64,000 bases of DNA from positions 1-64,000 of the forward strand of contig NZ_JADEXG010000023.1 in assembly GCF_015207255.1 (NCBI RefSeq), written 5' to 3'. A model generated the notes under the pieces. That model ran no database searches. It was not told the DNA's origin and was given only the letters and a program-made list of their open reading frames with translations. This document shows, piece after piece, positions 1 through 64,000 of the stretch. Each line of letters starts with the position of its first letter. The first letter of the stretch is position 1. This DNA is from Vasconcelosia minhoensis LEGE 07310 (GTDB lineage Bacteria; Cyanobacteriota; Cyanobacteriia; Phormidesmidales; Phormidesmidaceae). The position numbers were made by a program, and so were the translations under genes.

Positions 1-1
1 G

Positions 2-148
2 GGGATGTACCGACTCAAAACCGTTTTCACAGGTGAGGTGTGTGCCAGAAAGATAGCAGCTCAAACCACCGAGTTGATGATTGAATGTAAGGCGCTCAAC
101 CGGATGACGCAGCTCGGAATGCCTGATAGCTACCGCGTTGCAGCCTAG
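2..148 (+). mobile_element. C-terminal end of a DDE transposase (partial, enters from the left)
   Basis: An open frame enters from the window edge and ends in TAG at 146-148. Its last residues read TQLGMPDSYRVAA, which resembles the C-terminal tail of IS4/IS5-type DDE transposases (ALNRM.QLGMP pattern). The catalytic domain lies outside the window, so the family cannot be fixed and intactness is unknown. The stop is in the same frame as the WD40 remnant that begins 12 bases later. This suggests an insertion or rearrangement that removed the front of that gene. The family assignment is an inference from a short tail. Confidence 0.42.
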
Positions 149-160
149 AAAACGACCGAG

Positions 161-1963
161 ATGGGAAACCCCTGTCCCTTTCTCAATTCATGCAACAAAG
201 CCGTTCGCTCTATTACCTTTACGCCTGACGGGAAAACCGTGGTGAGCGGCGGAGACGATCAGCTGCTCAAACTGTGGGACGTGCAAACGGGACAGTGCCG
301 TCGCCAGCTACATAACCCCGATGGCACTGTTTGGGCCGTCACCGTGAGCCCTAATGGCGAAACTATTGCTATGACAGATGGCACCATTAAGCTCTGGCAT
401 CTCCTCACCGACGAATATCTTCCATTAGTAGATTATCTGGACTGGACCACTACGGTTCGCTTCAGTCCCGATGACCAGCTGCTTGCGGCGAGCTGTAATG
501 ACGGTACGATTAAGCTGTGGAACGTTCACACCCGCCAATGTTTCCATACCTTGTCTGCTCATCAGGCTCGGCCCTTAATATTTCTGCGCTTTAGCCCAGA
601 CGGACAAAGCCTGACCAGCGGTGCTATGGACAAACAGGTGAAGTGGTGGAATGTAAATACGGGGAAACTTGTGCGATCGCAGGTGCATCAGGGCTGGGTC
701 TGGTGGGTTGATTGCAGCCCTGATGGGCAGATGGTCGCAAGCTGTAGCGCTGACCAAACGATTAAGCTGTGGGACTATCACACGGGTCAGTTAATCAAAA
801 CGTTTCAGGGCCATGAGTACGGGGTGCGAATTGTCTTATTTGGCTCAAATCATACTTTGGTCAGCAGTGACGAAGGCCAAACGATGAAGCTGTGGGATAT
901 TCCAACCGGGAGATGTCTGAAGACCTGGCGAGGATATGGCGGTAATATTTGGGCAATTGCTTTTAGCCCCGATGGTCGAACGTTGATTAGCAGTGGAGAA
1001 GAGCAAACGGCAAAGCTATGGGATGTGCAGACGGAGCGGTGCCTCAAGCTTTTGCGTGGGCATAGAGTGTGGGTGCGCTCGGTGGATTTTAGCCCAGATG
1101 GTGAAACTGTAGTTACCTGTGGTGTAGACTGCGTCGTCAAAATCTGGCAGGCTGCAACGGGTGAATGTTTGCGAACGATTCAGGGGCATACGAGCTTTGT
1201 CTGGTCAGTAGACTATAGCCCCGATAGCCGAACGATCGCGACCTGTAGCGTGGACTATACCGTACGGCTGTGGGACGTTGATACTGGATCATGCTTGAAT
1301 ATCTTAAATCACGGTAGTCCGGTGATTACCGTGATCTACAGTCCCAACGGTCAAACCCTAGCGAGCTATGGTGTTGATCAGAGCATTAAACTATGGAATG
1401 CCGCTACTGGCGACTGCCTCCAGTCTTTGCAAACCCATGGCGAATGGCATTTCTCAGCTACGTTTGATTGGGGCGGCGCGATCGCCTTTCATCCCAATGG
1501 GCAAACGCTCGCAAGCAACTGTGATACCGGCTAAATTCAGCTTTGGACTGTAGCCGATGGACAGCCGCTGCGAAAGTTTCAGGCCCACAGTAGCCCGGTA
1601 GTCGCGATCGCTTATAGCCAGATGGGCGACGATGGGTTACGGCTGGACTAGATCAGGCTATTAAAGTGTGGGATAGCGAAACAGGCGACTGTCTTGGCGT
1701 ATTGCAGGGCCATGCTCAGTGGATCTATACTCTGACCTTCACCTATCTTCAGATAGAGAATTCATCAGAGAGTAAACTCGTGTTGGCCAGCAGCGGCGAC
1801 GATCGCACCATTCGCTTCTGGGACATTGAAACGGGTAAATGCCTTAAAACTTTAAGGAGTGAACGCCCCTATGGAAGGCATGGACATCACGAATGCAAGA
1901 GGCTTGTCGGCGCTTCAAGTTTCTACACTTAAAGCATTAGGAGCAGTTGAGCATACCCCTTGA
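161..1963 (+). pseudogene. WD40-repeat protein pseudogene (C-terminal part of an NB-ARC/AAA-WD40 type regulator)
   Basis: About thirteen WD40 blades can be followed by their KLWD..TG.C ends: ten up to a TAA at 1532-1534, one more (QLWTVADGQP) after that stop in the same frame, and two after a frameshift near 1636-1640 (TAGLDQAIKVWD, RFWDIETGKC). A second one-base shift near 1870 (an extra G) separates the last blade from its natural tail, which reads ERPYEGMDITNARGLSALQ and then TLKALGAVEHTP, ending TGA 1961-1963. That tail is typical of the long cyanobacterial NTPase-WD40 proteins. The usual N-terminal NTPase domain is missing and a transposase end lies directly upstream. At least three disabling lesions make this a decaying gene, although the first 457 codons are still open from ATG 161. 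Confidence 0.85.
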
Positions 1964-2026
1964 AGTTCAGCTTAGCAAGAAGGACAAATCATAAAGCCGG
2001 ATGAGACTTTTAGCTCGTTTCCCCGC

Positions 2027-2440
2027 TTGGAAACGGCAAATTTGATCCTGCGAGAAATGGGACCAGCCGATGCAGAGGCGATATTTCGGATTTTCGCGGA
2101 CGATCAGGTGACGCAGTATACCGACATGGATTCTGCCACTCAGCTGAGCCAGGTGGAATGGCTGATTCAGCGTCGGACTGAGCTGTTTCGGCAAAAAAAG
2201 CGGATCCGCTGGGGGATTGCCCGCAAGCAAGACAATGTCATCATTGGCTCCTGCGGCTACACCCAGTGGCATCAGCAGTCTCGCCGGGCTGAAATTGGCT
2301 ATGAGCTAGCCAGGGCCTACTGGCACCAGGGGATCATGACCGAAGCCGCAAAAGCGGTGATTGACTTTGGCTTTCAGGCGATGGAGTTGAATCGAATTGA
2401 AGCCATGGTGATGCTAGAGAATCAGGCGTCGATGAAGCTG
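2027..2440 (+). pseudogene. GNAT acetyltransferase (RimJ/RimL type), 3' end deleted
   Basis: The frame reads LETANLILREMGPADAEAIFRIF, then EIGYELARAYWHQGIMTEA (acetyl-CoA binding motif region) and NRIEAMVMLENQASMKL. This is the usual RimJ/RimL-like N-acetyltransferase order. Family members continue with a beta-strand motif such as LLEKLGF and end about 40 residues later. Here the match stops at about 2437 and the frame runs on through the antisense of the neighbouring toxin gene. The only standard start is TTG 2027, and the frame is open without a better start from 1976. The protein would lack the end of the fold and is probably inactive. Its substrate cannot be told. Confidence 0.7.
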
Positions 2441-2700
2441 AACGAACCTGTCAGATTTTCCTTACGCAAAACCTGTTCTAGCGAGTCTTTGCCTTTCATA
2501 CTTCGATTAGCTGTAAGCAGAGCCATCTGGCCTTCCTGGGCAATTTTCCAAACAGCGCGATCGCTAATATCGACTGATAAATTCATGTCTATGAAGGTTA
2601 CAAACCGAATCGGTAGCAGCTCCAACCAACCTTGGTTAGCAATAGTACCCAATAAAATTTCTGCATGTCCCTCCAGATTGTGATCAACGAGAAGGATCAT
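2422..2700 (-). pseudogene. DUF5615 PIN-like toxin, C-terminus truncated
   Basis: The product begins MILLVDHNLEGHAEILLG and contains LLTANRSMKGKDSLEQVLR, the hallmark of the DUF5615 (PIN-like) proteins that pair with DUF433 proteins. Acidic residues of the LLVDHN motif would bind metal in a nuclease-type site. Full-length relatives continue for another 25-35 residues after the LEQ..RE.N motif. Here the frame turns into unrelated sequence (LTGSFSFIDA) at the point where the convergent acetyltransferase also breaks off. The start codon overlaps the stop of the DUF433 gene by four bases, so the two are translationally coupled. Loss of the C-terminal strand probably disables the toxin. Confidence 0.65.
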
Positions 2701-3074
2701 GCTTCTAATTCATGTTTGGCCTTTTGATCTTGGAGTTTTGCCCAAAGTAATTCTCGTCCTGGCATAGGTGGCATCGTTGCAATACGGGCAAAGTGCTCTC
2801 GATTACGCTCTTCCCAATACTGCTGACTTTCCTTAGCCTGCCTCAGAACAGTCTGATAGTCTGCCTCCACTTCAGTGCGATGAGTCTCAATGTAGGCAAG
2901 CGCTGCACTAATTTGTTCATCAGTGAGGTTAAAAAGTGCCTGAATAAACTTTGCCGGATATTGGGACACCACATAATCCATCACATCATAAAGCGTGATG
3001 CGTGTACCCGAAATGGTTAATCCCCGCTCTGTACGGATAATAGTCGTCTTCCCATTGGACATTGAAGTCGTCAT
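2697..3074 (-). CDS. DUF433 family protein (antitoxin-like partner of DUF5615)
   Basis: This 125-residue protein carries the DUF433 core (RTERGLTISGTRITLYDVMDY followed by LTDEQISAALAYIETHR), a winged-helix-like fold found in VapB-like antitoxins. A longer charged C-terminal part follows (EADYQTVLRQAKESQQYWEERN), as in the cyanobacterial subfamily. It lies immediately upstream of and overlaps the DUF5615 gene, the standard arrangement of this toxin-antitoxin pair. The frame is intact although its partner is truncated. It may therefore now act alone, for example as a regulator, or be on its way to loss. DNA binding is inferred from the family only. Confidence 0.75.
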   Translation of the reverse strand: MTTSMSNGKTTIIRTERGLTISGTRITLYDVMDYVVSQYPAKFIQALFNLTDEQISAALAYIETHRTEVEADYQTVLRQAKESQQYWEERNREHFARIATMPPMPGRELLWAKLQDQKAKHELEA

Positions 3075-3100
3075 GATATACAGTCTCCAAAACCTTAGAA

Positions 3101-3853
3101 CTATTCTAACCAGCGAAAGGCGCGGCGTAGCTCAGCGGTTCCATTATTTTCGTACCAGCGACCGTGAGCCAAGATAACTTTTTCAGGGTTCCACTGAAGC
3201 ATTTGTTTCAAACAGCTTTGGGACCGACGCTTTTGTCCCCAGAACGTCATTCGCAAATCTAGCGGGGCTTTGCCATCGGGGTCGGCACTCCCTGCTAGCT
3301 TCAGCAGCCAGCGAAACCACCTGCTCACCTTGTCGGGTTCAAAGTTTTCAATCAGGTCGGCAAGAATAAGAGTGGCACTTTTACGATGGAAAAAGACAAC
3401 TTCATCCATGAAACGGCTGCCGCGAAAGATCAGCTGATCTAGGTCTGCGGCCCACTGAGACGGTGGGTTGTCTTCTAAATCAGCATCGAAGCTCACAGCG
3501 ATCTTTTGCTGTGCTGAGCGATCGCGCACACCTGGTGAAGCCCATGCCATCGCTTCTGGATAAGCCCTGGCCCAGGTACCGATATGAGCATAGTGAATTT
3601 TGTTGGGCGAAATCAGGTAACGGAGCGGGCCAAGCGAATTAATTTGAGCTTTCAATTCTGGGGTCAGTTCTGTTGGTGAGTGGCACCATAGCTCGCCGCT
3701 GCTCAGGCGCACTATGGTCATGCGAGTTGGAAAAGGAATCTCTGTCCCATACATGGCCATAGAGACGATTGGGCCATCGACAATCCAGATATCTTCATCT
3801 ACCGGCTTGAGGGTATTGATGGGTTCGTATAGCGCGATCGCAGCGTTACTCAT
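3101..3853 (-). CDS. DUF4336 domain-containing protein
   Basis: The 250-residue product matches DUF4336: DEDIWIVDGPIVSMAMYGTEIPFPTRMTIVRL near the start, then LRYLISPNKIHYAHIGTWARAYPEA, and VILAHGRWYENNG near the end. The fold is thought to be metallo-beta-lactamase-like, with the H-x-H type region (NKIHYAHI) and the late HGRW histidine as candidate metal ligands. Its substrate is unknown. No signal peptide is visible, so it is probably cytosolic. It ends 27 bases before the DUF433 gene and could be read together with it. The start is ATG 3853, and only a weak Shine-Dalgarno sequence (TAGAG) is seen. Confidence 0.8.
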   Translation of the reverse strand: MSNAAIALYEPINTLKPVDEDIWIVDGPIVSMAMYGTEIPFPTRMTIVRLSSGELWCHSPTELTPELKAQINSLGPLRYLISPNKIHYAHIGTWARAYPEAMAWASPGVRDRSAQQKIAVSFDADLEDNPPSQWAADLDQLIFRGSRFMDEVVFFHRKSATLILADLIENFEPDKVSRWFRWLLKLAGSADPDGKAPLDLRMTFWGQKRRSQSCLKQMLQWNPEKVILAHGRWYENNGTAELRRAFRWLE

Positions 3854-3980
3854 AGCTCTATGTCTAGGTAATAGCCCGCTCCCACAATATTAGCGTCAGA
3901 CCTTAGGAGCTGGGCCAATCTAACGTCCGATATAGATACTACCTCGTCATAAAGGTTTACATTGAATTTCAGTCGTATCT

Positions 3981-4301
3981 TTGGCAGGGCAGATATCTCA
4001 ATCAAATGAGCTAGAGGCGAAGGAAGCCACATTATTTGATCGCACCTTTCGCGACAGTGAAGGCAATATCGTGATTGCCCAACCGCCTAACCTGCCGGTT
4101 TTAGTTGGAGTCGCGGCGACCTTCCTACAGTTTGTCCTCCCAAGTGGCAACATCCAGACCGCAGCGGGTTTAATTGCATTCGGTGCTTTATTCACCTGGG
4201 CCTGGCAGGAGCTGTTTGAGGGAGTCAACTACTTCCGTCGATCGCTGGGCCTAATTGGGCTGATGAGCCTGATCGGGTTGGGGCTTGTTTTCGTGAAGTA
4301 A
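3981..4301 (+). CDS. Small conserved cyanobacterial membrane protein
   Basis: The frame encodes about 106 residues: a polar start, the segment ATLFDRTFRDSEGNIVIAQPPNLP, and then three hydrophobic stretches (LVGVAATFLQFVL, AAGLIAFGALFTWAWQELF and LGLIGLMSLIGLGLVFV). It looks like the small uncharacterised integral membrane proteins common in cyanobacteria. The only usable standard start is TTG 3981 and no good ribosome binding site precedes it, so the true start is uncertain. It stands alone between a DUF4336 gene and an HxlR gene, both on the opposite strand. No function can be assigned. Confidence 0.6.
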   Translation: MAGQISQSNELEAKEATLFDRTFRDSEGNIVIAQPPNLPVLVGVAATFLQFVLPSGNIQTAAGLIAFGALFTWAWQELFEGVNYFRRSLGLIGLMSLIGLGLVFVK

Positions 4302-4373
4302 ATGGGTTTAATTGTTTCCAACTAGGCGTTGCTTAGTTTTGATTTTTAAATTATTTGAAATTATCGAAAAAAC

Positions 4374-4754
4374 TTACTGTTCGACTGCTTTCTCGGAAAC
4401 AATTTTTGAACGTTTTGTTACTTCAACACATTTTAGTCCCCAGTCTTCAAGCGATTCCAATGTTGGCTTCAGTAATTCGCCTAAATCTGTCAATGAATAC
4501 TCGACTTTTGGCGGTATCTCGGGATAAACTTTTCGATTGATTACTCCATCGCCTTCTAACTCCCTTAACTGTCTTGTCAGAATTCGCTGCGACAGTTCAG
4601 GGAACGTACGCTTAAGCTGGTTAAATCTCTTAGGCCCATCAAGCAAGTGATAAAGAATCACGCCTTTCCATTTATCTGAAATTGCATCTAAGGCTGCTTC
4701 AACGTAGCAGCCTTTCGTTCCATCGTAAGATACGTGTCTCATCGGCCTCATCAT
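4374..4754 (-). CDS. HxlR family transcriptional regulator
   Basis: The product has the HxlR winged-helix core: GCYVEAALDAISDKWKGVIL, then LDGPKRFNQLKRTFPELSQRIL, LTRQLRELEGDGVINRKVYP and VEYSLTDLGELLKPTLESL. The conserved Cys of the first motif can be a redox sensor in relatives such as YodB and QorR. I place the start at ATG 4754 because AAAGGAG lies just upstream. A frame extension to 4805 would run through the operator. The protein is about 126 residues. It is divergent from an NAD-dependent epimerase gene, a common arrangement in which HxlR represses the oxidoreductase. An inverted repeat lies between the two starts. Confidence 0.88.
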   Translation of the reverse strand: MMRPMRHVSYDGTKGCYVEAALDAISDKWKGVILYHLLDGPKRFNQLKRTFPELSQRILTRQLRELEGDGVINRKVYPEIPPKVEYSLTDLGELLKPTLESLEDWGLKCVEVTKRSKIVSEKAVEQ

Positions 4755-4775
4755 TGACTCCTTTCTGAAATAGCG

Positions 4776-4799
4776 GTTAGTGACATATTTGTTACTAAC
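4776..4799. promoter_or_regulatory. Probable HxlR operator (inverted repeat)
   Basis: GTTAGTGAC and GTTACTAAC form a near-perfect inverted repeat (one mismatch in nine) around a six-base ATATTT centre. It lies 22 bases upstream of the HxlR start and 66 bases upstream of the divergent epimerase gene. The length and symmetry suit an HxlR dimer, so autoregulation plus control of the epimerase is likely. This is inference from position and symmetry. Confidence 0.55.
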
Positions 4800-4864
4800 G
4801 CACAAAAATATCCGTTCTTACATAATTCTAACTAATTTTGCATAATCGGAATGTAATTTGAGGC

Positions 4865-5776
4865 ATGGATCAGCAAATGAAAATTTTTCTAACAGGGACA
4901 TCCGGTTATATCGGTGGTTCAATTGCTGCTGCATTGGTGGCTTCTGAACATACAGTATCAGGCCTATGTCGTTCAGCAGAAAAGGCTAAGTTACTGAAGC
5001 AACGGGGAATTGAGCCTGTTATTGGGACTCTGAGCGATGAGAAGCTACTCTTTGAAGCCGCTAAATCAGCAGATGCCGTTGTAAATGCCGCAGATGCTGA
5101 TGATCCCTTTGCCGCTGAGATATTGCTTCAGGCACTTGAAGGTTCAGAAAAAAAACTGATTCACACCAGTGGATCGAGTATCGTTGGCGATCGAGCGGCG
5201 GGTGAATATAGTTCTCGTACTTTTCAGGAAGATATTCCACGCCCAATTCGATTTGAAAAAATTGGGCGGGTGGCAGTTGATACCCACGTAATCGAAGGGG
5301 TTAATCGGGGTGTTCACTCTGTGGTTATGTGTCCCTGCCTTATCTACGGATATGGAGCGGGATTGCATAGAGAAAGTATTCAGGTTCCTTGGATGATTGC
5401 AGTTGCCAAGAAATATCAACAAGCGAGGTACATTGGCAAAGGAGAAAACATCTGGTCAACCGTTCATATTGATGATCTCGTAAATGCTTACCTGCTTGCA
5501 CTTGAGAAAGCGCCTGCAGAATCATTCTTTTTTCTAGAAAACGGTGAAGCCAGCCTCAAAGCGTTATCTGAGACAATCCATCGTGAACTTAATTTTAATG
5601 GCACACCACAAACCTGGACGATTGAGGAAGCGGTTCAAGAATGGGGGCAAGAGGCAGCACATTTCGCTTTTGGTTCCAACAGCCGCGTTCGTTCAGATAA
5701 GGCTAAAAATTTGCTTAGATGGATACCCAATCACCCATCAGTGATTGATTGGTTGAAGAAGACACTGAATTTATAG
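4865..5776 (+). CDS. NAD-dependent epimerase/dehydratase family protein (extended SDR)
   Basis: The 303-residue protein begins MKIFLTGTSGYIGGSIAAAL after four residues, giving the extended-SDR nucleotide-binding motif TGxxGxxG. It also has the VVNAADAD region and HTSGSSIVGD. In place of the classical YxxxK it reads RFEKIGRVAVDTHVI, so the catalytic Tyr-Lys pair looks changed and the protein may be atypical. The C-terminal part (VHIDDLVNAYLLALEKA) is the usual substrate-side motif. ATG 4865 and ATG 4877 are both possible, and GAGG lies only one base before the first. Being divergent from an HxlR repressor, it probably handles or responds to a reactive small molecule. Confidence 0.82.
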   Translation: MDQQMKIFLTGTSGYIGGSIAAALVASEHTVSGLCRSAEKAKLLKQRGIEPVIGTLSDEKLLFEAAKSADAVVNAADADDPFAAEILLQALEGSEKKLIHTSGSSIVGDRAAGEYSSRTFQEDIPRPIRFEKIGRVAVDTHVIEGVNRGVHSVVMCPCLIYGYGAGLHRESIQVPWMIAVAKKYQQARYIGKGENIWSTVHIDDLVNAYLLALEKAPAESFFFLENGEASLKALSETIHRELNFNGTPQTWTIEEAVQEWGQEAAHFAFGSNSRVRSDKAKNLLRWIPNHPSVIDWLKKTLNL

Positions 5777-5786
5777 AAGGTATGGC

Positions 5787-7253
5787 TTACAATCTAGCAG
5801 GTTTTAGAAAGTAAGCAATTCGCTCGATGCCTGTTTGGATTTTTTCCTCACTGAGTTCGCTGTAGCTGAAGATAAATTCGTGCCCTTCGCCTCCAGCCAG
5901 ATAGTGAGACTGCGCTGAGATCAGGCCCACACCAGCCTGGGCGGCGCGGGCAATCAGCTCTGCATCCTGTAGCTCGGTTTGGAAGCGCACCATCAGATGC
6001 AGGCCGGCGTTTTCACCCAGGATAGTGACGCGATCGCAAAAAACTTCCTTTAGCGCCGCAACCAAGGTCTGACGTCGCTGATCATAGCGCGATCGCATTC
6101 GCCGAATATGCCGCTCCAGATGTCCCTCGGCGATGAAATCTGCCAGCACTGCCTGCTCTAGCGCCGGCGTCTGCCGATCGGCTAGCCATTTGGCTCGGCT
6201 GAAAACCTCTACCAGAGCAAGCGGCAGCACGATATAGCCAATCCGCAGCGCTGGAAACAACACCTTTGAGAAGGTGCCCATATACAGCACCGACTGGCCC
6301 AGTCCTAAGCCTTGTAATGCCGGAATAGGCCGTCCCTCATAGCGATATTCGCTGTCATAGTCGTCTTCTACAATCAGGCTGCCCGTCCGCTCTGCCCAAG
6401 CCAGGAGAGCTAGCCGACGGGCCAAAGACAGCACGGCTCCGGTCGGAAACTGGTGGGAGGGCGTGACGTAGACCAGCCGGACCGCTTCTGAAACTTCTTC
6501 CAGATGACTCACTTGAAAACCTGCCCCATCGACTGTAATGGGTAGCAGCCGAGCTCCCTGAGATTCAAAAATGCGGCGGGCGCTGAGATAGCCCGGATCT
6601 TCAAAGGCGACCCGCTCCCCTGGTTCCAGCAGCAGCCGAGCTGTCAGATAAATGGCCTGCTGCGTCCCGTTGGTAATCAGGATTTGCTCGGGATTGCAGT
6701 GAACAGCGCGAGCTTGGGAGAGGTAATGCGCGATCGCGCTTCTCAGCGGTCCATACCCCATCGGGTCGGCGGCATAGTCCAACCAGTCATGATGGCGGCA
6801 ATGGAGAGATAGCAGCTTGCGCCACTGCTCCAGGGGAAACTGGTCGAGGGCCGGACGGCCATAGCGAAAGCTAATTTCAGCTGCTGGCTCGGCTGTAGCC
6901 GGATGGGCCAGATCGGCCAGGCTTGCGCCGTAGGAAGATAGTTGAATGGAAGTAGGGGCGGGCTTGGAAGCTGTCGGGACGGACTGCGATCGCAGTAAAT
7001 CATCCGGCAGCTGGTCACACACGTAGGTGCCTGAACCGACTACCGTTTGCAGATAGCCCTCGCTCAGCAGCTGCTCGTAGCTCTGAGTCACGGTGGAGCG
7101 GGCAATGCTCAACGCTTTTGCTAGGGCGCGGGTAGACGGCAGCCGCTGTTGGGGGGCCAGACGTCCCGTCAGAATGGCCTGCCGCAGGGCATCGTAGAGC
7201 TGTCGGTGGAGGGAAGTTGAGCTGTGGGGGGTGAGCGCGATCGCAAATTCCAT
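5787..7253 (-). CDS. MocR-type regulator (GntR HTH fused to PLP aminotransferase fold)
   Basis: The 488-residue product has an N-terminal GntR winged helix (LHRQLYDALRQAILTGRLAP, LPSTRALAKALSIARSTV, residues about 12-75), a linker, and a fold-type I aminotransferase domain. The PLP lysine is K330 in MGTFSKVLFPALRIGY, with NGTQQAIYL and VEDDYDSEYRY as other cofactor motifs. MocR proteins such as PdxR, GabR and PtsJ use PLP or its adducts as effector. The gene is divergent from an operon encoding an acetyltransferase, a transglutaminase-like protein and a PNPOx-like flavoprotein, which it very likely controls through the intergenic inverted repeat. It could be PdxR-like, but no pdxST genes are adjacent. 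Confidence 0.88.
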   Translation of the reverse strand: MEFAIALTPHSSTSLHRQLYDALRQAILTGRLAPQQRLPSTRALAKALSIARSTVTQSYEQLLSEGYLQTVVGSGTYVCDQLPDDLLRSQSVPTASKPAPTSIQLSSYGASLADLAHPATAEPAAEISFRYGRPALDQFPLEQWRKLLSLHCRHHDWLDYAADPMGYGPLRSAIAHYLSQARAVHCNPEQILITNGTQQAIYLTARLLLEPGERVAFEDPGYLSARRIFESQGARLLPITVDGAGFQVSHLEEVSEAVRLVYVTPSHQFPTGAVLSLARRLALLAWAERTGSLIVEDDYDSEYRYEGRPIPALQGLGLGQSVLYMGTFSKVLFPALRIGYIVLPLALVEVFSRAKWLADRQTPALEQAVLADFIAEGHLERHIRRMRSRYDQRRQTLVAALKEVFCDRVTILGENAGLHLMVRFQTELQDAELIARAAQAGVGLISAQSHYLAGGEGHEFIFSYSELSEEKIQTGIERIAYFLKPARL

Positions 7254-7269
7254 CGGCCAGTGGGGGCAA

Positions 7270-7317
7270 AGTGGACTGGCAGAGTTAATTAAAATTGGCT
7301 CTTGCAGGAGTCCATTG
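7270..7317. promoter_or_regulatory. Probable MocR operator between divergent promoters
   Basis: The spacer holds AAGTGGACTGG at 7269-7279 and its inverted counterpart, which reads CAATGGACTCC on the other strand, at 7307-7317 (core TGGACT at 7272-7277, AGTCCA at 7309-7314). The centres are about 37 bases apart. Paired half-sites with a GTGGACT-like core resemble sites described for PdxR-type MocR regulators. The AT-rich middle (TTAATTAAAATT) would hold the MocR promoter or allow bending. The assignment is from pattern and position only. Confidence 0.5.
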
Positions 7318-7371
7318 TTAAGCCTATGCTAAGCGAATAGAGGTTCTTCTGTCCAAGCTTTATCAATTCCA

Positions 7372-7848
7372 ATGGTGACCCAAATATCCATTCAATTTAG
7401 AGCTGCCTATGCACAAGAAGGTGTTCTCGTTGCGGAACATTTCTATCGCATGTGGCGAGACATTGGCGTTGCTGAAAAAGATATTCAGCCGGACTGGCAG
7501 AAGATTACACAAGCGTTTATGCAGCAGGCTCGTCAAGGCTTGGGCTATCAGGCGTTTGTCGCAGAGGTCGAAGGCGCAGTCGTCGGCTCAGCCAGCTGTC
7601 AGCTCTACGCCGGGCTCTATCCCGCAATTCTATCGGAACAGTATCGAAAGTATGGCTACATCTGGGGCGTCTATGTCGAACCTGCCGATCGAAAACGGGG
7701 CATTGCCACTCGGCTCACTCAGATGAGCGTGGATTACTTGAAGTCGCTTGGCTGCACGCGAGTTTTGTTGAATGCGGCTCCCAAAGGACGTTCGGTCTAT
7801 CAAAATTTGGGATTCGCTGATGGCAATACGATGGGGTTAGACCTTTAG
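7372..7848 (+). CDS. GNAT family N-acetyltransferase
   Basis: The 158-residue protein has the GNAT layout: GYQAFVAEVEGAVVGSASCQ as the central strands, then YIWGVYVEPADRKRGIATRL as the acetyl-CoA pyrophosphate loop (motif A with RKRGIAT), and CTRVLLNAAPKGRSVYQNLGF as motif B. It is cytosolic. The substrate is unknown. It is the first gene of a three-gene operon (nine bases to the next) that runs away from a MocR gene. The acceptor could be the amine or amino acid sensed by that regulator, though this is conjecture. ATG 7372 is the first good start, and upstream Shine-Dalgarno sequence is poor. Confidence 0.85.
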   Translation: MVTQISIQFRAAYAQEGVLVAEHFYRMWRDIGVAEKDIQPDWQKITQAFMQQARQGLGYQAFVAEVEGAVVGSASCQLYAGLYPAILSEQYRKYGYIWGVYVEPADRKRGIATRLTQMSVDYLKSLGCTRVLLNAAPKGRSVYQNLGFADGNTMGLDL

Positions 7849-7857
7849 GAGAATATT

Positions 7858-8484
7858 ATGGTTGCCGCTGCTCCCGCTATTTTTTTGCCTGAAACTCAGG
7901 ATGTGAGAGCTTTTCTAACCGCTTCTGAGATTGTTGATTTCGAACATCCGGCGATCCAGACGGTTTCTAAGACATTTCATGAGCGTTCTCAAACTGAAGT
8001 AAAACGAGCCCAGGTTATTTATGACTGGGTGCGCGATCGCATTCCCCATTCTTTTGACATCGAAGGCAAAATTGTGACTTGCAAAGCTTCGGAAGTCCTC
8101 CAGCATAGGGAAGGCATTTGCTTTGCTAAAGCTCATCTGCTAGCAGCCCTGCTCCGCAGTGTTGGCATACCTGCGGGCTTTTGCTATCAGCGACTGGTTT
8201 TTGACGATGCCCAGCCCGGCTATCTGACCCTGCATGGTCTAAACGCCGTTTATCTACGAGACTTGCAGCGCTGGATCCGGCTAGACGCTCGTGGCAACAA
8301 ACCGGGTGTTCAGTCAGAGTTCAATCCACCGAAAGAACAGCTGGCCTATCCCGTCCGGCCAGAACTACGCGAATTGGACTATCCCACTATCTACGCTCAG
8401 CCTAGCGCCAGCGTCGTCAGGTCATTACAAACTAGCCCAACCCCGAGCCAGCTTGCAGCCCACCTGCCAGTTGAACTGCCCTAA
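7858..8484 (+). CDS. Transglutaminase-like cysteine protease/hydrolase family protein
   Basis: The 208-residue product carries the transglutaminase-like triad: Cys88 in REGICFAKAHLLAALLRS, His126 in LTLHGLNAVYL and Asp143 in RWIRLDARGNK. The lead-in VKRAQVIYDWVRDRIPHS is typical of bacterial members. Such proteins act as peptidases, amidases or acyl transferases, and no signal peptide is visible. It starts nine bases after the acetyltransferase and is followed 21 bases later by a PNPOx-like gene, so the three are one transcription unit. Transglutaminase-like genes recur beside MocR regulators in many genomes, but the reaction is not known to me. Confidence 0.85.
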   Translation: MVAAAPAIFLPETQDVRAFLTASEIVDFEHPAIQTVSKTFHERSQTEVKRAQVIYDWVRDRIPHSFDIEGKIVTCKASEVLQHREGICFAKAHLLAALLRSVGIPAGFCYQRLVFDDAQPGYLTLHGLNAVYLRDLQRWIRLDARGNKPGVQSEFNPPKEQLAYPVRPELRELDYPTIYAQPSASVVRSLQTSPTPSQLAAHLPVELP

Positions 8485-8505
8485 CCTATTCAAAAAGCGA
8501 ATCCC

Positions 8506-9213
8506 ATGAATCAGATTAACCCACAAGCTCAACCAGAGCCTCCCCACTCAGAGCCCCTGCTCAAAACGTCGCGCAGCAAGGTCAGACGAGTTCCCAAGCG
8601 GGGCCATTATGACCGTCAGCAGGTCTATCAGATTCTTGATGAAGGACTGGTTTGTCACGTTGGCTTTGTTGTAGACGGTCAGCCCTTCGTGATTCCCACC
8701 GCCTATGGTCGGGTCGAAGACCAGTTCTATATTCATGGCTCTCCGGCCAGCCGGATGCTCAGAAATTTGCAGCAGGGCATTCCGGTTTGCATCACCGTTA
8801 CCCTGATAGATGGGCTGGTGCTGGCCCGTTCGGCCTTTCACCATTCGATGAACTACCGCTCGGTGGTCCTGTTTGGCACGGCGACGCCGGTACTGGAGCC
8901 CGACTTGAAACTGGCAGCCCTCAAAGCCTTTACCGAAAATATCATCCCTGGCCGATGGAATGATATCCGGCTACCCAGTCGCCAAGAAATGGCGGCGACT
9001 CTGGTGCTGGCTCTACCCATTGCAGAAGCCTCAGCCAAGGTTCGCACTGGCCCGCCCAAAGATGATGAGGCGGACTATGCCCTACCGATTTGGGCCGGAG
9101 AAATCCCCCTGAGACATAGCCCGGCCCCAGCTATTCCAGACCCTGTACTGTCCGACGACATCGCAATACCAGCATACGTGGCTGGCTATAACCCGGTCGG
9201 GGACGCGATGTGA
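8506..9213 (+). CDS. Pyridoxamine 5'-phosphate oxidase-like FMN-binding protein
   Basis: The 235-residue product has a split-barrel flavin reductase fold: RVPKRGHYDRQQVYQILDEGLVCHVG at residues 25-50, FVIPTAYGRVEDQFYIHGSPASRMLR, and HHSMNYRSVVLFGTATPV. These are the hallmarks of the Nim/PNPOx_2 group rather than biosynthetic PdxH. It probably binds FMN or a PLP-like ligand. It is the last gene of the MocR-divergent operon. About 45 residues at the end are Pro-rich and poorly conserved in appearance. An oxidation or reduction step on a modified amine is plausible but unproven. Confidence 0.85.
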   Translation: MNQINPQAQPEPPHSEPLLKTSRSKVRRVPKRGHYDRQQVYQILDEGLVCHVGFVVDGQPFVIPTAYGRVEDQFYIHGSPASRMLRNLQQGIPVCITVTLIDGLVLARSAFHHSMNYRSVVLFGTATPVLEPDLKLAALKAFTENIIPGRWNDIRLPSRQEMAATLVLALPIAEASAKVRTGPPKDDEADYALPIWAGEIPLRHSPAPAIPDPVLSDDIAIPAYVAGYNPVGDAM

Positions 9214-9332
9214 TTTAAACAACTTGACTCTGGTATGGTAAAGCAATACCTAATTTTAGATTGGGCTTTAGCTTGAGTTTGAGCAGCCCATGACGCTGTA
9301 GCGTTCTGTGACGTTATCTAGGATCTGAGCCC

Positions 9333-9725
9333 GTGTCTGCTGAAGCTCCTCAAGAAGATTCGCTTTCTGTCTGCCACCTCGCCTACTTACAGATTCAGCG
9401 CTGCTGGCGGCGGACAGTCAGGCAGCTGGGATTAGGGTTGGCGGCTTTGGGACTGATTTTAGGTCTAACCGGGCATTCAACGGAACCGGCGATCGCGGCG
9501 GAAGCGCAGTCTTCTGCATCGGCTCAAACTGCACAGCTGTCTCCTCAGACTGCATCGGGGGCAGAGTCGCCGCAGGTCGCCAGGCAGGGTTTAGGAGCGC
9601 ACCCACATTTGCTGCGATCGCGCATGACCCAGCATCAGCTGACCACCGCTCGCCTATCCCCGACCCCAGTAGAGCCGCGGCTCTCTGCCCAGGCTGAGAT
9701 GGAAACCGACGATAGCCAGTCGTAA
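9333..9725 (+). CDS. Hypothetical exported protein
   Basis: A GTG-initiated frame of 130 residues has a basic region (QRCWRRTVRQ) followed by a hydrophobic stretch (LGLGLAALGLILGLTG, about residues 32-47) and then a Gln/Ser/Ala-rich tail. It looks like a membrane-anchored or secreted protein with a low-complexity periplasmic part. I recognise no domain. It lies upstream of agrE and on the same strand but about 115 bases away. It could be a real cyanobacteria-specific small protein or a spurious frame. Confidence 0.4.
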   Translation: MSAEAPQEDSLSVCHLAYLQIQRCWRRTVRQLGLGLAALGLILGLTGHSTEPAIAAEAQSSASAQTAQLSPQTASGAESPQVARQGLGAHPHLLRSRMTQHQLTTARLSPTPVEPRLSAQAEMETDDSQS

Positions 9726-9839
9726 TTTGCGTGGCGAGTTGTCGGGTCAAGCGGTCATAACATGGGGCCGGCCTGATTGTTCTCGGTTTCCTTCGCCTTA
9801 TACAATAGGAGGCTGCACGCATATTTGACGGGTATCCCC

Positions 9840-11936
9840 ATGACCGCTTCGATTCGCTTTTTGATGTGTTCTCCCCACCACTACGAGGTGGACTATGTGA
9901 TCAACCCGTGGATGAAGGGCAACGTGCATCGGTCTTCGCGGGAAACGGCGCAGACCCAGTGGCAGGCCCTTTATCAGCTAATTACTGAACGCGCCCAGGT
10001 CGATCTGATTAAGCCCCAGCCCGGCTGGCCCGATTTGGTCTTTACCGCCAACGCCGGTTTGGTTTTAGGCAAAAAGGTCGTCCTTAGCCGCTTTTTACAC
10101 CCCGAGCGTCAGGGCGAAGAGCCTTTTTTTAAAGAATGGTTTGAGCAGCAGGGCTATACCGTCTACGAGCTGCCGCCAGAGCTGCCCTTTGAAGGCGCTG
10201 GGGATGCGCTGCTCAGCCGGGAGGGCAATCTGCTCTGGGCCGGCTATGGCTTTCGCACCGAGCTCGATACCCATGCCTACGTGGCAAAGTGGCTCGATAT
10301 CGAAGTCCTATCGCTGCGGCTGATGGATGAACGTTTCTATCACCTCGATACCTGCTTCTGCCCGCTCACCGATGGCTATCTGCTCTACTATCCGCCTGCC
10401 TTCGATGCCTACTCTAACCGGCTGATTGAACTGCGAGTTCCGGCGGAAAAGCGGATTGCGGTAGAGGAAAAAGACGCGGCTAACTTCGCCTGCAATGCGG
10501 TCAATATCGACCGCACCATCGTGATGAATACGATCAGCGCCGAGCTGCGGCAGCGGCTAAATCAGGTCGGGTTTGAGGTAGTGGAGACGCCGCTAACTGA
10601 GTTTTTGAAGGCGGGCGGGGCGGCTAAATGTCTGACCCTGCGGGTGACTGAGCCGCTGCGGCCAGACCTGCACGCGGAGACCAAGCTGGAGAGCGCTACC
10701 ATCCAGATGCAGGGCCACTTGCTCGATTCTGGGCTGGTCAACCGGGCGCTGGATCTGATTGTCGAAGGCGGCGGCAGCTTCCAGGTGCTGAAGTTTGACC
10801 TGGGCGAACAGCGCCAGAGCCTTTCCTCGGCTGAGATTAGGGTGTCTGCCCCCGACCATGCCGTGATGGAAGCGCTGATGGGGCAGCTGATCGACCTGGG
10901 CGCGATCGCGTTCACCCCCGCTGCCGCAGACGCCCACCTGGAGACCATCCAGAAAGCAGGCGTCGTTCCCGACGATTTCTACAGCACGACAATTTACCCG
11001 ACTGAAGTTCAGGTCAATGGGGCATGGGTGCGGGTGCAGGGCCAGCGGATGGACGGCGTGGTCGTCGTCAACCCAGCTCAACCGGCGGCCAACTGCCGAC
11101 TGCTGCGCGATGTGCAGGCTGGGGAGCAGGTCGTGGTCGGCTTCGAGGGCATTCGTACGGTGCGTAAGCCGGCCAGCCGCGATCGCAAAACCGAAGAGTT
11201 CAGCTTCATGGGGGCGGGCGTTTCCAGCGAGCGCCGGGTGGAGCTCGTGGTCGAGCAGGTGGCTTGGGAAATGCGCAAGCTGCGCGACCAGGGCGGTAAA
11301 GTTGTCGTCGTCGCCGGTCCGGTAGTCGTCCACACCGGCGGCGTCGAGCACCTCGGCCAGCTGATCCGCGAAGGCTATGTGCAGGCGCTGCTGGGGGGGA
11401 ACGCGATCGCGGTGCACGACATTGAGCAGGCCCTGATGGGCACCTCCCTCGGCGTTGATATGAACCGGGGCGTCTCGGTGCGGGGCGGCCACCGCCATCA
11501 CCTGCGGGCGATTAATACCATTCGCCGCTGTGGCAGCATTGCCCAAGCGGTTGAGCAGGGCGTGCTGCAGCGCGGCATTATGTACGAGTGCGTCCGCCAC
11601 CAGGTGCCCTATTCCCTAGCCGGGTCGATTCGCGATGACGGGCCGCTGCCCGACACCGAGATGGATTTGCTTAAGGCCCAGGCTGACTATTCCCGGCTGG
11701 TCCAGGATGCTGACATGATCCTGATGCTCTCGACGATGCTGCATTCCATCGGCGTCGGCAATATGACGCCTGCCGGGGTGAAGATGGTCTGCGTTGATAT
11801 CAACCCGGCGGTGGTGACCAAGCTTAGCGATCGCGGCTCGATCGAATCGACTGGCGTCGTGACGGATGTCGGACTGTTTCTGAGCCTGCTCGTAAAACAG
11901 CTGGAGCGGCTGACTCAGGTCTATGCCGTTGGCTAG
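9840..11936 (+). CDS. agrE: Arginine dihydrolase / ornithine cyclodeaminase fusion (AgrE/ArgZ)
   Basis: The 698-residue enzyme has an N-terminal amidinotransferase-fold arginine dihydrolase, converting arginine to ornithine, CO2 and two ammonia, and a C-terminal LOR/SDH-like ornithine cyclodeaminase region giving proline. With the start at ATG 9840 the residues Asn22, Asn71, His168 and Cys264 (GGAAKCLTLRV) fall exactly at the positions I recall for Synechocystis ArgZ. This supports that start over the 63-base longer frame. The C-terminal domain has GVEHLGQLIREGYVQALLGGNA and GVGNMTPAGVKMVCVDINPAV. The pathway remobilises arginine nitrogen, including that from cyanophycin. A cyanophycinase gene lies about 24 kb away. 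Confidence 0.93.
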   Translation: MTASIRFLMCSPHHYEVDYVINPWMKGNVHRSSRETAQTQWQALYQLITERAQVDLIKPQPGWPDLVFTANAGLVLGKKVVLSRFLHPERQGEEPFFKEWFEQQGYTVYELPPELPFEGAGDALLSREGNLLWAGYGFRTELDTHAYVAKWLDIEVLSLRLMDERFYHLDTCFCPLTDGYLLYYPPAFDAYSNRLIELRVPAEKRIAVEEKDAANFACNAVNIDRTIVMNTISAELRQRLNQVGFEVVETPLTEFLKAGGAAKCLTLRVTEPLRPDLHAETKLESATIQMQGHLLDSGLVNRALDLIVEGGGSFQVLKFDLGEQRQSLSSAEIRVSAPDHAVMEALMGQLIDLGAIAFTPAAADAHLETIQKAGVVPDDFYSTTIYPTEVQVNGAWVRVQGQRMDGVVVVNPAQPAANCRLLRDVQAGEQVVVGFEGIRTVRKPASRDRKTEEFSFMGAGVSSERRVELVVEQVAWEMRKLRDQGGKVVVVAGPVVVHTGGVEHLGQLIREGYVQALLGGNAIAVHDIEQALMGTSLGVDMNRGVSVRGGHRHHLRAINTIRRCGSIAQAVEQGVLQRGIMYECVRHQVPYSLAGSIRDDGPLPDTEMDLLKAQADYSRLVQDADMILMLSTMLHSIGVGNMTPAGVKMVCVDINPAVVTKLSDRGSIESTGVVTDVGLFLSLLVKQLERLTQVYAVG

Positions 11937-12091
11937 CGCCGGGGGCAAATCCTTAGGAAGGGTGTTAGGAAAGCTAGATCGGGAGGGTCTGCATCTGTAT
12001 GATACTATGAACGGCTATTTTCGCAGCTTGGCCCACAGCTTGGCTAGCAGTCTGGCCAATATTCTGGTCTGCAGATTGTAGGGAGTCTAGT

Positions 12092-12937
12092 TTGAATCAG
12101 TATCGTCGGTGGTTTCTCCTAGTAGCGGCCTCAGGGCTGCTGCTGAATGCGGTACGAGCGGTGGCACGTCCGCTGACGGTCCGGGTCGAACGCTGGCTGG
12201 AGCTTCAGCGGATGACTGGTAGCGTCCAGTTTATTAACAGCGGTGGGCAAAACCGCCCGGCCACGCTCGGGACTCGACTCCAGTCGGTGGGCGAGGGCGT
12301 ACAAACCGGAACGCGGTCATCGGCGGTGCTGGCAGTCGATACGCAGATCGGTTTTGTCTTGGTCGAGCAGAATACGGCGCTGCGCATCGTTCAGATGCGG
12401 ACGACCAGCAGTGGCGGTCGCATCACTCGGCTGAGCGTCGATCGGGGGCAGGCCCGGCTCCGGGTGCGCCCTTTCAATAATCCCGACAGTCAGCTCGAAA
12501 TCATTACCCCAGCGGGCGTCAGCGGCGTCCGGGGGACCGAATTTGGCGTATCGGTGCAGCCCAACGGCAAAACCGGGGTTGCCACCCTAGAAGGGCGGGT
12601 CGTCGCCAGTGCTCAAGGCGAATCGATAGCGCTGACCGATGCGACTCAAAGCCTGATTATTCCGGGTGAGGCACCGCTGCCTCCGAGTCCGCTGACCGAT
12701 GACCCTAGCCTCGTGATTGCAGTGCTCAGGATTGGGCCGCGCACCGACGGCGATCGCATCGTTCAACTGGTTGGTCAGACCGACCCGGTCAACCTGCTGG
12801 TTGTCAACGGCGAAATTCAGCCCACTGACCGGGCGGGCGCATTTGACCTGCGCCTGCAAATTTCGGGTCGGCGGCTACGGGCTAACGTCATTACTCCTTT
12901 GGGCACAGAGGAAGCGTATGATTTGGTGGCTCGGTGA
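12092..12937 (+). CDS. FecR domain-containing protein
   Basis: The 281-residue protein has an N-terminal hydrophobic segment (WFLLVAASGLLLNAV) acting as signal or anchor. A FecR-type beta domain follows: LGTRLQSVGEGVQTGTRSSAVLAVD, LRIVQM, and TPAGVSGVRGTEFGVSVQ with the conserved RGTEF. It is expected in the periplasm. In cyanobacteria, stand-alone FecR proteins are commonly encoded directly before CHASE2 cyclases or kinases, as here. It probably supplies or modulates the periplasmic signal for the overlapping kinase gene rather than acting on a FecI sigma factor. The start is TTG 12092, with GGGAG eight bases upstream. Confidence 0.82.
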   Translation: MNQYRRWFLLVAASGLLLNAVRAVARPLTVRVERWLELQRMTGSVQFINSGGQNRPATLGTRLQSVGEGVQTGTRSSAVLAVDTQIGFVLVEQNTALRIVQMRTTSSGGRITRLSVDRGQARLRVRPFNNPDSQLEIITPAGVSGVRGTEFGVSVQPNGKTGVATLEGRVVASAQGESIALTDATQSLIIPGEAPLPPSPLTDDPSLVIAVLRIGPRTDGDRIVQLVGQTDPVNLLVVNGEIQPTDRAGAFDLRLQISGRRLRANVITPLGTEEAYDLVAR

Positions 12938-15605
12938 AAAAATGAAGTCGCTCCATCGGCTGCTGCCGCTCCTACCAGGGCTCATGGTCAGCCTGGTCGT
13001 GGTGAGCCTGCTCAAGGCAGGGGCCTGGAAGCCGCTGGAAAATTTCATTGATATTCGACTGGCCCGCCTGCGGCTGGCGACTGCCTGGGATAACCGCATT
13101 CTCATCGTCGGGATCGATGACCAAACGCTGCGGCAGCTGGGTCGCTTTCCGCTGCCGCGAGCCTACTATACGCGCCTATTAGAAAAGCTCACTGCGGCAG
13201 ACACCAGCGTTGTCGCCTTTGATCTGCTCCTATCTGAGCCGACCGAGGAGGATGCGGCCCTGGCCTTTGCGATGTCTTTGCAGGGCCGCGTGGTGCTGGG
13301 CCAGACCTGGGGCAGCGACGGTTTACCGATCGTGCCAACGCCCGTGCTGCTGGAGCAGGCGATCGCGGTGGGCCATCTGCGCCAGCTGGTCGATCCCGAC
13401 GGCATCACCCGCCATGTTGAAATTATGGTGGCCGATGTGCCCGCCTTTGGCGTTGCGGTAGCTCAGGCTTACAGTCTGGTGAATCAGCTCGTTCCAATTC
13501 CTCAGGAGTCAGAGCTGATGCGGATCAGCTGGCCCGGGCCGGTGGCGACCCTGGACTATGTCAGCCTAATCGATGTGCTCGAAGAACGGGTCCCGCCCGA
13601 GCGGTTTCAGGACAAAATCGTCTTAGTCGGCTCGACGGCGACGACCGGGCTGAATCAGCTGCGCACCCCGTTTAATCCCCAGCCGGTATCAGGGGTATAC
13701 CTCCACGCCGCCGTGCTGCACAACCTGCTCCAGCAAAGCTGGTTCCACAGCTATAGCGAAAATGGATTGGCGATCGCGCTGCTGCTAATCGGGCCACCGC
13801 TGGGATGGATGTTATACCGTCGCCGCCTAACCACCCAGCTCGCCTGTTGCTTAGGGCTCTCAATATCCTGGACTGGGGGCTGCCTGCTGGCGCTGTTCTA
13901 TAGCTATAACCTGCCCTTAGTTGCCCCGCTACTGCTGGTTGGGCTAACGGAGGGTACCGTTGCCCTGCTCGATCGGCTGCGGTCGTCCGCGCTACTCCAA
14001 GCCCGCAGTGAGTTTCTCGACACCATGAGTCATGAAATGCGGACGCCGCTGAATGCCATCATTGGCCTGTCAGAGATGCTGCAAGAGACGCCGCTTTTAC
14101 CCAAGCAGCGCGAATATGCTGAAACCGTCCACAACAGCAGCCAGACGCTGCTGGCGCTGATCAACGATGTTCTAGACTTTTCTAAAATTGAGTCCGGCAG
14201 GCTGGACTTAGAGCGACAGCCGATCGACCTGCGCAGCTGTATTGAGCGTAGCTTCGACATCATCGCCCCCCGCACTGCGGCCAAGTCGCTCGAACTGGCC
14301 TATGTGATGATGCCGTCAGTTCCCCCAATGGTGATTGGCGACCCAACTCGAATTCAGCAAATTTTGCTGAATCTGCTGAGTAATGCCGTCAAATTTACCG
14401 CGGCGGGCGAAGTCACCCTGCAGGTGAAAGCAGCTCGACTCGACCCGACGGCGCCGACCCGGCTGCCGCTACCGTTGCCGCTACGGCGGATTGCCGCTAT
14501 CGCCCGGCTGTACGGTGGCGACAGTCCCTACGAAATTCAGTTTGCCGTACGCGATTCGGGAATTGGAATTGCGCCCGAGCAAATGGATAAACTGTTTAGG
14601 CCCTTTAGCCAGGTGAGCGCTTCGACCACGCGACAGTACGGCGGCACGGGGCTAGGACTGGCAATCTGTAAGCGGCTGACGGAACGCATGGGCGGTCGGC
14701 TCTGGGTTGAAAGCCAGGTCGGTCAGGGCAGCTGCTTTTACTTTACGATTCAGACCATGCCCGCTGCGACGCCCGCTCCGGCTAATTCACTCGCCGCCTG
14801 GGCCGGCCGCCAGCTGCTGCTGATAGACGGCTGTGAAACCCGCTATGCTAGCTTTTCGTGGCAGCTCCAGACGTTTAATATTCGTCTGTTTAGGACACGT
14901 ACCCTATCCGCTGCGATCGCGCTAATTCAGCAGGGACTCAGCCTAGACGGCGTCATTTTGGATGTGGCAGTCCCTAAAACAAACCTTGCTAGTGCGATTG
15001 CGACCCTGCGGCAGATTGCCAGTCAGCCGCAGCTGCCGGTGATTCTGCTGGCTCCGCTCAACGCTGGACCCTATCCAGACCTATCTGCTAAAACAGCAGT
15101 CCTTTGGAAGCCGGTGAAACAAGTCGCCCTCTATCAGACGCTGCTCCAGTTTGACCAGGCTGCCAATGAACCGGGGCTAGCTCCGGTCGTTCGGGATACC
15201 CTAGCGGTGCCGGTGCCAACTGATTCTGATTGCCTGATTCTGATTGCTGAGGACAATCGGGTGAATCAGCGGGTAGCGCTGCGAATGCTTGAGCGGTCAG
15301 GCTATACCGCCGATATTGCGGCAACGGGGCGCGAAGTCCTAGCTGCCGTGCGACAACAGCCCTATGAGGTGATCCTGATGGATATGCGGATGCCAGATAT
15401 GGATGGCCTAGAAGCCACCCGCCGCATTCGCCAGATGAATCTATCCCGACAGCCCTGGATTATCGCGATGACGGCCAATACGATGGCCGAAGATCGGCAG
15501 CGCTGTATGGCTGTCGGCATGAACGAGTATGTCAGTAAACCTGTGCATCGAGAAGCGCTGCTGCGGGCGTTAGAAAGCCGCCCGCCGGCTCGTCCTAGCC
15601 TATGA
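12918..15605 (+). CDS. CHASE2-domain hybrid sensor histidine kinase with two receiver domains
   Basis: About 895 residues. A first membrane segment (LLPGLMVSLVVVSLL) precedes a periplasmic CHASE2 domain (NRILIVGIDDQTLRQLG, KIVLVGSTATTGLNQ). Three further membrane helices and a HisKA/HATPase core follow, with phospho-acceptor His372 in TMSHEMRTPLNAI and NLLSNAVKF, DSGIGIAPEQM and GTGLGLAIC boxes. The first receiver (about 630-740) keeps Asp682 and a late Lys-Pro but has only one Asp in its acidic pocket, so it is degenerate. The second is canonical (AEDNRVNQ, Asp822 in LMDMRMPDMDG, SKPV). The start at ATG 12918 has GAGG six bases upstream and overlaps the FecR gene by 20 bases, implying coupling. 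No output-regulator gene is adjacent. Confidence 0.9.
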   Translation: MIWWLGEKMKSLHRLLPLLPGLMVSLVVVSLLKAGAWKPLENFIDIRLARLRLATAWDNRILIVGIDDQTLRQLGRFPLPRAYYTRLLEKLTAADTSVVAFDLLLSEPTEEDAALAFAMSLQGRVVLGQTWGSDGLPIVPTPVLLEQAIAVGHLRQLVDPDGITRHVEIMVADVPAFGVAVAQAYSLVNQLVPIPQESELMRISWPGPVATLDYVSLIDVLEERVPPERFQDKIVLVGSTATTGLNQLRTPFNPQPVSGVYLHAAVLHNLLQQSWFHSYSENGLAIALLLIGPPLGWMLYRRRLTTQLACCLGLSISWTGGCLLALFYSYNLPLVAPLLLVGLTEGTVALLDRLRSSALLQARSEFLDTMSHEMRTPLNAIIGLSEMLQETPLLPKQREYAETVHNSSQTLLALINDVLDFSKIESGRLDLERQPIDLRSCIERSFDIIAPRTAAKSLELAYVMMPSVPPMVIGDPTRIQQILLNLLSNAVKFTAAGEVTLQVKAARLDPTAPTRLPLPLPLRRIAAIARLYGGDSPYEIQFAVRDSGIGIAPEQMDKLFRPFSQVSASTTRQYGGTGLGLAICKRLTERMGGRLWVESQVGQGSCFYFTIQTMPAATPAPANSLAAWAGRQLLLIDGCETRYASFSWQLQTFNIRLFRTRTLSAAIALIQQGLSLDGVILDVAVPKTNLASAIATLRQIASQPQLPVILLAPLNAGPYPDLSAKTAVLWKPVKQVALYQTLLQFDQAANEPGLAPVVRDTLAVPVPTDSDCLILIAEDNRVNQRVALRMLERSGYTADIAATGREVLAAVRQQPYEVILMDMRMPDMDGLEATRRIRQMNLSRQPWIIAMTANTMAEDRQRCMAVGMNEYVSKPVHREALLRALESRPPARPSL

Positions 15606-15637
15606 GCGGAAGTCATGAGCGGGATACGAGTAAGCCG

Positions 15638-16687
15638 CTAGTCCTTTAGATACCGCACCAGCAGCTGCAAGCAGCTCGCGATCGCGCCTAGATGAGCGAT
15701 TTCAAACCCGTGGGTATTCTCCGTCGGAAAGGACAGGCAGGCGGCTTTCGCCACATGGCCAAACTTCATGGCGATCGAGGCATCGCTGCCAAAGCCGCTG
15801 ATGGTCGCTACCTGCACCGGCAGGTTAGCTCGGTCTGCCGCCGCCAGCAGCGCCTGGTTGAGGCCCTCATCGTAAAGGCCATAGCCGTCCTGGGAAAGCA
15901 GCACCGGCGCTGGCCCTGGCTGAATCGGATATTCTGCCGATAGCGGGCAGATTTCCAGAGCAATCAGCTGGCTAAGCCGCTGCCGCTGGCTGAAAAAGAG
16001 CGCGCCGATGGCGCCAACTTCTTCTTTGGCAGACGCCACCAGATAGACATCAACCGGGGGAGCCGTGACCTGCTCGGCCAGCCCTAGTAGGATGGCGACT
16101 GAGGCTTTATTGTCCAACGTGTAGCTGGCGATATAGTCGCCCATCCGCAGCGGTTGTTTGCGATGCTTGCCCACTACCATACGAGTGCCAGGACGAATCC
16201 CGGCGGCGGTGAGTGCGGCGGCAGACTGCTTAGTCTCCACCCAGGCGTCTTCCCAGCGGACGGCCTGGCCGTCCTGCTGGAGCTTTTGGGGCGATTCGTG
16301 GGAAACATGGCGCGAGCCAAAGCTGAGAATGCCGCTGACGGTTTCGCGATCGCCCAGCAGATCCACCACGCCTTCACCATAGACCCAGGGAAAAGCCCCG
16401 CCCAAGCGGCGAACGCTGACTCGCCCGACCTCGCCGACGGCTTTGACGATGCCGCCAATTTCATCCTTGTGGCCGGTGATCGCAACTGCGCCCGCCGCCG
16501 CATCAGGTCTTGTCCCCGGAATCCGCACGATGATGTTATCGGCCTCATCCTGCCAGTGCTCCACCCCTAGCGCTGCCAGTTGCTCCAGCAGATAGCGATT
16601 GATTTCCGCCTCCATGCCGCTCGGCGAATGCTGCATCACTAGCGCTTCGATGGTAGAAAAGAGGCGATCGTGGGTCCAAAGCTGCAT
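15638..16687 (-). CDS. M42 family metallopeptidase (glutamyl aminopeptidase/FrvX-like)
   Basis: The 349-residue product follows the M42 order: LVMQHSPSGMEAEINRYLL, AITGHKDEIGGIVKAV (first zinc His and general region), YIASYTLDNKASVAILLGL (bridging Asp), SAKEEVGAIGALFF (catalytic Glu-Glu) and the late FPTENTHGFEIAHLGAI His ligand. These form cytosolic, self-assembling tetrahedral aminopeptidases that trim short peptides. Length is normal for the family. It converges with the kinase gene (33 bases apart) and its start at 16687 is 15 bases from the GDSL/PEP-CTERM remnant, so the two may share a message. Confidence 0.9.
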   Translation of the reverse strand: MQLWTHDRLFSTIEALVMQHSPSGMEAEINRYLLEQLAALGVEHWQDEADNIIVRIPGTRPDAAAGAVAITGHKDEIGGIVKAVGEVGRVSVRRLGGAFPWVYGEGVVDLLGDRETVSGILSFGSRHVSHESPQKLQQDGQAVRWEDAWVETKQSAAALTAAGIRPGTRMVVGKHRKQPLRMGDYIASYTLDNKASVAILLGLAEQVTAPPVDVYLVASAKEEVGAIGALFFSQRQRLSQLIALEICPLSAEYPIQPGPAPVLLSQDGYGLYDEGLNQALLAAADRANLPVQVATISGFGSDASIAMKFGHVAKAACLSFPTENTHGFEIAHLGAIASCLQLLVRYLKD

Positions 16688-16702
16688 GGGGACTGCATGG
16701 GG

Positions 16703-17056
16703 CTAGCGTCGCCGGGTCAGGTTCAACCCTAGCCCAGACAGCATGATTAGGCCAAACGCCATACCGGGTTCTGTGACGCTCTCGCCGGGCTGATCGGGGT
16801 GGAGCGCAGCCAGGGCAACATCTGCCAGACCTTCGATCCACAGCGGCCCGTTAGAAAATCGCCCGTTGGCGTAGGGTGGGCTTTGCGGCACCCCGAGCGG
16901 TAAGACAGCCTGAGTCAGCTCAAATAAGTTTCCAGTATCAACCAGGCTGTCACCAAACCCATAAAGCTGGCTAAAGGCCGCCGCCTGGGCTTCAGGGGCA
17001 ACGAGTAGGGGAGCAAGGGCAAAGCCCACAGACCAGGCATAGAGCTTTATCTTCAT
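16703..17056 (-). pseudogene. Internally deleted GDSL/SGNH lipase with PEP-CTERM end
   Basis: The 117-residue frame has a signal peptide (LYAWSVGFALAPLLVAPEAQA), block I of a GDSL esterase (YGFGDSLVDTGNLFEL) and the next conserved stretch (SPPYANGRFSNGPLWIEGLAD). It then jumps within a few residues to a PEP-CTERM-type sorting tail (ESVTEPGMAFGLIMLSG, hydrophobic, ending LTRRR). Full-length relatives are about 300-400 residues with blocks III and V between these parts. The central catalytic region has been lost by an in-frame deletion, leaving both export and sorting signals. A small exported, C-terminally processed peptide could still be made, but esterase activity is not expected. Confidence 0.7.
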
Positions 17057-17148
17057 CGCTTTAAACGGCTCTCGTCAGGAACTGGGCGATGCTAAGTCGC
17101 TATTGTCCTCAGCATAAAGGAGTCGCGCCAGCAAGCAAAGCATTTGCA

Positions 17149-17295
17149 TCACAAAGTCCGCTGATCCTTGCTTTTCTTAATGTGCTCCATAATCCGCATT
17201 TTTTTGGCCTCGCTGCCCTTGGCCTGATTGGCCACATTGAGGTCAACGTTAGAACTCATAGAGAGGTGCTTGCGAATCTGATCTTTGTCTGCCAT
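17149..17295 (-). CDS. Small charged hypothetical protein (48 residues)
   Basis: On the minus strand an ATG at 17295 opens a 48-codon frame starting MADKDQIRKHLSMSSNVDLN and ending MRIMEHIKKSKDQRTL, stop 17149-17151. It is highly charged and helical-looking, with no membrane segment. The composition looks like real protein, in contrast to the opposite-strand frame over the same DNA. The Shine-Dalgarno sequence is weak. I do not recognise the family. Its neighbours are the GDSL remnant downstream and a REP-type transposase upstream on the other strand, so it may belong to a mobile or lineage-specific patch. Confidence 0.45.
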   Translation of the reverse strand: MADKDQIRKHLSMSSNVDLNVANQAKGSEAKKMRIMEHIKKSKDQRTL

Positions 17296-17411
17296 GGCGG
17301 AAGTTTAAGAATGTTAAATAACTACTCTAAACAAAAGTAAAGGAGAAATGGGCTGCGCCAAACCACCGAAAGGCAGAGGTAGCAGGGGTTCATTGTCAAT
17401 TACGCCAGCCC

Positions 17412-17436
17412 CCAAGGCGTTAGCTTATCGCCTTGG
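17412..17436. repeat. Inverted repeat hairpin upstream of the REP-associated transposase
   Basis: CCAAGGCG and CGCCTTGG form a perfect eight-base stem around a nine-base loop. It lies in the 310-base spacer between the 48-residue gene and the transposase at 17606. No T tract follows on the plus strand, so it is more likely a REP-like element than a terminator. The rest of the spacer (17296-17605) contains two HIP1 sites and no gene that I can see. Confidence 0.4.
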
Positions 17437-17873
17437 AAGTTTAGCTTTCTTAATATAGCGCAGCGAAGGGCAGAACCCGATTTTATCAGGCAGGTCTCGC
17501 TAAGGATTCTGGGGCAATTGGGATTAGGCCTGGGCAGGCGATAGCTGGAAGCGCGATCGCGGCATACTGAGGCTGCAAACAGCGATCGCTAGGTAACAAG
17601 ATCGGATGAAATATGACCCCGCTAAGCACCATCGGCGCTCAATTCGATTAAGTGGATACGACTATAGCCAATCTGGCTTCTACTTCGTTACCCTTTGCGT
17701 TCAGCATCGGGCCTGCCTATTTGGTCATATTCAGGATGGGCAAATGCATTTGAATAGTGCTGGCCTCATGATCGATCGATGGTGGCGCAAAATCCCCGAT
17801 AAGTTTCCCCACGTGACCATCGATGCCCAAATCGTTATGCCCAACCATTACCACGCCATCATCACCATCCCCG

Positions 17874-17901
17874 TTGGGGCAGACCCAAGTGTCTGCCCCA
17901 A
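17874..17901. repeat. REP-like hairpin inside the transposase gene (first)
   Basis: TTGGGGCAGAC and GTCTGCCCCAA are perfect 11-base arms around CCAAGT. The element is translated in frame as part of the transposase (VGADPSVCPN). GGGGCAGAC hairpins of this kind occur as dispersed repeats in cyanobacteria, as far as I recall. Confidence 0.6.
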
Positions 17902-17957
17902 TCCAGAATTGACGCCCCCCACCGACCCCATCCATCCAATCGCGGGGATTATTGCAT

Positions 17958-18002
17958 TGGGCGAACGTACTGCATCGGGCGAACACGTGGGTTCGCCCCT
18001 AC
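17958..18002. repeat. REP-like hairpin inside the transposase gene (second)
   Basis: GGGCGAAC at 17977-17984 and GTTCGCCC at 17991-17998 form a perfect eight-base stem with loop ACGTGG. A further GGGCGAAC copy lies at about 17959-17966, giving a half-site plus hairpin arrangement like REP/BIME elements. It is read through in frame (LGERTASGEHVGSPLL). Confidence 0.6.
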
Positions 18003-18267
18003 TGGCGGTGTCTTTGGGGCGGATGGTGCAATGGGCTAAAACGATGACGACGAATGAATATATCCGTGGGGTAAAACGCGGTGAATGGCAGCCGTTTCAT
18101 AAACGATTATGGCAGCGGAATTATTATGAGCACATCATTCGCGACGAAAAAGCCCTGACAAATATTCGAAACTACATAGCAGACAACCCAGCACGATGGA
18201 ACCGGGATCAGCTGCATCCTCAAAATCCATCAAAATACTAGGAATAGTCACGTCTGCAGGAGGTTAG

Positions 18268-18480
18268 GTCGTATTTTCAGTTGATAACCTCAAGGGTGGC
18301 GTTGGTAAAACCACCGCAGCGGTCAACGTGGCGGCAACCCTGGCGCATTCCTGCAAAGTTAAAACAGGCAGTACGACAAAACCTATGCGGGTGCTGCTAA
18401 TCGACCTCGACCCGCGAAGTAACGCTTCGCTAACGCTGCTAGGCTCAAGGAATAATACGACGCCAGTAAAACCACATTAG
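18268..18480 (+). pseudogene. ParA-family ATPase remnant
   Basis: The frame reads [20 protein letters not shown], the deviant Walker A of ParA/Soj ATPases, then [19 protein letters not shown], the A' motif region. After that it departs from the family and stops at TAG 18480. It has no start codon (a TAG precedes at 18265-18267), and the C-terminal two thirds are missing. Intact relatives are 200-260 residues. It is therefore a 5' fragment of a partition or MinD-like ATPase, perhaps left from a plasmid or island. A short further coding-like frame (LLKHELTRNDRQEWVKLTG, 18478-18570) follows and may be another remnant. Confidence 0.65.
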
Positions 18481-18699
18481 CCTGCTCAAGCACGAGCTGA
18501 CTCGAAACGATCGGCAAGAATGGGTCAAGCTCACCGGCAAAATTCTAGACCGGATCAAGCTACTGGGCTGAAGCAAGCGCCGCTGCAATTGAGAAAAAAT
18601 TGGCAAGGCCATTTTGCCGCGATCGCAGTTCAGTAGCTCCGACAAATATTCCGCAGGGTTAAAATAGGGCAAAAGCCTGCATAGCGTCAGGACTGCGAA

Positions 18700-19161
18700 A
18701 TGATTTCATCTCAGGTGCGTCAGCGCCAACTTGCCGAACTGTATGAACGGGATTTTTGCCAATGGGCAGAGCAAACCGCTCAGCAACTTCGTGACGGCAA
18801 TTTTTCCGACCTAGACCTGGCAAACCTGATCGAAGAAATGGAGGATATGAGCCGCAGTCAGAAACGGGCATTACTCAGTAACCTCCGGGTGCTGCTGCTG
18901 CACCTCCTGAAACTCCAGCATCAGCCTGAAAAGCGCTCTTCCAGCTGGCGTAGCATTATTATCGAACATCGCATCCGCATTCAGGACGCCTTCGAAGAGA
19001 GCCCTAGCCTAAAACCCTATCTTCAATCAAGCTTCAACAAGACCTACCAGAAAGCTAGAAAGCAGGCAGCCGCGGAAACAGAGCTTCCCATCACTACGTT
19101 TCCTGAACAGCCGAATTTCACAATGGAAGACGCTCTGAACGACGAGTTTATTCCCAACTAG
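18700..19161 (+). CDS. DUF29 domain-containing protein
   Basis: The 153-residue product matches DUF29: LAELYERDFCQWAEQTAQQLRDGNFSDLDLANLIEEMEDMSRSQKRALLS, then LLLHLLKLQHQPEKRSSSW, the most conserved stretch, and the ITTFPEQPNFTMEDALNDEF end. DUF29 proteins are small, helical, cytosolic and abundant in multicopy in cyanobacteria. Their function is unknown, though they often lie near mobile or toxin-antitoxin genes. Here the neighbours are a parA fragment upstream and a flavoprotein 32 bases downstream on the same strand. The frame is full length. Confidence 0.88.
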   Translation: MISSQVRQRQLAELYERDFCQWAEQTAQQLRDGNFSDLDLANLIEEMEDMSRSQKRALLSNLRVLLLHLLKLQHQPEKRSSSWRSIIIEHRIRIQDAFEESPSLKPYLQSSFNKTYQKARKQAAAETELPITTFPEQPNFTMEDALNDEFIPN

Positions 19162-19193
19162 GGTGTCTACGGATACTTTTCTACCCATAGCCT

Positions 19194-20432
19194 ATGCTCG
19201 TTTCACCATCTCCATCTATTGCAGTCATTGGCGGTGGGGCCGCCGGTTTTTTTGCCGCGATCGCAGCTGCCGAATCCTCAAATAGCGCTGTCAGCCTCTA
19301 CGAAGCCGGACCCGAGCCGCTGGCCAAAGTTCGCATCTCCGGCGGCGGACGCTGCAACGTCACCCACCACTGCTTTGACCCGGCCCAGCTGGTGCAGCAC
19401 TACCCCCGCGGCGGTCGAGCCCTGCGCGGGGCCTTCAGCCGGTTTCAGCCCAAAGATACGGTGGCATGGTTTACCCAGCGCGGCGTGCGGCTCAAGACAG
19501 AGCCAGACGGGCGGATGTTTCCCGTCACGGATGCCTCGGAGACGATTGTAGACTGTCTGACGCAGGCAGCTCGGTCGGTGGGGGTGCAGCTGAAAACGCG
19601 ATCGCCCCTGAAATCAGCCGAGCGCATCACCGATGGATTCAAGCTGCGGTTTCGGACGGGGGAAGTGACGTGCGATCGCCTCTTGCTCGCCACCGGCAGC
19701 AGCCCTATCGGCCACCGGGTAGCTCAGTCCCTCGGCCATACGGTCACGGCTCCCGTCCCCTCACTGTTCACCCTCAACATCGCCGACCCGCTGCTGCACC
19801 AGCTCAGCGGCGTTGCGATTGAAACCGTTGACCTCAAGCTCAAGTTGGAAGGCGCTAAACCCCTGAGCCAGACCGGGCCGCTGCTGATTACCCATTGGGG
19901 CCTGAGTGGACCAGCCGTGCTGAAGCTGTCGGCCTGGGGGGCTAGAGCGTTGCATCAGCAACGGTATCGGGGGCAGGTGCAGATTGGCTGGCTGCCTGCA
20001 ATGACTCAGGATCAGGTGCGGCAGCAGCTTTTGGCGATTAAGGGAGACTGGGCAAAACGCGCGATCGCACCCCACAATCCCTTCCCCCTACCCAAGCGGC
20101 TCTGGCAGTACCTCACTCAGCGAGCCGGACTCGACCCCACCCTCACCTGGGCCAACCTGTCCAAAAAAGCCCTCCATCAGCTCGTTCTGGAACTCTCCCA
20201 GGGCCAGTACGATATCGGCGGCAAAGGCATCTTCAAAGAAGAATTCGTCACCTGCGGCGGCGTCCAGCTCAAGGAAGTTAACTTTCAAACCATGGAAAGC
20301 CGCCTCTGCCCCGGACTCTACTTCGCTGGCGAAATCTTAGACATCGACGGCGTCACCGGCGGCTTCAATTTCCAAAGCGCCTGGACGACAGGCTGGCTAG
20401 CGGGACGGGCTATGGGTGAGGTGAGCGATTAG
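19194..20432 (+). CDS. HI0933-like NAD(P)/FAD-dependent oxidoreductase (BaiN/RdsA family)
   Basis: The 412-residue flavoprotein opens with an FAD dinucleotide motif (IAVIGGGAAGFFAAIAAAE) and has the family signature KVRISGGGRCNVTHH at about residues 50-64. The central ATG-type motif LLLATGSSPIGHR and the final VTCGGVQLKEVNFQTMESR / GLYFAGEILDIDGVTGGFNFQSAW complete it. The last motif contacts FAD. It is cytosolic. The exact reaction is not settled for the cyanobacterial members. The start at 19194 is ATG. It appears intact, unlike several neighbours. Confidence 0.9.
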   Translation: MLVSPSPSIAVIGGGAAGFFAAIAAAESSNSAVSLYEAGPEPLAKVRISGGGRCNVTHHCFDPAQLVQHYPRGGRALRGAFSRFQPKDTVAWFTQRGVRLKTEPDGRMFPVTDASETIVDCLTQAARSVGVQLKTRSPLKSAERITDGFKLRFRTGEVTCDRLLLATGSSPIGHRVAQSLGHTVTAPVPSLFTLNIADPLLHQLSGVAIETVDLKLKLEGAKPLSQTGPLLITHWGLSGPAVLKLSAWGARALHQQRYRGQVQIGWLPAMTQDQVRQQLLAIKGDWAKRAIAPHNPFPLPKRLWQYLTQRAGLDPTLTWANLSKKALHQLVLELSQGQYDIGGKGIFKEEFVTCGGVQLKEVNFQTMESRLCPGLYFAGEILDIDGVTGGFNFQSAWTTGWLAGRAMGEVSD

Positions 20433-20467
20433 AAAAGAACGGTGTGATCTGGCAAATGTGACAGATC

Positions 20468-20580
20468 TTGAGGGTAGGTTGGGAAGGCGACAGACGAATT
20501 AATTATGCAGTCTTTCACTTTGACATGAGGGGCGAGAATTTTTGGATTCCGGAAAACAATACCGATGTTGAAATTGATTT
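20468..20580 (+). pseudogene. XisI-like fragment
   Basis: The frame reads LRVGWEGDRRINYAVFHFDM and then ENFWIPENNTDVEI. This corresponds to the central part of XisI proteins, the fdxN element excision controlling factor family, whose pattern is LGW.G.RR....H..I...K.WI..NNTD. The first third (usually up to DRYQ) is cut by a stop just upstream, and the C-terminal motif (ELV..G.....IVLGF) is not found after about 20580. XisI normally pairs with XisH, which is absent here. It is a remnant, identified by eye from a short match. Confidence 0.5.
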
Positions 20581-20670
20581 CGAGTTTCGCTACTACTTCT
20601 GTCAGCGGGAAGCCGTTGAACCACTGATTTACCTCAAAGAAGTACGCGGATTGAACCCCCTGTGCTCCAG

Positions 20671-21672
20671 TCACGATGAAGCACGATATACGCGAAATAC
20701 CTTACCGTGCAAATCACCAGGTTGCCAGCTGTAGTCGCCGATAGCTTCGGCCTCAAGGTCAGGGGTCGCCTGAAGAAACTCATCGAAGGCTCGCTTCTCG
20801 CCCTTATTCTCCCTAGCCAATGGGTTCCAGTCATCAAAGAATATGATCGCTTCGCTACGGATGAGGGGTCCGCAGAATTCCAGTGCCTCCTTCGCCGACG
20901 AATACAGGTCGCAGTCCATCATAATCAAGCTTGCTTGACGAAGGTTGTGCTTCGCTATCAGGGCGCTGGTGAGCGTATCAGCGAAGAATCCCTTGATCAG
21001 GGTAACGCGTCTCCAATCGACGTTGCGCCGGTTCAGGGACTGCACAACCCTGTCGTAGTCGGCATAGAAGGCGCCTTCTTGCCAGTGACCATCGCTGTCG
21101 CTTGGCAGGCCGGCAAATGAATCAAACCCGAAAAGGCGAACGTGGCTAAGCTCGGCGCGTAAGAGCTCGTCGTACATCAGCAGCAAGGAACTCCCACCGT
21201 AGACGCCGAACTCGATATAGTCGCCGATGCCTTCCGGCCCTAACTTCTGTTGGAGGTAGCCCAGCGCATTGCGGAACTGCAGGCGGAGTTCGTCCTCATT
21301 AACATAACCGCCTACAGGGAGCGGATAGCCCCAGCGGCGGTGAGAGAGCCTCCAACGGACCAGCAGCAGCCATTCCAATGTCCGCTTTAACGGTATCTCC
21401 AGCGGCTTCAGTGCCCGTCGTAACCGCGTGCGCAGACCTAACCGCATGCGCAGCGAGGCAATCGCATTGCGAGCAGAGTCTCGAAAATGAGTGATGATTG
21501 GCATTTCGTCAGTCCGCTGGGTAAGGGAGCAGATTTTAGATATTATTGCCTGCTCTCTTCCTTGAAACTGTTCATACAATTTGTACTGTATACGGCTAAT
21601 AACTTCAAGCTCGGCATGCGCCCTATCTATCGCGTTATGCATTTCGCTTGCCTTATATCCCTTCCCCAGCAC
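20671..21672 (-). CDS. TylF/MycF-type O-methyltransferase
   Basis: The 333-residue product has a C-terminal SAM-dependent methyltransferase of the macrocin O-methyltransferase family: YIEFGVYGGSSLLLMYDELL (SAM glycine motif), LFGFDSFAGLPSDSDGHWQEGAF, SLIMMDCDLYSSAKEALEF and IIFFDDWNP (metal-binding acids). About 100 N-terminal residues are helical and basic. Such enzymes methylate sugars in antibiotics or surface glycans. The annotated start is GTG 21672, but ATG 21642 with an AAGG upstream is equally good and gives a protein ten residues shorter. It is divergent from an ABC exporter, so a role in a surface glycan or metabolite is possible. Confidence 0.85.
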   Translation of the reverse strand: MLGKGYKASEMHNAIDRAHAELEVISRIQYKLYEQFQGREQAIISKICSLTQRTDEMPIITHFRDSARNAIASLRMRLGLRTRLRRALKPLEIPLKRTLEWLLLVRWRLSHRRWGYPLPVGGYVNEDELRLQFRNALGYLQQKLGPEGIGDYIEFGVYGGSSLLLMYDELLRAELSHVRLFGFDSFAGLPSDSDGHWQEGAFYADYDRVVQSLNRRNVDWRRVTLIKGFFADTLTSALIAKHNLRQASLIMMDCDLYSSAKEALEFCGPLIRSEAIIFFDDWNPLARENKGEKRAFDEFLQATPDLEAEAIGDYSWQPGDLHGKVFRVYRASS

Positions 21673-21701
21673 TCTGAGACAGTCTTGCTCAGCTTGACCC
21701 T

Positions 21702-23465
21702 ATGACCCAATCGCATCCCCTTAGCCGCCTGCTGTCCTATCGCGATCGCTACCGTCGGCAGGTCTGGCTAGCCAGTCTTTGCTCTGTCCTGAATAAGGTC
21801 TTTGACCTGGCTCCGCCGGCGCTGATTGGCTTGGCTCTGGACGTGGTAGTGCAGCAGCAGGATTCGCTGATTGCCCGCTGGGGGATTCCCAGCATTCGCG
21901 GTCAGTTTATTGCGCTGGCGATTTTGACTTTTGTGATCTGGGGGCTGGAGTCGGTTTTTGAATATTTCTATAAGACCCTGTGGCGCAACCTGGCCCAGTC
22001 CCTGCAGCATCATCTGCGGCTGGATGCCTACGGACATTTGCAGGGACTGGATTTGGCCTACTTTGAGAATCGCAGCAGCGGCAGCCTGATGGCCGTGCTG
22101 AATGACGATATTAACCAGCTAGAGCGCTTTTTGGACCATGGCGCAAACCAGCTCCTGCAGCTGGCGACCACGGCGCTGATCATTGGGGCTGCCTTCTTTA
22201 TCCTGGCACCGAGCATGGCCTGGATGGCGATTTTGCCGATGCCGTTTGTGGTGTGGGGCGCGATCGCGTTCCAAAAGCGGCTGGCCCCGCGCTATGCCGA
22301 AGTACGCGAGCGGGTGAGCCTGCTGAACAGCCGCCTGTCGAATAATATCTCTGGCATTACCACGATCAAAAGCTTTACGGCGGAGACCTATGAAACCGAG
22401 CGCATCCGGCAGGAAAGCGAAGCCTACCGCCAGAGCAACCGCCACGCGATCGCGTTGAGCGCCGCCTTCATTCCCCTGATTCGGATTATTATCCTGATTG
22501 GCTTTACAGCAATTCTGCTCTATGGCGGGCTCGCCGCCGTCGCCGGGGAGCTGGCTGTGAGCACCTATAGCGTGCTGGTGTTTCTCACCCAGCGGCTGCT
22601 CTGGCCCCTGACCAGCCTAGGAGAAACGCTGGATGAATATCAGCGAGCGATGGCTTCGACCCAGCGAGTAATGAACCTGCTGGAAACGTCCGCTTCGATT
22701 TCAGCAGGAACGCAGCCGCTGCCGAAGGGAAAGGTGCGGGGCGAAATTTGGTTTGAAGACATCACCTTTGCCTACGAAGCGCGGCATCCGGTGGTACAGC
22801 ACCTGACGCTGAAAGTGCCCGCCGGTAAAACGGTGGCCCTAGTCGGCGCGACCGGGTCGGGCAAAAGCACGCTAGTGAAGCTGCTGATGCAGTTCTACCA
22901 GGCTCAGCAGGGGCGAATTTTGCTCGATGGTCAGGATTTGCGATCGCTCGATCCCACCGACCTGCGCCAGGCCATCGGCTGGGTCAGTCAGGACGTCTTT
23001 CTCTTCCATGGTACCGTCGCCGAAAACATTGCCTACGGCAGCTTTGACGCTACGCTTGCAGAGATTCAGCAGGCCGCCCAGATGGCTGAGGCCGACGAGT
23101 TTATCCAGCAGCTCCCGGCAGGCTACGACACGCTAGTAGGCGAACGCGGCCAGAAGCTCTCCGGCGGCCAGCGGCAGCGACTGGCGATCGCCCGGGCCAT
23201 CCTCAAAGACCCGCCGATTTTGATTTTGGATGAAGCGACTTCGGCGGTGGATAACGAAACCGAAGCGGCGATCCAGCGAGCGTTAGAGAAGATTACGCAG
23301 AACCGGACAACAATCGCGATCGCCCACCGCCTTTCTACCGTCCGCAATACCGATCGGATCTACGTGATGGCTCAGGGCCAGCTGATTGAATGGGGCACCC
23401 ACGCTGAGCTTCTGGCCAGACAAGGCGTCTATGCCGGATTCTGGAAAATCCAAATGGGTGAATAG
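21702..23465 (+). CDS. ABC exporter, fused permease and ATPase
   Basis: The 587-residue half-transporter has six membrane helices (about residues 20-300), the coupling region [19 protein letters not shown], and a nucleotide-binding domain with Walker [11 protein letters not shown]-loop [11 protein letters not shown], signature [14 protein letters not shown], Walker [13 protein letters not shown] and H-loop AHRLST. This is the MsbA/lipid or drug exporter class and it works as a homodimer in the cytoplasmic membrane. The substrate cannot be read from sequence. It begins 30 bases after the divergent methyltransferase and ends just before a hairpin that serves the convergent fasciclin gene. Confidence 0.92.
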
Positions 23466-23469
23466 GGTA

Positions 23470-23503
23470 AATAAAAACGGTGCTGAGCCATCGCCCAGCA
23501 CCG
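23470..23503 (-). terminator. Rho-independent terminator of the fasciclin gene
   Basis: CGGTGCTG at 23478-23485 and CAGCACCG at 23496-23503 form a perfect eight-base stem. Read on the minus strand it is followed by TTTTTATTTA, so it terminates the leftward fasciclin transcript. Confidence 0.8.
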
Positions 23504-23526
23504 TGAAATCCATTACAGAGCGTTGA

Positions 23527-24219
23527 TTAGCCTTGAGCCTCAAGCGCTGAAACGAGCTGAGCCCGCAGCGCGCTAGGCAGCAGCACGCGATTTACGGCAT
23601 GAATCACGCCGTTGCTGGCCTGAACGTCAGCCTGAACGACGCTGCCGTTGTTGACGATGACTCGGTCAGGTGCCACGCGAATCGCCAATCCGCCGCCCAG
23701 GGCATCGATGCTGCCGGTCGAGAGGTCGCTCGCCATGACTTCGCCAGGTACGACGTGATAGGTCAGCACCTGCTGAAGCAGCGCCTTATTTTCTGGCTGG
23801 AGGAGAAACGCTAGCGCGCCGTCGGGCAGCTCGGCAAAGGCTTCGTCGGTGGGGGCGAAGACGGTGTAGGGACCCGGGCCAGACAGCGTACCGGCAAGGT
23901 CAGCCGCCTGAACTGCTTGGACTAGGGTATCAAACGAGTCGTTGCCTGAGGCCACTTCTACGATTGACATGATCGAAGTATCGGCAGCCGGGGTGGTCAT
24001 CTCTTCTGGAGACATGCCCTCTTCCTGAGACATGCCCTCAGGGGACATCTCCTCAGAGCCCATCTCGCCGGCTTCCATCTCTTCAGACATGCCCTCGCCA
24101 TGATTATCTGCCACGAGCACCTCGGCCCTGGCAGACAGGCCGGGTAAAAGACTGAGGCCAACAATTCCTGAGGCTAGGGCCAGCTTTTGAGTCAGTCGAA
24201 TAAAGTTATGAAGGGCCAT
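23527..24219 (-). CDS. Secreted fasciclin-domain protein
   Basis: The 230-residue protein has an export signal (LALASGIVGLSLLPGLSARA) and then a linker rich in Met, Glu, Gly and Ser with a repeated (S/G)xEEM or SPEEM unit (about residues 40-78). One fasciclin/FAS1 domain follows: DTLVQAVQAADLAGTLSGPGPYTVFAPTDEAFAELP, LTYHVVPGEVMASDL and NGVIHAVNRVLLP. FAS1 domains act in adhesion and are common in cyanobacterial periplasmic and extracellular proteins. The methionine-rich acidic linker is unusual and might bind metal (for example copper) or be a redox-sensitive spacer. A terminator follows the gene. Confidence 0.9.
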   Translation of the reverse strand: MALHNFIRLTQKLALASGIVGLSLLPGLSARAEVLVADNHGEGMSEEMEAGEMGSEEMSPEGMSQEEGMSPEEMTTPAADTSIMSIVEVASGNDSFDTLVQAVQAADLAGTLSGPGPYTVFAPTDEAFAELPDGALAFLLQPENKALLQQVLTYHVVPGEVMASDLSTGSIDALGGGLAIRVAPDRVIVNNGSVVQADVQASNGVIHAVNRVLLPSALRAQLVSALEAQG

Positions 24220-24327
24220 AAATAGTTTCTTGGTGTGAGCATGAACATTACAAAATGTAACGACCTATGAAAGGGAAAATCCTCCTGCTAAAGGAATAGC
24301 TCGACCCGGTGCCCGGCATAGAACAGC

Positions 24328-24927
24328 ATGAATCGTCAAAACTATGCCGTCATTCTCGCTGCCGGTTTCTCCCAGCGAATGGGGAGCGACAAGGCGGCTT
24401 TGCCCTGGCTAGGCGGTTCGCTGCTGTCCTACCAGGTGAGCCAGTGGCTGGCGCTGGGCGTGACTCCGGTGGTGGTGCTGGGCTCTCATAACTCGGCGCT
24501 GCAACAGCAATGCCCGGGGGACTGCGTCTGCGTGGTCAATCCGCTGCCGGAGGCGGGTAAGGCTGGGACGCTGCTGCGGGGACTGGCGGCGGTGGGAGAT
24601 TGGGACGGGGGATTCTGCGCGATCGCGGCGGTTGATCAGCCCCGTCCGGCAGCGGTTTATCAGAGGCTAATCGCGGCGTATGAGCGCGATCTCGCCTTAA
24701 TTACGGCTCCCACCCATCAGGGGCGACTGGGCCATCCGCTGCTATTTGCTGCGGCGATGCGGCCCCAGCTCATGGCTATTCGCGAAGAAACCTTAGGACT
24801 GCGACAGGTGATCCAGAACTGGGACCATGCGATCCATCGCTGCCCCTGCCCCGAGCCGATTGTCCTGGCCGACCTGAATACGCCTGAGCGCTATCAAACC
24901 TGGTTTGCTCAGGCGTCGGGCTGGTAA
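24328..24927 (+). CDS. MobA-like nucleotidyltransferase (molybdenum cofactor cytidylyl/guanylyltransferase-like)
   Basis: The 199-residue product opens with AVILAAGFSQRMGSDKAALPW, the nucleotide-binding loop LAAGxSxRMGxxK of MobA/MocA enzymes. It continues with CVVNPLPEAGKAGTLLRGLAA and the metal-binding region AAVDQPRP (usually VDxP), then GRLGHPLLF. MocA attaches CMP to molybdopterin for xanthine dehydrogenase-type enzymes and MobA attaches GMP. The next gene, 29 bases on, encodes 5-hydroxyisourate hydrolase. The pair fits purine catabolism and favours the MocA role. The distinction from other NTP transferases is inference. Confidence 0.78.
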   Translation: MNRQNYAVILAAGFSQRMGSDKAALPWLGGSLLSYQVSQWLALGVTPVVVLGSHNSALQQQCPGDCVCVVNPLPEAGKAGTLLRGLAAVGDWDGGFCAIAAVDQPRPAAVYQRLIAAYERDLALITAPTHQGRLGHPLLFAAAMRPQLMAIREETLGLRQVIQNWDHAIHRCPCPEPIVLADLNTPERYQTWFAQASGW

Positions 24928-24956
24928 TTTGGGAGTTACTTTTATCCCCGAGTTCT

Positions 24957-25319
24957 ATGAGCACCGGCAAACTGACGACCCACGTTTTAGATACCGCCCA
25001 CGGCTGCCCGGCGGCCAACTTGCAGATTGACCTCTGGCAGGTTTACTCCAGCAGCGATCGCACCCATCTCAAAACTGTCAAAACCAATGCCGATGGCCGC
25101 ACCGAGAGCCCGCTACTGCTGGAAGACGCTTTTCAGCCTGGGATCTATGAGCTGGTCTTTGCGGTCGGGGATTATTTTGCTGGTCTCGATGTTCCCCTCG
25201 ACAGCCCAATGTTTCTCGACCAGATTCCCCTCCGCTTTGGCATCGCCGACGCTGACAGCCACTACCATGTGCCGCTGCTGGTCTCGCCCTGGGCCTACAG
25301 CACCTATCGCGGCAGCTAG
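24957..25319 (+). CDS. uraH: 5-hydroxyisourate hydrolase (transthyretin-like)
   Basis: The 120-residue enzyme hydrolyses 5-hydroxyisourate in urate breakdown. It has the family signatures TTHVLDTAHGCPAANLQIDL at the start (active-site His), the Arg and His region YHVPLLVSPWAYSTYRGS at the end (C-terminal YRGS tetrapeptide with the YHVPLL motif), and the normal length. It works as a cytosolic homotetramer. It follows the MobA-like gene closely and is probably co-transcribed. Its last four bases overlap the end of the convergent glycosyltransferase gene. No other urate-pathway gene is in the window. Confidence 0.92.
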   Translation: MSTGKLTTHVLDTAHGCPAANLQIDLWQVYSSSDRTHLKTVKTNADGRTESPLLLEDAFQPGIYELVFAVGDYFAGLDVPLDSPMFLDQIPLRFGIADADSHYHVPLLVSPWAYSTYRGS

Positions 25320-26983
25320 CCCGCGGCGCTTTCGCACCGGTACTGCTGCTGCCGGGTGCCCTCGGTCACAATCAGCTCGCCGACCGGTAAACACTTTTGC
25401 CCCGGCAGGTCTACCCCCGTCGGGAAGGAGATCAGCCGATGGGCCTCTAGCAGCCAGAGGGTCAGCGGCGGCGGGGGCAGCTGGTCTAAACCGGCTAAAG
25501 TCGGCTGCCAGTCTGCGGCTTCTGGGAAATACTCGGTGAAGCCCAGCAGCGCGGTAGACTGCGGCGGCATGGCCAGGGCATAGCTCAGCCCGAGCATCCG
25601 CTGCTGGGGCGCGGGGGCCGCCATCAGTACGGCGAGCGGTTCGCCTGAATTTACCCAGCGCTGGCTGACCTTTTCAGGCAGGTAGGGTTTGAACAGGGTC
25701 AGATTCCAGCCGACGAGTAAAGCGCTGACAATCCCAGCGCTCAGAACTACCGCCGGAACCCTAGAAGCGCATTTTGAGAGTCCAGCGGCCATCACCGCGC
25801 TGAGGGCGGCGTAAAGGATAAAAAAGTAGCGCGGAGCTACCGTAATATCTTTGCCCAGGCCGTAGGCAATGGCTAAAATTTCCAGCACAGTCAGGCCGAT
25901 ATAGCCGACCAATAGCCAGAATGAGAGGCTTGGCCCCGCCGTGAAGCTGCGCCAGCCCCGACGCAGATGGACGAAGACCCAAACCCAGATCACCAGCATT
26001 AGCGCTCCGGCAGGTAGCGTTACCCATTCGGGCATTTGCTCAACCGGCAGCAGAATGACCATCATCACCCAGGCCACCCACGATCGCACCGGCGGCAGCA
26101 GGATTGCCTGCCACAGGGGCTGCTCGGTGCTGAGCCAGCCTGTGCCACCTTCGCTTTGAAAATGCTGGAGTATGGTGGGAAGCCAGGGCAGATAGCAGAG
26201 TCCGGTCAGCCCCATCAAAAGGACCATTCGGCCCCAAGCTCGTCCCGACAGCCGCTGCCTGAACAAAAATAGCACCGTGGTCAGCCACTGGGCAAAGACG
26301 CCCAAGAGATAAAAGTAGTGGGTATAGAAGCCCAGGCCGTTGAGCAATACCCAGGCGACCTGGCTGGTTAGGTTGGGGGTCTGGCCGCGAGTTAGCGATC
26401 GCAGTATCCGCAGCCAGGCCATCAGCGCTAGGGTGCTGATCAGCAGCGGTAGGGTATAGTGCCGCGCTTCCTGAGAGAGATATACGCCGAAGGGAGATAC
26501 GGCCATCAGCGCCGCTGTCAGCAGCGCGACCTTTGGCCCGCCGACCATTCGTCCGAGGAAAAATCCGGCCAGCACGGTAGCAACCCCGCAACCGGCGGCG
26601 AGCGATCGCAGTCCGTACACCGAAGCTCCGACGGCCTTGATCCAGCCCCACATCAGCATAAAAAACAGCGGCGGGTGGTTGCTGTACAGGGTCACTGCCC
26701 GGGCGGCGCTCCAGACGGTGCTATCGGGCGGCAGACTGAGTAGAGTGCGGTAGGCTGCCAGCGGCTGAAGTTCCCCAAAGGGTACCTCGGCTGGATTTTT
26801 GCCCAGGCTGTAAAAGGCGGTGTAGAGTTCGTCAATCCAAAGCGGCTTGGCGTCCAGGTGCCAAAAGCGCAGCGCGATCGCCAGCAGCAAAACTCCGGCC
26901 AGGAGGGGGACAACGTTTTGCCGGACCGATCGCTGGGATAGTAGCTGTTTGGATCGCCGTGGGTTTAGGGACTTAGGAATCAT
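25316..26983 (-). CDS. GT-C family membrane glycosyltransferase (GT39/ArnT-like)
   Basis: The 555-residue protein has about 12 hydrophobic helices. Its first external loop carries the acidic motif of GT-C enzymes: LRFWHLDAKPLWIDELYTAFYS (residues about 40-62, with the WxDE pattern), followed by YSNHPPLFFMLMWGWIK (NHPPL). It transfers a sugar from a polyprenyl-phosphate donor to lipid or protein on the outer face of the cytoplasmic membrane. The acceptor is unknown. The C-terminal 120 residues appear extracytoplasmic. No glycan biosynthesis genes adjoin it. It converges on uraH with a four-base overlap. Confidence 0.86.
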   Translation of the reverse strand: MIPKSLNPRRSKQLLSQRSVRQNVVPLLAGVLLLAIALRFWHLDAKPLWIDELYTAFYSLGKNPAEVPFGELQPLAAYRTLLSLPPDSTVWSAARAVTLYSNHPPLFFMLMWGWIKAVGASVYGLRSLAAGCGVATVLAGFFLGRMVGGPKVALLTAALMAVSPFGVYLSQEARHYTLPLLISTLALMAWLRILRSLTRGQTPNLTSQVAWVLLNGLGFYTHYFYLLGVFAQWLTTVLFLFRQRLSGRAWGRMVLLMGLTGLCYLPWLPTILQHFQSEGGTGWLSTEQPLWQAILLPPVRSWVAWVMMVILLPVEQMPEWVTLPAGALMLVIWVWVFVHLRRGWRSFTAGPSLSFWLLVGYIGLTVLEILAIAYGLGKDITVAPRYFFILYAALSAVMAAGLSKCASRVPAVVLSAGIVSALLVGWNLTLFKPYLPEKVSQRWVNSGEPLAVLMAAPAPQQRMLGLSYALAMPPQSTALLGFTEYFPEAADWQPTLAGLDQLPPPPLTLWLLEAHRLISFPTGVDLPGQKCLPVGELIVTEGTRQQQYRCESAAG

Positions 26984-27102
26984 CCGGTGCCTACAGGGTA
27001 AAGTGGGCCAAAATAGCGAAACTTAAATACTGATACGGACCGTTGAGCCCACTCTGAGGCCGACCCTAAAATAGTGACATGCCCTGACCCGTATGCTCTG
27101 TT

Positions 27103-28968
27103 TTGAACAAGCTGCAATCTGTTTTATCACGCTATGGTGTTGCGACGGCAGCGGTCGCGATCGCGCTGCTGATTGAAATTGCGCAGCCCTGGACTCAGGC
27201 ACAGAGCCCTTTTTTGCTCTTTCTAGTCGCTGTCCTAGTCAGCGTTTGGTACGGTGGGCGGAATGCTGGGCTGTGGGCGACAGGACTGGCAGCGGTGCTA
27301 AAAACGGTGCTGCTCTCGCTAGCTGAGCCGGTTGACAATTGGCTATCGGTCCCTGTCGGTCTGGGGCTTTTCCTGATTATTGGTGGGCTGGTCAGCGTCA
27401 TCGCCAGTCCGCAAGGACGAGGGTTGAGCTCGGTTGAGGCCGACTTGAAAGAAAGCGACGAGCGGTTTCGGGTCACGTTTGAGCAGGCCGCGGTAGGATT
27501 GGCCCACGTTGGGTTAGACGGTTCTTGGCTGCGGGTCAATCGCAGGCTGTGCGACATCGTCGGCTATTCTGCTGCAGAGCTTCAGCAGAGGACGTTTCAG
27601 GACATTACATTTGCTGACGATTTAGCCACTGATTTGACCTATTTACAGCAGCTGCTCGACGGCCAGCGCTCGACCTACGCGATGGAAAAGCGCTATGTCC
27701 ACGAAGCAGGTCATCTGGTTTGGATCAATCTGACGGTGTCGCTGGTGCGCGATCGCAGAGGCCAGCCCAAGTACTTTATTTCGGTGATTGAGGATATTCG
27801 CGATCGCAAGCAGGCCCAGGCCGAGCTGATTGAAAGCGAAGCCCGATTCCGCCGAGCCTTTGTTGGCGCCCCCTTTCCCATCATCATCTACGCAGAAGAC
27901 GGAGAAGTGCTGCAAATCAGCCATGGTTGGACGGACCTTTCCGGATATGCGCTGGCCGAGATTCCAACCATCGACGACTGGACAGAGAAAGCCTACGGTA
28001 GCCGCAAAGGTCTGGTTCGAGAGCACATCAGGCAGCTTTTTGAAGCCGATCAGGCCGTTGATGAGGGCGAATTTGTGATTCAAACCCGGGACGGATCGAC
28101 TCGCACCTGGCAGTTTAGCTCGGCTCCCCTGGGTCAGCTGGGCGACGGTCGTAAGCTGGTGATTTCAATGGCGTCGGATGTGACTGCGCTAAAGCGAGCC
28201 GGGCTCAAGATGCAGCGGTTTAACGAAGTGCTAGAGCAGCGCGTCACCGAGCGAACGGCCCTGTTTAAAACGGCAAACCAAGAGCTTCAGGCATTTTCCT
28301 ATTCGGTTTCGCACGATCTGCGAGCGCCGCTGCGGGCCATGCAGGGATTTTCTCAGGCGCTGCTAGAAGACTACGCCGCGCAGCTGGACGATCTAGGGCA
28401 GGACTATGCCAAGCGGATCTTCAAAGCAGCAGCCCAGATGGACCAGCTGATTTCTGACCTGCTGGCCTATGGCCGCCTGGGCCGGGCTCAGGTCAAGCTA
28501 CAGCCGCTCAACCTCGAAGCCTTAGTTCAAGAGGTGATTCAGTCGCTAGGACTGTCGGCACATTCCAGCCAGGCCCAAGTCGAGATGCAGTCACCGCTGC
28601 CGACGGTGCAGGGCAACTACCGGATTGCTTATCAGGTGATGACGAACCTGATTGATAACGGGGTCAAGTTTGTCTCGCCGGGGGTGCAGCCTAAGCTGCA
28701 AATTTGGGCCGAAGAAAAGCCCGACTGCGTTCGCCTGTGGATAGCTGATAACGGTATTGGTATTTTGCCTGAGCACCGACAGCGAATTTTTGACGTGTTT
28801 GAGCGGCTGCACGGGGTCGAAGCCTATCCGGGGACGGGCATTGGCCTGGCCATTGTGCGACGAGGCGTCAGGCGAATGGGTGGCAACGTCGGCGTCGAGC
28901 TCAACCCAGAGCAAGGCAGTCGGTTTTGGGTCGAGTTTCCCCGCAGCACGATCGCCAAAATCGAGTGA
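27103..28968 (+). CDS. PAS-domain sensor histidine kinase with membrane sensor
   Basis: The 621-residue protein has three to four N-terminal helices resembling the DUF4118/KdpD-type membrane module (GVATAAVAIALLIEIAQ, SPFLLFLVAVLVSVWYGGRNAG). Two PAS domains follow (FRVTFEQAAVGLAHVGLDGSWLRVN at about 120 and FRRAFVGAPFPIIIYAEDGEVLQ at about 248), then a coiled linker (LEQRVTERTALFKTANQELQAF). The HisKA site is His404 in YSVSHDLRAPLRAM, and the ATPase has NLIDNGVKF, DNGIGILPE and GTGIGLAIV. The final motifs are of the bacteriophytochrome-like kinase class. The start is TTG 27103. No response regulator gene is adjacent. Confidence 0.9.
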   Translation: MNKLQSVLSRYGVATAAVAIALLIEIAQPWTQAQSPFLLFLVAVLVSVWYGGRNAGLWATGLAAVLKTVLLSLAEPVDNWLSVPVGLGLFLIIGGLVSVIASPQGRGLSSVEADLKESDERFRVTFEQAAVGLAHVGLDGSWLRVNRRLCDIVGYSAAELQQRTFQDITFADDLATDLTYLQQLLDGQRSTYAMEKRYVHEAGHLVWINLTVSLVRDRRGQPKYFISVIEDIRDRKQAQAELIESEARFRRAFVGAPFPIIIYAEDGEVLQISHGWTDLSGYALAEIPTIDDWTEKAYGSRKGLVREHIRQLFEADQAVDEGEFVIQTRDGSTRTWQFSSAPLGQLGDGRKLVISMASDVTALKRAGLKMQRFNEVLEQRVTERTALFKTANQELQAFSYSVSHDLRAPLRAMQGFSQALLEDYAAQLDDLGQDYAKRIFKAAAQMDQLISDLLAYGRLGRAQVKLQPLNLEALVQEVIQSLGLSAHSSQAQVEMQSPLPTVQGNYRIAYQVMTNLIDNGVKFVSPGVQPKLQIWAEEKPDCVRLWIADNGIGILPEHRQRIFDVFERLHGVEAYPGTGIGLAIVRRGVRRMGGNVGVELNPEQGSRFWVEFPRSTIAKIE

Positions 28969-28992
28969 TTTCTTAGGACAGATGAATGAGCG

Positions 28993-29286
28993 ATGGAGTA
29001 CCGTTTTCAGTGGGATCCGCTTAAGGCTCAGACCAACCTTAAAAAACATAGGGTTAGTTTTCGAGAGGCTGAGCGCGTTTTTGAGGATCCGATAGCGCTA
29101 ACGCTTTTTGATTAAGAGCATAGCTTGGTTGAGGAGCGCTGGATTACACTGGGGATAGTGCCAAGAGGTCAGCATTTGCTAGTGGTTCACACGGTTGAGG
29201 AATATAGGAACATGATCAATGTGCGAATCCTTTCGGCAAGACGCGCTACCAGGCAGGAAATCCGTCGCTATGAGGAAGAACTATGA
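28993..29286 (+). pseudogene. brnT: BrnT-type toxin gene with an internal stop
   Basis: Reading through TAA at 29113-29115, this 97-codon frame matches the BrnT ribonuclease toxin: FQWDPLKAQTNLKKHRVSF, REAERVFEDP, LVEERWITLGIVPRGQHLLVV and the end VRILSARRATRQEIRRYEE. The stop falls after LTLFD, where relatives have Asp or Glu, so one change (for example GAA to TAA) explains it. It removes more than half the protein. The frame is otherwise intact and its final TGA overlaps the ATG of the antitoxin gene, as in functional modules. This suggests a recent inactivation, or a sequencing error. Confidence 0.75.
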
Positions 29287-29477
29287 AAGCTGAATATGAT
29301 TTTTCCAAAGCTGAGCGGGGCAAATTTTACCATCCCAATGCCACTTTCAGGTCTCCTATTTATCTCGATGACCAGGTTCAGGGGTTTGTCATGCAAAAGG
29401 CGAAGGAGCAGGGAATTGATCTCAGCGATGTGGTCAATCAGCTCTTGAAAGAAATAATGCTTTCCAAATCCCAATAG
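29283..29477 (+). CDS. brnA: BrnA-type antitoxin
   Basis: The 64-residue product contains YHPNATFRSPIYLDDQVQGF and then AKEQGIDLSDVVNQLLKEIM, a short ribbon-helix-helix-like end. This fits the small cyanobacterial antitoxins that follow BrnT genes. It would bind BrnT and repress the module promoter. Its ATG overlaps the toxin stop by four bases. The antitoxin frame is intact although the toxin is interrupted. It is followed 22 bases later by trpS, so it may now simply lie in the trpS leader transcript. Confidence 0.65.
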   Translation: MKAEYDFSKAERGKFYHPNATFRSPIYLDDQVQGFVMQKAKEQGIDLSDVVNQLLKEIMLSKSQ

Positions 29478-29499
29478 CAGAAGGGCCACAATCATACCG

Positions 29500-30510
29500 A
29501 TGGGTAAACCACGTATTCTCTCAGGTATCCAACCAACTGGGAACCTCCACCTGGGCAACTATCTGGGCGCTATTCGCAACTGGGTTGAGCTTCAAGCTGA
29601 GTATGACTGCTTCCTGGTTGTGGTTGACCTGCACGCCATTACGGTGCCCCATGACCCGGCTCAGCTGGCGGAGAACAGCTACAAAATTGCAGCGACCTAT
29701 CTGGCCTGCGGTATTGACCCAGAGCGGTCAACGATTTTCATCCAGTCGCATCTGCCGGCGCATAGCGAGCTGGCCTGGCTGTTCAACTGCATTACGCCGC
29801 TCAACTGGCTGGAGCGAATGATTCAGTTCAAGGAAAAGGCGGTGAAGCAGGGCGAAAACGTCAGCATTGGGCTGCTCGACTATCCCGTGCTACAGGCCGC
29901 TGATATTCTGCTATACGAGCCCGATGTCGTCCCGGTTGGTGAAGACCAAAAGCAGCACATCGAGTTAACCCGCGACATCGCCGCTCGGCTCAATTTTCAG
30001 TTTGGGAGTGAAGACAAGCCGGTTCTAAAAGTGCCTGAACCGCTGATTCGCAAGGCCGGGGCTCGGGTGATGAGCCTAACCGACGGCACTCAGAAAATGT
30101 CCAAATCCGACCCGTCTGACCAAAGCCGAATTGACCTCACAGACCCGCCAGCGGTCATCACCAAGAAGATCAAGCGGGCCAAGACTGACCCCATGCGCGG
30201 CCTGGAATTCAATAACCCCGACCGGCCCGAATGTAATAATCTACTCGGTCTCTATCAGCTCTTTTCGAATCAAACCAAGGCAGCCGTCGCTGAAGAATGT
30301 CGCGAGATGGGCTGGGGGCAGTTTAAGCCGCTGCTGGCGGAGACCATCGTTGCAGCGCTAGAGCCGATTCAGCAGCGATATCACGAGCTGATGCGAGATC
30401 GCGCCTACCTCGAAGCCGTCCTCAGGCAGGGGCAGGAAAAGGCTGAACAGGTTGCCCTGCCCACCCTGGATAAGGTAAAAACCGCGTTGGGATTTGCCCC
30501 TAAAGGGTAA
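29500..30510 (+). CDS. trpS: Tryptophanyl-tRNA synthetase
   Basis: The 336-residue class I synthetase charges tRNA-Trp. The HIGH-type motif is PTGNLHLGNYLG near residue 12, the tryptophan pocket region is VVDLHAITVP, and the KMSKS loop is KMSKSDPSDQSRI around residue 200. GLLDYPVLQAADILLYEPD, VPVGEDQKQHIELTRDIA and the C-terminal anticodon-binding helices are all present. Length is standard. It follows the BrnT/BrnA pair closely. No T-box or attenuator is evident upstream, as expected for cyanobacteria. Confidence 0.96.
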   Translation: MGKPRILSGIQPTGNLHLGNYLGAIRNWVELQAEYDCFLVVVDLHAITVPHDPAQLAENSYKIAATYLACGIDPERSTIFIQSHLPAHSELAWLFNCITPLNWLERMIQFKEKAVKQGENVSIGLLDYPVLQAADILLYEPDVVPVGEDQKQHIELTRDIAARLNFQFGSEDKPVLKVPEPLIRKAGARVMSLTDGTQKMSKSDPSDQSRIDLTDPPAVITKKIKRAKTDPMRGLEFNNPDRPECNNLLGLYQLFSNQTKAAVAEECREMGWGQFKPLLAETIVAALEPIQQRYHELMRDRAYLEAVLRQGQEKAEQVALPTLDKVKTALGFAPKG

Positions 30511-30588
30511 AAAACTATAAGCGCGCCGCCAAACCAAGTCGTTCTAGGCCACACTGGATGGATGGCCATTGTTTAACCCAGGATACGG

Positions 30589-31503
30589 ATGAGCCCAAGA
30601 CCCGGACAGCCCGCCGCTGAGGGGCAGTTTCGCTCGGCAGTCAAGGCCGGAGAGTTTTTGATTACGGCTGAGGTGATGCCGCCTAAGGGGGGTGACCCCA
30701 GCCACATGCTGGCGATGGCCGCTGACCTGAAAGACTGGGTGCATGCGGTCAACGTCACCGACGGCAGCCGGGCGGTACTGCGGATGTCGTCCCTAGCCTG
30801 CTCAGCGCTGCTACATCAGGCCGGGATTGAGCCAATCTGTCAGGTGGCCTGCCGCGATCGCAACCAGATTGCCATTCAGGCCGACCTGATGGGGGCCTAT
30901 GCGCTAGGCATTCGCAATGTCCTGGCGCTGACCGGCGACCCGACCAAAGCGGGCGATCACCCCAAAGCCAAGTCTGTCTACGACCTGGAATCGATCCGGC
31001 TGCTGCGGGTGATCCAGCAGCTCAATCGGGGCGTTGACCTGAATCAAAAGGCGCTGCCCGATCAGCCGCTGGACCTGTTCCCCGGGGCCGCTATAGATCC
31101 CCAATCGCCTAGCTGGTCAGGCTTACAGCGCCGATTTGAGCGCAAGCTGACCAGCGGCGCACAGTTTTTTCAAAGTCAGCTGATTTCAGACTTTAACCGG
31201 CTCGAAAAGTTTATGGATCAGATTGCCGCGGGCTGCGATCGACCTGTTTTAGCCGGCATTTTTCTGCTCAAATCAGCTAAAAATGCCGCCTTTATCAACC
31301 GCTGCGTCCCCGGTGTCCAGATTCCCCAGTCGATTATCGACCGACTCGCCGCCGCCCCGGAACCGCTGCAAGAGGGGATGACAATCGCGGCTGAACAGGT
31401 CAAAATGGCCCAGCAAATTTGCCAGGGCGTCCATATGATGGCCGTTCGACGCGAAGACCTGATTCCTAAAATTTTAGAAATGGCCGGCGTTTCACCCCGC
31501 TAA
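30589..31503 (+). CDS. metF: Methylenetetrahydrofolate reductase
   Basis: The 304-residue product has a MTHFR-type TIM barrel: FLITAEVMPPKGGDP (Glu of the active site), WVHAVNVTDGSRAVLRMSSLA, ICQVACRDRNQIAIQADLMGAYALGIRNVLALTGDP and QFFQSQLISDFNRLEKFMDQI. It reduces methylene-THF to methyl-THF for methionine synthesis. This is the divergent form common in cyanobacteria and some archaea (methylenetetrahydrofolate reductase C-type), so the electron donor may not be NADH. It is cytosolic and FAD-binding is expected. It is 79 bases downstream of trpS on the same strand. Confidence 0.85.
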   Translation: MSPRPGQPAAEGQFRSAVKAGEFLITAEVMPPKGGDPSHMLAMAADLKDWVHAVNVTDGSRAVLRMSSLACSALLHQAGIEPICQVACRDRNQIAIQADLMGAYALGIRNVLALTGDPTKAGDHPKAKSVYDLESIRLLRVIQQLNRGVDLNQKALPDQPLDLFPGAAIDPQSPSWSGLQRRFERKLTSGAQFFQSQLISDFNRLEKFMDQIAAGCDRPVLAGIFLLKSAKNAAFINRCVPGVQIPQSIIDRLAAAPEPLQEGMTIAAEQVKMAQQICQGVHMMAVRREDLIPKILEMAGVSPR

Positions 31504-31550
31504 TGCCCGGGCGGCTGCCCGAGCGGTTGGCAGGGTGAGTTCTTCAGAAT

Positions 31551-32135
31551 CTAGCGGCTGTACAGCGTCAGCGGTTCGTCGGGTTTGATCACCACCACCC
31601 GGGGCGCAGTCACATTGCCCACGGTTGCCCCAGCCGCTGCACCACCCAGCACTTCCAAAAGGTCCGGACGACCGAGTATCTCGCCGATGGCATAGCCGCC
31701 CGCCGCACCGATCGCGGCGTCGGTCAGAATGTTGCCGACGCGGGTCTCACGCGGGTCTTTGACATCATGCAGTACGTCTGAGGCCGCATTCAGGTTGTAG
31801 ATGCGATCGCCAATTTCCACTGAGTCAGCTACGTACCGCAGGCCGCCCTCGATGGGCTCAAAGCGGCCCCGAACAATCGTGCCCACGGGCAGATTACGGC
31901 CATTCATTGAGGTGGCGGTTTGCAGCCGCAGGTTTTGCGGGTAAGCGGTGTTGCGGTTGAGATAGAGGGTCTCTTCACCCAAAATCCTAGCGCTGAGCGG
32001 ACGGCCCGTTTGCGCCCGCTGCTTGGTTTGGGTGTTAGTCGGCGCGACCGCGCCAACCTCTGACACTGCCATTGCCGGGACTTTTGCAGCGACTACGACT
32101 AGAGCAGATAGACCACCAATAAAGATAGTTTTCAT
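31551..32135 (-). CDS. Exported glycine-zipper-like conserved protein
   Basis: The 194-residue protein has a signal peptide (IFIGGLSALVVVAAKVPAMA) and a beta-rich middle (GRPLSARILGEETLYLNRNTAYPQNL, NLPVGTIVRGRFEPIEGGLRYVADSVEI). A small-residue helical pair follows (ILTDAAIGAAGGYAIGEILG, VLGGAAAGATVGNVTA), typical of glycine-zipper segments that insert in membranes. It is a conserved secreted protein type in cyanobacteria, superficially like the periplasmic beta domain of VirB10/TrbI. No function is known. It stands between metF and a rhomboid gene. Confidence 0.65.
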   Translation of the reverse strand: MKTIFIGGLSALVVVAAKVPAMAVSEVGAVAPTNTQTKQRAQTGRPLSARILGEETLYLNRNTAYPQNLRLQTATSMNGRNLPVGTIVRGRFEPIEGGLRYVADSVEIGDRIYNLNAASDVLHDVKDPRETRVGNILTDAAIGAAGGYAIGEILGRPDLLEVLGGAAAGATVGNVTAPRVVVIKPDEPLTLYSR

Positions 32136-32286
32136 AGCAAATCCCCCAACTTGGGTTGGGAATAACGAAGTGAATATGCCAGGCTGGGCATTGTCACAAG
32201 CTTTGCAAGCTGTTTGGGTCCCAGTTCAGGCCAGACTACCAGATCTCAGAGCTTAAATAGTAGGAGGCTCGGTAGATACTCAGCGC

Positions 32287-32946
32287 CTACAGTAGGTCTC
32301 TTAATAAATTGGCCACCTGGGTCAGTAGGTCAGGATACATCGCTGCCATCACGCCGCCCAAAAAGCCGAACAAATGGCCTTCCCAAGAAATCGGCCCCTT
32401 GGTTGCCCCCGGCAGCAGCGTCAGCAGCTGTCCGCCGTATAGCAGGATCACCATGACCGCCAGCCCCACTGCCAGAATCGTCGGTCCCAGATAGCCCCGC
32501 AGCACCAGATAGCCCATATAGCCAAAAATCAGCCCGCTGGCACCCAGATGGACGGCATCTCGGCCAAATAGCCAGGTGCCAATCCCACCGATTAACAGGA
32601 TGGTCGCCGTGACGGTGTAGAAGCTGTCCTGCCCTTGCAGCAGCATCAGCCAGCCCAGCACCGCAAATGGCAGGGTATTCGCGATTAAATGCCCCAAATT
32701 GCGATGAAACAGCGGCGACAGCGGAATTCCCAGCAGTCCCAGGGGCCGCCGCGGACGAATGCCAAATAGCCGACCCAGCCCGCCGTTGAGGAAAAAAATA
32801 TTGACCAGGCTCAATCCCCAAGCCAGCAGAATGCAGTCGCGTAGCGTCTCGGTCTGGTTGCGCCAGTCAATTGGCATGACCCGGGATAAAATGATTGTTC
32901 CCAAGACGAAATAGACCAGGATAAACTGCTGCTTAGCGCCGGGCAT
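32287..32946 (-). CDS. Rhomboid-family intramembrane serine protease
   Basis: The protein has about six membrane helices with the rhomboid catalytic pair. The serine is in HLGASGLIFGYMG and the histidine in WEGHLFGFLGGVMAAM, with the HRNLGHLIANTLPF helix in between (HxxxxH..N motif region). It cleaves membrane proteins within the bilayer. I place the start at ATG 32946 (MPGAKQQFI). A longer frame reaches 32964. The length of about 219 residues is typical of the smaller bacterial form. It is monocistronic and divergent from the pentapeptide gene. Confidence 0.85.
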   Translation of the reverse strand: MPGAKQQFILVYFVLGTIILSRVMPIDWRNQTETLRDCILLAWGLSLVNIFFLNGGLGRLFGIRPRRPLGLLGIPLSPLFHRNLGHLIANTLPFAVLGWLMLLQGQDSFYTVTATILLIGGIGTWLFGRDAVHLGASGLIFGYMGYLVLRGYLGPTILAVGLAVMVILLYGGQLLTLLPGATKGPISWEGHLFGFLGGVMAAMYPDLLTQVANLLRDLL

Positions 32947-33052
32947 AGCGATGATTCCCCCCAAAGGATATCGACTGGGGCATTGGACTTGGGGGTTCGT
33001 TCGAATTCAGTTTTGATGAGAGAATAGAAATCGTTGCTTACCCACCTGCCTG

Positions 33053-33616
33053 ATGAAGTTCAAGATTCTAACCGTTTTCTGCCTGATCTGTATTGGGTTT
33101 TTTGGTTTTGCGCGACCGAGCTGGGCCTACATTGAAGACGACCTAGATATGCTGATGATGAATAACGAATGCCCCGTGTGCATTTTGACCGAAGCACCGC
33201 TCAGCGGTGCCCAGCTCCATCAGGCCAACCTCAAGGTCGCAGCGATGACGGGAGCTGATCTAACCGGAGCCGACCTCACCAACACCGACCTAATCCTAAC
33301 CGAGTTGCAGTCTGCCGACCTCAGCGGAGCCGACCTCACAGGCGCAGAGATGAACGGTGCTAGGTTGCAAAAGGCGCGACTAGTCGGGGCTAATCTGACC
33401 GGAGCTGTGCTGACCCAGGCCAATCTCAACGAGGCCAATCTGCAAGATGCCAATCTCACCGATGCCGAACTGACGGCGGCGATTATTGGCGTTGCCGATC
33501 TGACCGGGGCCGATCTGACCGGGGCCAACCTGCGGGGCGTCAACCGCAGCCGGGCAATTCTCTGCCATACGATTATGCCCGACGGCGCGGAAGAAAATCG
33601 CGACTGCAACAGCTGA
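33053..33616 (+). CDS. Exported pentapeptide-repeat protein
   Basis: The 187-residue product begins with a signal peptide (ILTVFCLICIGFFGFARPSWA) and a short cysteine motif (NNECPVCILTEAPLSGAQL). About 22 A(D/N)Lxx repeats follow (ADLTGADLTNTDL, ANLNEANLQDANL), giving a right-handed quadrilateral beta-helix. A C-terminal pair of cysteines (ILCHTIMPDGAEENRDC) may make a disulphide capping the helix. It is probably periplasmic or lumenal, like several cyanobacterial Rfr proteins. The role is unknown. The frame is intact and monocistronic. Confidence 0.85.
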   Translation: MKFKILTVFCLICIGFFGFARPSWAYIEDDLDMLMMNNECPVCILTEAPLSGAQLHQANLKVAAMTGADLTGADLTNTDLILTELQSADLSGADLTGAEMNGARLQKARLVGANLTGAVLTQANLNEANLQDANLTDAELTAAIIGVADLTGADLTGANLRGVNRSRAILCHTIMPDGAEENRDCNS

Positions 33617-33647
33617 CTCAGGGCGATGATGTTTTCGGCAGGCCGTC

Positions 33648-34481
33648 CTACCCGTCTGGGGCAATCGGCTGGCGCTGCTTTAGGTTAAACCGGTAGCCCT
33701 CTGGCAGAATATGCAGGGCAATTCCGAACACAGCCAATGCCTCGTCTTTTAGCAGCTGGTCCAAGTTGTTATGAGTGCTGGCGGTTTCGTCAACTACCGT
33801 CACCGCCCCACTGCCAATCACAGAAAACTCGTCGCTTTCAACCACGACAGCCGTATTTTCATCAATCCCCAGCCCCAGAACGCTCGGCTCAATGACTAAA
33901 GCCGCGAGGAGTCGGCCCAGCCGGCCCCGTTGGGCAAAGTGCTGGTCGATAATGACGTCGGGCAGAAAGGCTAAACCCGGTCCCATTTTGACAATTTCAG
34001 GCCGAGGATGGGTCTGGGCATCGCCTTCGACAATCATCATGTCGGGCATCATCGCCGCCCCGGCACTGGTTCCTGCGATTGTGCTGCCGCTGGCGTACTG
34101 CTGGCGAACCGCTTTGTGAAGGGGCGTATCGGCCAGCATATCGACCAGCCGCTGCTGATCGCCGCCGGTAAAAAAGATGCCGGTAGACTGCTCAATCGTA
34201 GCAATATTATCAGCGTCTTCGGTATCTCGCGCTGACTCGGTATGGACGATACGAACATCTTCGGCCCCCAGCCGGTGGAAGACTTCAATATATTCATCAG
34301 CCACTTCTCCAGGCATGGTGGTGGCCGCAGTCAGCACGGCGATTCGAGCCTTGACGCCGCCAGCATGGCGCACAAACTCACGCAGCACTCGGCAGTCCTG
34401 TTCCTTATCTTCAGCTCCGCCAATAATAATCAGAGTTCCAGACTGATGCTCAGAGGTCATATAGGCCGGCGATGGGGTCAT
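33648..34481 (-). CDS. cphB: Cyanophycinase
   Basis: The 277-residue serine peptidase (family S51) cuts cyanophycin to beta-Asp-Arg dipeptides. The nucleophile Ser is in IAGTSAGAAMM. Other features are LIIIGGAEDKEQD, GIFFTGGDQQRLVDML, GLAFLPDVIIDQHFAQRGRLGRLLAAL and LGLGIDENTAVVV. If ATG 34460 (MTSEHQSG) is used the nucleophile becomes Ser132, the number I recall for the Synechocystis enzyme, so that start is a good alternative to 34481. No cphA lies nearby, but agrE, which consumes the released arginine, is in the same window. Confidence 0.94.
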   Translation of the reverse strand: MTPSPAYMTSEHQSGTLIIIGGAEDKEQDCRVLREFVRHAGGVKARIAVLTAATTMPGEVADEYIEVFHRLGAEDVRIVHTESARDTEDADNIATIEQSTGIFFTGGDQQRLVDMLADTPLHKAVRQQYASGSTIAGTSAGAAMMPDMMIVEGDAQTHPRPEIVKMGPGLAFLPDVIIDQHFAQRGRLGRLLAALVIEPSVLGLGIDENTAVVVESDEFSVIGSGAVTVVDETASTHNNLDQLLKDEALAVFGIALHILPEGYRFNLKQRQPIAPDG

Positions 34482-34590
34482 CGCTAATAGGTAACTTTCA
34501 ATACAATACAGCCCCCCGTTCTGGGATGAATCATTCCCGCGCTTGAGTGACAGCTGCTCGAACCCCTGAAGCTAAACGCTGAGGAACTCA

Positions 34591-34620
34591 TAAAAAAGGG
34601 GACTGATGATTCAGTCCCCT
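34591..34620 (-). terminator. Rho-independent terminator of the sigma factor gene
   Basis: AGGGGACTGA and TCAGTCCCCT form a perfect ten-base stem with a TGAT loop (34597-34620). On the minus strand it is followed by TTTTTTA. It lies 35 bases past the sigma factor stop. Confidence 0.9.
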
Positions 34621-34654
34621 CAGTGCGGATTTCCGAATGCTGACGCCAGCGATA

Positions 34655-35686
34655 CTAGCTCGCGGCCAGATAGCCATTCATGTTCGCCTTGCGCCGACGC
34701 AGATGCTTCAGCGCCTGCTGCTCAAGCTGCCGCACCCGCTCGCGGCTGATGCTCATCCGCTGTCCGACTTTAGCCAAAGAGAGCTGATTGCCATCGTCCA
34801 GACCAAAGCGCAGGGTGATCACTTCCTGCTGCTGGGGCGTCAGCTCAGACAGCATCTTGAACAGGTCCTGCCGCAGCGACTGCTGCACGGTGAAATCTTC
34901 CGGTGACTCGGCGTCATCTTCGAGCAGGTCTTGCAGCTCAGTGTCCTGATTATCGCCAATCTTGACATCCAGCGAAACTGGCTGCCGCGCAATCGTCAGA
35001 TATTCGCGCACCTGCTTCGGCTCCAGGTCTAAGGAAGCGCCAATTTCAGCGGCGTTAGGACTGCGCCCCAGCTGCTGCGACAGCTCCCGCTGTACCCGCT
35101 TAATTTTGTTGAGCTTTTCGGTGATGTGGATCGGCAGCCGAATCGTGCGGGCCTGCTGCGCGATCGCGCGGGTAATGGCCTGCCGGATCCACCAGTAGGC
35201 ATAGGTCGAGAACTTATAGCCCTTGGTCGGATCAAACTTTTCTACGCCGCGCTCTAGGCCCAGCGTTCCTTCCTGAATCAGATCTAGGAACTCCAAGTTG
35301 CGTTTCTGGTACTTTTTAGCAACTGCGACGACCAGCCGCAGGTTGGCTTCGATCATTTTTCGCTTGGCTCGCTGGCCGTGACGCAGCTGGCGATTGAGTT
35401 CGGCCAGGCTGATTCCTCCAGCCTCGGCCCAGGCCTGCTGAGAAGGTTCTTCCGGACCATCGCCGTTATCGGCAGCGTTGCTGGCAAGCCGATCGCGCAG
35501 CTCATCGCGTATTTCTAGAAGCGCCATCATCTGCTGCACCTGCTTGCCCAGAACAATTTCATCTTCGTGGGTGAGCAGCGGTACACGGCCAATCTCGTGT
35601 AAGTAGGTCCGCACAGCATCGGTGGTGTAGAGCGGCTTGGCGCTTCGCTTGCCGCCTTTGGTTTTACCAGTCTGGACTTTAGGCAT
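34655..35686 (-). CDS. Group 2 RNA polymerase sigma factor (RpoD/SigA family)
   Basis: The 343-residue protein has region 1.2 ([22 protein letters not shown]), region 2 ([29 protein letters not shown], then [17 protein letters not shown]), region 3 ([19 protein letters not shown]) and region 4 with the helix-turn-helix ([28 protein letters not shown]). It lacks the long region 1.1 of the primary factor and is the size of the non-essential SigB/C/D/E group 2 factors that drive stress, light and nitrogen acclimation. Which paralogue it is cannot be told by eye. A strong terminator follows. Confidence 0.92.
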
Positions 35687-35718
35687 GGGTTTATTGGAAC
35701 TCCGCTGAAGAATTTTTA

Positions 35719-35744
35719 AGGTGATGGACTATTAGGTGATGGAC
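35719..35744. repeat. Short direct repeat AGGTGATGGAC x2
   Basis: Two exact 11-base copies (35719-35729 and 35734-35744) lie just upstream of the sigma factor start, 15 bases apart. They resemble the other short tandem duplications in spacers of this window and could alter the leader of the sigma factor message. Confidence 0.5.
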
Positions 35745-36584
35745 AGATGTCATGGGGTCTGCCGAAGAGGTGGGGGTGATGTGACAAATTAGGACGTCGG
35801 GTCTGGAGGGTGGGGACAAGCAAAATCTGAAATTGAATTATGTCATTATGTCGAATTCGTTATGAGTTTATTTTAGCATGGTATTGACCCCCCTGCCTGA
35901 GCCTTTTGGCAGAGCAGCCGAGACAGTTAACCCTTGAATGCCAGAGCTTTCTAAGCATTGTCGGCAAAGCTGAAACTCAGATGAGAAACAGCTAAAAAAT
36001 GCCCTCTCAAACGTCCAAACTTAGTTCAACTTATGATGCTTTAGTAAGGTCAGGCGCTGGGGTAGTAATCACCCATCGCAATGACCGAACTTTCGATCAC
36101 CTGGCGCTAATACGGGACCTCTGACTGGTCTTTGAACACAATCGCTTCGTAGCTCAGGTGAAACAGACTGAAGCAAAGCAGCGCTACTTGCCATGCGAGG
36201 GCTTGTAGAACAGCACGATTACCCCTGATAAAACTTGACGAGCAGTGGTAGGAGTGATTCCGAATCTGAACCATTGTGACCAAGGATGCTAACACAGATT
36301 TTTTATTGTGGCAAGTGATAGAGCGCTTTTAGTGATTTCTCCGGTCAGCCGCCCGCCGGCTGCGTCGCCGATTGTATCGTAGGTAGCCTTACTGAGGCGG
36401 GCTCTGGCGCTTTTCACGGCTGCCCGCAAAAATGCGCCTCTTTTTGCCTACACCGTTGAGCTCACACCCGACCTCAAGCGCGTGGTCTCAACCTTTGCTC
36501 CGGGATGGGTATAGGCGCGATATCAGCTCTAGGTTAGGGAAGAGGTCTAACCCCTGATAGATCCTCCAATTTAAGCAGACGAAT
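35745..36584. other. Gene-poor spacer of about 0.85 kb
   Basis: I see no convincing gene here. A leftward frame at 36107-36295 (62 codons, one hydrophobic stretch LAWQVALLCFSLFHLSYEA) has no recognisable family. A rightward coding-like piece at about 36397-36513 (ending LTPDLKRVVSTFAPGWV) has no start and may be a gene remnant. The region probably holds the sigma factor promoter at its left end. Confidence 0.5.
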
Positions 36585-36674
36585 ATGATCAAGTCATTCA
36601 AACCTGCCCAAGCCTTTCAGTCCGTTGGATTGAGTTGCACAGCAGGAATTACATTACGTTTAGAGGAAACTATT

Positions 36675-36872
36675 ATGGCTTCAGCAAACAATCCCGAGCA
36701 GGAATCTACGCCGACTGCCTCAGGCGGCAAGCAGACCCGTTTAGAAGGCGGTTCTCGCCAGACTGGGCAGGGATCTAACACCGAAACCCGCCCAGGCGCA
36801 GAGGCAGAAGCCCCGGGTAATGACAACCCTGACAAAGCAGGCGATCCCAATCAGGGCACCGAAGCTCGCTAG
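36675..36872 (+). CDS. Small disordered hydrophilic protein
   Basis: From ATG 36675, preceded by GAGGAAAC at a proper distance, a 65-residue product rich in Gly, Glu, Asn, Gln, Ser and Pro is encoded (ASANNPEQESTPTASGGKQT through AGDPNQGTEAR). It has no hydrophobic core and should be unstructured. Its composition recalls small stress-induced hydrophilins. A clear terminator follows, supporting a real single-gene unit. A longer upstream frame from 36585 has no such ribosome site. Function is unknown. It sits near HCP, an SDR and a sigma factor, which fits stress but proves nothing. Confidence 0.6.
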   Translation: MASANNPEQESTPTASGGKQTRLEGGSRQTGQGSNTETRPGAEAEAPGNDNPDKAGDPNQGTEAR

Positions 36873-36905
36873 AGTAGTCCTGACTTTGATCGGCTTTAAA
36901 TTCAG

Positions 36906-36938
36906 AACGCCTTTAGACTGAGTCTATGGGCGTTTTTT
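36906..36938 (+). terminator. Rho-independent terminator
   Basis: AACGCC at 36906-36911 pairs with GGCGTT at 36929-36934 with further pairing inside (TTAGAC/GTCTA). The distal arm ends in T's and the T run continues to 36938. It ends the small hydrophilic protein transcript. Confidence 0.8.
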
Positions 36939-36971
36939 AATGGCCATAAGTTCTGAAGGGAGCCCGTTGAC

Positions 36972-37547
36972 ATGAGCGATTCTACGCCTAAGCTATCGGT
37001 TTATAACCCTTCATTTCCTCGCAACCTGGAGCGGCTGTTTCAAGATCTGCGTACCCCAGAAGAACTTTTCCCGAAGCTACTGCCGGTGCTAGGCGACCTG
37101 ATTAAGTGCGATCGCTGCTATCTCTATGTACGGCATCCTGATAGTCGCCAGGGCCGAGTTGTCCAATGCTGGCGGCAGACGCCCGATCGCCCAGACCTTA
37201 CTGATGACCAGTGGCAGGTTGAGCAGCCCGCTACCCTAGAGGAGCAAGATCCGACCTTTGCGGCGGCTCTGCGGGATGAGCACGCCCTGTTCGTCGAAGA
37301 CATCACAGCGGCCGATGCTGATTGGATTAACCCAGCGCTGGAGCGGTCCCGGGGAGCTCAGGCTTTCATCCAGGGGCATATTCTCAAAGACCATCAGCTC
37401 TGGGGCATAATCCGGGCCGAAGTGTTTGATAAGCCGCGACCTTGGATGCAGTTTGACCGCTCAATCATGATTCATACGACCCAGCGGCTCGTGCCCGACG
37501 TAGTGAACTATGTCATTGACCACGCGCCTTCATCGGAGTCGCTCTAA
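36972..37547 (+). CDS. Single-domain GAF protein
   Basis: The 191-residue product is essentially one GAF domain: LERLFQDLRTPEELFPKLLPVLGDLIKCDRCYLYVRHPDSR (first helix and strand), then EEQDPTFAAALRDEHALFVEDITAAD, AQAFIQGHILKDHQLWGIIRAEVFDKPR. It lacks the canonical bilin-binding Cys-His and the DXCF motif, so it is not an obvious cyanobacteriochrome. It has no output domain. Such solitary GAF proteins may sense a small ligand and act by protein contact. It ends just before a triple 14-base repeat and converges with the Trk permease gene. Confidence 0.82.
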   Translation: MSDSTPKLSVYNPSFPRNLERLFQDLRTPEELFPKLLPVLGDLIKCDRCYLYVRHPDSRQGRVVQCWRQTPDRPDLTDDQWQVEQPATLEEQDPTFAAALRDEHALFVEDITAADADWINPALERSRGAQAFIQGHILKDHQLWGIIRAEVFDKPRPWMQFDRSIMIHTTQRLVPDVVNYVIDHAPSSESL

Positions 37548-37551
37548 TAGG

Positions 37552-37593
37552 CTCAATATTTTGGACTCAATATTCTGGACTCAATATTTTGAG
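37552..37593. repeat. Three tandem copies of a 14-base unit
   Basis: CTCAATATTTTGGA, CTCAATATTCTGGA and CTCAATATTTTGAG follow each other without gaps. The last copy is itself nearly palindromic. The array lies between two convergent genes and its right end supplies the final codons and stop of the trkH-like gene, so expansion or contraction can change that C-terminus. Confidence 0.85.
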
Positions 37594-39107
37594 CGAGTCT
37601 TTTTGCGGCGACCCCAAATCAGTCGCCATACCTGCTGCACCGGCATCGTCAGCAGCAGCAGGACGGGAAAAATCTCCAGCCGACCCATCCACATCATGGC
37701 AGTTAGGGTGATTTTGGCAGTCAAGTTCATCTCTGGCCCGGTGATGCCAGTAGACAGTCCCGCACTGCCCAGGGCCGATGCCACCTCAAAGAAGATATCG
37801 CTGAGCGTGTATTCGCTGGGGACGACGTGAATTAGCAGAAATATGCCGACGGCGATGCTGCCCAGCCAGAGCATCAGCAGTACGGCGGCAGACTCAATCC
37901 AGCGATAGGCTGTCTCTTGGCTCAGTACCTGGTTATCGAGCTGATAGCGCAGCATTTCATGCGGGCTCAGCGAGATCCGCCGAAACCGCCAGACCACGGC
38001 CTTGAACAGAATGCTGACCCGCCCTAGCTTGAGCCCACCGACGGTTGAGCCCGAAGCAGCCCCCATAATCATTCCCAAGCTCAGCAGCAGCTTGCCGCTG
38101 GGGCTCCAAAACTGAACGGGTTCGGTGCTGAAGCCGCAGGTGGTTAGGGCCGATACCCATTGAAAGCTGGTATCGAGCCAGCGAAAGGTGCCGCTAAACC
38201 AGTAGTTTTCGAGGAGGAGAATGCCGCAGCCAATGAGCAGCAAACACCACAGCAGCCAGTGCTGACTATCCTGCCAGAGCGTTCGGAAACGCCGACGATA
38301 GAGCCAGGCATAGTGGGTCGAAAAGCTGACCGCGCCGAAGATCATAATCAGGATCACGCCGAGCTTGGCCGCTGACCCGTAGCCGCCGATGCTGCTGTCG
38401 GTAACGCTGAAGCCACCGGTCGCGATCGCGCACATGGCATGATTGAGAGCTTCCCACCAGGTCATCCCAGCCACTCGCAGCAGCATCACCCCGGCTACGG
38501 TAAACAGGCCATAGATCCACCAGATCCGCTTAACGGTCTGGCCTATCGTCAGCCCAAGCCGGTCTTCCCGACCTTCGGCACTGTACAGCCGGTAAGCGTC
38601 GGTGCTAGGTTGCAGAACAGCCAGCATCAGTACGATCACGCCGACGCCGCCGATCCACTGCATAAAAGAGCGCCACCACTGGAGGCTATGGGGCAGCTGG
38701 CTAGGCCGAATCGCCATCGACAGGCCTGCGCTGGTAAAGCCCGAAACCGCCTCAAATAGGGCCGACCAAACGTCGCGAAAGTAGAGTATAGTCGGGGCGG
38801 TCTCGGCCAACGGGGCTAGACCATGGGCAATCATCAAAAACGGAATGGCTCCTAGCCAGGGAATCAGACCCCAGCTGAGGGCAACGACGATCATCGTCTG
38901 CTTCAGCTGGGCTTGCTCAGCTCCCTGGCCGAGCCAATAGAAAAGCTGACCCAATATTAGGGAGAGAAGGGCTGTGACCAAAAAGGCTGAGAGCGCAAAA
39001 TATTCCTGCCACAGCAGACAGATCGGCACCGTCAGCAGCGCCATTGCGCCGGGTATGTGCAGAAATTGACCAACATCGCGGCTGATCGTTTTGAGGTATG
39101 AGAGCAC
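37581..39107 (-). CDS. TrkH/KtrB-family potassium (or sodium) uptake permease
   Basis: The 508-residue protein has the four M1-P-M2 repeats of the Trk/Ktr family, with selectivity-filter glycines in AVSGFTSAGLSMAI, CAIATGGFSVTDSS, ALTTCGFSTEPV and ASALGSAGLSTGITG. It is an integral cytoplasmic membrane channel that needs an RCK-type regulatory subunit. The neighbouring gene, 43 bases upstream on the same strand, encodes a small RCK/TrkA-like protein, so the two form one uptake system important in salt and osmotic acclimation. The stop codon lies in a tandem repeat. Confidence 0.93.
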   Translation of the reverse strand: MLSYLKTISRDVGQFLHIPGAMALLTVPICLLWQEYFALSAFLVTALLSLILGQLFYWLGQGAEQAQLKQTMIVVALSWGLIPWLGAIPFLMIAHGLAPLAETAPTILYFRDVWSALFEAVSGFTSAGLSMAIRPSQLPHSLQWWRSFMQWIGGVGVIVLMLAVLQPSTDAYRLYSAEGREDRLGLTIGQTVKRIWWIYGLFTVAGVMLLRVAGMTWWEALNHAMCAIATGGFSVTDSSIGGYGSAAKLGVILIMIFGAVSFSTHYAWLYRRRFRTLWQDSQHWLLWCLLLIGCGILLLENYWFSGTFRWLDTSFQWVSALTTCGFSTEPVQFWSPSGKLLLSLGMIMGAASGSTVGGLKLGRVSILFKAVVWRFRRISLSPHEMLRYQLDNQVLSQETAYRWIESAAVLLMLWLGSIAVGIFLLIHVVPSEYTLSDIFFEVASALGSAGLSTGITGPEMNLTAKITLTAMMWMGRLEIFPVLLLLTMPVQQVWRLIWGRRKKTRSKY

Positions 39108-39150
39108 GCAGTTTTACCGGTTGAGAGCAGTTTGCAGAGAGCAGTTTTAC

Positions 39151-39579
39151 CTAGCTCTGTCCCTGAGTGCCGTTCTTCCGGTCTTCCAGGCAGAAATCAA
39201 ACAGCTGCTGGGCAACGATGGCCGCCGCGTCGGGCAAAACTTTAACGCCCAGGCGCTCGAATAAGTGCTGATGGCTGCTGTCGTTGATGAGGCTAACCAA
39301 TTTTTTAACGCCATAGTCTTGGCCCAAAAACATTGCCATTAGATTTGCCGCGTCATCATGGGTCGTGGCAATCAGCGCATCGGCCTTTTTTACCTCGGCC
39401 TCTTCTAAAATTTTCCCCGTGGCAATGCTGGCATTGAATACCTGGACGTCGTGATTCTGTAAAACCGTTCGGGCGTTTTCAGCCACTGGCTCGATCAGCG
39501 AAACGCGATGCCCCTGCTGAATTGCAATGTCAATCAGGTTTCGACCTTCTTGGCCGGCTCCAACCACAATCAAATACAT
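39151..39579 (-). CDS. TrkA/KtrA-like RCK N-domain protein
   Basis: The protein starts MYLIVVGAGQEGRNLIDIA, a Rossmann NAD-binding motif, and continues ADALIATTHDDAANLMAMFLGQDYGVKKLVSLI and LERLGVKVLPDAAAIVAQQLFDF. I prefer the start ATG 39579. A 13-residue extension is open but lacks the family sequence. At about 142 residues it has only the RCK_N domain and no RCK_C (TrkA_C) half, so it may rely on another subunit or act as a minimal gating ring. It is encoded directly upstream of the Trk permease. Confidence 0.88.
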   Translation of the reverse strand: MYLIVVGAGQEGRNLIDIAIQQGHRVSLIEPVAENARTVLQNHDVQVFNASIATGKILEEAEVKKADALIATTHDDAANLMAMFLGQDYGVKKLVSLINDSSHQHLFERLGVKVLPDAAAIVAQQLFDFCLEDRKNGTQGQS

Positions 39580-39769
39580 AGAAATAGCTCTAAAAAACCA
39601 CGTTTTTTGAGGTGACAACTATGCCTTAAGGAAGAAAGCTGAATAATGTCTTTCTCAAGATATAGCTATTATCTTACTTCCTCATTAGCATCAAAAAAAG
39701 CCTACATTCCTAGCTTGCCGGTAGGTCTTAAAGGTTATTTGCATTTACTATTGCGGGGAAAGAAGTCCC

Positions 39770-40639
39770 ATGTCAAATCAAGAACGACGTCCGACGCCCG
39801 ATGATATTCCCGAGCAGCAGCTGGCTTATCCAGCCAGTCAGGCCGATATGGTGCCAGCCCCAGATAGCGATCTGTCCAACTATCGGCCGGCAGATAAGCT
39901 CAAGGGTAAGGTTGCGATTATCACGGGCGGCGATTCCGGAATTGGCCGGGCAGTCGCGATCGCCTATGCCATGGAGGGAGCCAAGGTTGCCATTCTTTAC
40001 AATGTGCATGACGATGACGCCAGCGTCACCCAGTCAATGGTCGAAGAGCGGGGCGGGCAGTGTCTGCCAATCAAAATGGACGTCCGCAAGCCAGAGGAAT
40101 GTCGCGACGCGGTGAAGCAAACGGTCGATAAATTTGGCGGACTAAATGTTTTGGTCAATAATGCTGCCTTCCAAATGACTCAGAAGAAGCTGGAAGACCT
40201 GACCGAGGAGCAGTTCCGCCAGACCCTGGGAACTAACGTACTCGGCTACTTCCACATGGTTAAGGCGGCGCTGCCGCACCTAGAAGCGGGCGACGTGATC
40301 ATTAACACCGGCAGCATTGTTGGCAAGCTCGGTAAAGGGATGCTAATCGACTACGCTACCAGCAAAGGCGCAGTTCACGCGATGACCAAATCCCTAGCGC
40401 AGAACCTGGTCGATCGGCAGATCCGGGTCAACTCGGTGGTGCCGGGGCCGGTTTGGACGCCCAATATCCCAGCGACTATGCCGGTTGAAAAGGTCGGAGA
40501 ATATGACACCGACAACCAGATGGAGCGCGCCGGTCAGCCGGAAGAGCTCGCCCCGGCGTACGTTTTCTTTGCCGCAGAGGACAGCAGCTTTGTCACCGGG
40601 GCACTATTGGATGTGGCCGGTGGAATGATGTCGAGTTAG
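39770..40639 (+). CDS. SDR family oxidoreductase (YghA/YhdF-like)
   Basis: The 289-residue classical SDR has about 45 extra N-terminal residues and then KLKGKVAIITGGDSGIGRAVAIAYAMEGAKVAIL (TGGxxGIG NADP-binding), NVLVNNAAFQM, the catalytic Ser in INTGSIVGK, and Tyr-x-x-x-Lys in LIDYATSKGAVHAM. VVPGPVWTPNIPATMP and DSSFVTGALLDVAGGMMSS end it. This subfamily (glucose/aldehyde dehydrogenase-like, general-stress protein 39 type) is induced by stress in many bacteria. It is monocistronic and lies upstream of the helical carotenoid protein gene. Confidence 0.92.
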   Translation: MSNQERRPTPDDIPEQQLAYPASQADMVPAPDSDLSNYRPADKLKGKVAIITGGDSGIGRAVAIAYAMEGAKVAILYNVHDDDASVTQSMVEERGGQCLPIKMDVRKPEECRDAVKQTVDKFGGLNVLVNNAAFQMTQKKLEDLTEEQFRQTLGTNVLGYFHMVKAALPHLEAGDVIINTGSIVGKLGKGMLIDYATSKGAVHAMTKSLAQNLVDRQIRVNSVVPGPVWTPNIPATMPVEKVGEYDTDNQMERAGQPEELAPAYVFFAAEDSSFVTGALLDVAGGMMSS

Positions 40640-40776
40640 CGATCTCTTTCGCAAGCCAGATTATTTCCAGACTGAATCTCTCTAGGTTGAAATGGTGAAT
40701 TTACGTTGACTCAAGCTGCTTTGAGACGAGTTTGAGTCCATGAATAGCGAAGACAAATTAATTCAGGAGAACATTT

Positions 40777-41259
40777 ATGAGTACAGCAAGTCACAGCAGC
40801 GACGTTGACCAGGCACTGAGCAAATTTCAGGGTCTGTCTGTAGATGAGCAGCTGGCCTTTCTCTGGTATGTCTATGAAAAGATGGGTAGCTCGATTACCC
40901 CAGCTGCTCCCGGTACAGCCGCTTCAGAAGTGGCCCACGGCCTGTCTCAGCAGGTCGAGGCGCTGGAGATGGGAGAGCCTCAGCTCGAAGTGATGCGCGA
41001 TATCGCCTCTGGCAAAGATACGCGCTTTAGCCGTTCCTACGGGTCGCTAGACGATAACACCAAGCTGGCCTTTTGGTATGCGCTGGCTCAGGGCATGGAA
41101 GGCGGCACCATCGTGCCAATGCCTGAGAACTACACCGCGTCTGAGGCTACCCATCAGCTGTTGGGATCTTTGGAGTCGATGGACCAGCAGCAGCAGATTA
41201 CAATCCTGCGCGATGCGGTTCTGCCCATGGGGGCAGAGGCCAAGCAGGGCACCGTATAG
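40777..41259 (+). CDS. Helical carotenoid protein (OCP N-terminal domain homologue)
   Basis: The 160-residue protein is homologous to the carotenoid-binding N-terminal domain of orange carotenoid protein and has no C-terminal (NTF2-like) domain: LSVDEQLAFLWYVYEKMGSSITPAAPG, then LDDNTKLAFWYALAQGMEGG and QQITILRDAVLPMG. Tyr33 and Trp100 correspond to the OCP residues Tyr44 and Trp110 that hold the ketocarotenoid. HCPs quench singlet oxygen and some quench the phycobilisome. Which HCP clade this is cannot be told by eye. Clear AGGAGA precedes ATG 40777, and a terminator follows. Confidence 0.93.
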   Translation: MSTASHSSDVDQALSKFQGLSVDEQLAFLWYVYEKMGSSITPAAPGTAASEVAHGLSQQVEALEMGEPQLEVMRDIASGKDTRFSRSYGSLDDNTKLAFWYALAQGMEGGTIVPMPENYTASEATHQLLGSLESMDQQQQITILRDAVLPMGAEAKQGTV

Positions 41260-41277
41260 TTTCGCAACGGCATGAAG

Positions 41278-41314
41278 AAGGGCGGCCTCAATAGCTGGGG
41301 CCGCCCTTTTCTTT
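41278..41314 (+). terminator. Rho-independent terminator of the HCP gene
   Basis: AAGGGCGGCC at 41278-41287 and GGCCGCCCTT at 41299-41308 form a perfect ten-base stem followed by TTCTTT. Confidence 0.88.
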
Positions 41315-41327
41315 AGAAAATAAATGA

Positions 41328-41522
41328 CTACTTGTCAACCTTAGGAACGGCGTCGGGGCGCTCCTTATCTTCCCAACCGACGGGGCGCTTTGAGTTGTAC
41401 CAGGCAATAGAACCAATCCCAGCCGCAGCAATAAATCCTATAATGCCAATGAGACCCAAAGAGATAGAGTAGGGAGCTGATTCAGCCGCAGCGGCGGCTT
41501 CCATAAGCAGGCTCATAAACAT
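41328..41522 (-). CDS. Small single-pass membrane protein, probably Psb35-like
   Basis: The 64-residue product has one membrane helix (YSISLGLIGIIGFIAAAGIGSIAWY) and a conserved-looking hydrophilic end (NSKRPVGWEDKERPDAVPKVDK). The W-Y-NSKRPxGWE pattern matches my memory of the small cyanobacterial protein described as Psb35, which stabilises the CP47 module and its Hlips during photosystem II assembly. The match is from recollection, so the name is tentative. It converges with the HCP gene. Confidence 0.6.
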   Translation of the reverse strand: MFMSLLMEAAAAAESAPYSISLGLIGIIGFIAAAGIGSIAWYNSKRPVGWEDKERPDAVPKVDK

Positions 41523-41812
41523 TACCTCACATATACTTATATCGTTTTATTAGCTTACCAGCATTTTTCGATAAAAAGTTCATCCCTAAAGGGTGGATTT
41601 TACTGACCAAACCGAATCTAGTAACGCATAGGCGCTATTGTCAATTTTTCATGGTCTTAAGAATTTTTTGGGTTCATCAGAATTTTCTCAAATTCTGCCA
41701 AGGTCTGATTAGCAATGGCTATCTTATCTACCCATTGGGTGAGGCTGCTTCACAGATTTTTCAGCTGCAATGGAACAGTAATCATTGTTGTGAGCATTGC
41801 TGTTTAATTACT

Positions 41813-42142
41813 ATGAGCTGGCTAGATCAGGTTTGCGTTTTTCAGCAAACCTCTGAATCTCAATTACTTCAGCCCGTTGAGCGGGCACAGTCCGACTTGA
41901 AGACAGGCAATAGCAGCTTAGTCGAACGGGTTGCAAAAGCCCTTGACCGGGCCAGTGACTTTGAATACGTTGATACGCTCTACCTGATTCAACAGGTTGA
42001 TACGGTTCGTTTGGGTGGAATTGCGCCGAGCGCAGATGTCGTAGAGCGGCTAGTCGCGATCGCTACCCAGGTCGAAGGCGTGAGTCAGATCGATACCAGT
42101 CGAGTGATTGTTGAAAACGGCTGGGTCTATAGCGGCCGATAG
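41813..42142 (+). CDS. Conserved hypothetical cyanobacterial protein
   Basis: From ATG 41813 the frame encodes 109 residues: MSWLDQVCVFQQTSESQLLQ, then SLVERVAKALDRASDFEYVDTLYLIQQVDTVRLGG and SQIDTSRVIVENGWVYSGR. It is helical, soluble and without a recognisable domain. The frame is open further upstream to 41651, but that part has odd composition (many Cys, Phe and Asn) and no ribosome site, so the shorter start is preferred. It converges with the cyclase gene. No function can be proposed. Confidence 0.6.
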   Translation: MSWLDQVCVFQQTSESQLLQPVERAQSDLKTGNSSLVERVAKALDRASDFEYVDTLYLIQQVDTVRLGGIAPSADVVERLVAIATQVEGVSQIDTSRVIVENGWVYSGR

Positions 42143-42173
42143 CGACGCTGATCGCCTGGCAAGCGTACCCTCG

Positions 42174-42848
42174 CTACAGGGAGCGAACTACTGCTCTGGC
42201 TAAGCCGCCATCCCCATGCTTTAGTTTGAGCGGCAGACAGATTAGCTCATAGCCTCCGGGCTGTGCTGCCGCTAAGTCGAGTCCTTCAATTACCCAAATG
42301 CCCTGACCCAGTAGAATTTTGTGAACCTCGACTACGTTTTTTTCATAGCCTCCCACTGAGAGATAGTCCACGCCAATCGTGCGAACCTGACGCTCGGCCA
42401 GATACTGAGCGGCTTCCGTAGAGAGGTAGATAAAGTCTTCGATAAAGCGATCGCCCGGATATTCTCGAGTAGAATTTTGAGTTTTAAACAGAATTCGCTC
42501 ACCCGCCTGCAAGTTGTGGGGTTCGACCTGATCCAGCGGAATGTATTCGGGATGGGTAATTTCAATCAGCCGGGCTGGCCCTATCGTCGCCTCCAGCGGC
42601 ATCTGATCGACGCCTACTCCACCCTTGATAAAGTGGTTGAGCCCATCTACGTGCGTCCCGGTATGACTGCCCAGCGTCAGCTTCGAGACATTGCAAATGT
42701 CTCCATCAGCTAGGCACTGTACCGGCTCAACCCGAACCGGCGGATTGTCGGGCCAGTAGGCCATACCGCTATAGATTGAACGCGAGATATCAATCCATCC
42801 AGACGGTTTTTTGGCTGAACAATCGGTGGGGGCTGCTAGCTGCTCCAT
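42174..42848 (-). CDS. Cyclase family protein (kynurenine formamidase-like)
   Basis: The 224-residue product belongs to the metal-dependent cyclase/KynB fold: WIDISRSIYSGMAYWPDNPPVRVE at the start, SHTGTHVDGLNHFIKGGVGVDQMPLE as the metal-binding motif (HxGTHxDxxxH) and FIYLSTEAAQYLAERQVRTIGVDYLSV. Members hydrolyse N-formylkynurenine, isatin or similar amides, or act on unknown substrates. No tryptophan-degradation gene is near. It is cytosolic, of normal length, and convergent with the hypothetical gene before it. Confidence 0.87.
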   Translation of the reverse strand: MEQLAAPTDCSAKKPSGWIDISRSIYSGMAYWPDNPPVRVEPVQCLADGDICNVSKLTLGSHTGTHVDGLNHFIKGGVGVDQMPLEATIGPARLIEITHPEYIPLDQVEPHNLQAGERILFKTQNSTREYPGDRFIEDFIYLSTEAAQYLAERQVRTIGVDYLSVGGYEKNVVEVHKILLGQGIWVIEGLDLAAAQPGGYELICLPLKLKHGDGGLARAVVRSL

Positions 42849-43054
42849 AGGGCCATAGCTATCGGATTTTAGCTGTGGCTACAAACACATTTTAATTTTG
42901 ACAAACAAAAATGGCCCAAACCGGCCCATTATCCTTCCAAAGGCTTAATCAAAAAGGCGGATGTCGCCTGTCGATGAGATTCTGAGTTTGCCAAAGTTTT
43001 AGAATATACGTCAGTACTGTTCTCGCAAGACATAGAGCGCTATTACCTCCGTTA

Positions 43055-44095
43055 GATCCCAATGACCCTCAGAAAGTAGCCCGCGCCGCAGGGCTGCGCT
43101 ACGTTAGCGACCAACAGCCAGGAATCCAGCGGCAGCCCTGGGGCCAGGGATTTAGCTACATTGACTTGGACGGCAGTCGGATTCAGCCTTCCCCGGAGCG
43201 CGACCGGATCGAAGCCCTGGCGATCCCGCCGAGCTGGCAGGAGGTTTGGATTTGTAAGGATCCTAACGGTCACCTCCAGGCCACTGGGCGAGACCAGAAG
43301 GGTCGCAAGCAGTATCGCTACCATCCCAACTGGCGCCAGTTTCGTTCCCAGCTTAAGTTTAACCGGATGATTCCCTTTGGCCAGACGCTGCCCACCCTGC
43401 GGGAGCAGACCCAGGCCCATGCCCAACAGCGCTCGCTGACCCGCGAAAAAATCGTTGCGACGGTTGTCCAGCTGCTAGACAAAACCCTGATTCGCGTAGT
43501 CAATCCCGAATATGCTAAAAGCAATGGCTCCTTTGGCCTGACGACGCTGCGCGATCGCCATGTCAAAATTGCCAATGGCCGAGTCAAGTTTCACTTCCGG
43601 GGTAAGAGCGGCGTAGAGCACGAGGTAGAGCTCGCCGACCCGCGTCTGGCTAAGGTCGTGAAGCGCTGTAAAGAAATCCCGGGCTATGAGCTCTTTCAAT
43701 ACTTTGATGAAGATGGCGCGCGGCAAACGATTGATTCTGGCGACGTCAACGACTATTTGCATGCCGTTACTGGAGAAGACTTTACCGCCAAAGACTTCCG
43801 CACCTGGGCGGGGACTGTGGTGGCGACAGAAGCGCTGCTGCAGCTCGGGAACTGGGAAAAGGAAACCGACGCGAAGCGCAACGTCACCCAGGCGATCAAA
43901 ATTGCCGCTAGTCGTTTAGGCAACCGTCCCGCTACCTGCCGTAAATACTATGTCCACCCTACAATTCCAGAAACCTACCTGGGTGGAGAGCTGCTGACGT
44001 TAATTGCTAAGACGCTAGACAAGGCTGACCTAGCTAAGATACGGCTAGATCGGCACGAGCATTCGGTGCTCTCGATTCTCAAATTAATAGAATAG
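43055..44095 (+). CDS. Poxvirus-type DNA topoisomerase IB (start codon unclear)
   Basis: The frame matches bacterial topoisomerase IB from about 43055 (DPNDPQKVARAAGLRYVSD) through the N-terminal domain (LAIPPSWQEVWICKDPNGHLQ, ATGRDQKGRKQYRYHP) to the catalytic domain: Arg in GSFGLTTLRDRHV, Lys in HFRGKSGVEHEV, Arg in DFRTWAGTVVA, and nucleophile Tyr in TCRKYYVHPTIPE. It relaxes supercoils by a 3'-phosphotyrosine bond. No ATG, GTG or TTG occurs in frame between the stop at 42983 and TTG 43166, which is 37 codons inside the homologous region. Translation may begin at a rare codon (for example ATA 43004 or CTG 43094), or the start has been lost. Confidence 0.82.
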   Translation, partial: DPNDPQKVARAAGLRYVSDQQPGIQRQPWGQGFSYIDLDGSRIQPSPERDRIEALAIPPSWQEVWICKDPNGHLQATGRDQKGRKQYRYHPNWRQFRSQLKFNRMIPFGQTLPTLREQTQAHAQQRSLTREKIVATVVQLLDKTLIRVVNPEYAKSNGSFGLTTLRDRHVKIANGRVKFHFRGKSGVEHEVELADPRLAKVVKRCKEIPGYELFQYFDEDGARQTIDSGDVNDYLHAVTGEDFTAKDFRTWAGTVVATEALLQLGNWEKETDAKRNVTQAIKIAASRLGNRPATCRKYYVHPTIPETYLGGELLTLIAKTLDKADLAKIRLDRHEHSVLSILKLIE

Positions 44096-44182
44096 GTCGC
44101 TTTCAACCCTGGGATACCTGGTGATTCTTCAAAACATGCTTTAGAATCAGTAGGTTGTCTTGCTTTTTAGCAGTTTAATCCC

Positions 44183-44359
44183 ATGGCGGTTCCCAAGAAG
44201 AAAACATCCAAGTCGAAGCGCAACAAACGCCGGGCGACCTGGAAACACCAGGCAGCAGTCCAAGCTCAGAAAGCGCTGTCGCTCGGCAAATCCGTATTGA
44301 CTAACCGCTCTAATAGCTTCGAATATCCGTCAGACGACGATGAGGATGACGAAGAGTAA
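44183..44359 (+). CDS. rpmF: 50S ribosomal protein L32
   Basis: A 58-codon gene begins [20 protein letters not shown] and continues [17 protein letters not shown], the typical L32 start of the cyanobacterial and plastid form. These lack the zinc-binding cysteines and end in an acidic tail (here SDDDEDDEE). It is monocistronic, 87 bases after topoisomerase IB. A terminator is found about 145 bases downstream. Confidence 0.93.
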
Positions 44360-44502
44360 GCGGTTGAGCTAGCGCCAGCCTATCGGTTCAACTGGCGAAA
44401 GGTTGGGGTTCAAAAGCTGGGCTTGGGCAGCCCTCTGATTAGAACCCCTATAAATTACGTTAATTAAATTAGCAGTTAAATTAGAAGTCAGACAGGTGAA
44501 TA

Positions 44503-44538
44503 GCGCCCAGATCGTTTCGGACCGGGCGCTGTTTTTTA
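44503..44538 (+). terminator. Rho-independent terminator downstream of rpmF
   Basis: AGCGCCC at 44503-44509 and GGGCGCT at 44525-44531 pair, with inner pairing ATC..GAC partly possible, and TTTTTT follows at 44533-44538. Confidence 0.8.
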
Positions 44539-44602
44539 TCATTAGCCCTAACTGAGTAGGGTCGGCAATTGAGAGCGGCCGGGCGTCACAGTTCAGGCTG
44601 TC

Positions 44603-44959
44603 TCACTGAGCGACGCCTTCAGCAGTGCCAATCGCCGCCTGCTCGGTATCAAAAATTTCAAAAACCGAGTCCATCATGGTGACTTCAAACACCAGCCGGG
44701 CCTCGGGATGGACATTGCAAAGCCGAAAGCTGCCCTTTTCCTTCTCCGCATCCCGCATCCCTGCGACTAGAGAAGTTAGCCCAGAACTGTCAATAAAGTT
44801 AACCTGACTCAGGTTAATTACGATGTGGGGCGTGATGCTGGAGATACATTCTTGCAGCTTCAGACGAAACTGCCAAGCGGTGGTGATATCCAGCCGACCC
44901 GTCGGTGCCAAGATTACAACGTTCTTACTGTCGGGGGTTTTGAGGATTTTCTGCTCCAT
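44603..44959 (-). CDS. STAS-domain anti-sigma factor antagonist
   Basis: From ATG 44959 the 118-residue product is a single STAS domain: VVILAPTGRLDITTAWQFRLKLQECI, HIVINLSQVNFIDSSGLTSLVAGM with the phosphorylatable Ser in Asp57-Ser58-Ser59-Gly60, and GSFRLCNVHPEARLVFEVTMMDSVFEIF. Such proteins bind a serine-kinase anti-sigma factor or act in PP2C/partner-switch circuits. No kinase or phosphatase partner is adjacent. The frame is open upstream to 45046, but the first 29 codons do not resemble the family. A group 2 sigma factor is encoded 9 kb away, and a link is only speculation. Confidence 0.88.
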   Translation of the reverse strand: MEQKILKTPDSKNVVILAPTGRLDITTAWQFRLKLQECISSITPHIVINLSQVNFIDSSGLTSLVAGMRDAEKEKGSFRLCNVHPEARLVFEVTMMDSVFEIFDTEQAAIGTAEGVAQ

Positions 44960-45091
44960 ATCGCCGCGCGCCGTTAGTGAGTACAATAAGTCGGAAAGCG
45001 TTCGCAAGTCTGCCCGCTGAAGAGCAGCTAAGGCTATTCTGCCCAAAATGACTACCAGAGTGGCGCTTTGATTACGTTTTTTTTTGCTGTG

Positions 45092-46120
45092 CTACCGCGA
45101 GCTCGATTTTGAGGCCCAGTCTTGAGGCTGAAGAAAAACATCGTATAGCTCGGCCTCGGGCGTGCCAGGGGTAGGCTGATAGTCATATTCCCAACGCACC
45201 AGCGGCGGCAGAGACATGAGAATGGATTCCGTCCGCCCGTTGGTTTGCAAACCGAAGAGGGTACCGCGATCATAAACCAGGTTGAACTCGACATAGCGAC
45301 CCCGGCGGTAGAGCTGGAAATCGCGTTCGCGCTCACCGTAGGGCGTGGCGCTGCGCTTTTCGACAATGGGCACATAGGCCGGTAGAAAGGCCTCGCCGCA
45401 GCTTTTGACAAAGCTGAATAGCTCCTCCCAGCTCCGCTCGGTGAGCTCGCCCAGGGCTCGACTGTAGTCAGCGGCAGGTCCTTCAGCCTGCTGACCGTGG
45501 TAGAGTTCGCCCCGACCGTTCTGATAGTCGAAGAAAATGCCGCCGACGCCCCGCGGCTCCTGCCGATGCCTGAGGTAAAAGTATTCGTCGCACCACCGCT
45601 TAAAGGCCGGATAGTATTCTGCGTGATGCTGATCGCAGGCCTGCTTCAGCGTTTGATGAAAGTGGATCACATCGGCGGTACAGGTGTAGTAGGGCGTCAG
45701 GTCAATGCCGCCGCCAAACCACCAGACCGGCCCAGCCTCGAAGTAACGATAGTTGAGGTGAACGGTGGGGACGTAGGGATTGCGCGGGTGCAGCACCATC
45801 GAGGTGCCTGTGGCGTAGAAGCCATGGCCCGCTGCCTCAGGCCGCTTCACCAAGATTGAGGGCGGCAGGTTATCGCCCCACACCTCAGAAAAGCCAACGC
45901 CGCCCTGCTCAAAGATTTCGCCCTGCTTCATCACCCGCGATCGGCCGCCGCCGCCCTCGGGGCGCTCCCAGCTGTCTTCCTGAAAACTGCCACTGCCGTC
46001 TAGCGCCTCTAGCCGTCGGCAAATCTGATCTTGCAGCTGTTTGAAAGCCTGGCTCACTCGCTGGCGAGAGTCGTGAGGAGGATGAAGGGCATTGATGGCC
46101 TGGGGCGCGGAAGAAGTCAT
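45092..46120 (-). CDS. hemF: Oxygen-dependent coproporphyrinogen III oxidase
   Basis: The 342-residue enzyme converts coproporphyrinogen III to protoporphyrinogen IX for haem and chlorophyll. It contains the HemF landmarks: [78 protein letters not shown], and [32 protein letters not shown]. Catalytic and dimer residues (the four His and the Asp of IDLTPYY) are visible. It is cytosolic and homodimeric. Length is standard. It is followed at 46 bases by the STAS frame on the same strand. Confidence 0.96.
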
Positions 46121-46187
46121 AGAGGACAGGTTGATACAGACTTAAATCAGCTTAAAATAAGTTCACAGTCTGCTCAATTTTAACAGA

Positions 46188-46265
46188 CTGGCTTAGGGGG
46201 CTGGCTTAGGGGGCTGGCTTGGCTAGTCCCTCTGGTTGGACCCGCTATTGGTTGGACCCGCTATT
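46188..46265. repeat. Two adjacent short tandem repeats upstream of hemF
   Basis: CTGGCTTAGGGGG occurs at 46188-46200 and 46201-46213, with a partial third copy (CTGGCTTGG). Then GGTTGGACCCGCTATT occurs twice without gap at 46234-46249 and 46250-46265. Two unrelated unit sequences duplicated side by side point to a local duplication tendency. The rest of the 280-base spacer holds no gene that I can see. Confidence 0.85.
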
Positions 46266-46398
46266 TGACCAACTGTGAAGTTAGTTAAGATCCAAACACA
46301 ATTTGCGGCCGTTTGCCCCATGCTTGAAACAGACTGTGACATTCGTTGACAAAATCAAAATTACTAATTAATCCCCGTATTTTTAACCGCGATCGCGT

Positions 46399-46998
46399 AT
46401 GTTTACGACCTGTTTTAGATGGATCTGGGGCACCGTCTGGCATCCGGCCTCTCCAGCCCCGGTCAGCGTCAAACGGACGCTAGAGCGAACTTACCAGGTG
46501 GTTAGTACAGCATCGGTAGAAACCCTGTGGCAGACCGTAACCAACCTAGCTGAGATGGCGTCGTGGCATCCGCTGATTACGGCCACCAACGCCCCCAATG
46601 GGCTCAAGGCTAAGCCAGGGCTAATCTATCGCGTCTTCACCCGCTGGCTGCCCGTACCGGTCAAGATCTTCGTCGAGCGCGTCCTGCCTGGCGAGCTGCT
46701 GAGCGTCCGTATCTTTCCCGTACCAGGGCTGGAGGAGCGGGTGATCTACCGAATTGAGTCTACCGTCTGGGGTACCCAGGTCTCCTACTCGGTCACCCTG
46801 CGGGGCTGGCTTTCGCCCTTTGCCTGGTCTCTGCTCAAGCCCTATGCGGCCCAGGTCGCAGCGGCGTTAGCGGCGGCGGCGGAAGAGAGCACCCGGCCTA
46901 CGCTGACAGGCACCCGAAAACTGCCCTATCAAGACCTCCTGAGCCTAATGATGGTAATGAGCGGTGGGCTAGCCGTGCTGCAAATCCGTAATTCGTAG
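46399..46998 (+). CDS. SRPBCC (START-like) family protein
   Basis: The 199-residue protein reads as a polyketide cyclase/dehydrase-type lipid-binding fold: LERTYQVVSTASVETLWQTVTNLAEMASWHPLI, TRWLPVPVKIFVERVLPGELLSVRIFPVPGLEERVIYRIE and TQVSYSVTLRGWLSPFAWSLLKPYA. The C-terminus has an extra helix (LLSLMMVMSGGLAVL) that might touch the membrane. Ligand and reaction are unknown. It is preceded by a HIP1 site and lies about 100 bases before mrp on the same strand. Confidence 0.78.
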   Translation: MFTTCFRWIWGTVWHPASPAPVSVKRTLERTYQVVSTASVETLWQTVTNLAEMASWHPLITATNAPNGLKAKPGLIYRVFTRWLPVPVKIFVERVLPGELLSVRIFPVPGLEERVIYRIESTVWGTQVSYSVTLRGWLSPFAWSLLKPYAAQVAAALAAAAEESTRPTLTGTRKLPYQDLLSLMMVMSGGLAVLQIRNS

Positions 46999-47097
46999 GG
47001 GTGGGCCGCCGGTCGAACCCGTAGGCGTTAAGATCTTTAGAGCATTGAAAACCCATGTTACAGACATCGCCCTGAGCAGTAGGGCCATGAAAAAATA

Positions 47098-48168
47098 ATG
47101 ACGAAGACATTGGATACGGCCTCTGTTCTAGAGGTACTCAAGCCCGTCCAGGATCCAGAATTGCAGCAGAGCCTGGTCGCGCTCAATATGATCCGCAACG
47201 TGACGGTGGAGCGAGGCGAGGTTAGCTTTACGCTGGTGCTGACGACCCCAGCCTGCCCGCTGCGGGAGTTCATCGTCGAAGACTGTGAAAAAGCGGTGCG
47301 CACTCTGCCGGGGGTCGAGTCGGTTTCGGTAGACGTAACGGCGGAGACGCCGCAGCAAAAGTCGCTGCCTAACCGCACCGGCATCGCTGGCGTGAAAAAC
47401 ATCCTGGCGGTCTCCAGCGGTAAGGGCGGCGTTGGCAAAAGCACCGTCGCGATCAACCTGGCCGTAGCGCTGGCCCAGTCAGGAGCAGCTGTCGGCCTGA
47501 TCGACGCCGACATCTATGGCCCCAACGCGCCGCTGATGATGGGCCTCAGCGAGGCTGGCGTCACCGTGCGGCAGGGCGAGCAGGGCGAGGAGTTAGAGCC
47601 GGCTTTTAACCACGGCGTCAGGATGGTGTCGATGGGTTTTTTGATCGACCGGGATCAGCCGGTGATCTGGCGCGGTCCGATGCTAAACGGCGTGATCCGT
47701 CAGTTTCTCTATCAGGTGCAGTGGGGCGAGCTAGATTACCTCGTCGTGGACATGCCGCCGGGGACCGGCGATGCTCAGCTGACCCTGGCCCAGGCCGTGC
47801 CAATGGCAGGGGTCGTGATCGTCACGACCCCTCAGGAAGTGGCTCTGGGCGACGCCCGCCGCGGCCTGAAGATGTTTGAGCAGCTGCAAGTGCCGGTGCT
47901 GGGGCTGGTCGAAAATATGAGCTACTTCATCCCGCCGGATAGGCCGGAGCAGCGATACGACCTGTTTGGTTCGGGCGGTGGGGAGCGAGCGGCGGCTGAG
48001 CTGGGCGTGCCGCTGCTGGGGACAGTGCCGCTAGAGATGCCGGTGCGGGAAGGCGGCGATCGCGGTTGGCCAATTGTCATTAGCCAACCCGACTCGGCTT
48101 CCGCCCAGGCGCTGACCCAGATTGCCCAGCAGGTTGCCGCCCGAATTTCGGTCGCGGCCCTGACCTAG
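47098..48168 (+). CDS. mrp: Mrp/ApbC iron-sulphur cluster carrier ATPase
   Basis: The 356-residue protein joins an N-terminal DUF59/MIP18 domain (VLEVLKPVQDPELQQSLVALNMIRNV, TPACPLREFIVEDCEKAV with a conserved Cys) to a P-loop ATPase: SSGKGGVGKSTVAINLA, LIDADIYGPNAPLMMG, LDYLVVDMPPGTGDAQLTLAQ. It delivers Fe-S clusters. The CxxC motif usual in the C-terminal half is replaced by IPPD (NMSYFIPPDRPEQRYDLFG), so cluster binding there would need other ligands. It is followed closely by a RodA gene. The start ATG 47098 is well placed. Confidence 0.92.
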   Translation: MTKTLDTASVLEVLKPVQDPELQQSLVALNMIRNVTVERGEVSFTLVLTTPACPLREFIVEDCEKAVRTLPGVESVSVDVTAETPQQKSLPNRTGIAGVKNILAVSSGKGGVGKSTVAINLAVALAQSGAAVGLIDADIYGPNAPLMMGLSEAGVTVRQGEQGEELEPAFNHGVRMVSMGFLIDRDQPVIWRGPMLNGVIRQFLYQVQWGELDYLVVDMPPGTGDAQLTLAQAVPMAGVVIVTTPQEVALGDARRGLKMFEQLQVPVLGLVENMSYFIPPDRPEQRYDLFGSGGGERAAAELGVPLLGTVPLEMPVREGGDRGWPIVISQPDSASAQALTQIAQQVAARISVAALT

Positions 48169-48204
48169 CCGCTCCTGACCTGCCTTTACGATTTGCCTAC
48201 TGCT

Positions 48205-49485
48205 ATGTTTTCTCGCTCTCGACCGAGCTATGCTATGCCGCGACCGTCCCTGCGCAAGCGTTGGCGAGGGCTGTTTCAGGGCTGGCAATCGCTTGACTGG
48301 CTGCTGCTGCTGCTGCCGGTCGCCGTTACCATCTTCGGCAGCGTCGTCATCGGCAGCACTCAGCGTCATAATGGCGATCCGGGCTTTGCAATCAATCATC
48401 TGATATTGGGCGGGCTGAGTCTGCCGATTACGCTGTGGATTGCTCGCTGCCGCTATAGGATTTTCTTTCAATGGCGCTGGGTGATCTACGCGGTCACTAA
48501 TCTATCGCTGATTGCGGTTATGGTCATGGGAACTAGCGGGCTCGGAGCGCAGCGCTGGATTCCGATCGCGGGCTTCAACGTGCAGCCGTCTGAATTTGCC
48601 AAGCTGGGGCTGATTATTACGCTGGCGGCAACGCTCAAAGATCGCGATGGCTCGACTTTGCCGGGCCTGTGCAAGGCTCTGGCGATTACGGCAGTGCCCT
48701 GGGCACTGGTCTTTCTTCAGCCTGATTTGGGGACATCCCTCGTGTTTGGGGCGATTACCCTGGGAATGCTCTATTGGAGTAATACCAACCCCGGCTGGCT
48801 AGTGCTGATGATGTCACCGCTAGTTGCTGCCATCCTGTTTCATCTTTCGCTGCCGACCTGGATGGCCTGGGTAGGGCTGATGGGGCTAGTGGCCTGGAGG
48901 ACTCTGCCCTGGCCGCTCTTTAGCACGGTGGCTGCGGTCGGAGTCAACTTGGTTGCGGGTCAGTTAGGCAATCTGCTCTGGGGTCTGCTGAAGGACTATC
49001 AAAAGGACCGGCTGATTCTTTTTCTTGATCCAGACAAGGATCCCCTGGGCGGGGGCTATCATCTGATTCAATCGCGGATTGCTATTGGGGCCGGCGAACT
49101 ATGGGGACGGGGCCTGTATCAGGGCACCCAGACGCAGCTCAGCTTTATCCCAGAGCAGCATACGGACTTTATCTTTTCCGCTGTGGGCGAAGAGCTGGGA
49201 TTTATCGGCGCAATCGGGCTACTCACTGCTTTTTGGCTGATCTGTCTGCGGCTGATTGCGATTGCCCAGCGGGCTCAGGATAACTTTGGCTCGCTGCTGG
49301 CCATAGGCGTGCTGTCGATGATTGTCTTTCAGGTCGTGGTGAATATCTGCATGACGATTGGCCTAGCGCCGGTGACCGGCATTCCCTTGCCCTGGATGAG
49401 CTACGGCCGCTCGGCCCTGCTGACTAACTTCATCGCCCTTGGGCTGGTCGAGTCGGTGGCCAATCATCGGCCGCGCCGCCGATAG
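48205..49485 (+). CDS. rodA: RodA/FtsW-family (SEDS) peptidoglycan polymerase
   Basis: The SEDS glycosyltransferase has about ten membrane helices with the family motifs GAQRWIPIAGFNVQPSEFAKLGLI, FLQPDLGTSLVFG, GGYHLIQSRIAIGAGELWGRG, FIPEQHTDFIFSAVGEELGF and GLAPVTGIPLPWMSYGRSALLTNFIALGL. The WIxxxGFNxQPSEF and PxTGxPLPxxSYG patterns suit RodA, which extends the side wall with a PBP2. I prefer ATG 48205. A TTG four codons earlier is also open. It follows mrp after about 35 bases and is likely co-transcribed. No mreBCD genes are nearby. Confidence 0.9.
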   Translation: MFSRSRPSYAMPRPSLRKRWRGLFQGWQSLDWLLLLLPVAVTIFGSVVIGSTQRHNGDPGFAINHLILGGLSLPITLWIARCRYRIFFQWRWVIYAVTNLSLIAVMVMGTSGLGAQRWIPIAGFNVQPSEFAKLGLIITLAATLKDRDGSTLPGLCKALAITAVPWALVFLQPDLGTSLVFGAITLGMLYWSNTNPGWLVLMMSPLVAAILFHLSLPTWMAWVGLMGLVAWRTLPWPLFSTVAAVGVNLVAGQLGNLLWGLLKDYQKDRLILFLDPDKDPLGGGYHLIQSRIAIGAGELWGRGLYQGTQTQLSFIPEQHTDFIFSAVGEELGFIGAIGLLTAFWLICLRLIAIAQRAQDNFGSLLAIGVLSMIVFQVVVNICMTIGLAPVTGIPLPWMSYGRSALLTNFIALGLVESVANHRPRRR

Positions 49486-49532
49486 TCGCGCCGCCGGTCG
49501 CGCCGCCAAGGTTGAGCGGAGTCAGTGGCGAG

Positions 49533-50666
49533 CTAAAAATCGACCCCCCGCTTCAGCTCGACCCCTCGCTCAGCGTAGTGCTTATGGCAGAACACCTCGG
49601 AATGGGCGCTGGCCAGCTGAAAATAGGCGGGCGGATTTTTGCAGCGCCCGGTAATAATCACCTCTGTCCCCTTGGGCTTGCGCAGCAGGGCCTGAATAAT
49701 CGGCTCCTCGGGCAGCAGCTCTAGGTCTACGGTGGGATTGAGCTCGTCCAGAATAATCGTTTTGTAAAGCCCCGAGGCGATCGCGGTGCCGGCAATTTCC
49801 CAGCCACGCTCAGCTTCGACGTAGTCAATTGGCTGCTGCTGTCCCCGCCAGACGATGGCGTCGCGGCCGCAGCGCTGATGGTCCACTAGATGGGGATAGA
49901 TCTTGCGCAGGGCCGCGATCGCGGCATCTTCGGTATAGCCTTGCCCGCCCTTCAGCCACTGCACAATCATTACCCGATGGGACTGATCCTGGCTGATGCC
50001 TCGCCCAATGGCCTGTAGCGCTTTACCCAGGGCACTGGTCGATTTACCTTTGCCGTCGCCCGTGTAGATTTCGATCCCCTCAATGCCGGGCACCTCTGGT
50101 GTATCGTAAATCTGCGGCTTCATTTCGGAATGCAGGTCGGCAATTTCGACCAGCCCAGTCGGTGCGCCGCGGCCGGTAGCGATAATTTCTAGCGAATCGG
50201 GTTTTCGCTTCAGGGTTTGAACCACATCGTCAATTGGCAGCAGGCCCAGGTCGAGCACCGGATTGATTTCATCCAGCACCACAACGGAATAGAGGCCAGA
50301 CGCGATCGCGCCCTTGGCCACGTCCCAGCCGCGCTGAGCCTCCTGCTGGTCAAACCGGGTGATCTCTTCCGGGCCAAAAAACTCGGCTCGTCCCGTCCGC
50401 ACCTGGTCGATTAGGTGCGGAAAGCCGCGCTGTAGCGCCTCAATGGCGGCATCCTCATCGTAGGTGCGGCCCGGTCCCTTGAGAAACCGCAGCAGCAGCA
50501 CCCGGCTTTCCATAAATCGCTGAATGCCCAGCCCAATCGAGCGCAGCACCACGCCCAGCGCCACCTGTGACTTGCCCTTGCCTTCCCCATCATAAATGTG
50601 GATCTGGCCGGCTAGGCGCTCTGAGGTTTGCTGCGCGGTGCGAATACCAATACCAGTTCGGGCCAT
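49533..50666 (-). CDS. Tandem CobO-type P-loop protein (two cob(I)yrinate adenosyltransferase domains)
   Basis: About 377 residues from ATG 50666 (MARTGIGIRTAQQT). Two homologous CobA/CobO domains are fused: the first has GQIHIYDGEGKGKSQVALG and SGLYSVVVLDEINPVLDLGLLP, the second GIEIYTGDGKGKSTSALGKA and SGLYKTIILDELNPTVDLELLP. Each has its own Walker A (GEGKGKSQ, GDGKGKST) and Walker B (VVLDEIN, IILDELN). Only the second keeps the canonical KST threonine. CobO adenosylates cob(I)alamin precursors as a dimer, so the fusion may be an intramolecular dimer with one altered site. No other cobalamin gene is adjacent. A longer frame to 50759 lacks homology. Confidence 0.85.
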   Translation of the reverse strand: MARTGIGIRTAQQTSERLAGQIHIYDGEGKGKSQVALGVVLRSIGLGIQRFMESRVLLLRFLKGPGRTYDEDAAIEALQRGFPHLIDQVRTGRAEFFGPEEITRFDQQEAQRGWDVAKGAIASGLYSVVVLDEINPVLDLGLLPIDDVVQTLKRKPDSLEIIATGRGAPTGLVEIADLHSEMKPQIYDTPEVPGIEGIEIYTGDGKGKSTSALGKALQAIGRGISQDQSHRVMIVQWLKGGQGYTEDAAIAALRKIYPHLVDHQRCGRDAIVWRGQQQPIDYVEAERGWEIAGTAIASGLYKTIILDELNPTVDLELLPEEPIIQALLRKPKGTEVIITGRCKNPPAYFQLASAHSEVFCHKHYAERGVELKRGVDF

Positions 50667-50827
50667 AGGGTAAAGCAGACAATTGGGACATCCTGATTTT
50701 AGCAACAGGCATAACGCCTCAGCGTCGGGTCGCTCCAGTCGCCAAAGCCCTGCTTTCAACAGCAGCGGCGACGATGAATCGAGCCGCTAAGCGGGCTGGG
50801 GAATACTGACCATTTTTGGCGGCCTGG

Positions 50828-52048
50828 CTAATCGCTCACGTCTGTAAGCCGCAGCACCAGCAGCTCGGTTTGGCCATCCTGCTCAAAATTGTTATCGCTC
50901 ACCAGGATCAGGCTCTGGCTGCCGTCGGATAGCCGCGGCCCCAGGGTCATGCCTTCAAAGTTATCGAGCGGTCGATCTAGGTCGGAGAAGTTGAGCAGCA
51001 GCTGCTTTTGAATTGGGTTGATGCTGTCGAGTGAGCCTTTGAGCGTCGCGATCGCGCTAATATCAGTGGCGCCGCCGGTGGCGAGCTGGTACAGCTTGAT
51101 CGAGAACTCCTGGAGCCCAAATGCCCGCTCCAGTCCGAGAAAATGGCCGCTCTGGTCCACGACCAAGATTTCGGAGAGGCCGTTGAGCACGGCCCCCGAC
51201 GGCGCGAAATCCATCGGGTAGAGGTGCTCAGAGAGTAGAGTGGACTGGTACTGGTCAACGTAATAGTGGAGGAAGCGATTTTTCAGCGGAATGTCGGGTT
51301 CGGGATCGAGGTCTTGTAGCAGCGGTGCTTCCGTCGCGACAAACAGGCGATAGGGTTCAAACAGGCCGCTGGCGCCAGAGGAGGCGTTGATCGCCAGCGC
51401 TTCAAAGCTGAGATTTTCTTGGACGCCCTTCGTTTGGCCAGCATTTGGCCCATCGTCGCGGTCGGGTAGATAGCGATCTGGAATCTGAAACTGCCGCTGC
51501 AGCTGGCCGATCTCCAAGTCATATTCCCCAATCAGCGGCTCGGTATTGGCGGCGGCAGAGCCTTCGCTGGCGATTAGCAGCGTCCGCAGCGGCGTCAGCG
51601 CTATTCCTTCGGGATCGAGCTGGTCGGCCTCGTAGGGATTGCCTTGAGCATCTTTGAGCAGGGTAACCGACTCGATTTCAACCGAGCCTATGCGGGGTCG
51701 CTGGGGCTCGGTCGCGTCAAACTCCACCCGAAGGACGTAAAAGCGAGGTGGGCCAAAGCGGCCGCGGTCATCGGAGAGGGCATAGTAGCGATCGCGCTGG
51801 ATATCATAGGTGATTGCTGACAGCCCGCCCACCGGCACACCGTCCAAAGCTGATGAGGATAGCGCATAGGTATCGACAAAGTCGGCAGATAGACTCAGAA
51901 ACAGTCGGTCTTCGGCCCTGACCCGCGGAATGGCACAGCCGCTCAGAAAAAGCAGCGCCGCTAGGCAGCAGCCGATCAGGCCCCGAGGCCAGTACCGGGG
52001 TAAATTGGGCAAATATTGAAGCCGCTTAAAATTGAGGATCGTGCTCAT
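50828..52048 (-). CDS. Phytase-like (esterase-like activity) lipoprotein
   Basis: The protein has a lipoprotein signal (LIGCCLAALLFLSGCA, lipobox LSGC) and a beta-propeller of the esterase-like/phytase-like family: VGGLSAITYDIQRDRYYALSDDRGRFGPPRFYVL, NPYEADQLDPEGIALTPLRTLLIASEGS and DNFEGMTLGPRLSDGSQSLILVSDNN. The family contains predicted secreted phosphoesterases. It should sit in the periplasm, attached to a membrane. ATG 52048 (MSTILNFK) or 52066 may be used; both overlap the end of the upstream cNMP-binding gene, so the two are coupled. Phosphate scavenging is possible but unproven. Confidence 0.82.
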   Translation of the reverse strand: MSTILNFKRLQYLPNLPRYWPRGLIGCCLAALLFLSGCAIPRVRAEDRLFLSLSADFVDTYALSSSALDGVPVGGLSAITYDIQRDRYYALSDDRGRFGPPRFYVLRVEFDATEPQRPRIGSVEIESVTLLKDAQGNPYEADQLDPEGIALTPLRTLLIASEGSAAANTEPLIGEYDLEIGQLQRQFQIPDRYLPDRDDGPNAGQTKGVQENLSFEALAINASSGASGLFEPYRLFVATEAPLLQDLDPEPDIPLKNRFLHYYVDQYQSTLLSEHLYPMDFAPSGAVLNGLSEILVVDQSGHFLGLERAFGLQEFSIKLYQLATGGATDISAIATLKGSLDSINPIQKQLLLNFSDLDRPLDNFEGMTLGPRLSDGSQSLILVSDNNFEQDGQTELLVLRLTDVSD

Positions 52049-52880
52049 AGTCGTAGCATTTCTCATTTTGCCAGGTACTGCCGTACCGCTTGGCGCATTC
52101 CTCTGGCGAATTGACGTAGGGAATCACGGTGGGATAGGGAGCCTGGTCTGCCCGATAGCGAGAACCCAGCCAGGAAAACGTGCAGATGCTGAGGAAAGTC
52201 GCGATCGCGCCCACCGCAAAAATCAGTCTTTTGGGAATACGGCGGGGCGGCAGTTCTTCTGGCGCCGCTGTTGGGTAAAGCTCAGCCTGGACCTGAGCTT
52301 GGCTAAACTGGAGCTGAGTTGCTCGTTCAAGCAGCTGATTTTGCAGCATTTCGAGTTCTGTCCGAGCTGTCTTCAAATCGGCTGAATCCAGTGTTTCGAG
52401 CATTGCATCCTGCTCCCGCAGCCAGGCCACGACCCCTTCAATTAAGCTCCTCAATCGCAGCTCTAGACGCTGGGCTAAATGCTCAGCCAGAAACTGGCAG
52501 ACATCCCCAAACCTGTCCAGCTCTTGAATAGCCGTGTCAGGCAGGATAAAAAAGTGGCTATCGCAGCGGACTTGAAAGCTCACAGGCAGCGTGAGCTCGC
52601 CGGTTAGAAAACCTAAATTGCCAAAGGGCTCACCGGCTTCAACCAAGCCGATCACCCGGTCTTCCCCCATCGACTCGGCTACTGCTGCAATTTGACCCGC
52701 GAGCAGTACCCGGAAGCCGCTGCACTGTGCTTCGGCAGCCAGTAAAACGGTGCCTGCTGCCACTGTCTCGACCTGACCAACCTGGGCCAACCAGTAGACC
52801 TCATCTGCCGTCAGCACCTCACCTACTGAGGTCTGGCTAAGCTGATCAGAGAGCGCTTGAAGCGATATTACATCGTCCAC
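52026..52880 (-). CDS. Cyclic nucleotide-binding domain protein with C-terminal membrane anchor
   Basis: The 284-residue protein begins with a cNMP-binding beta roll (VEAGEPFGNLGFLTGELTLPV region). The phosphate-binding cassette is degenerate: the usual GE....RAA is replaced by GNLGFLTGELTLPVSF, so nucleotide binding is doubtful. A helical coiled-coil (ADLKTARTELEMLQNQLLERATQL, about 165-195) precedes a single membrane helix (RLIFAVGAIATFLSICTFSWLG, 218-239). A short periplasmic tail with two cysteines (ECAKRYGSTWQNEKCYDYE) ends it. It has no DNA-binding domain. The gene overlaps the downstream phytase-like gene. The architecture is unusual and its role unknown. Confidence 0.75.
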   Translation of the reverse strand: MDDVISLQALSDQLSQTSVGEVLTADEVYWLAQVGQVETVAAGTVLLAAEAQCSGFRVLLAGQIAAVAESMGEDRVIGLVEAGEPFGNLGFLTGELTLPVSFQVRCDSHFFILPDTAIQELDRFGDVCQFLAEHLAQRLELRLRSLIEGVVAWLREQDAMLETLDSADLKTARTELEMLQNQLLERATQLQFSQAQVQAELYPTAAPEELPPRRIPKRLIFAVGAIATFLSICTFSWLGSRYRADQAPYPTVIPYVNSPEECAKRYGSTWQNEKCYDYEHDPQF

Positions 52881-53041
52881 GGAGACTACAGGCTAGTACA
52901 ACATTTAAGGGAAACTGCTGACTCTAGGATAGCCTTTTGCCTGTTTTTGCCTATGAAATATATAAAAAAAAATTCGCTTAAGCCGCTGGGCTCCTTTTCG
53001 TCAGATTTATGCCCAGATATGCGCCTTTATCAGGGCCTTTC

Positions 53042-53854
53042 TCAAAGTTTAGTAGGATGCAGCTCTAGGTAGCGGTCCGCTTTTAGGCGGGGTGGGGCCG
53101 CTAGCCGCAGCACCTTTTCCGTCAGCCAGGGGGCGACGCGATCGCACCACACCGCTAGATGTCCCTGCCAGCCCACGACAATCTCCGTCGAATTTTGCCG
53201 CAGCCCCCGCACTAACGCCCGAGCGACCTGCTGCGAGGAGACTGGCGCCACCCCCCGAAACCAGTCAAAGTCGCGGACCATATCGGTATCCGTCAGGGTC
53301 GGCAGCAGGGCCGAGACCTGGACATTGTAGTCGGCGAGTTCGCAGCGCAGGGCCTGGGTAAAGCCCAGAATCGCAAACTTAGTGGCTGAGTAGGTGGCCA
53401 TCGTTGGGGCGGCAATCTTGCCCATCAGGCTAGAGACATTGACGATTTTGCCCTGCCGCTGCACCGCCATTCGGCGGGCGACTAGTCGGGTCACGCCGTA
53501 TAGCCCCAGCAGGTTGGTATCAATTTCAGCTTGCACCTGGGAGAGCTGAGACCTTAGAAACGGGGCCTGATGGGCAACGCCTGCACAGTTAACCAGCAGA
53601 TGGATGGGGCCGTAGCGCTTCCAGACCCGGGCGATGGCAATGCTGACCTGCTGCGACTGGGTCAGGTCGAGCGGCAGCAGCACCGCCTCTACTCCCAGGG
53701 CTTCAACCTCAGCGGCGACCTCCGCTAGCGCCGGATAGCTACGGGCGATCAGCACGATCCGCTGCATGCCCTGACGGGCGAGTTCGAGCGCGATCGCGCG
53801 CCCAATCCCCCGCGAGGCTCCGGTGACCAGAGCCGTCTTTCCTTGTATATGCAC
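53042..53854 (-). CDS. SDR family oxidoreductase
   Basis: The classical SDR starts VHIQGKTALVTGASRGIGRAI (TGxxxGIG), with LLVNCAGVAH, catalytic Ser in VNVSSLMGK and the Tyr/Lys pair in TYSATKFAILGF. The end (VARALVRGLRQNSTEIVVGWQG) resembles the long-chain or sterol-type SDRs (YqjQ/DltE-like). I place the start at GTG 53854 because AGGAGG lies eight bases upstream. The frame extends to 53884, but that start has no ribosome site and would overlap the Shine-Dalgarno sequence. It is monocistronic. Substrate is unknown. Confidence 0.88.
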   Translation of the reverse strand: MHIQGKTALVTGASRGIGRAIALELARQGMQRIVLIARSYPALAEVAAEVEALGVEAVLLPLDLTQSQQVSIAIARVWKRYGPIHLLVNCAGVAHQAPFLRSQLSQVQAEIDTNLLGLYGVTRLVARRMAVQRQGKIVNVSSLMGKIAAPTMATYSATKFAILGFTQALRCELADYNVQVSALLPTLTDTDMVRDFDWFRGVAPVSSQQVARALVRGLRQNSTEIVVGWQGHLAVWCDRVAPWLTEKVLRLAAPPRLKADRYLELHPTKL

Positions 53855-53884
53855 AGTAGAAACCTCCTGATTATGAGGTCTCAC

Positions 53885-54493
53885 CCCTTCAGCCTTGCCA
53901 GGGACTGAGAATCATCCCTAGCTGAATTGCAGGTGAGTGAACCGGCTGAGCGGCAAGACGAAGACTGGCCCGTTAGAGCACTTTTGCCAGCCTTAAAATT
54001 AATTTGGAATGGAATGATGTAAATCTATGCTGCAATCGCCCGTTGCGACCGCGCTGTCCTCTCAGGCAAGTCATCAGCTCGACCAGACTTACCGAGTGAT
54101 ACAAATTAGCAGACTTGTCCTGTCTCAGCCTGACAAACCAGCTTGAGTTGCTGTAACCGATAGAACATAAGAGCCTCCTGATTAGGCCTATCAAAGCAAC
54201 GTATACACAAGCTAGCAACGGGATCAATAAAGCGCAACACTTCTTTATGAAAGGTCGATTTCTTAACTTTTATTCACAAATTCTCTCAGCTCACCGATGA
54301 CGCAAAAGGCTTTCAAACACTTTCATGGCCTTGCCATTCAGCCATCAGAGCCTAGATTTAAATCTTAAAGCTGGACAGATCGCAGCAGAAAATATGAGAA
54401 GCGCCAGTTCGCTAGCGCTGTAAACGGGTCACCGTAGCGGCATAGCGATTGCCCAAATACAGTGACATAGCCCAGCACCCAATCGTCGCTTAG
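53885..54493. other. Spacer without a clear gene
   Basis: No protein family is recognisable. On the minus strand a strong AGGAGG lies six bases before an ATG at 54167, but the frame is only 20 codons long (ending QAETGQVC) and is followed by another open stretch after its TAA. This may be a tiny ORF, a leader peptide or a gene remnant. The rest is AT-richer intergenic sequence. Confidence 0.45.
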
Positions 54494-54800
54494 CATCGAC
54501 TCTTTACCCATCACGTCAGCCTGGGGATCATTCCTAGCTTTACCTATGCGGCGCTAGACCATAACGGGTTTTCGCTGGTTCGGGCTGAGGTTGCGATCGC
54601 GGGCACCTATGCTCCGCTAAAACTCGGAACTGAATTTAAATACGCCCTGGGTACGCCGCTGCTCGTCTGGCGCTATGGGGCGCTATGTGGCCTACAGCGC
54701 AGGCGACCGCCCCGCAGTTTCTGGGGAGACCTTTTCCTGCGCTGACCGAACGGCTTACTCCGTGACGCTAGAGAAAGCTGTATTTGCCGAGCTAGGGTAG
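54494..54800 (+). pseudogene. Fragment of an unknown gene with a frameshift
   Basis: A coding-like frame runs THHVSLGIIPSFTYAALDHNG and AEVAIAGTYAPLKLGTEFKYALG to LLVWRYG at about 54676. After one extra base in a GGGG run it continues as GRYVAYSAGDRPAVSGETFS and AYSVTLEKAVFAELG, ending TAG 54798-54800. The two halves join into about 100 residues with protein-like composition, whereas neither frame alone has a start. I do not recognise the family. It is probably the 3' end of a lost gene. Confidence 0.45.
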
Positions 54801-55160
54801 CTGCTCTTCAGGCCGATAGGTGACGGTCCAGCACTGCTCTAGGTGGCGTACCTGCCGCTGCCGCTGAAACTTAATGGGACTGAAAATGGTGGACTGCTGA
54901 GCGCTGAAAACGGGTTGCCGAAGGTAGTGCCAAAGGGGAAATTTCATGATTCTCTCTTACTGTGCTTAACTGTGCATGAACCTGGTTTAGGTGGGTTCCT
55001 AGCATCAATGATTGTCGATGAGGCAGATGTTTTCCTTCGGTGCAAACACCTCAATTCCGCGCTGCTAGAATTGCAGCGCGGTGAAAAAACCGGCAATTTA
55101 CTGAGTGATTTTTAGACTGGCCCTACGGGATCGCTCTAGACCCTGACCGGCGGATAAAGA

Positions 55161-55550
55161 TGGAGCTGACGGGAGTCGAACCCGTGTCCGCTTTAAGTAA
55201 TCACGCGTCATTCATTCACAGGCTTAGCCTATCTAATCCTCAAGGCGGGAATCGTCCCTTATCCCGGACGATAGGATTCTCAGATAAAGGTCTTTGCTAG
55301 CTCGCCGATCTGAGGCGGCTTGCTAGCGCATCCGTTGGGGGTTGGTCCACAGCTCTTAACGGAGTCAAACTGCGGACGCTCGAACCTATGAGAGGTTTTT
55401 AGGCAATAGCAACTGCTGCTTGCTTACGAGCGAAAGGTACGATGTTGTTCGCATCTACGTTTGTTTGAGCCTTGATTTACGAGAGTGGACTCACTCTCGG
55501 CCTGAATCACAACGCGACTTTCGTTAAAACGTCGAAACCGTTACAGCCCC
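55161..55550 (-). ncRNA. ssrA: tmRNA (transfer-messenger RNA)
   Basis: Read leftward from 55550 the RNA starts GGGGCTGTAACGGTTTCGAC, the conserved 5' end, and finishes with the tRNA-like arm containing GGGTTCGACTCCCGT and CAGCTCCA at 55161. The 3' CCA is not encoded (TCT follows). The acceptor stem GGGGCUG/CAGCUCC pairs with one G-U. The tag reading frame starts at GCG and encodes ANNIVPFARKQAAVAIA followed by TAA, matching the ANNIVPFAR start of cyanobacterial tags. It is a one-piece tmRNA that rescues stalled ribosomes with SmpB and marks products for proteolysis. Confidence 0.97.
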
Positions 55551-55563
55551 GTGCGTATACTTT

Positions 55564-55569
55564 ATTATA
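55564..55569 (-). promoter_or_regulatory. -10 element of the ssrA promoter
   Basis: On the minus strand TATAAT lies 14 bases before the mature 5' end of tmRNA. A transcript starting about seven bases further would carry a short 5' leader removed by RNase P. No clear -35 is seen. Confidence 0.55.
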
Positions 55570-55639
55570 GCTCGCCCTGAGGGCGGTGGGTAGCATTCAG
55601 GTTTGGTTATGGGTACGATAAGCTGGCTTAAATGACTTC

Positions 55640-55743
55640 TTGACCGAAAGGGGGCGGGTTTAACCTATAATATTTTTTTAAGCTTCCTGTTCGTTTCCTG
55701 GTTTATTAAGCTGAAAGTAGCCTCTGGGCTAGGCTATTTTTTT
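55640..55743 (+). ncRNA. Candidate small RNA or terminated leader (promoter and terminator visible)
   Basis: TTGACC at 55640-55645 and TATAAT at 55666-55671, with a somewhat long 20-base spacer, form a promoter-like pair. About 45 bases after the expected start at about 55678 lies a terminator: TAGCCT at 55718-55723, AGGCTA at 55731-55736 and seven T's. No gene lies between them. The predicted RNA of about 65 bases holds TTCCTG twice, which could pair with Shine-Dalgarno-type CAGGAA. It is either a small RNA or an attenuated leader of the gene at 55835. Confidence 0.4.
55718..55743 (+). terminator. Rho-independent terminator upstream of the DTLPGHRP-repeat gene
   Basis: A six-base perfect stem (TAGCCT/AGGCTA) with a seven-base loop is followed by TTTTTTT. 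It faces right although no gene precedes it on that strand for more than 600 bases. Confidence 0.7.
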
Positions 55744-55834
55744 AGGCTAGTCAGTCAAGCGGATGGTCAAATGCGCTCAGGATTGCAGGTGTTGAATTAG
55801 CGGCAGGCCGCAAAAGATAGAAGGGTTAATAACT

Positions 55835-56266
55835 ATGAGCACTAACGATGCCGAAAGCAGTAAGACGACGGATTCCAGCGATAATGGCAACCGAACTCGG
55901 CGCAAAACAGCCAATTCCTCTGCAAAAGGCGAAACGGCCGCTCAGGGTGGCCTGGTCAAGGCTGAAAAGCACGAGATTATTGAACTCAGCGACCATACCC
56001 GGGTGATCGAATCCGATTCGCTGCCCAATCATCGACCGATTACGGTCAGTGGCATTGAAGTCGTCGATACGCTTTCGTCTGCCGGCCGTCGCCCAGTCAT
56101 GGCAAACAGTTTTGAGATTTCAACGACAGATACGCTGCCGGGTCACCGACCGGTTGCCGTCAGCAGGCTCAAGATCTCTGATTTAGACACGCTGCCGGGT
56201 CATCGACCGATTGCTTCTAATGACATTGACGAAGACCCCCCAACGCTGATGGGTTATCTAGACTAG
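55835..56266 (+). CDS. Repeat protein with DTLPGHRP motifs
   Basis: The 143-residue protein has a disordered Ser/Thr/Asn-rich start (about 40 residues) and then four repeats of about 20 residues built on the motif (D/S)(T/S)LPxHRPI(T/A): SDSLPNHRPITVSGIEV, DTLSSAGRRPVMANSFEI, DTLPGHRPVAVSRLKI and DTLPGHRPIASNDI. It ends acidic (DEDPPTLMGYLD). I recall similar uncharacterised DTLPGHRP proteins in cyanobacteria but know no function. There is no signal peptide or membrane helix. It could be a scaffold or multi-site binding protein. Confidence 0.7.
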   Translation: MSTNDAESSKTTDSSDNGNRTRRKTANSSAKGETAAQGGLVKAEKHEIIELSDHTRVIESDSLPNHRPITVSGIEVVDTLSSAGRRPVMANSFEISTTDTLPGHRPVAVSRLKISDLDTLPGHRPIASNDIDEDPPTLMGYLD

Positions 56267-56316
56267 GGTATTCAGGTAGGCTTTCGCGATCGCGGCAGCC
56301 TACAAAAGCGACTAAA

Positions 56317-56350
56317 AGCAGCCAGCAGTTAACGTTAACTGCTGGCTGCT
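56317..56350 (-). terminator. Perfect 34-base palindrome ending the rplU-rpmA operon
   Basis: The sequence from 56317 to 56350 is a perfect palindrome with no loop bases (arms begin AGCAGCCAGCAG and meet at GTTAAC-type centre AACGTT). On the minus strand the arm runs into TTTT, so it can act as the terminator of rpmA. On the plus strand it follows the repeat-protein gene and may serve both. Confidence 0.65.
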
Positions 56351-56424
56351 GATGAAGAATAAATATTTGAATCAGTGGAATTTAGGCGGAATTAGGCCAG
56401 ATTCGGTACTTCAGAGCTTCAGAG

Positions 56425-56682
56425 CTATCCCACTGGATAGACGCTGACCTTCTTCCGACTTTTGCCCTTGCGCTCAAAGGTGACGGTACCTTCAATCAGA
56501 GCAAAGAGCGTATCGTCACCGCCGCGACCGACGTTCTCTCCGGGATGGTACTTGGTGCCGCGTTGTCGAATGATGATATTGCCAGCTAGTACTGACTCTC
56601 CGCCATATTTTTTAACGCCCAAACGTTTGGCATTTGAGTCGCGGCCGTTACGGGTGCTACCGGTACCTTTCTTGTGAGCCAT
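56425..56682 (-). CDS. rpmA: 50S ribosomal protein L27
   Basis: From ATG 56682 the 85-residue product starts [20 protein letters not shown] and has the conserved [29 protein letters not shown]. The N-terminus reaches the peptidyl-transferase centre. It lacks the cleavable extension found in Firmicutes. A frame extension of seven codons upstream is not coding by homology. It is the second gene of the rplU-rpmA operon, 90 bases after rplU. Confidence 0.97.
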
Positions 56683-56772
56683 GGTGAACCATCCTTTAGA
56701 CAAAAATTACAGACAAAAATTCAGAAATAGGGCAGATGCCCAAAACGTTCGAAAAATGCCGCTTTAAACAGT

Positions 56773-57174
56773 CTACTCCTCTTCAGTCGAAGCTGTCTCC
56801 GCAGGGGCTGCCTCACTAGCAGTGGGAGCGCCTGCTTCAGCCGTAAACGACTTTCCACCCACGCTAATGGCATCGATCATAACGCGGGTCAGCTCTTGCC
56901 GATGGCCGCGCTTTTTGCGGGTCTTCTTCTTCGGCTGCATCTTATAGACGATGATCTTCTTGCCGCGTAGGTGAGACAGTATCGTACCGCTAACGCTAGC
57001 CCCCTCTACTACGGGCTGGCCAATATGGGTTTCGCCATCGCCATCGACGACGAGCAGGACCCGATCGAGGGTAATGGTTTCGTCAGCTTCTAGCGGTAGC
57101 CGGTTGATGTCGTAAAAGCGGCCTGGCTCGACCCGAAACTGCGTGCCCCCCGCTTCAATAATTGCGTATGCCAT
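56773..57174 (-). CDS. rplU: 50S ribosomal protein L21
   Basis: The 133-residue protein starts [20 protein letters not shown] and contains [27 protein letters not shown], the L21 signature. The last 25 residues or so form an Ala/Glu-rich acidic tail ([16 protein letters not shown]) beyond the E. coli length, as in many cyanobacteria. It is the first gene of rplU-rpmA and has a good promoter 70-100 bases upstream with a palindrome between its two elements. Confidence 0.97.
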
Positions 57175-57245
57175 AGCGAATCCCTTCCTTTGCCGTACAG
57201 GTAGCCAGTGGCTTTTGACCTGGTCCGAGCAGACAACAGTCTCTT

Positions 57246-57275
57246 ATTGTGAAGAAGTCAGGCGACTTCTGTCAA
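57246..57275 (-). promoter_or_regulatory. rplU-rpmA promoter with an embedded operator-like palindrome
   Basis: On the minus strand TTGACA (57275-57270) and CACAAT (57251-57246) are separated by 18 bases. Almost exactly filling the spacer is AGAAGTC-GCCT-GACTTCT, a perfect seven-base inverted repeat at 57253-57270. A protein bound there would block RNA polymerase. No regulator is known to me for this site. Confidence 0.55.
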
Positions 57276-57291
57276 GGTGCTTGTCCCTAAA

Positions 57292-57315
57292 TCTGGAATT
57301 AATTCTGGAATTAAT
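57292..57315. repeat. Tandem repeat TCTGGAATTAAT x2
   Basis: Two exact 12-base copies without a gap lie between the alpha-amylase end and the rplU promoter. They are AT-rich and could act as an upstream element for the rplU promoter. Confidence 0.75.
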
Positions 57316-57327
57316 AAGGGGGTTAAG

Positions 57328-58803
57328 TCAGGCTTGCAACCAAACTGAAACGGAGCCACCATGGCACTGAAACCGACCCCAGCCCTGCTCATTCGTGACG
57401 ACCGGGGTCTGTACGTGGTGGGTCGTGTCGATAAATTTGGTATTGGCCCGGCCCACCTCCATCCACTTGTAGCCTGCCGCGCCGTTACTGAGGAGGACGG
57501 CCATCGCTTTAGGATGCTCGGCATCGCCCAGCCGCGTCCAGCCAATCACGTTGGCATGGTCAAAATAGTCGTACTGATCGCCATAGGCAAACTCGGTGCG
57601 CGCGGCCAGAAAGCGGTCTAGCAGCCAGCGGTGGGAGGGCAGCCAGATTTCGTACTCCTGGCCGTCGCGACCGCGATCGCGATAGTGAGCACCATAGTAA
57701 TCGCCGTGAAAAATGCAGGGGTAGCCCTCCCGCCGCAGCAAAATCAGGGCGTAGGCCAGAGGCTTGAACCAGGGTTCAACCACTGACTCCAGCATCTGTA
57801 GCGGCTGGGAGTCGTGGTTTTCGACAAAGGTCACCGCCAGAGCGGGCTGCTGCTCCATCAGCGTTCCATCCAGAATCGTCCGCAGGTCGTAATAGTTGCC
57901 CTGCCGGCTGGCACGATGAAAGTTGTAGTGCAGCGGCACGTCAAACAGGGCCATCCGACCGCCGGTCTTAGCCAAATACCAGTGCAGCGCGTGGATGTCA
58001 TCGATCCAATATTCGCCGACGGCAAACAGGTCAGCCTGGGCGTGGTGACGGACATGGTCGAGCCAGTCGCGAAAAAAGCCCGAGCGAATATGCTTGACCG
58101 CATCGATCCGAAAGCCATCGACACCGGTCTGGTCAAGGAACCAGCGGCCCCAGTACGCTAGCTCGCCCTTCACTTCCTCCTGACCCATATCCAGGTCGCA
58201 GGCCATCAGAAAATCGTAGTTGCCATGCCGCAGGTCTACCTCGGTATCGAAGTGTTTATCTTTCAGCCGGTAGATGCGGTGGTCGTTCCAGTCCAGCGCG
58301 TTGTGGTTAACCGCGTCGAAATGCCACCAGTGCCATTGCAGACTGGAATATTGCGACCCACGACCCGGAAACGTGAAGTGGCTGTAGATCTCAATCGGTT
58401 GGGGGCCACCGATCTCATGATTGCGATCGTTCCAGTCTACCGGCACGGCTTCAAGCCGTTCAGTCTGATCGCCGCCGTTTTTATGGTTGAAGACAATGTC
58501 GGCGTAAACGGCTAGTCCCGCCGCCTGAGCCGCTTTGATCGCTGTTAAAAATTCGTCCTTGGTGCCATACTTAGTACGAACGCTGCCCTTTTGGTCAAAC
58601 TCACCTAGGTCAAATAGGTCATAGGTGCCGTAGCCGACATCCAGGCTACCGCCGCTGGCCTTATAGGCCGGGGGCAGCCATAGCGCCGTAAACCCAGACT
58701 GAGCCAGTTCTGACGCAGATTGGCAAAGCTGTTTCCAATGGGTGCCGTCTGCCGGACTATACCAGTGAAAAAACTGCATCAGAGTGCCATTCAGCTGAGC
58801 CAT
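57328..58803 (-). CDS. Cytoplasmic alpha-amylase (GH13_5)
   Basis: The 491-residue enzyme hydrolyses alpha-1,4-glucans. The GH13 regions are visible: YADIVFNHKNGGD (region I), GVDGFRIDAVKHI with the nucleophile Asp (region II), FAVGEYWIDD with the acid Glu (region III) and VTFVENHDSQP with the third Asp (region IV). The FFHWYSPADGTHWKQL start and the absence of a signal peptide place it with AmyA-type intracellular amylases (GH13_5), so it probably degrades glycogen-derived dextrins. The length matches the family. It is upstream of and co-directional with rplU but separated by the rplU promoter. Confidence 0.94.
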   Translation of the reverse strand: MAQLNGTLMQFFHWYSPADGTHWKQLCQSASELAQSGFTALWLPPAYKASGGSLDVGYGTYDLFDLGEFDQKGSVRTKYGTKDEFLTAIKAAQAAGLAVYADIVFNHKNGGDQTERLEAVPVDWNDRNHEIGGPQPIEIYSHFTFPGRGSQYSSLQWHWWHFDAVNHNALDWNDHRIYRLKDKHFDTEVDLRHGNYDFLMACDLDMGQEEVKGELAYWGRWFLDQTGVDGFRIDAVKHIRSGFFRDWLDHVRHHAQADLFAVGEYWIDDIHALHWYLAKTGGRMALFDVPLHYNFHRASRQGNYYDLRTILDGTLMEQQPALAVTFVENHDSQPLQMLESVVEPWFKPLAYALILLRREGYPCIFHGDYYGAHYRDRGRDGQEYEIWLPSHRWLLDRFLAARTEFAYGDQYDYFDHANVIGWTRLGDAEHPKAMAVLLSNGAAGYKWMEVGRANTKFIDTTHHVQTPVVTNEQGWGRFQCHGGSVSVWLQA

Positions 58804-58883
58804 TCACACCTGCTCCTTAAATCTTGAGTGAGACCGATCCAAGACCTGACTAGCGTATAGAATTTTGACCTGCGGGGGAACCG

Positions 58884-60089
58884 ATGACAACTGACTTGCT
58901 CATGCTTGCGTCTCAGCTGCTAACGGCTGAGGCACCGCCGCTAGAGTTTAACGCAGAAACGGTTGCTGCTTTCCCCAAGGCGATCGCAGCCCCAACCGCT
59001 TCGGTAAGTCTGCCGGCGCAGGTCAGGTTGCCTAGCCCCCGTTTTTGCGATCGCGCCCACCCCGCCCTCCGCCGACAGCTGAGCTCGTATCAACCGCCGC
59101 GTCCGATCCCATCGCGGCCAGCGGGTCGGTTCTCAGCCCGTCGGCCCACAGCTAAGACGATAGATCAGCCCATGGCTCAGCCAGCGAGCCAACAGTCTCC
59201 TGACCGGGCGCAGTTCATGCTGGCCCAAGCCGGCAGGCTGCCCAGTCCGGCTGCATCCACTCGCAGCGTCACGCCCGTCGCCCAGCCGCCGTCTATAAAA
59301 AGGCCAATGGCAAAGTTCAGTCGGCCTCTCTCACAGCCCGTCAGCCAGCTAGTCAGCTCGGCTCCACCGCTGGCCCAGTCGCCCGAACCCGCCAAACCGA
59401 CTACGGGTGGCCAGCTTTATCAGCAGCGTTGGGTGGCCGTAGACACAGGAGAAATTTTTACCCAGCTGCCGTCAGACAGTTTTTATAACGCCTGGGCGGG
59501 CGAACAGCCCCAGCCGACTTACGAGCAGTGGAAACAGCTGCTCGCCGCCGAAGCCGAGGCTGCCGCAGACCGCCCGGCTAGCGAGCGGCTGACCGTTGTA
59601 CTGGGCGACTCGCTCAGCCTCTGGCTACCGCAGGAACTGCTACCCCCCGACCGACTCTGGCTGAACCAGGGTATTTCGGGCGATACCACAGCGGGTATTT
59701 TGTCCCGCCTCGGCACCCTGGCGCAGACTCATCCCGAGGCCATTCATGTGATGGCCGGCGTCAACGACCTTAAAACCGGCGCAACCGATCGAGAAGTGCT
59801 CGGCAATCTACAGCAGATTATGCGACGGCTGCGGCAGGCCCATCCCGATGCCAAAATCGTCATTCACTCCATTCTACCGACCCGGTATGCGCAAATTTCC
59901 CGCGATCGCGTCCGCATCCTGAACGGCCACATCGCCGAAATTGCCCAGACGGAGGGTGTGAGCTTCTTAGACCTACAGTCGAATTTTGCCGACGAACAGG
60001 GCTACCTGCGGTTTGAGCTCACCACAGATGGTGTGCATCTCAGCCAGCTGGGGTATCATCTCTGGCAGCTAGCGCTGACGGCTGTGTGA
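58884..60089 (+). CDS. SGNH/GDSL hydrolase with a proline-rich N-terminal half
   Basis: The 401-residue protein has about 230 low-complexity residues rich in Pro, Ser, Gln and Ala (SSYQPPRPIPSRPAGRF) and then a complete SGNH hydrolase: block I VVLGDSLSLWLPQELL, GISGDTTAGILSRL, block III MAGVNDLKTGA and block V TTDGVHLSQLGYHLWQ. This gives the Ser, Gly, Asn and Asp/His set. Esterase or acetylxylan/peptidoglycan-acetyl hydrolase activity is likely. No classical signal peptide is evident, but the Pro-rich part suggests a cell-wall or spacer role. It contrasts with the deleted GDSL gene at 16.7 kb. Confidence 0.85.
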   Translation: MTTDLLMLASQLLTAEAPPLEFNAETVAAFPKAIAAPTASVSLPAQVRLPSPRFCDRAHPALRRQLSSYQPPRPIPSRPAGRFSARRPTAKTIDQPMAQPASQQSPDRAQFMLAQAGRLPSPAASTRSVTPVAQPPSIKRPMAKFSRPLSQPVSQLVSSAPPLAQSPEPAKPTTGGQLYQQRWVAVDTGEIFTQLPSDSFYNAWAGEQPQPTYEQWKQLLAAEAEAAADRPASERLTVVLGDSLSLWLPQELLPPDRLWLNQGISGDTTAGILSRLGTLAQTHPEAIHVMAGVNDLKTGATDREVLGNLQQIMRRLRQAHPDAKIVIHSILPTRYAQISRDRVRILNGHIAEIAQTEGVSFLDLQSNFADEQGYLRFELTTDGVHLSQLGYHLWQLALTAV

Positions 60090-60178
60090 GCCTAGATAAA
60101 TTTGCAAAAGCAACGATGGCCAGATTGGCTGAAAGCCAAAAGCGATTACGATAGATCTATCCCAATGTACGAACGGCA

Positions 60179-60988
60179 ATGAAGTCATATCTGGCCGCCG
60201 CCCTGCAGATGACCAGTCTGCCCGACCTGGCGAAGAACCTGGCCCAGGCTGAAGAGCTGATTGACCTGGCGGTACGACGTGGGGCAAAGCTGGTCACGCT
60301 GCCCGAAAATTTTTCTTTCTTGGGCGATGAAACGGCTAAATATGAGCAGGCTGCGGACATTTGCACCGCCAGCGAAAAGTTTTTAAAGACCATGGCCCAG
60401 CGCTACCAGATCACCCTGCTGGGCGGTGGCTATCCGGTGCCTGCCGACGCCGGGCGAGTCTACAACACGGCCCTACTGGTCGATGCCAGCGGCGACGTGC
60501 TGATGCGCTACGAAAAAGTTCACCTATTCGACGTCAACCTGCCCGACGGCAACTTCTATCAGGAGTCGAAAACCGTCACTTCTGGGCAGCAGCTGCCCGA
60601 CGTCTATCCTGATAAAGCGCTGGGCTACCTGGGCCTGTCCGTTTGCTACGACGTGCGGTTTCCCGAGCTCTACCGTCACCTGTCCCACAGCGGCGCGGAA
60701 GTTTTGATGGTGCCCGCTGCCTTTACGGCGTTTACCGGCAAAGACCACTGGCAGGTCCTGCTCCAGGCGCGGGCGATCGAAAACACCTGCTACGTGATTG
60801 CACCTGCCCAAACCGGATTTCACAACGCCCGTCGGCAGTCCCATGGCCATGCGCTAGTAATCGATCCCTGGGGGGTGATCCTGGCCGATGCGGGCAGCGC
60901 GGTGGGGATGGCGATCGCGGAAGTCAACCCGGCTCGTCTAGCCCAGGTACGGCGGCAGATGCCCGCTTTAGAACACCGCGTCTTCTAG
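60179..60988 (+). CDS. Carbon-nitrogen hydrolase (Nit1/omega-amidase-like nitrilase)
   Basis: The 269-residue nitrilase-superfamily enzyme has the catalytic Glu43 (TLPENFSFLG), Lys113 (YEKVHLFDVNLP) and Cys156 (SVCYDVRFPELYRHL). The KVHLFDV motif is typical of the Nit1 branch, which hydrolyses deaminated glutathione (dGSH amidase), more than of ramA-type amidases. It is cytosolic and usually a dimer or tetramer. The length is right. It follows the SGNH hydrolase by about 90 bases on the same strand. Confidence 0.9.
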   Translation: MKSYLAAALQMTSLPDLAKNLAQAEELIDLAVRRGAKLVTLPENFSFLGDETAKYEQAADICTASEKFLKTMAQRYQITLLGGGYPVPADAGRVYNTALLVDASGDVLMRYEKVHLFDVNLPDGNFYQESKTVTSGQQLPDVYPDKALGYLGLSVCYDVRFPELYRHLSHSGAEVLMVPAAFTAFTGKDHWQVLLQARAIENTCYVIAPAQTGFHNARRQSHGHALVIDPWGVILADAGSAVGMAIAEVNPARLAQVRRQMPALEHRVF

Positions 60989-61115
60989 AGCAATCGGGTA
61001 TTTTCAGCGAGATCTCCGCATATTTTCTGACTATTCGCCCCTCGTATTCACCTAGATGAGCATCCAGATGCTAAGAACTCAGGTAAATTGAATGGGATGA
61101 GTTTCTGCGGACTGG

Positions 61116-62597
61116 ATGATCGATATAAGCAGCTGTTCGAGTTTGATGAACTACGGGAGCGGATATTTAAGCCCTATCCACCCGGTCTGGCCAACGCTAC
61201 TGGCCGAAGTCGATGAGGCAGAGGCCGGCCCCCTGATTTTAGCGAGCGTTCTGCTCAGCCTGATTACCGTCTACATCGCGGCAAAAGTAGGGGGTGAGGT
61301 TTGCGCCCGAATCAACCTGCCGTCGGTTTTAGGTGAGCTAGTCGGCGGCGTGATAGTCGGCGTATCGGCGCTGCACCTGATCGTTTTTCCAGAGGGTGGA
61401 GAAATTGGCTCGACCCTGATGAACTTCATTCAGATGGTCGGCGGGCTCGATGGTGAAGGTGTTAGAACCGTATTTCAGGGTGAGAGCGAGGCGATTTCCG
61501 TGTTAGCCGAGCTGGGCGTGATTATTCTGCTGTTTGAAATCGGCCTGGAGTCAGACCTGGAAGAGCTGATTCGAGTTGGGCCGCAGGCTGCAATCGTTGC
61601 CATTGTTGGGGTTGTGGTCCCCTTTGCGGCCGGTACTGCAGGGCTAATCGCGCTATTTGGCATTGGCACCATCCCAGCCGTGTTCGCTGGAGCCGCCCTG
61701 ACCGCGACCAGTATCGGGATTACGGCAAAGGTTCTGGCCGAACTTCAGCGACTGAGCTCTAAAGAAGGACAAATTATCATTGGCGCTGCTGTCCTCGATG
61801 ATGTCCTGGGCATTATCGTCCTAGCAGTGGTCGCGAGCTTAGCCAAAACGGGTGAAATTGAAATTACCAACGTCGCTTTCCTAATCGGTGGCGCGGCAGT
61901 CTTTCTAATCGGCTCCATCTTTTTGGGGCGTCTGCTCAGCCCGGTTTTTGTCACCCTGGTTGACCAGCAAAAGACCCGAGGCGACCTGATCATCACCTCG
62001 CTGGTGTTTGCCTTTAGCCTGGCCTTTATTGCGGCGGCGATTCAGCTAGAAGCAATTTTAGGGGCCTTTGCGGCGGGTTTAATTCTGGCTGAAACATCCA
62101 AGCGCAAAGAGTTGGAAGAAGTCATTACCCCAGTAGCCGATATTCTGGTGCCGGTGTTCTTCGTCACCGTGGGGGCCCGGACGGATATTAGCGTATTAAA
62201 TCCACTCGACCCGGCCAATCGGGAAGGGCTAATTATCGCTACTTTCCTGGTTGTCATCGCTATTATCGGCAAAACCATTACCGGCTTTGTCATATTTGGC
62301 CAGCCTGACGTGAATCGGCTGGCGATCGGCTTTGGAATGATTCCCCGGGGCGAGGTGGGGCTGGTGTTTGCGGGGGTGGGTTCGGCTAGCGGCGTGCTCT
62401 CCGAGTCACTCGACGCGGCCATTATCGTCATGGTGATTATTACGACCTTCATCGCCCCGCCGCTGCTGCGGATGGTGTTCAAAGATCCGGTTGATGGCGA
62501 TGGCCAGCTGGAGTCCGCCAAACAGCCTATGGTGGACTCCAGCAGCCAGGCTGACCTGTCCGTTGCTCAGACGTCGGAAGCACCAGAAGGCACTTGA
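61116..62597 (+). CDS. CPA2 family cation:proton antiporter (NhaS3-like)
   Basis: The 493-residue membrane protein has about 12-13 helices with the CPA2 core: INLPSVLGELVGGVIVGVSAL, LGVIILLFEIGLESDLEELI, ITAKVLAELQRLSSKEGQIIIGAAVLDDVLGIIVLAV (the paired acids in VLDDVLG) and GMIPRGEVGLVFAGVGSASG. This resembles Synechocystis NhaS3, a thylakoid Na+/H+ antiporter. There is no RCK domain at the C-terminus, which ends in a short polar tail. ATG 61116 or 61146 may start it. A terminator hairpin and a 12-base tandem repeat follow. Confidence 0.88.
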   Translation: MIDISSCSSLMNYGSGYLSPIHPVWPTLLAEVDEAEAGPLILASVLLSLITVYIAAKVGGEVCARINLPSVLGELVGGVIVGVSALHLIVFPEGGEIGSTLMNFIQMVGGLDGEGVRTVFQGESEAISVLAELGVIILLFEIGLESDLEELIRVGPQAAIVAIVGVVVPFAAGTAGLIALFGIGTIPAVFAGAALTATSIGITAKVLAELQRLSSKEGQIIIGAAVLDDVLGIIVLAVVASLAKTGEIEITNVAFLIGGAAVFLIGSIFLGRLLSPVFVTLVDQQKTRGDLIITSLVFAFSLAFIAAAIQLEAILGAFAAGLILAETSKRKELEEVITPVADILVPVFFVTVGARTDISVLNPLDPANREGLIIATFLVVIAIIGKTITGFVIFGQPDVNRLAIGFGMIPRGEVGLVFAGVGSASGVLSESLDAAIIVMVIITTFIAPPLLRMVFKDPVDGDGQLESAKQPMVDSSSQADLSVAQTSEAPEGT

Positions 62598-62604
62598 GAG
62601 ACAG

Positions 62605-62628
62605 TTTGAGCCATACTTTGAGCCATAC
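62605..62628. repeat. Tandem repeat TTTGAGCCATAC x2
   Basis: Two adjacent exact 12-base copies start eight bases after the antiporter stop codon. Confidence 0.8.
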
Positions 62629-62661
62629 TTTAACTGTCATAGCTAGAACCTAAAGGCCTAG

Positions 62662-62699
62662 GCCCCGCTGGACTGTTGCAGAGAGCAGTCAAGCGGGGC
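62662..62699 (+). terminator. Hairpin terminator downstream of the antiporter gene
   Basis: GCCCCGCT at 62662-62669 and AGCGGGGC at 62692-62699 pair perfectly, extended by GACTG/CAGTC inside. Only a weak T run follows (ATTCT). Confidence 0.6.
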
Positions 62700-62858
62700 A
62701 TTCTAATGCTGTCAGAAGCGCTAATTTTAGACTTTCAGCTAAAAATCATTTCAATTGACAGACTTCTGATTAAAAGGGCCGATTTGTAGACGGCAAAACG
62801 CCCAAATGCGACTAAACTCTAGAAAACATCACGCCTACATTCATAAGCATAAATACCT

Positions 62859-63719
62859 ATGACCTTTACTTTGGGCAAAGCGCTGTATTCAGCTGGCAAA
62901 ATCGGAGTTTTCGACAGCGGTGTGGGAGGGCTGACGGTCCTCCGAGAAATTTCGCGGCAGCTCCCTCAGGAGGCAATTTTATACTTTGGCGATACCGCCC
63001 GCTTACCCTATGGAAACCGCTCTCAGGCCGAGATTCTACGCTACGTGCGCGAGATTATCGGCTGGATGATGCAGCTCGAAGTCAAGATGGTGATCATGGC
63101 CTGCAACACCAGCTCGGCCCTAGCGTTAGAAGCGGTACAGTCTGAATTCCCCATTCCCATTCTGGGCATTATCCTGCCGGGCGCTCGGGCCGCCGTCCGC
63201 TGCGGCCGCCGGATTGGCGTAATCTCGACGGTGGCAACGGCAGCGAGCAACGCCTATCGCCAGGCCGTGCTAGAAGCCGACCAAAAGGCTCAGGTCTGGC
63301 AGGTCGGCTGCCCAGAATTTGTGCCGCTGATTGAGAGCGATCGCGTTTTTGACCCCTACACTCGCCAGGTGGCGCAGCGATATCTGGCACCGCTGCTGCG
63401 ATCTCAGATTGATACGCTGGTCTATGGCTGCACTCACTATCCACACCTGGCCCCCGTGCTCAAGCAGCTTTTGCCCGCCGCCGTCACTCTGATTGACCCG
63501 GCCCAGCACCTGGTCACCGCCGCCGCTCAGGAACTAGACGTGCTGGGGCTGAACAATACCGGCCTGGTGCAGCCCACCGAATTTTACGTCAGCGGCAGCC
63601 CGCTTCAGTTTGCCCAGCTTTCACAGCAGTGGCTGGGCTACGAGCCGGTGGTGCAGCAGGTGTCCTTGGCCCAGCTAGAAGCTGCCAGCCCTGTGCCGCT
63701 GCGCTCAGTCGAAGGATAG
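62859..63719 (+). CDS. murI: Glutamate racemase
   Basis: The 286-residue enzyme supplies D-glutamate for peptidoglycan. Motifs are IGVFDSGVGGLTVLREI near the start, YFGDTARLPYGNRS, the first catalytic cysteine Cys82 in MACNTSSALAL and the second, Cys191, in VYGCTHYPHL. It is cytosolic. ATG 62859 is eight codons before the conserved core. The family length is normal. A 14-base perfect-stem hairpin follows the stop. Confidence 0.96.
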   Translation: MTFTLGKALYSAGKIGVFDSGVGGLTVLREISRQLPQEAILYFGDTARLPYGNRSQAEILRYVREIIGWMMQLEVKMVIMACNTSSALALEAVQSEFPIPILGIILPGARAAVRCGRRIGVISTVATAASNAYRQAVLEADQKAQVWQVGCPEFVPLIESDRVFDPYTRQVAQRYLAPLLRSQIDTLVYGCTHYPHLAPVLKQLLPAAVTLIDPAQHLVTAAAQELDVLGLNNTGLVQPTEFYVSGSPLQFAQLSQQWLGYEPVVQQVSLAQLEAASPVPLRSVEG

Positions 63720-63723
63720 TAGG

Positions 63724-63755
63724 AAGAACCCCCGTGGTGACCCACGGGGGTTCTT
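63724..63755 (+). terminator. Strong hairpin downstream of murI
   Basis: AAGAACCCCCGTGG and CCACGGGGGTTCTT form a perfect 14-base stem with a TGAC loop. There is no long T run, but the stem is symmetrical and may serve both strands. Confidence 0.75.
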
Positions 63756-63798
63756 CGCATAGTCACTGTAGCTAGTCGCTGTGGCTACGGGCTAGAGA

Positions 63799-63996
63799 CT
63801 ATGGGTTACGACGCTGTCCGGCCCGACTAGCTAACCGCATCACCGTATGAATGATGAGCAGGTAGCAAACGGCCAGCAGCATGATGGAGAGCGAGCTAGA
63901 AATATGGATCATGGGACTGATGGGCTGAGCGTAGACGATGGTGATAAAGCGCTCTAAGATCATCCATCCTGATGAGTCATCGGATTGCTGACTCAA
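63799..63996 (-). CDS. Small hypothetical membrane protein
   Basis: A 65-codon leftward frame near the window edge encodes one hydrophobic helix (SSLSIMLLAVCYLLIIHTVM) and a basic end (RLASRAGQRRNP). The start at 63996 is TTG and an internal ATG (MILERF) also exists. The gene may extend past the window. The composition looks like a real small membrane protein, but I recognise no family. It converges with murI across the hairpin. Confidence 0.4.
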   Translation of the reverse strand: MSQQSDDSSGWMILERFITIVYAQPISPMIHISSSLSIMLLAVCYLLIIHTVMRLASRAGQRRNP

Positions 63997-64000
63997 TAGC

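Follow-up and report, generated by a model that had tools for sequence, protein, structure and literature searches.

Insertion of REP sequences into the genes of REP transposases is already known for TnpAREP subclass 2.4. In the parts of Quentin et al. (2018, PMC6006769) drawn on here, REPs of this subclass are inserted in frame in tnpAREP genes, generally between the HuH and Y motifs, where a peripheral extension of the protein is predicted. Two further descriptions are relevant, again as far as the consulted sections of each paper go: a REP doublet forming a hairpin is a REPIN (Bertels and Rainey 2011, PMC3116915), and GTAG REPs occur in cyanobacteria and within genes (Di Nocera et al. 2013, PMC3733652). 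The portion of a 2021 study (PMC8266576) that we used reports that changes of the foot, including GTTG, spare binding and impair cleavage by one enzyme of group 3, and that no foot change is tolerated by the group 2 enzyme of E. coli. The literature searches turned up no study in which a RAYT regulates itself by way of REPs within its gene.

A REPIN within a cyanobacterial RAYT gene

The window is a 64,000-nucleotide stretch of the Vasconcelosia minhoensis LEGE 07310 genome (G000 below). It had been predicted, from the letters of the window, to contain a REP transposase gene with REP-like hairpins inside its coding region. The features of this gene are as follows.

17606..18241, + strand: RAYT/TnpAREP gene, an open reading frame of 211 aa (NF047646 and Y1_Tnp matches, 19-sequence alignment, remote 4er8 match)
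aa 79-83 of this frame: HUH motif PNHYH
17873..18002, feet included: inserted REPIN, 130 nt, aa 90-133 (alignment with the G025 REPINs; AlphaFold2 low-confidence residues 93-133)
17873-17876: left foot GTTG (GTAG variant), pointing outward
arms 17874-17884 / 17891-17901: REP hairpin 1, TTGGGGCAGAC-CCAAGT-GTCTGCCCCAA, 11 bp, 100% complementary, 6-nt loop
17950-17966 / 17968-17984, + strand: 18-nt tandem duplication (direct repeat D2, spacing 18)
17959-17966: half-site GGGCGAAC
arms 17977-17984 / 17991-17998: REP hairpin 2, GGGCGAAC-ACGTGG-GTTCGCCC, 8 bp, 100% complementary, 6-nt loop
17999-18002: right foot CTAC (GTAG on the minus strand), pointing outward
aa 169-170: WQ
aa 190-195: tyrosine motif YIADNP

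The open reading frame is a REP-associated tyrosine transposase (RAYT, or TnpAREP) of the Y1 HUH superfamily. It matched Pfam Y1_Tnp with 23.9 bits, above the cut-off of 23, and the NCBIfam model NF047646 ("REP-associated tyrosine transposase") with E 4.5e-15 and 55.8 bits, which is below that model's cut-off of 80 bits. Both PNHYH and YIADNP are conserved, with invariant residues, in an alignment of 19 sequences, and a profile of the protein and its relatives remotely matched a solved TnpArep structure, 4er8 (E 8e-6), the E. coli protein according to the part of PMC6006769 consulted. The assignment of the host gene in the original prediction was thus correct.

The two perfect hairpins that had been placed between the HUH and tyrosine motifs, with arms of 11 and 8 bases, were found at the coordinates expected. 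We initially read them as two separate elements, and dropped this reading once a related genome, G025, proved to contain the same hairpin types in inverted pairs with a spacing of 76 nt; because of these pairs, both hairpins are parts of one REPIN, that is, an inverted REP pair. A degenerate hairpin pattern matched the window once, at hairpin 1, and never matched in 100 shuffles of it, and Rfam gave no match. The additional half-site GGGCGAAC was also present, and owes its origin to the 18-nt tandem duplication. The insert had been thought to add about 45 codons in frame. It is in frame, but alignment with relatives that have no insert puts its size at about 40 codons. Judging by the open reading frame, the insert is presumably translated.

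The REPIN would encode a disordered loop. In an AlphaFold2 model built from a four-sequence alignment (mean pLDDT 66.7), the core was predicted with fair confidence and residues 93-133 fell below pLDDT 50, coinciding almost exactly with REPIN-encoded residues 90-133. In a related RAYT without the insert (L101, in which only the N-terminal half can be followed and the remainder is broken), the strand after the HUH motif appears by eye to run directly into the next helix.

Of the described groups, TnpAREP subclass 2.4 (Bertels group 4) is the one that the window RAYT, which is cyanobacterial, most closely resembles. As far as the consulted text of PMC6006769 goes, it shares with that subclass the cyanobacterial host, the WQ motif, variability in the segment that follows the HUH half (beta3 to alphaC), in-frame REPs between HUH and Y and a predicted peripheral loop. 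The consensus in that paper's table is NH[IFV]H, WQ and YIxNNP; the window protein has WQ, but its NHYH and YIADNP each differ by one residue; its nearest homologue, L009 of G025, has NHFH, WQ and YIRNNP. Two other differences concern the DNA: the subclass description has one double-foot REP where the window has an entire REPIN made up of two REP subtypes, and it gives flanking REPs (the REPtron) as typical, though not as a condition of membership, whereas no flanking REP was found within 300 nt of the window gene and no dispersed one in G000. Compared with REPINs as presented in the relevant part of PMC3116915, the insert likewise consists of two inverted REPs whose feet point outward and whose spacer is less conserved, and its counterparts in G025 are repeated and clustered beside a RAYT gene. 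It differs in lying within a RAYT coding region, in being single copy in G000, in having one GTTG foot and in its internal 18-nt duplication. Like the GTAG REPs within genes and the palindromic elements of Rickettsia covered in the consulted text of PMC3733652, it is a short palindromic repeat tolerated in frame in a protein gene; unlike them, it sits in a gene of the family thought to mobilize the repeat, and within that gene insertions are much more frequent in the loop than in the remainder.

Copies in the window's own genome and in a related genus

The original prediction had suggested a search of the genome for the same hairpins, and here the answer differed between genomes: there were none elsewhere in G000, and many were dispersed in G025. 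In G000 the both-hairpin pattern matched 43 sites at ≤2 mismatches, compared with 30 for a reversed control, and the two zero-mismatch places both lay inside the window RAYT gene. A DNA search of G000 with the insert found no second copy; the next best match was its own palindrome (E 0.05). One site with two mismatches and perfect 8-bp arms (C16:13050) was rejected as a dispersed copy: its GC stem is longer and T's come directly after it, which makes it resemble an intrinsic terminator. The window gene is therefore the sole holder of an intact REPIN copy in G000. A search within 300 nt of the gene for GGG/CCC hairpins whose arms are perfect over at least 7 found none, although such hairpins flank L009. 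A collection of plasmids contained only distant RAYTs and short, chance-like matches. Since there is neither a flanking REP within 300 nt nor a dispersed copy in G000, a currently active RAYT-REPIN pair is at most a candidate here. The REPIN is likewise not repeated in G000, and for this reason we refer to it as a REPIN-derived insert, homologous to the REPINs of G025.

Three other features of G000 were recorded. Just 3' of the RAYT gene, at 18274-18477, lies what appears by eye to be a ParA-like ATPase remnant that has no start and stops early. On the 5' side, at 17412-17436, there is an imperfect inverted repeat (11-nt arms, 91%) whose sequence is dissimilar to the REPs. In a second RAYT of G000 (L003, G000:C72:152592-153092) the internal double-foot hairpin is a different one, GTAGGGGCCGGTTTCAAACCGGCCCCTAC, and a truncated copy of it lies in frame near the C-terminus; under a looser pattern, a few further copies of this hairpin family occur at several dispersed places in G000.

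The closest homologue of the window RAYT is L009, which belongs to the same family but a different genus (G025) and shares about 63% amino acid identity with it. A family-wide search, in which 15 of 63 genomes matched at E 1e-30, revealed no closer relative. The G025 gene has both hairpin types at the identical site and in the identical phase, with two tandem REPINs directly 3' of its stop codon. Across G025 the both-hairpin pattern matched 111 sites at ≤2 mismatches (reversed control, 38), several of the copies being inverted pairs with starts 76 nt apart and GTAG feet pointing outward. The window insert and the G025 in-gene REPIN are identical at 41 of 44 hairpin positions and 31 of 53 spacer positions. 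They are 130 and 106 nt long, and of the 24-base difference the tandem duplication, which is missing from the aligned G025 copies, accounts for 18. We aligned six copies: the window insert, the G025 in-gene REPIN, the two downstream of the G025 RAYT and two that are dispersed. Among these six, a CAAC foot (GTTG on the coding strand) is restricted to the two in-gene copies and therefore points to a single shared insertion. GTTG is also the foot of one dispersed singlet in G025 (L177), which makes the shared foot a strong, though not unique, sign of common descent.

REPs of G025 also occur in unrelated genes. Twenty of 30 dispersed sites overlap some open frame (cut-off, at least 100), many of these frames being spurious or at an edge, and we counted as in-gene only the three whose open frame also encodes Pfam domains. 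These in-frame REPs are of the same family as the RAYT-internal ones and lie in a CobN/Mg-chelatase gene (L175:2-1000), a MetH-like gene (L176:2-1000) and an ABC-transporter gene (L178:3-1001). In the MetH-like gene the REP sits between two Pfam domains; in the ABC-transporter gene there is a Pfam domain on one side only.

Hairpins in RAYT loops across the class

A class-wide search gave matches at E 1e-12 in 133 of 388 genomes, and we collected 150 RAYT-like ORFs from the best-matching loci of this and narrower searches and from 79 further fetched places. Of these, 123 had both anchors and were surveyed for perfect hairpins with arms of at least 9; the 27 left out were mostly fragments. The segment from HUH to W (25,734 nt in all) held 41 hairpins against a shuffled mean of 1.32, an enrichment of about 30-fold. 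The N part (31,266 nt) held 3 and the C part (16,596 nt) held 2, against 2.02 and 0.75 in the shuffles. A loop hairpin was carried by 41 of the 123 RAYTs. Comparison with RAYT homologues thus showed the segment to be variable and missing from many of them, rather than a universally conserved stretch of protein whose hairpins have no dispersed copies.

Among the 41 loop hairpins, the foot was in phase 0 in 27 and in phase 1 in 11, and 3 had no foot; none was in the remaining phase, in which TAG would act as a stop codon. A flanking hairpin was also present at 22 of the 41 loci with an internal one, which is no more common than at the loci without (53/82). At 12 of the 22, the internal and flanking hairpins matched, compared with a permutation mean of 1.5 and a maximum of 6 in 5,000 permutations. 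Among the copies listed, the in-gene copy was identical to all dispersed copies in one genome (G375) and to most of them in another (G160). The dispersed inverted pairs of G025 and the match between internal and flanking hairpins bear out the description of the hairpins as REP-like, and support their assignment as REP-class elements of the window RAYT's lineage.

Other loops showed further variation. In two species (G332 and G310) a single compensated pair separates the in-gene sequence, GAAC...GTTC, from the dispersed one, GAAT...ATTC. Five RAYT loops (L014, L056, L060, L104 and L161) contain in-frame tandem duplications, often with REP halves, that give long low-complexity loops, such as the repeated CPHMV of L104.

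We also searched for a double-foot hairpin, GTRGGGGC...GCCCCYAC, in 12 genomes that we picked because their counts were low or because they had an internal hairpin. In five of them (G077, G099, G103, G176 and G237), all six double-foot hairpins found genome-wide lie in RAYT loops. The proportion was 1 of 2 in G000 and in G310, 1 of 3 in G180, 1 of 5 in G032 and 0 of 2 in G215; G133 and G134 had no genome-wide match to this pattern. A looser pattern for one hairpin family revealed related hairpins near the RAYT gene in G077, G237 and G099, and one more on another contig of G099.

Tolerated passenger or maintained target

We put the probability at roughly 0.78 that the REPIN is an in-frame insertion made in a shared ancestor and is now a tolerated passenger and a potential substrate. 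According to this account, an ancestor common to the window and G025 RAYTs would have acquired an entire REPIN, belonging to its own class of REP, in frame and within the tolerant loop that separates the HUH half from the tyrosine half. Most likely the RAYT itself mobilized the REPIN, acting close to the locus that encodes it; we infer both this transposition and the tolerance of the insert. Read as a disordered 44-residue loop, it would leave the two catalytic halves free to pair. Later, the window copy would have gained the in-frame 18-nt duplication and its spacer would have drifted, while the hairpin stems remained perfect. Today the REPIN would most likely be a tolerated passenger and potential enzyme substrate, and a candidate binding site.

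Between the window and G025, a pair compared because both carry the insert, and such pairs are survivors that have both kept the hairpin, the stems are identical at 32 of 32 positions. Third codon positions agree at 15 of 17 in the hairpin codons and 53 of 127 in the core (Fisher, P = 0.0004), with 33% agreement at fourfold-like sites of the core. With synonymous sites saturated, this exceeds the expectation for a pure passenger and speaks for some maintenance. Among the pairs listed, L010/L145 show two compensated stem differences and L072/L011 one, with no one-sided difference in either; these may equally come from a swap of one REP type for another. A third pair listed, L019/L021, is 97% identical in the core and has three one-sided changes that break the L021 hairpin, and L062 and L056 carry damaged versions. 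On a RAYT tree built from few columns, with 52 of 119 inner branches open, hairpin presence changes at least 21 times, which we took as a sign of turnover. Frequent loss, the occurrence of two phases, the disordered loop and the in-frame REPs of other G025 genes speak for a tolerated mobile insertion. A tolerated insertion is thus the most likely reading, and a kept target is possible.

The original prediction had proposed that the RAYT could regulate itself by binding its gene or mRNA. Spelled out, the protein would bind the REPIN hairpins of the gene while the DNA is single-stranded in replication or transcription, or those of the mRNA, and would thereby limit its own synthesis, with selection holding the stems. 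The stem conservation beyond synonymous expectation, the compensated differences and the in-gene copies that are intact where others are missing all fit this proposal. Binding of single-stranded REPs is published for groups 2 and 3 (PMC8266576, in the part consulted), but the window RAYT is closest to group 4. That fewer than half of the RAYTs (the 41 of 123) carry the hairpin at all also argues against it, as do the broken L021 hairpin, the alternative source of compensated differences and the same-family REPs in frame in unrelated G025 genes. We regard self-regulation as unlikely.

A related reading is that the in-gene REPIN is kept to lock the transposase to its own target. An intact REP would then accompany the gene through descent or horizontal transfer, and a genome lacking dispersed REPs could be reseeded from the coding sequence. 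It is suggested by the six double-foot hairpins of five genomes that all lie in RAYT loops and by the window gene holding the sole copies in G000, and we consider it quite improbable.

That the loop peptide itself is functional and under protein-level selection is far less probable still. Both in-gene copies encode VGADP.VCP and GEH.GSPLL, but the family uses two reading phases (27 and 11), loop lengths vary widely, the sequence follows the REP type, the loop is predicted to be disordered, and third codon positions are conserved too. Chance palindromes of a GC-rich coding stretch, with which the near-shuffled rate of single hairpins in the RAYT cores would agree, are refuted by the window shuffles, in which none is expected, by the 30-fold loop enrichment and by homology to a repeat family.

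Set against the parts of the literature that we searched, what appears to be new is a complete in-gene REPIN common to two genera, a measured loop enrichment and cognate match, and intact in-gene copies where dispersed ones are lacking. If the REPIN is a passenger only, a loop between the halves of an enzyme would be freely rewritable by its own mobile DNA, and short translated repeats would give rise to new stretches of protein. Should it instead be maintained as a target, the coding sequence of a transposase would contain that transposase's own substrate, with implications for how RAYT-REP pairs manage to persist and to spread while the RAYT gene rarely moves.
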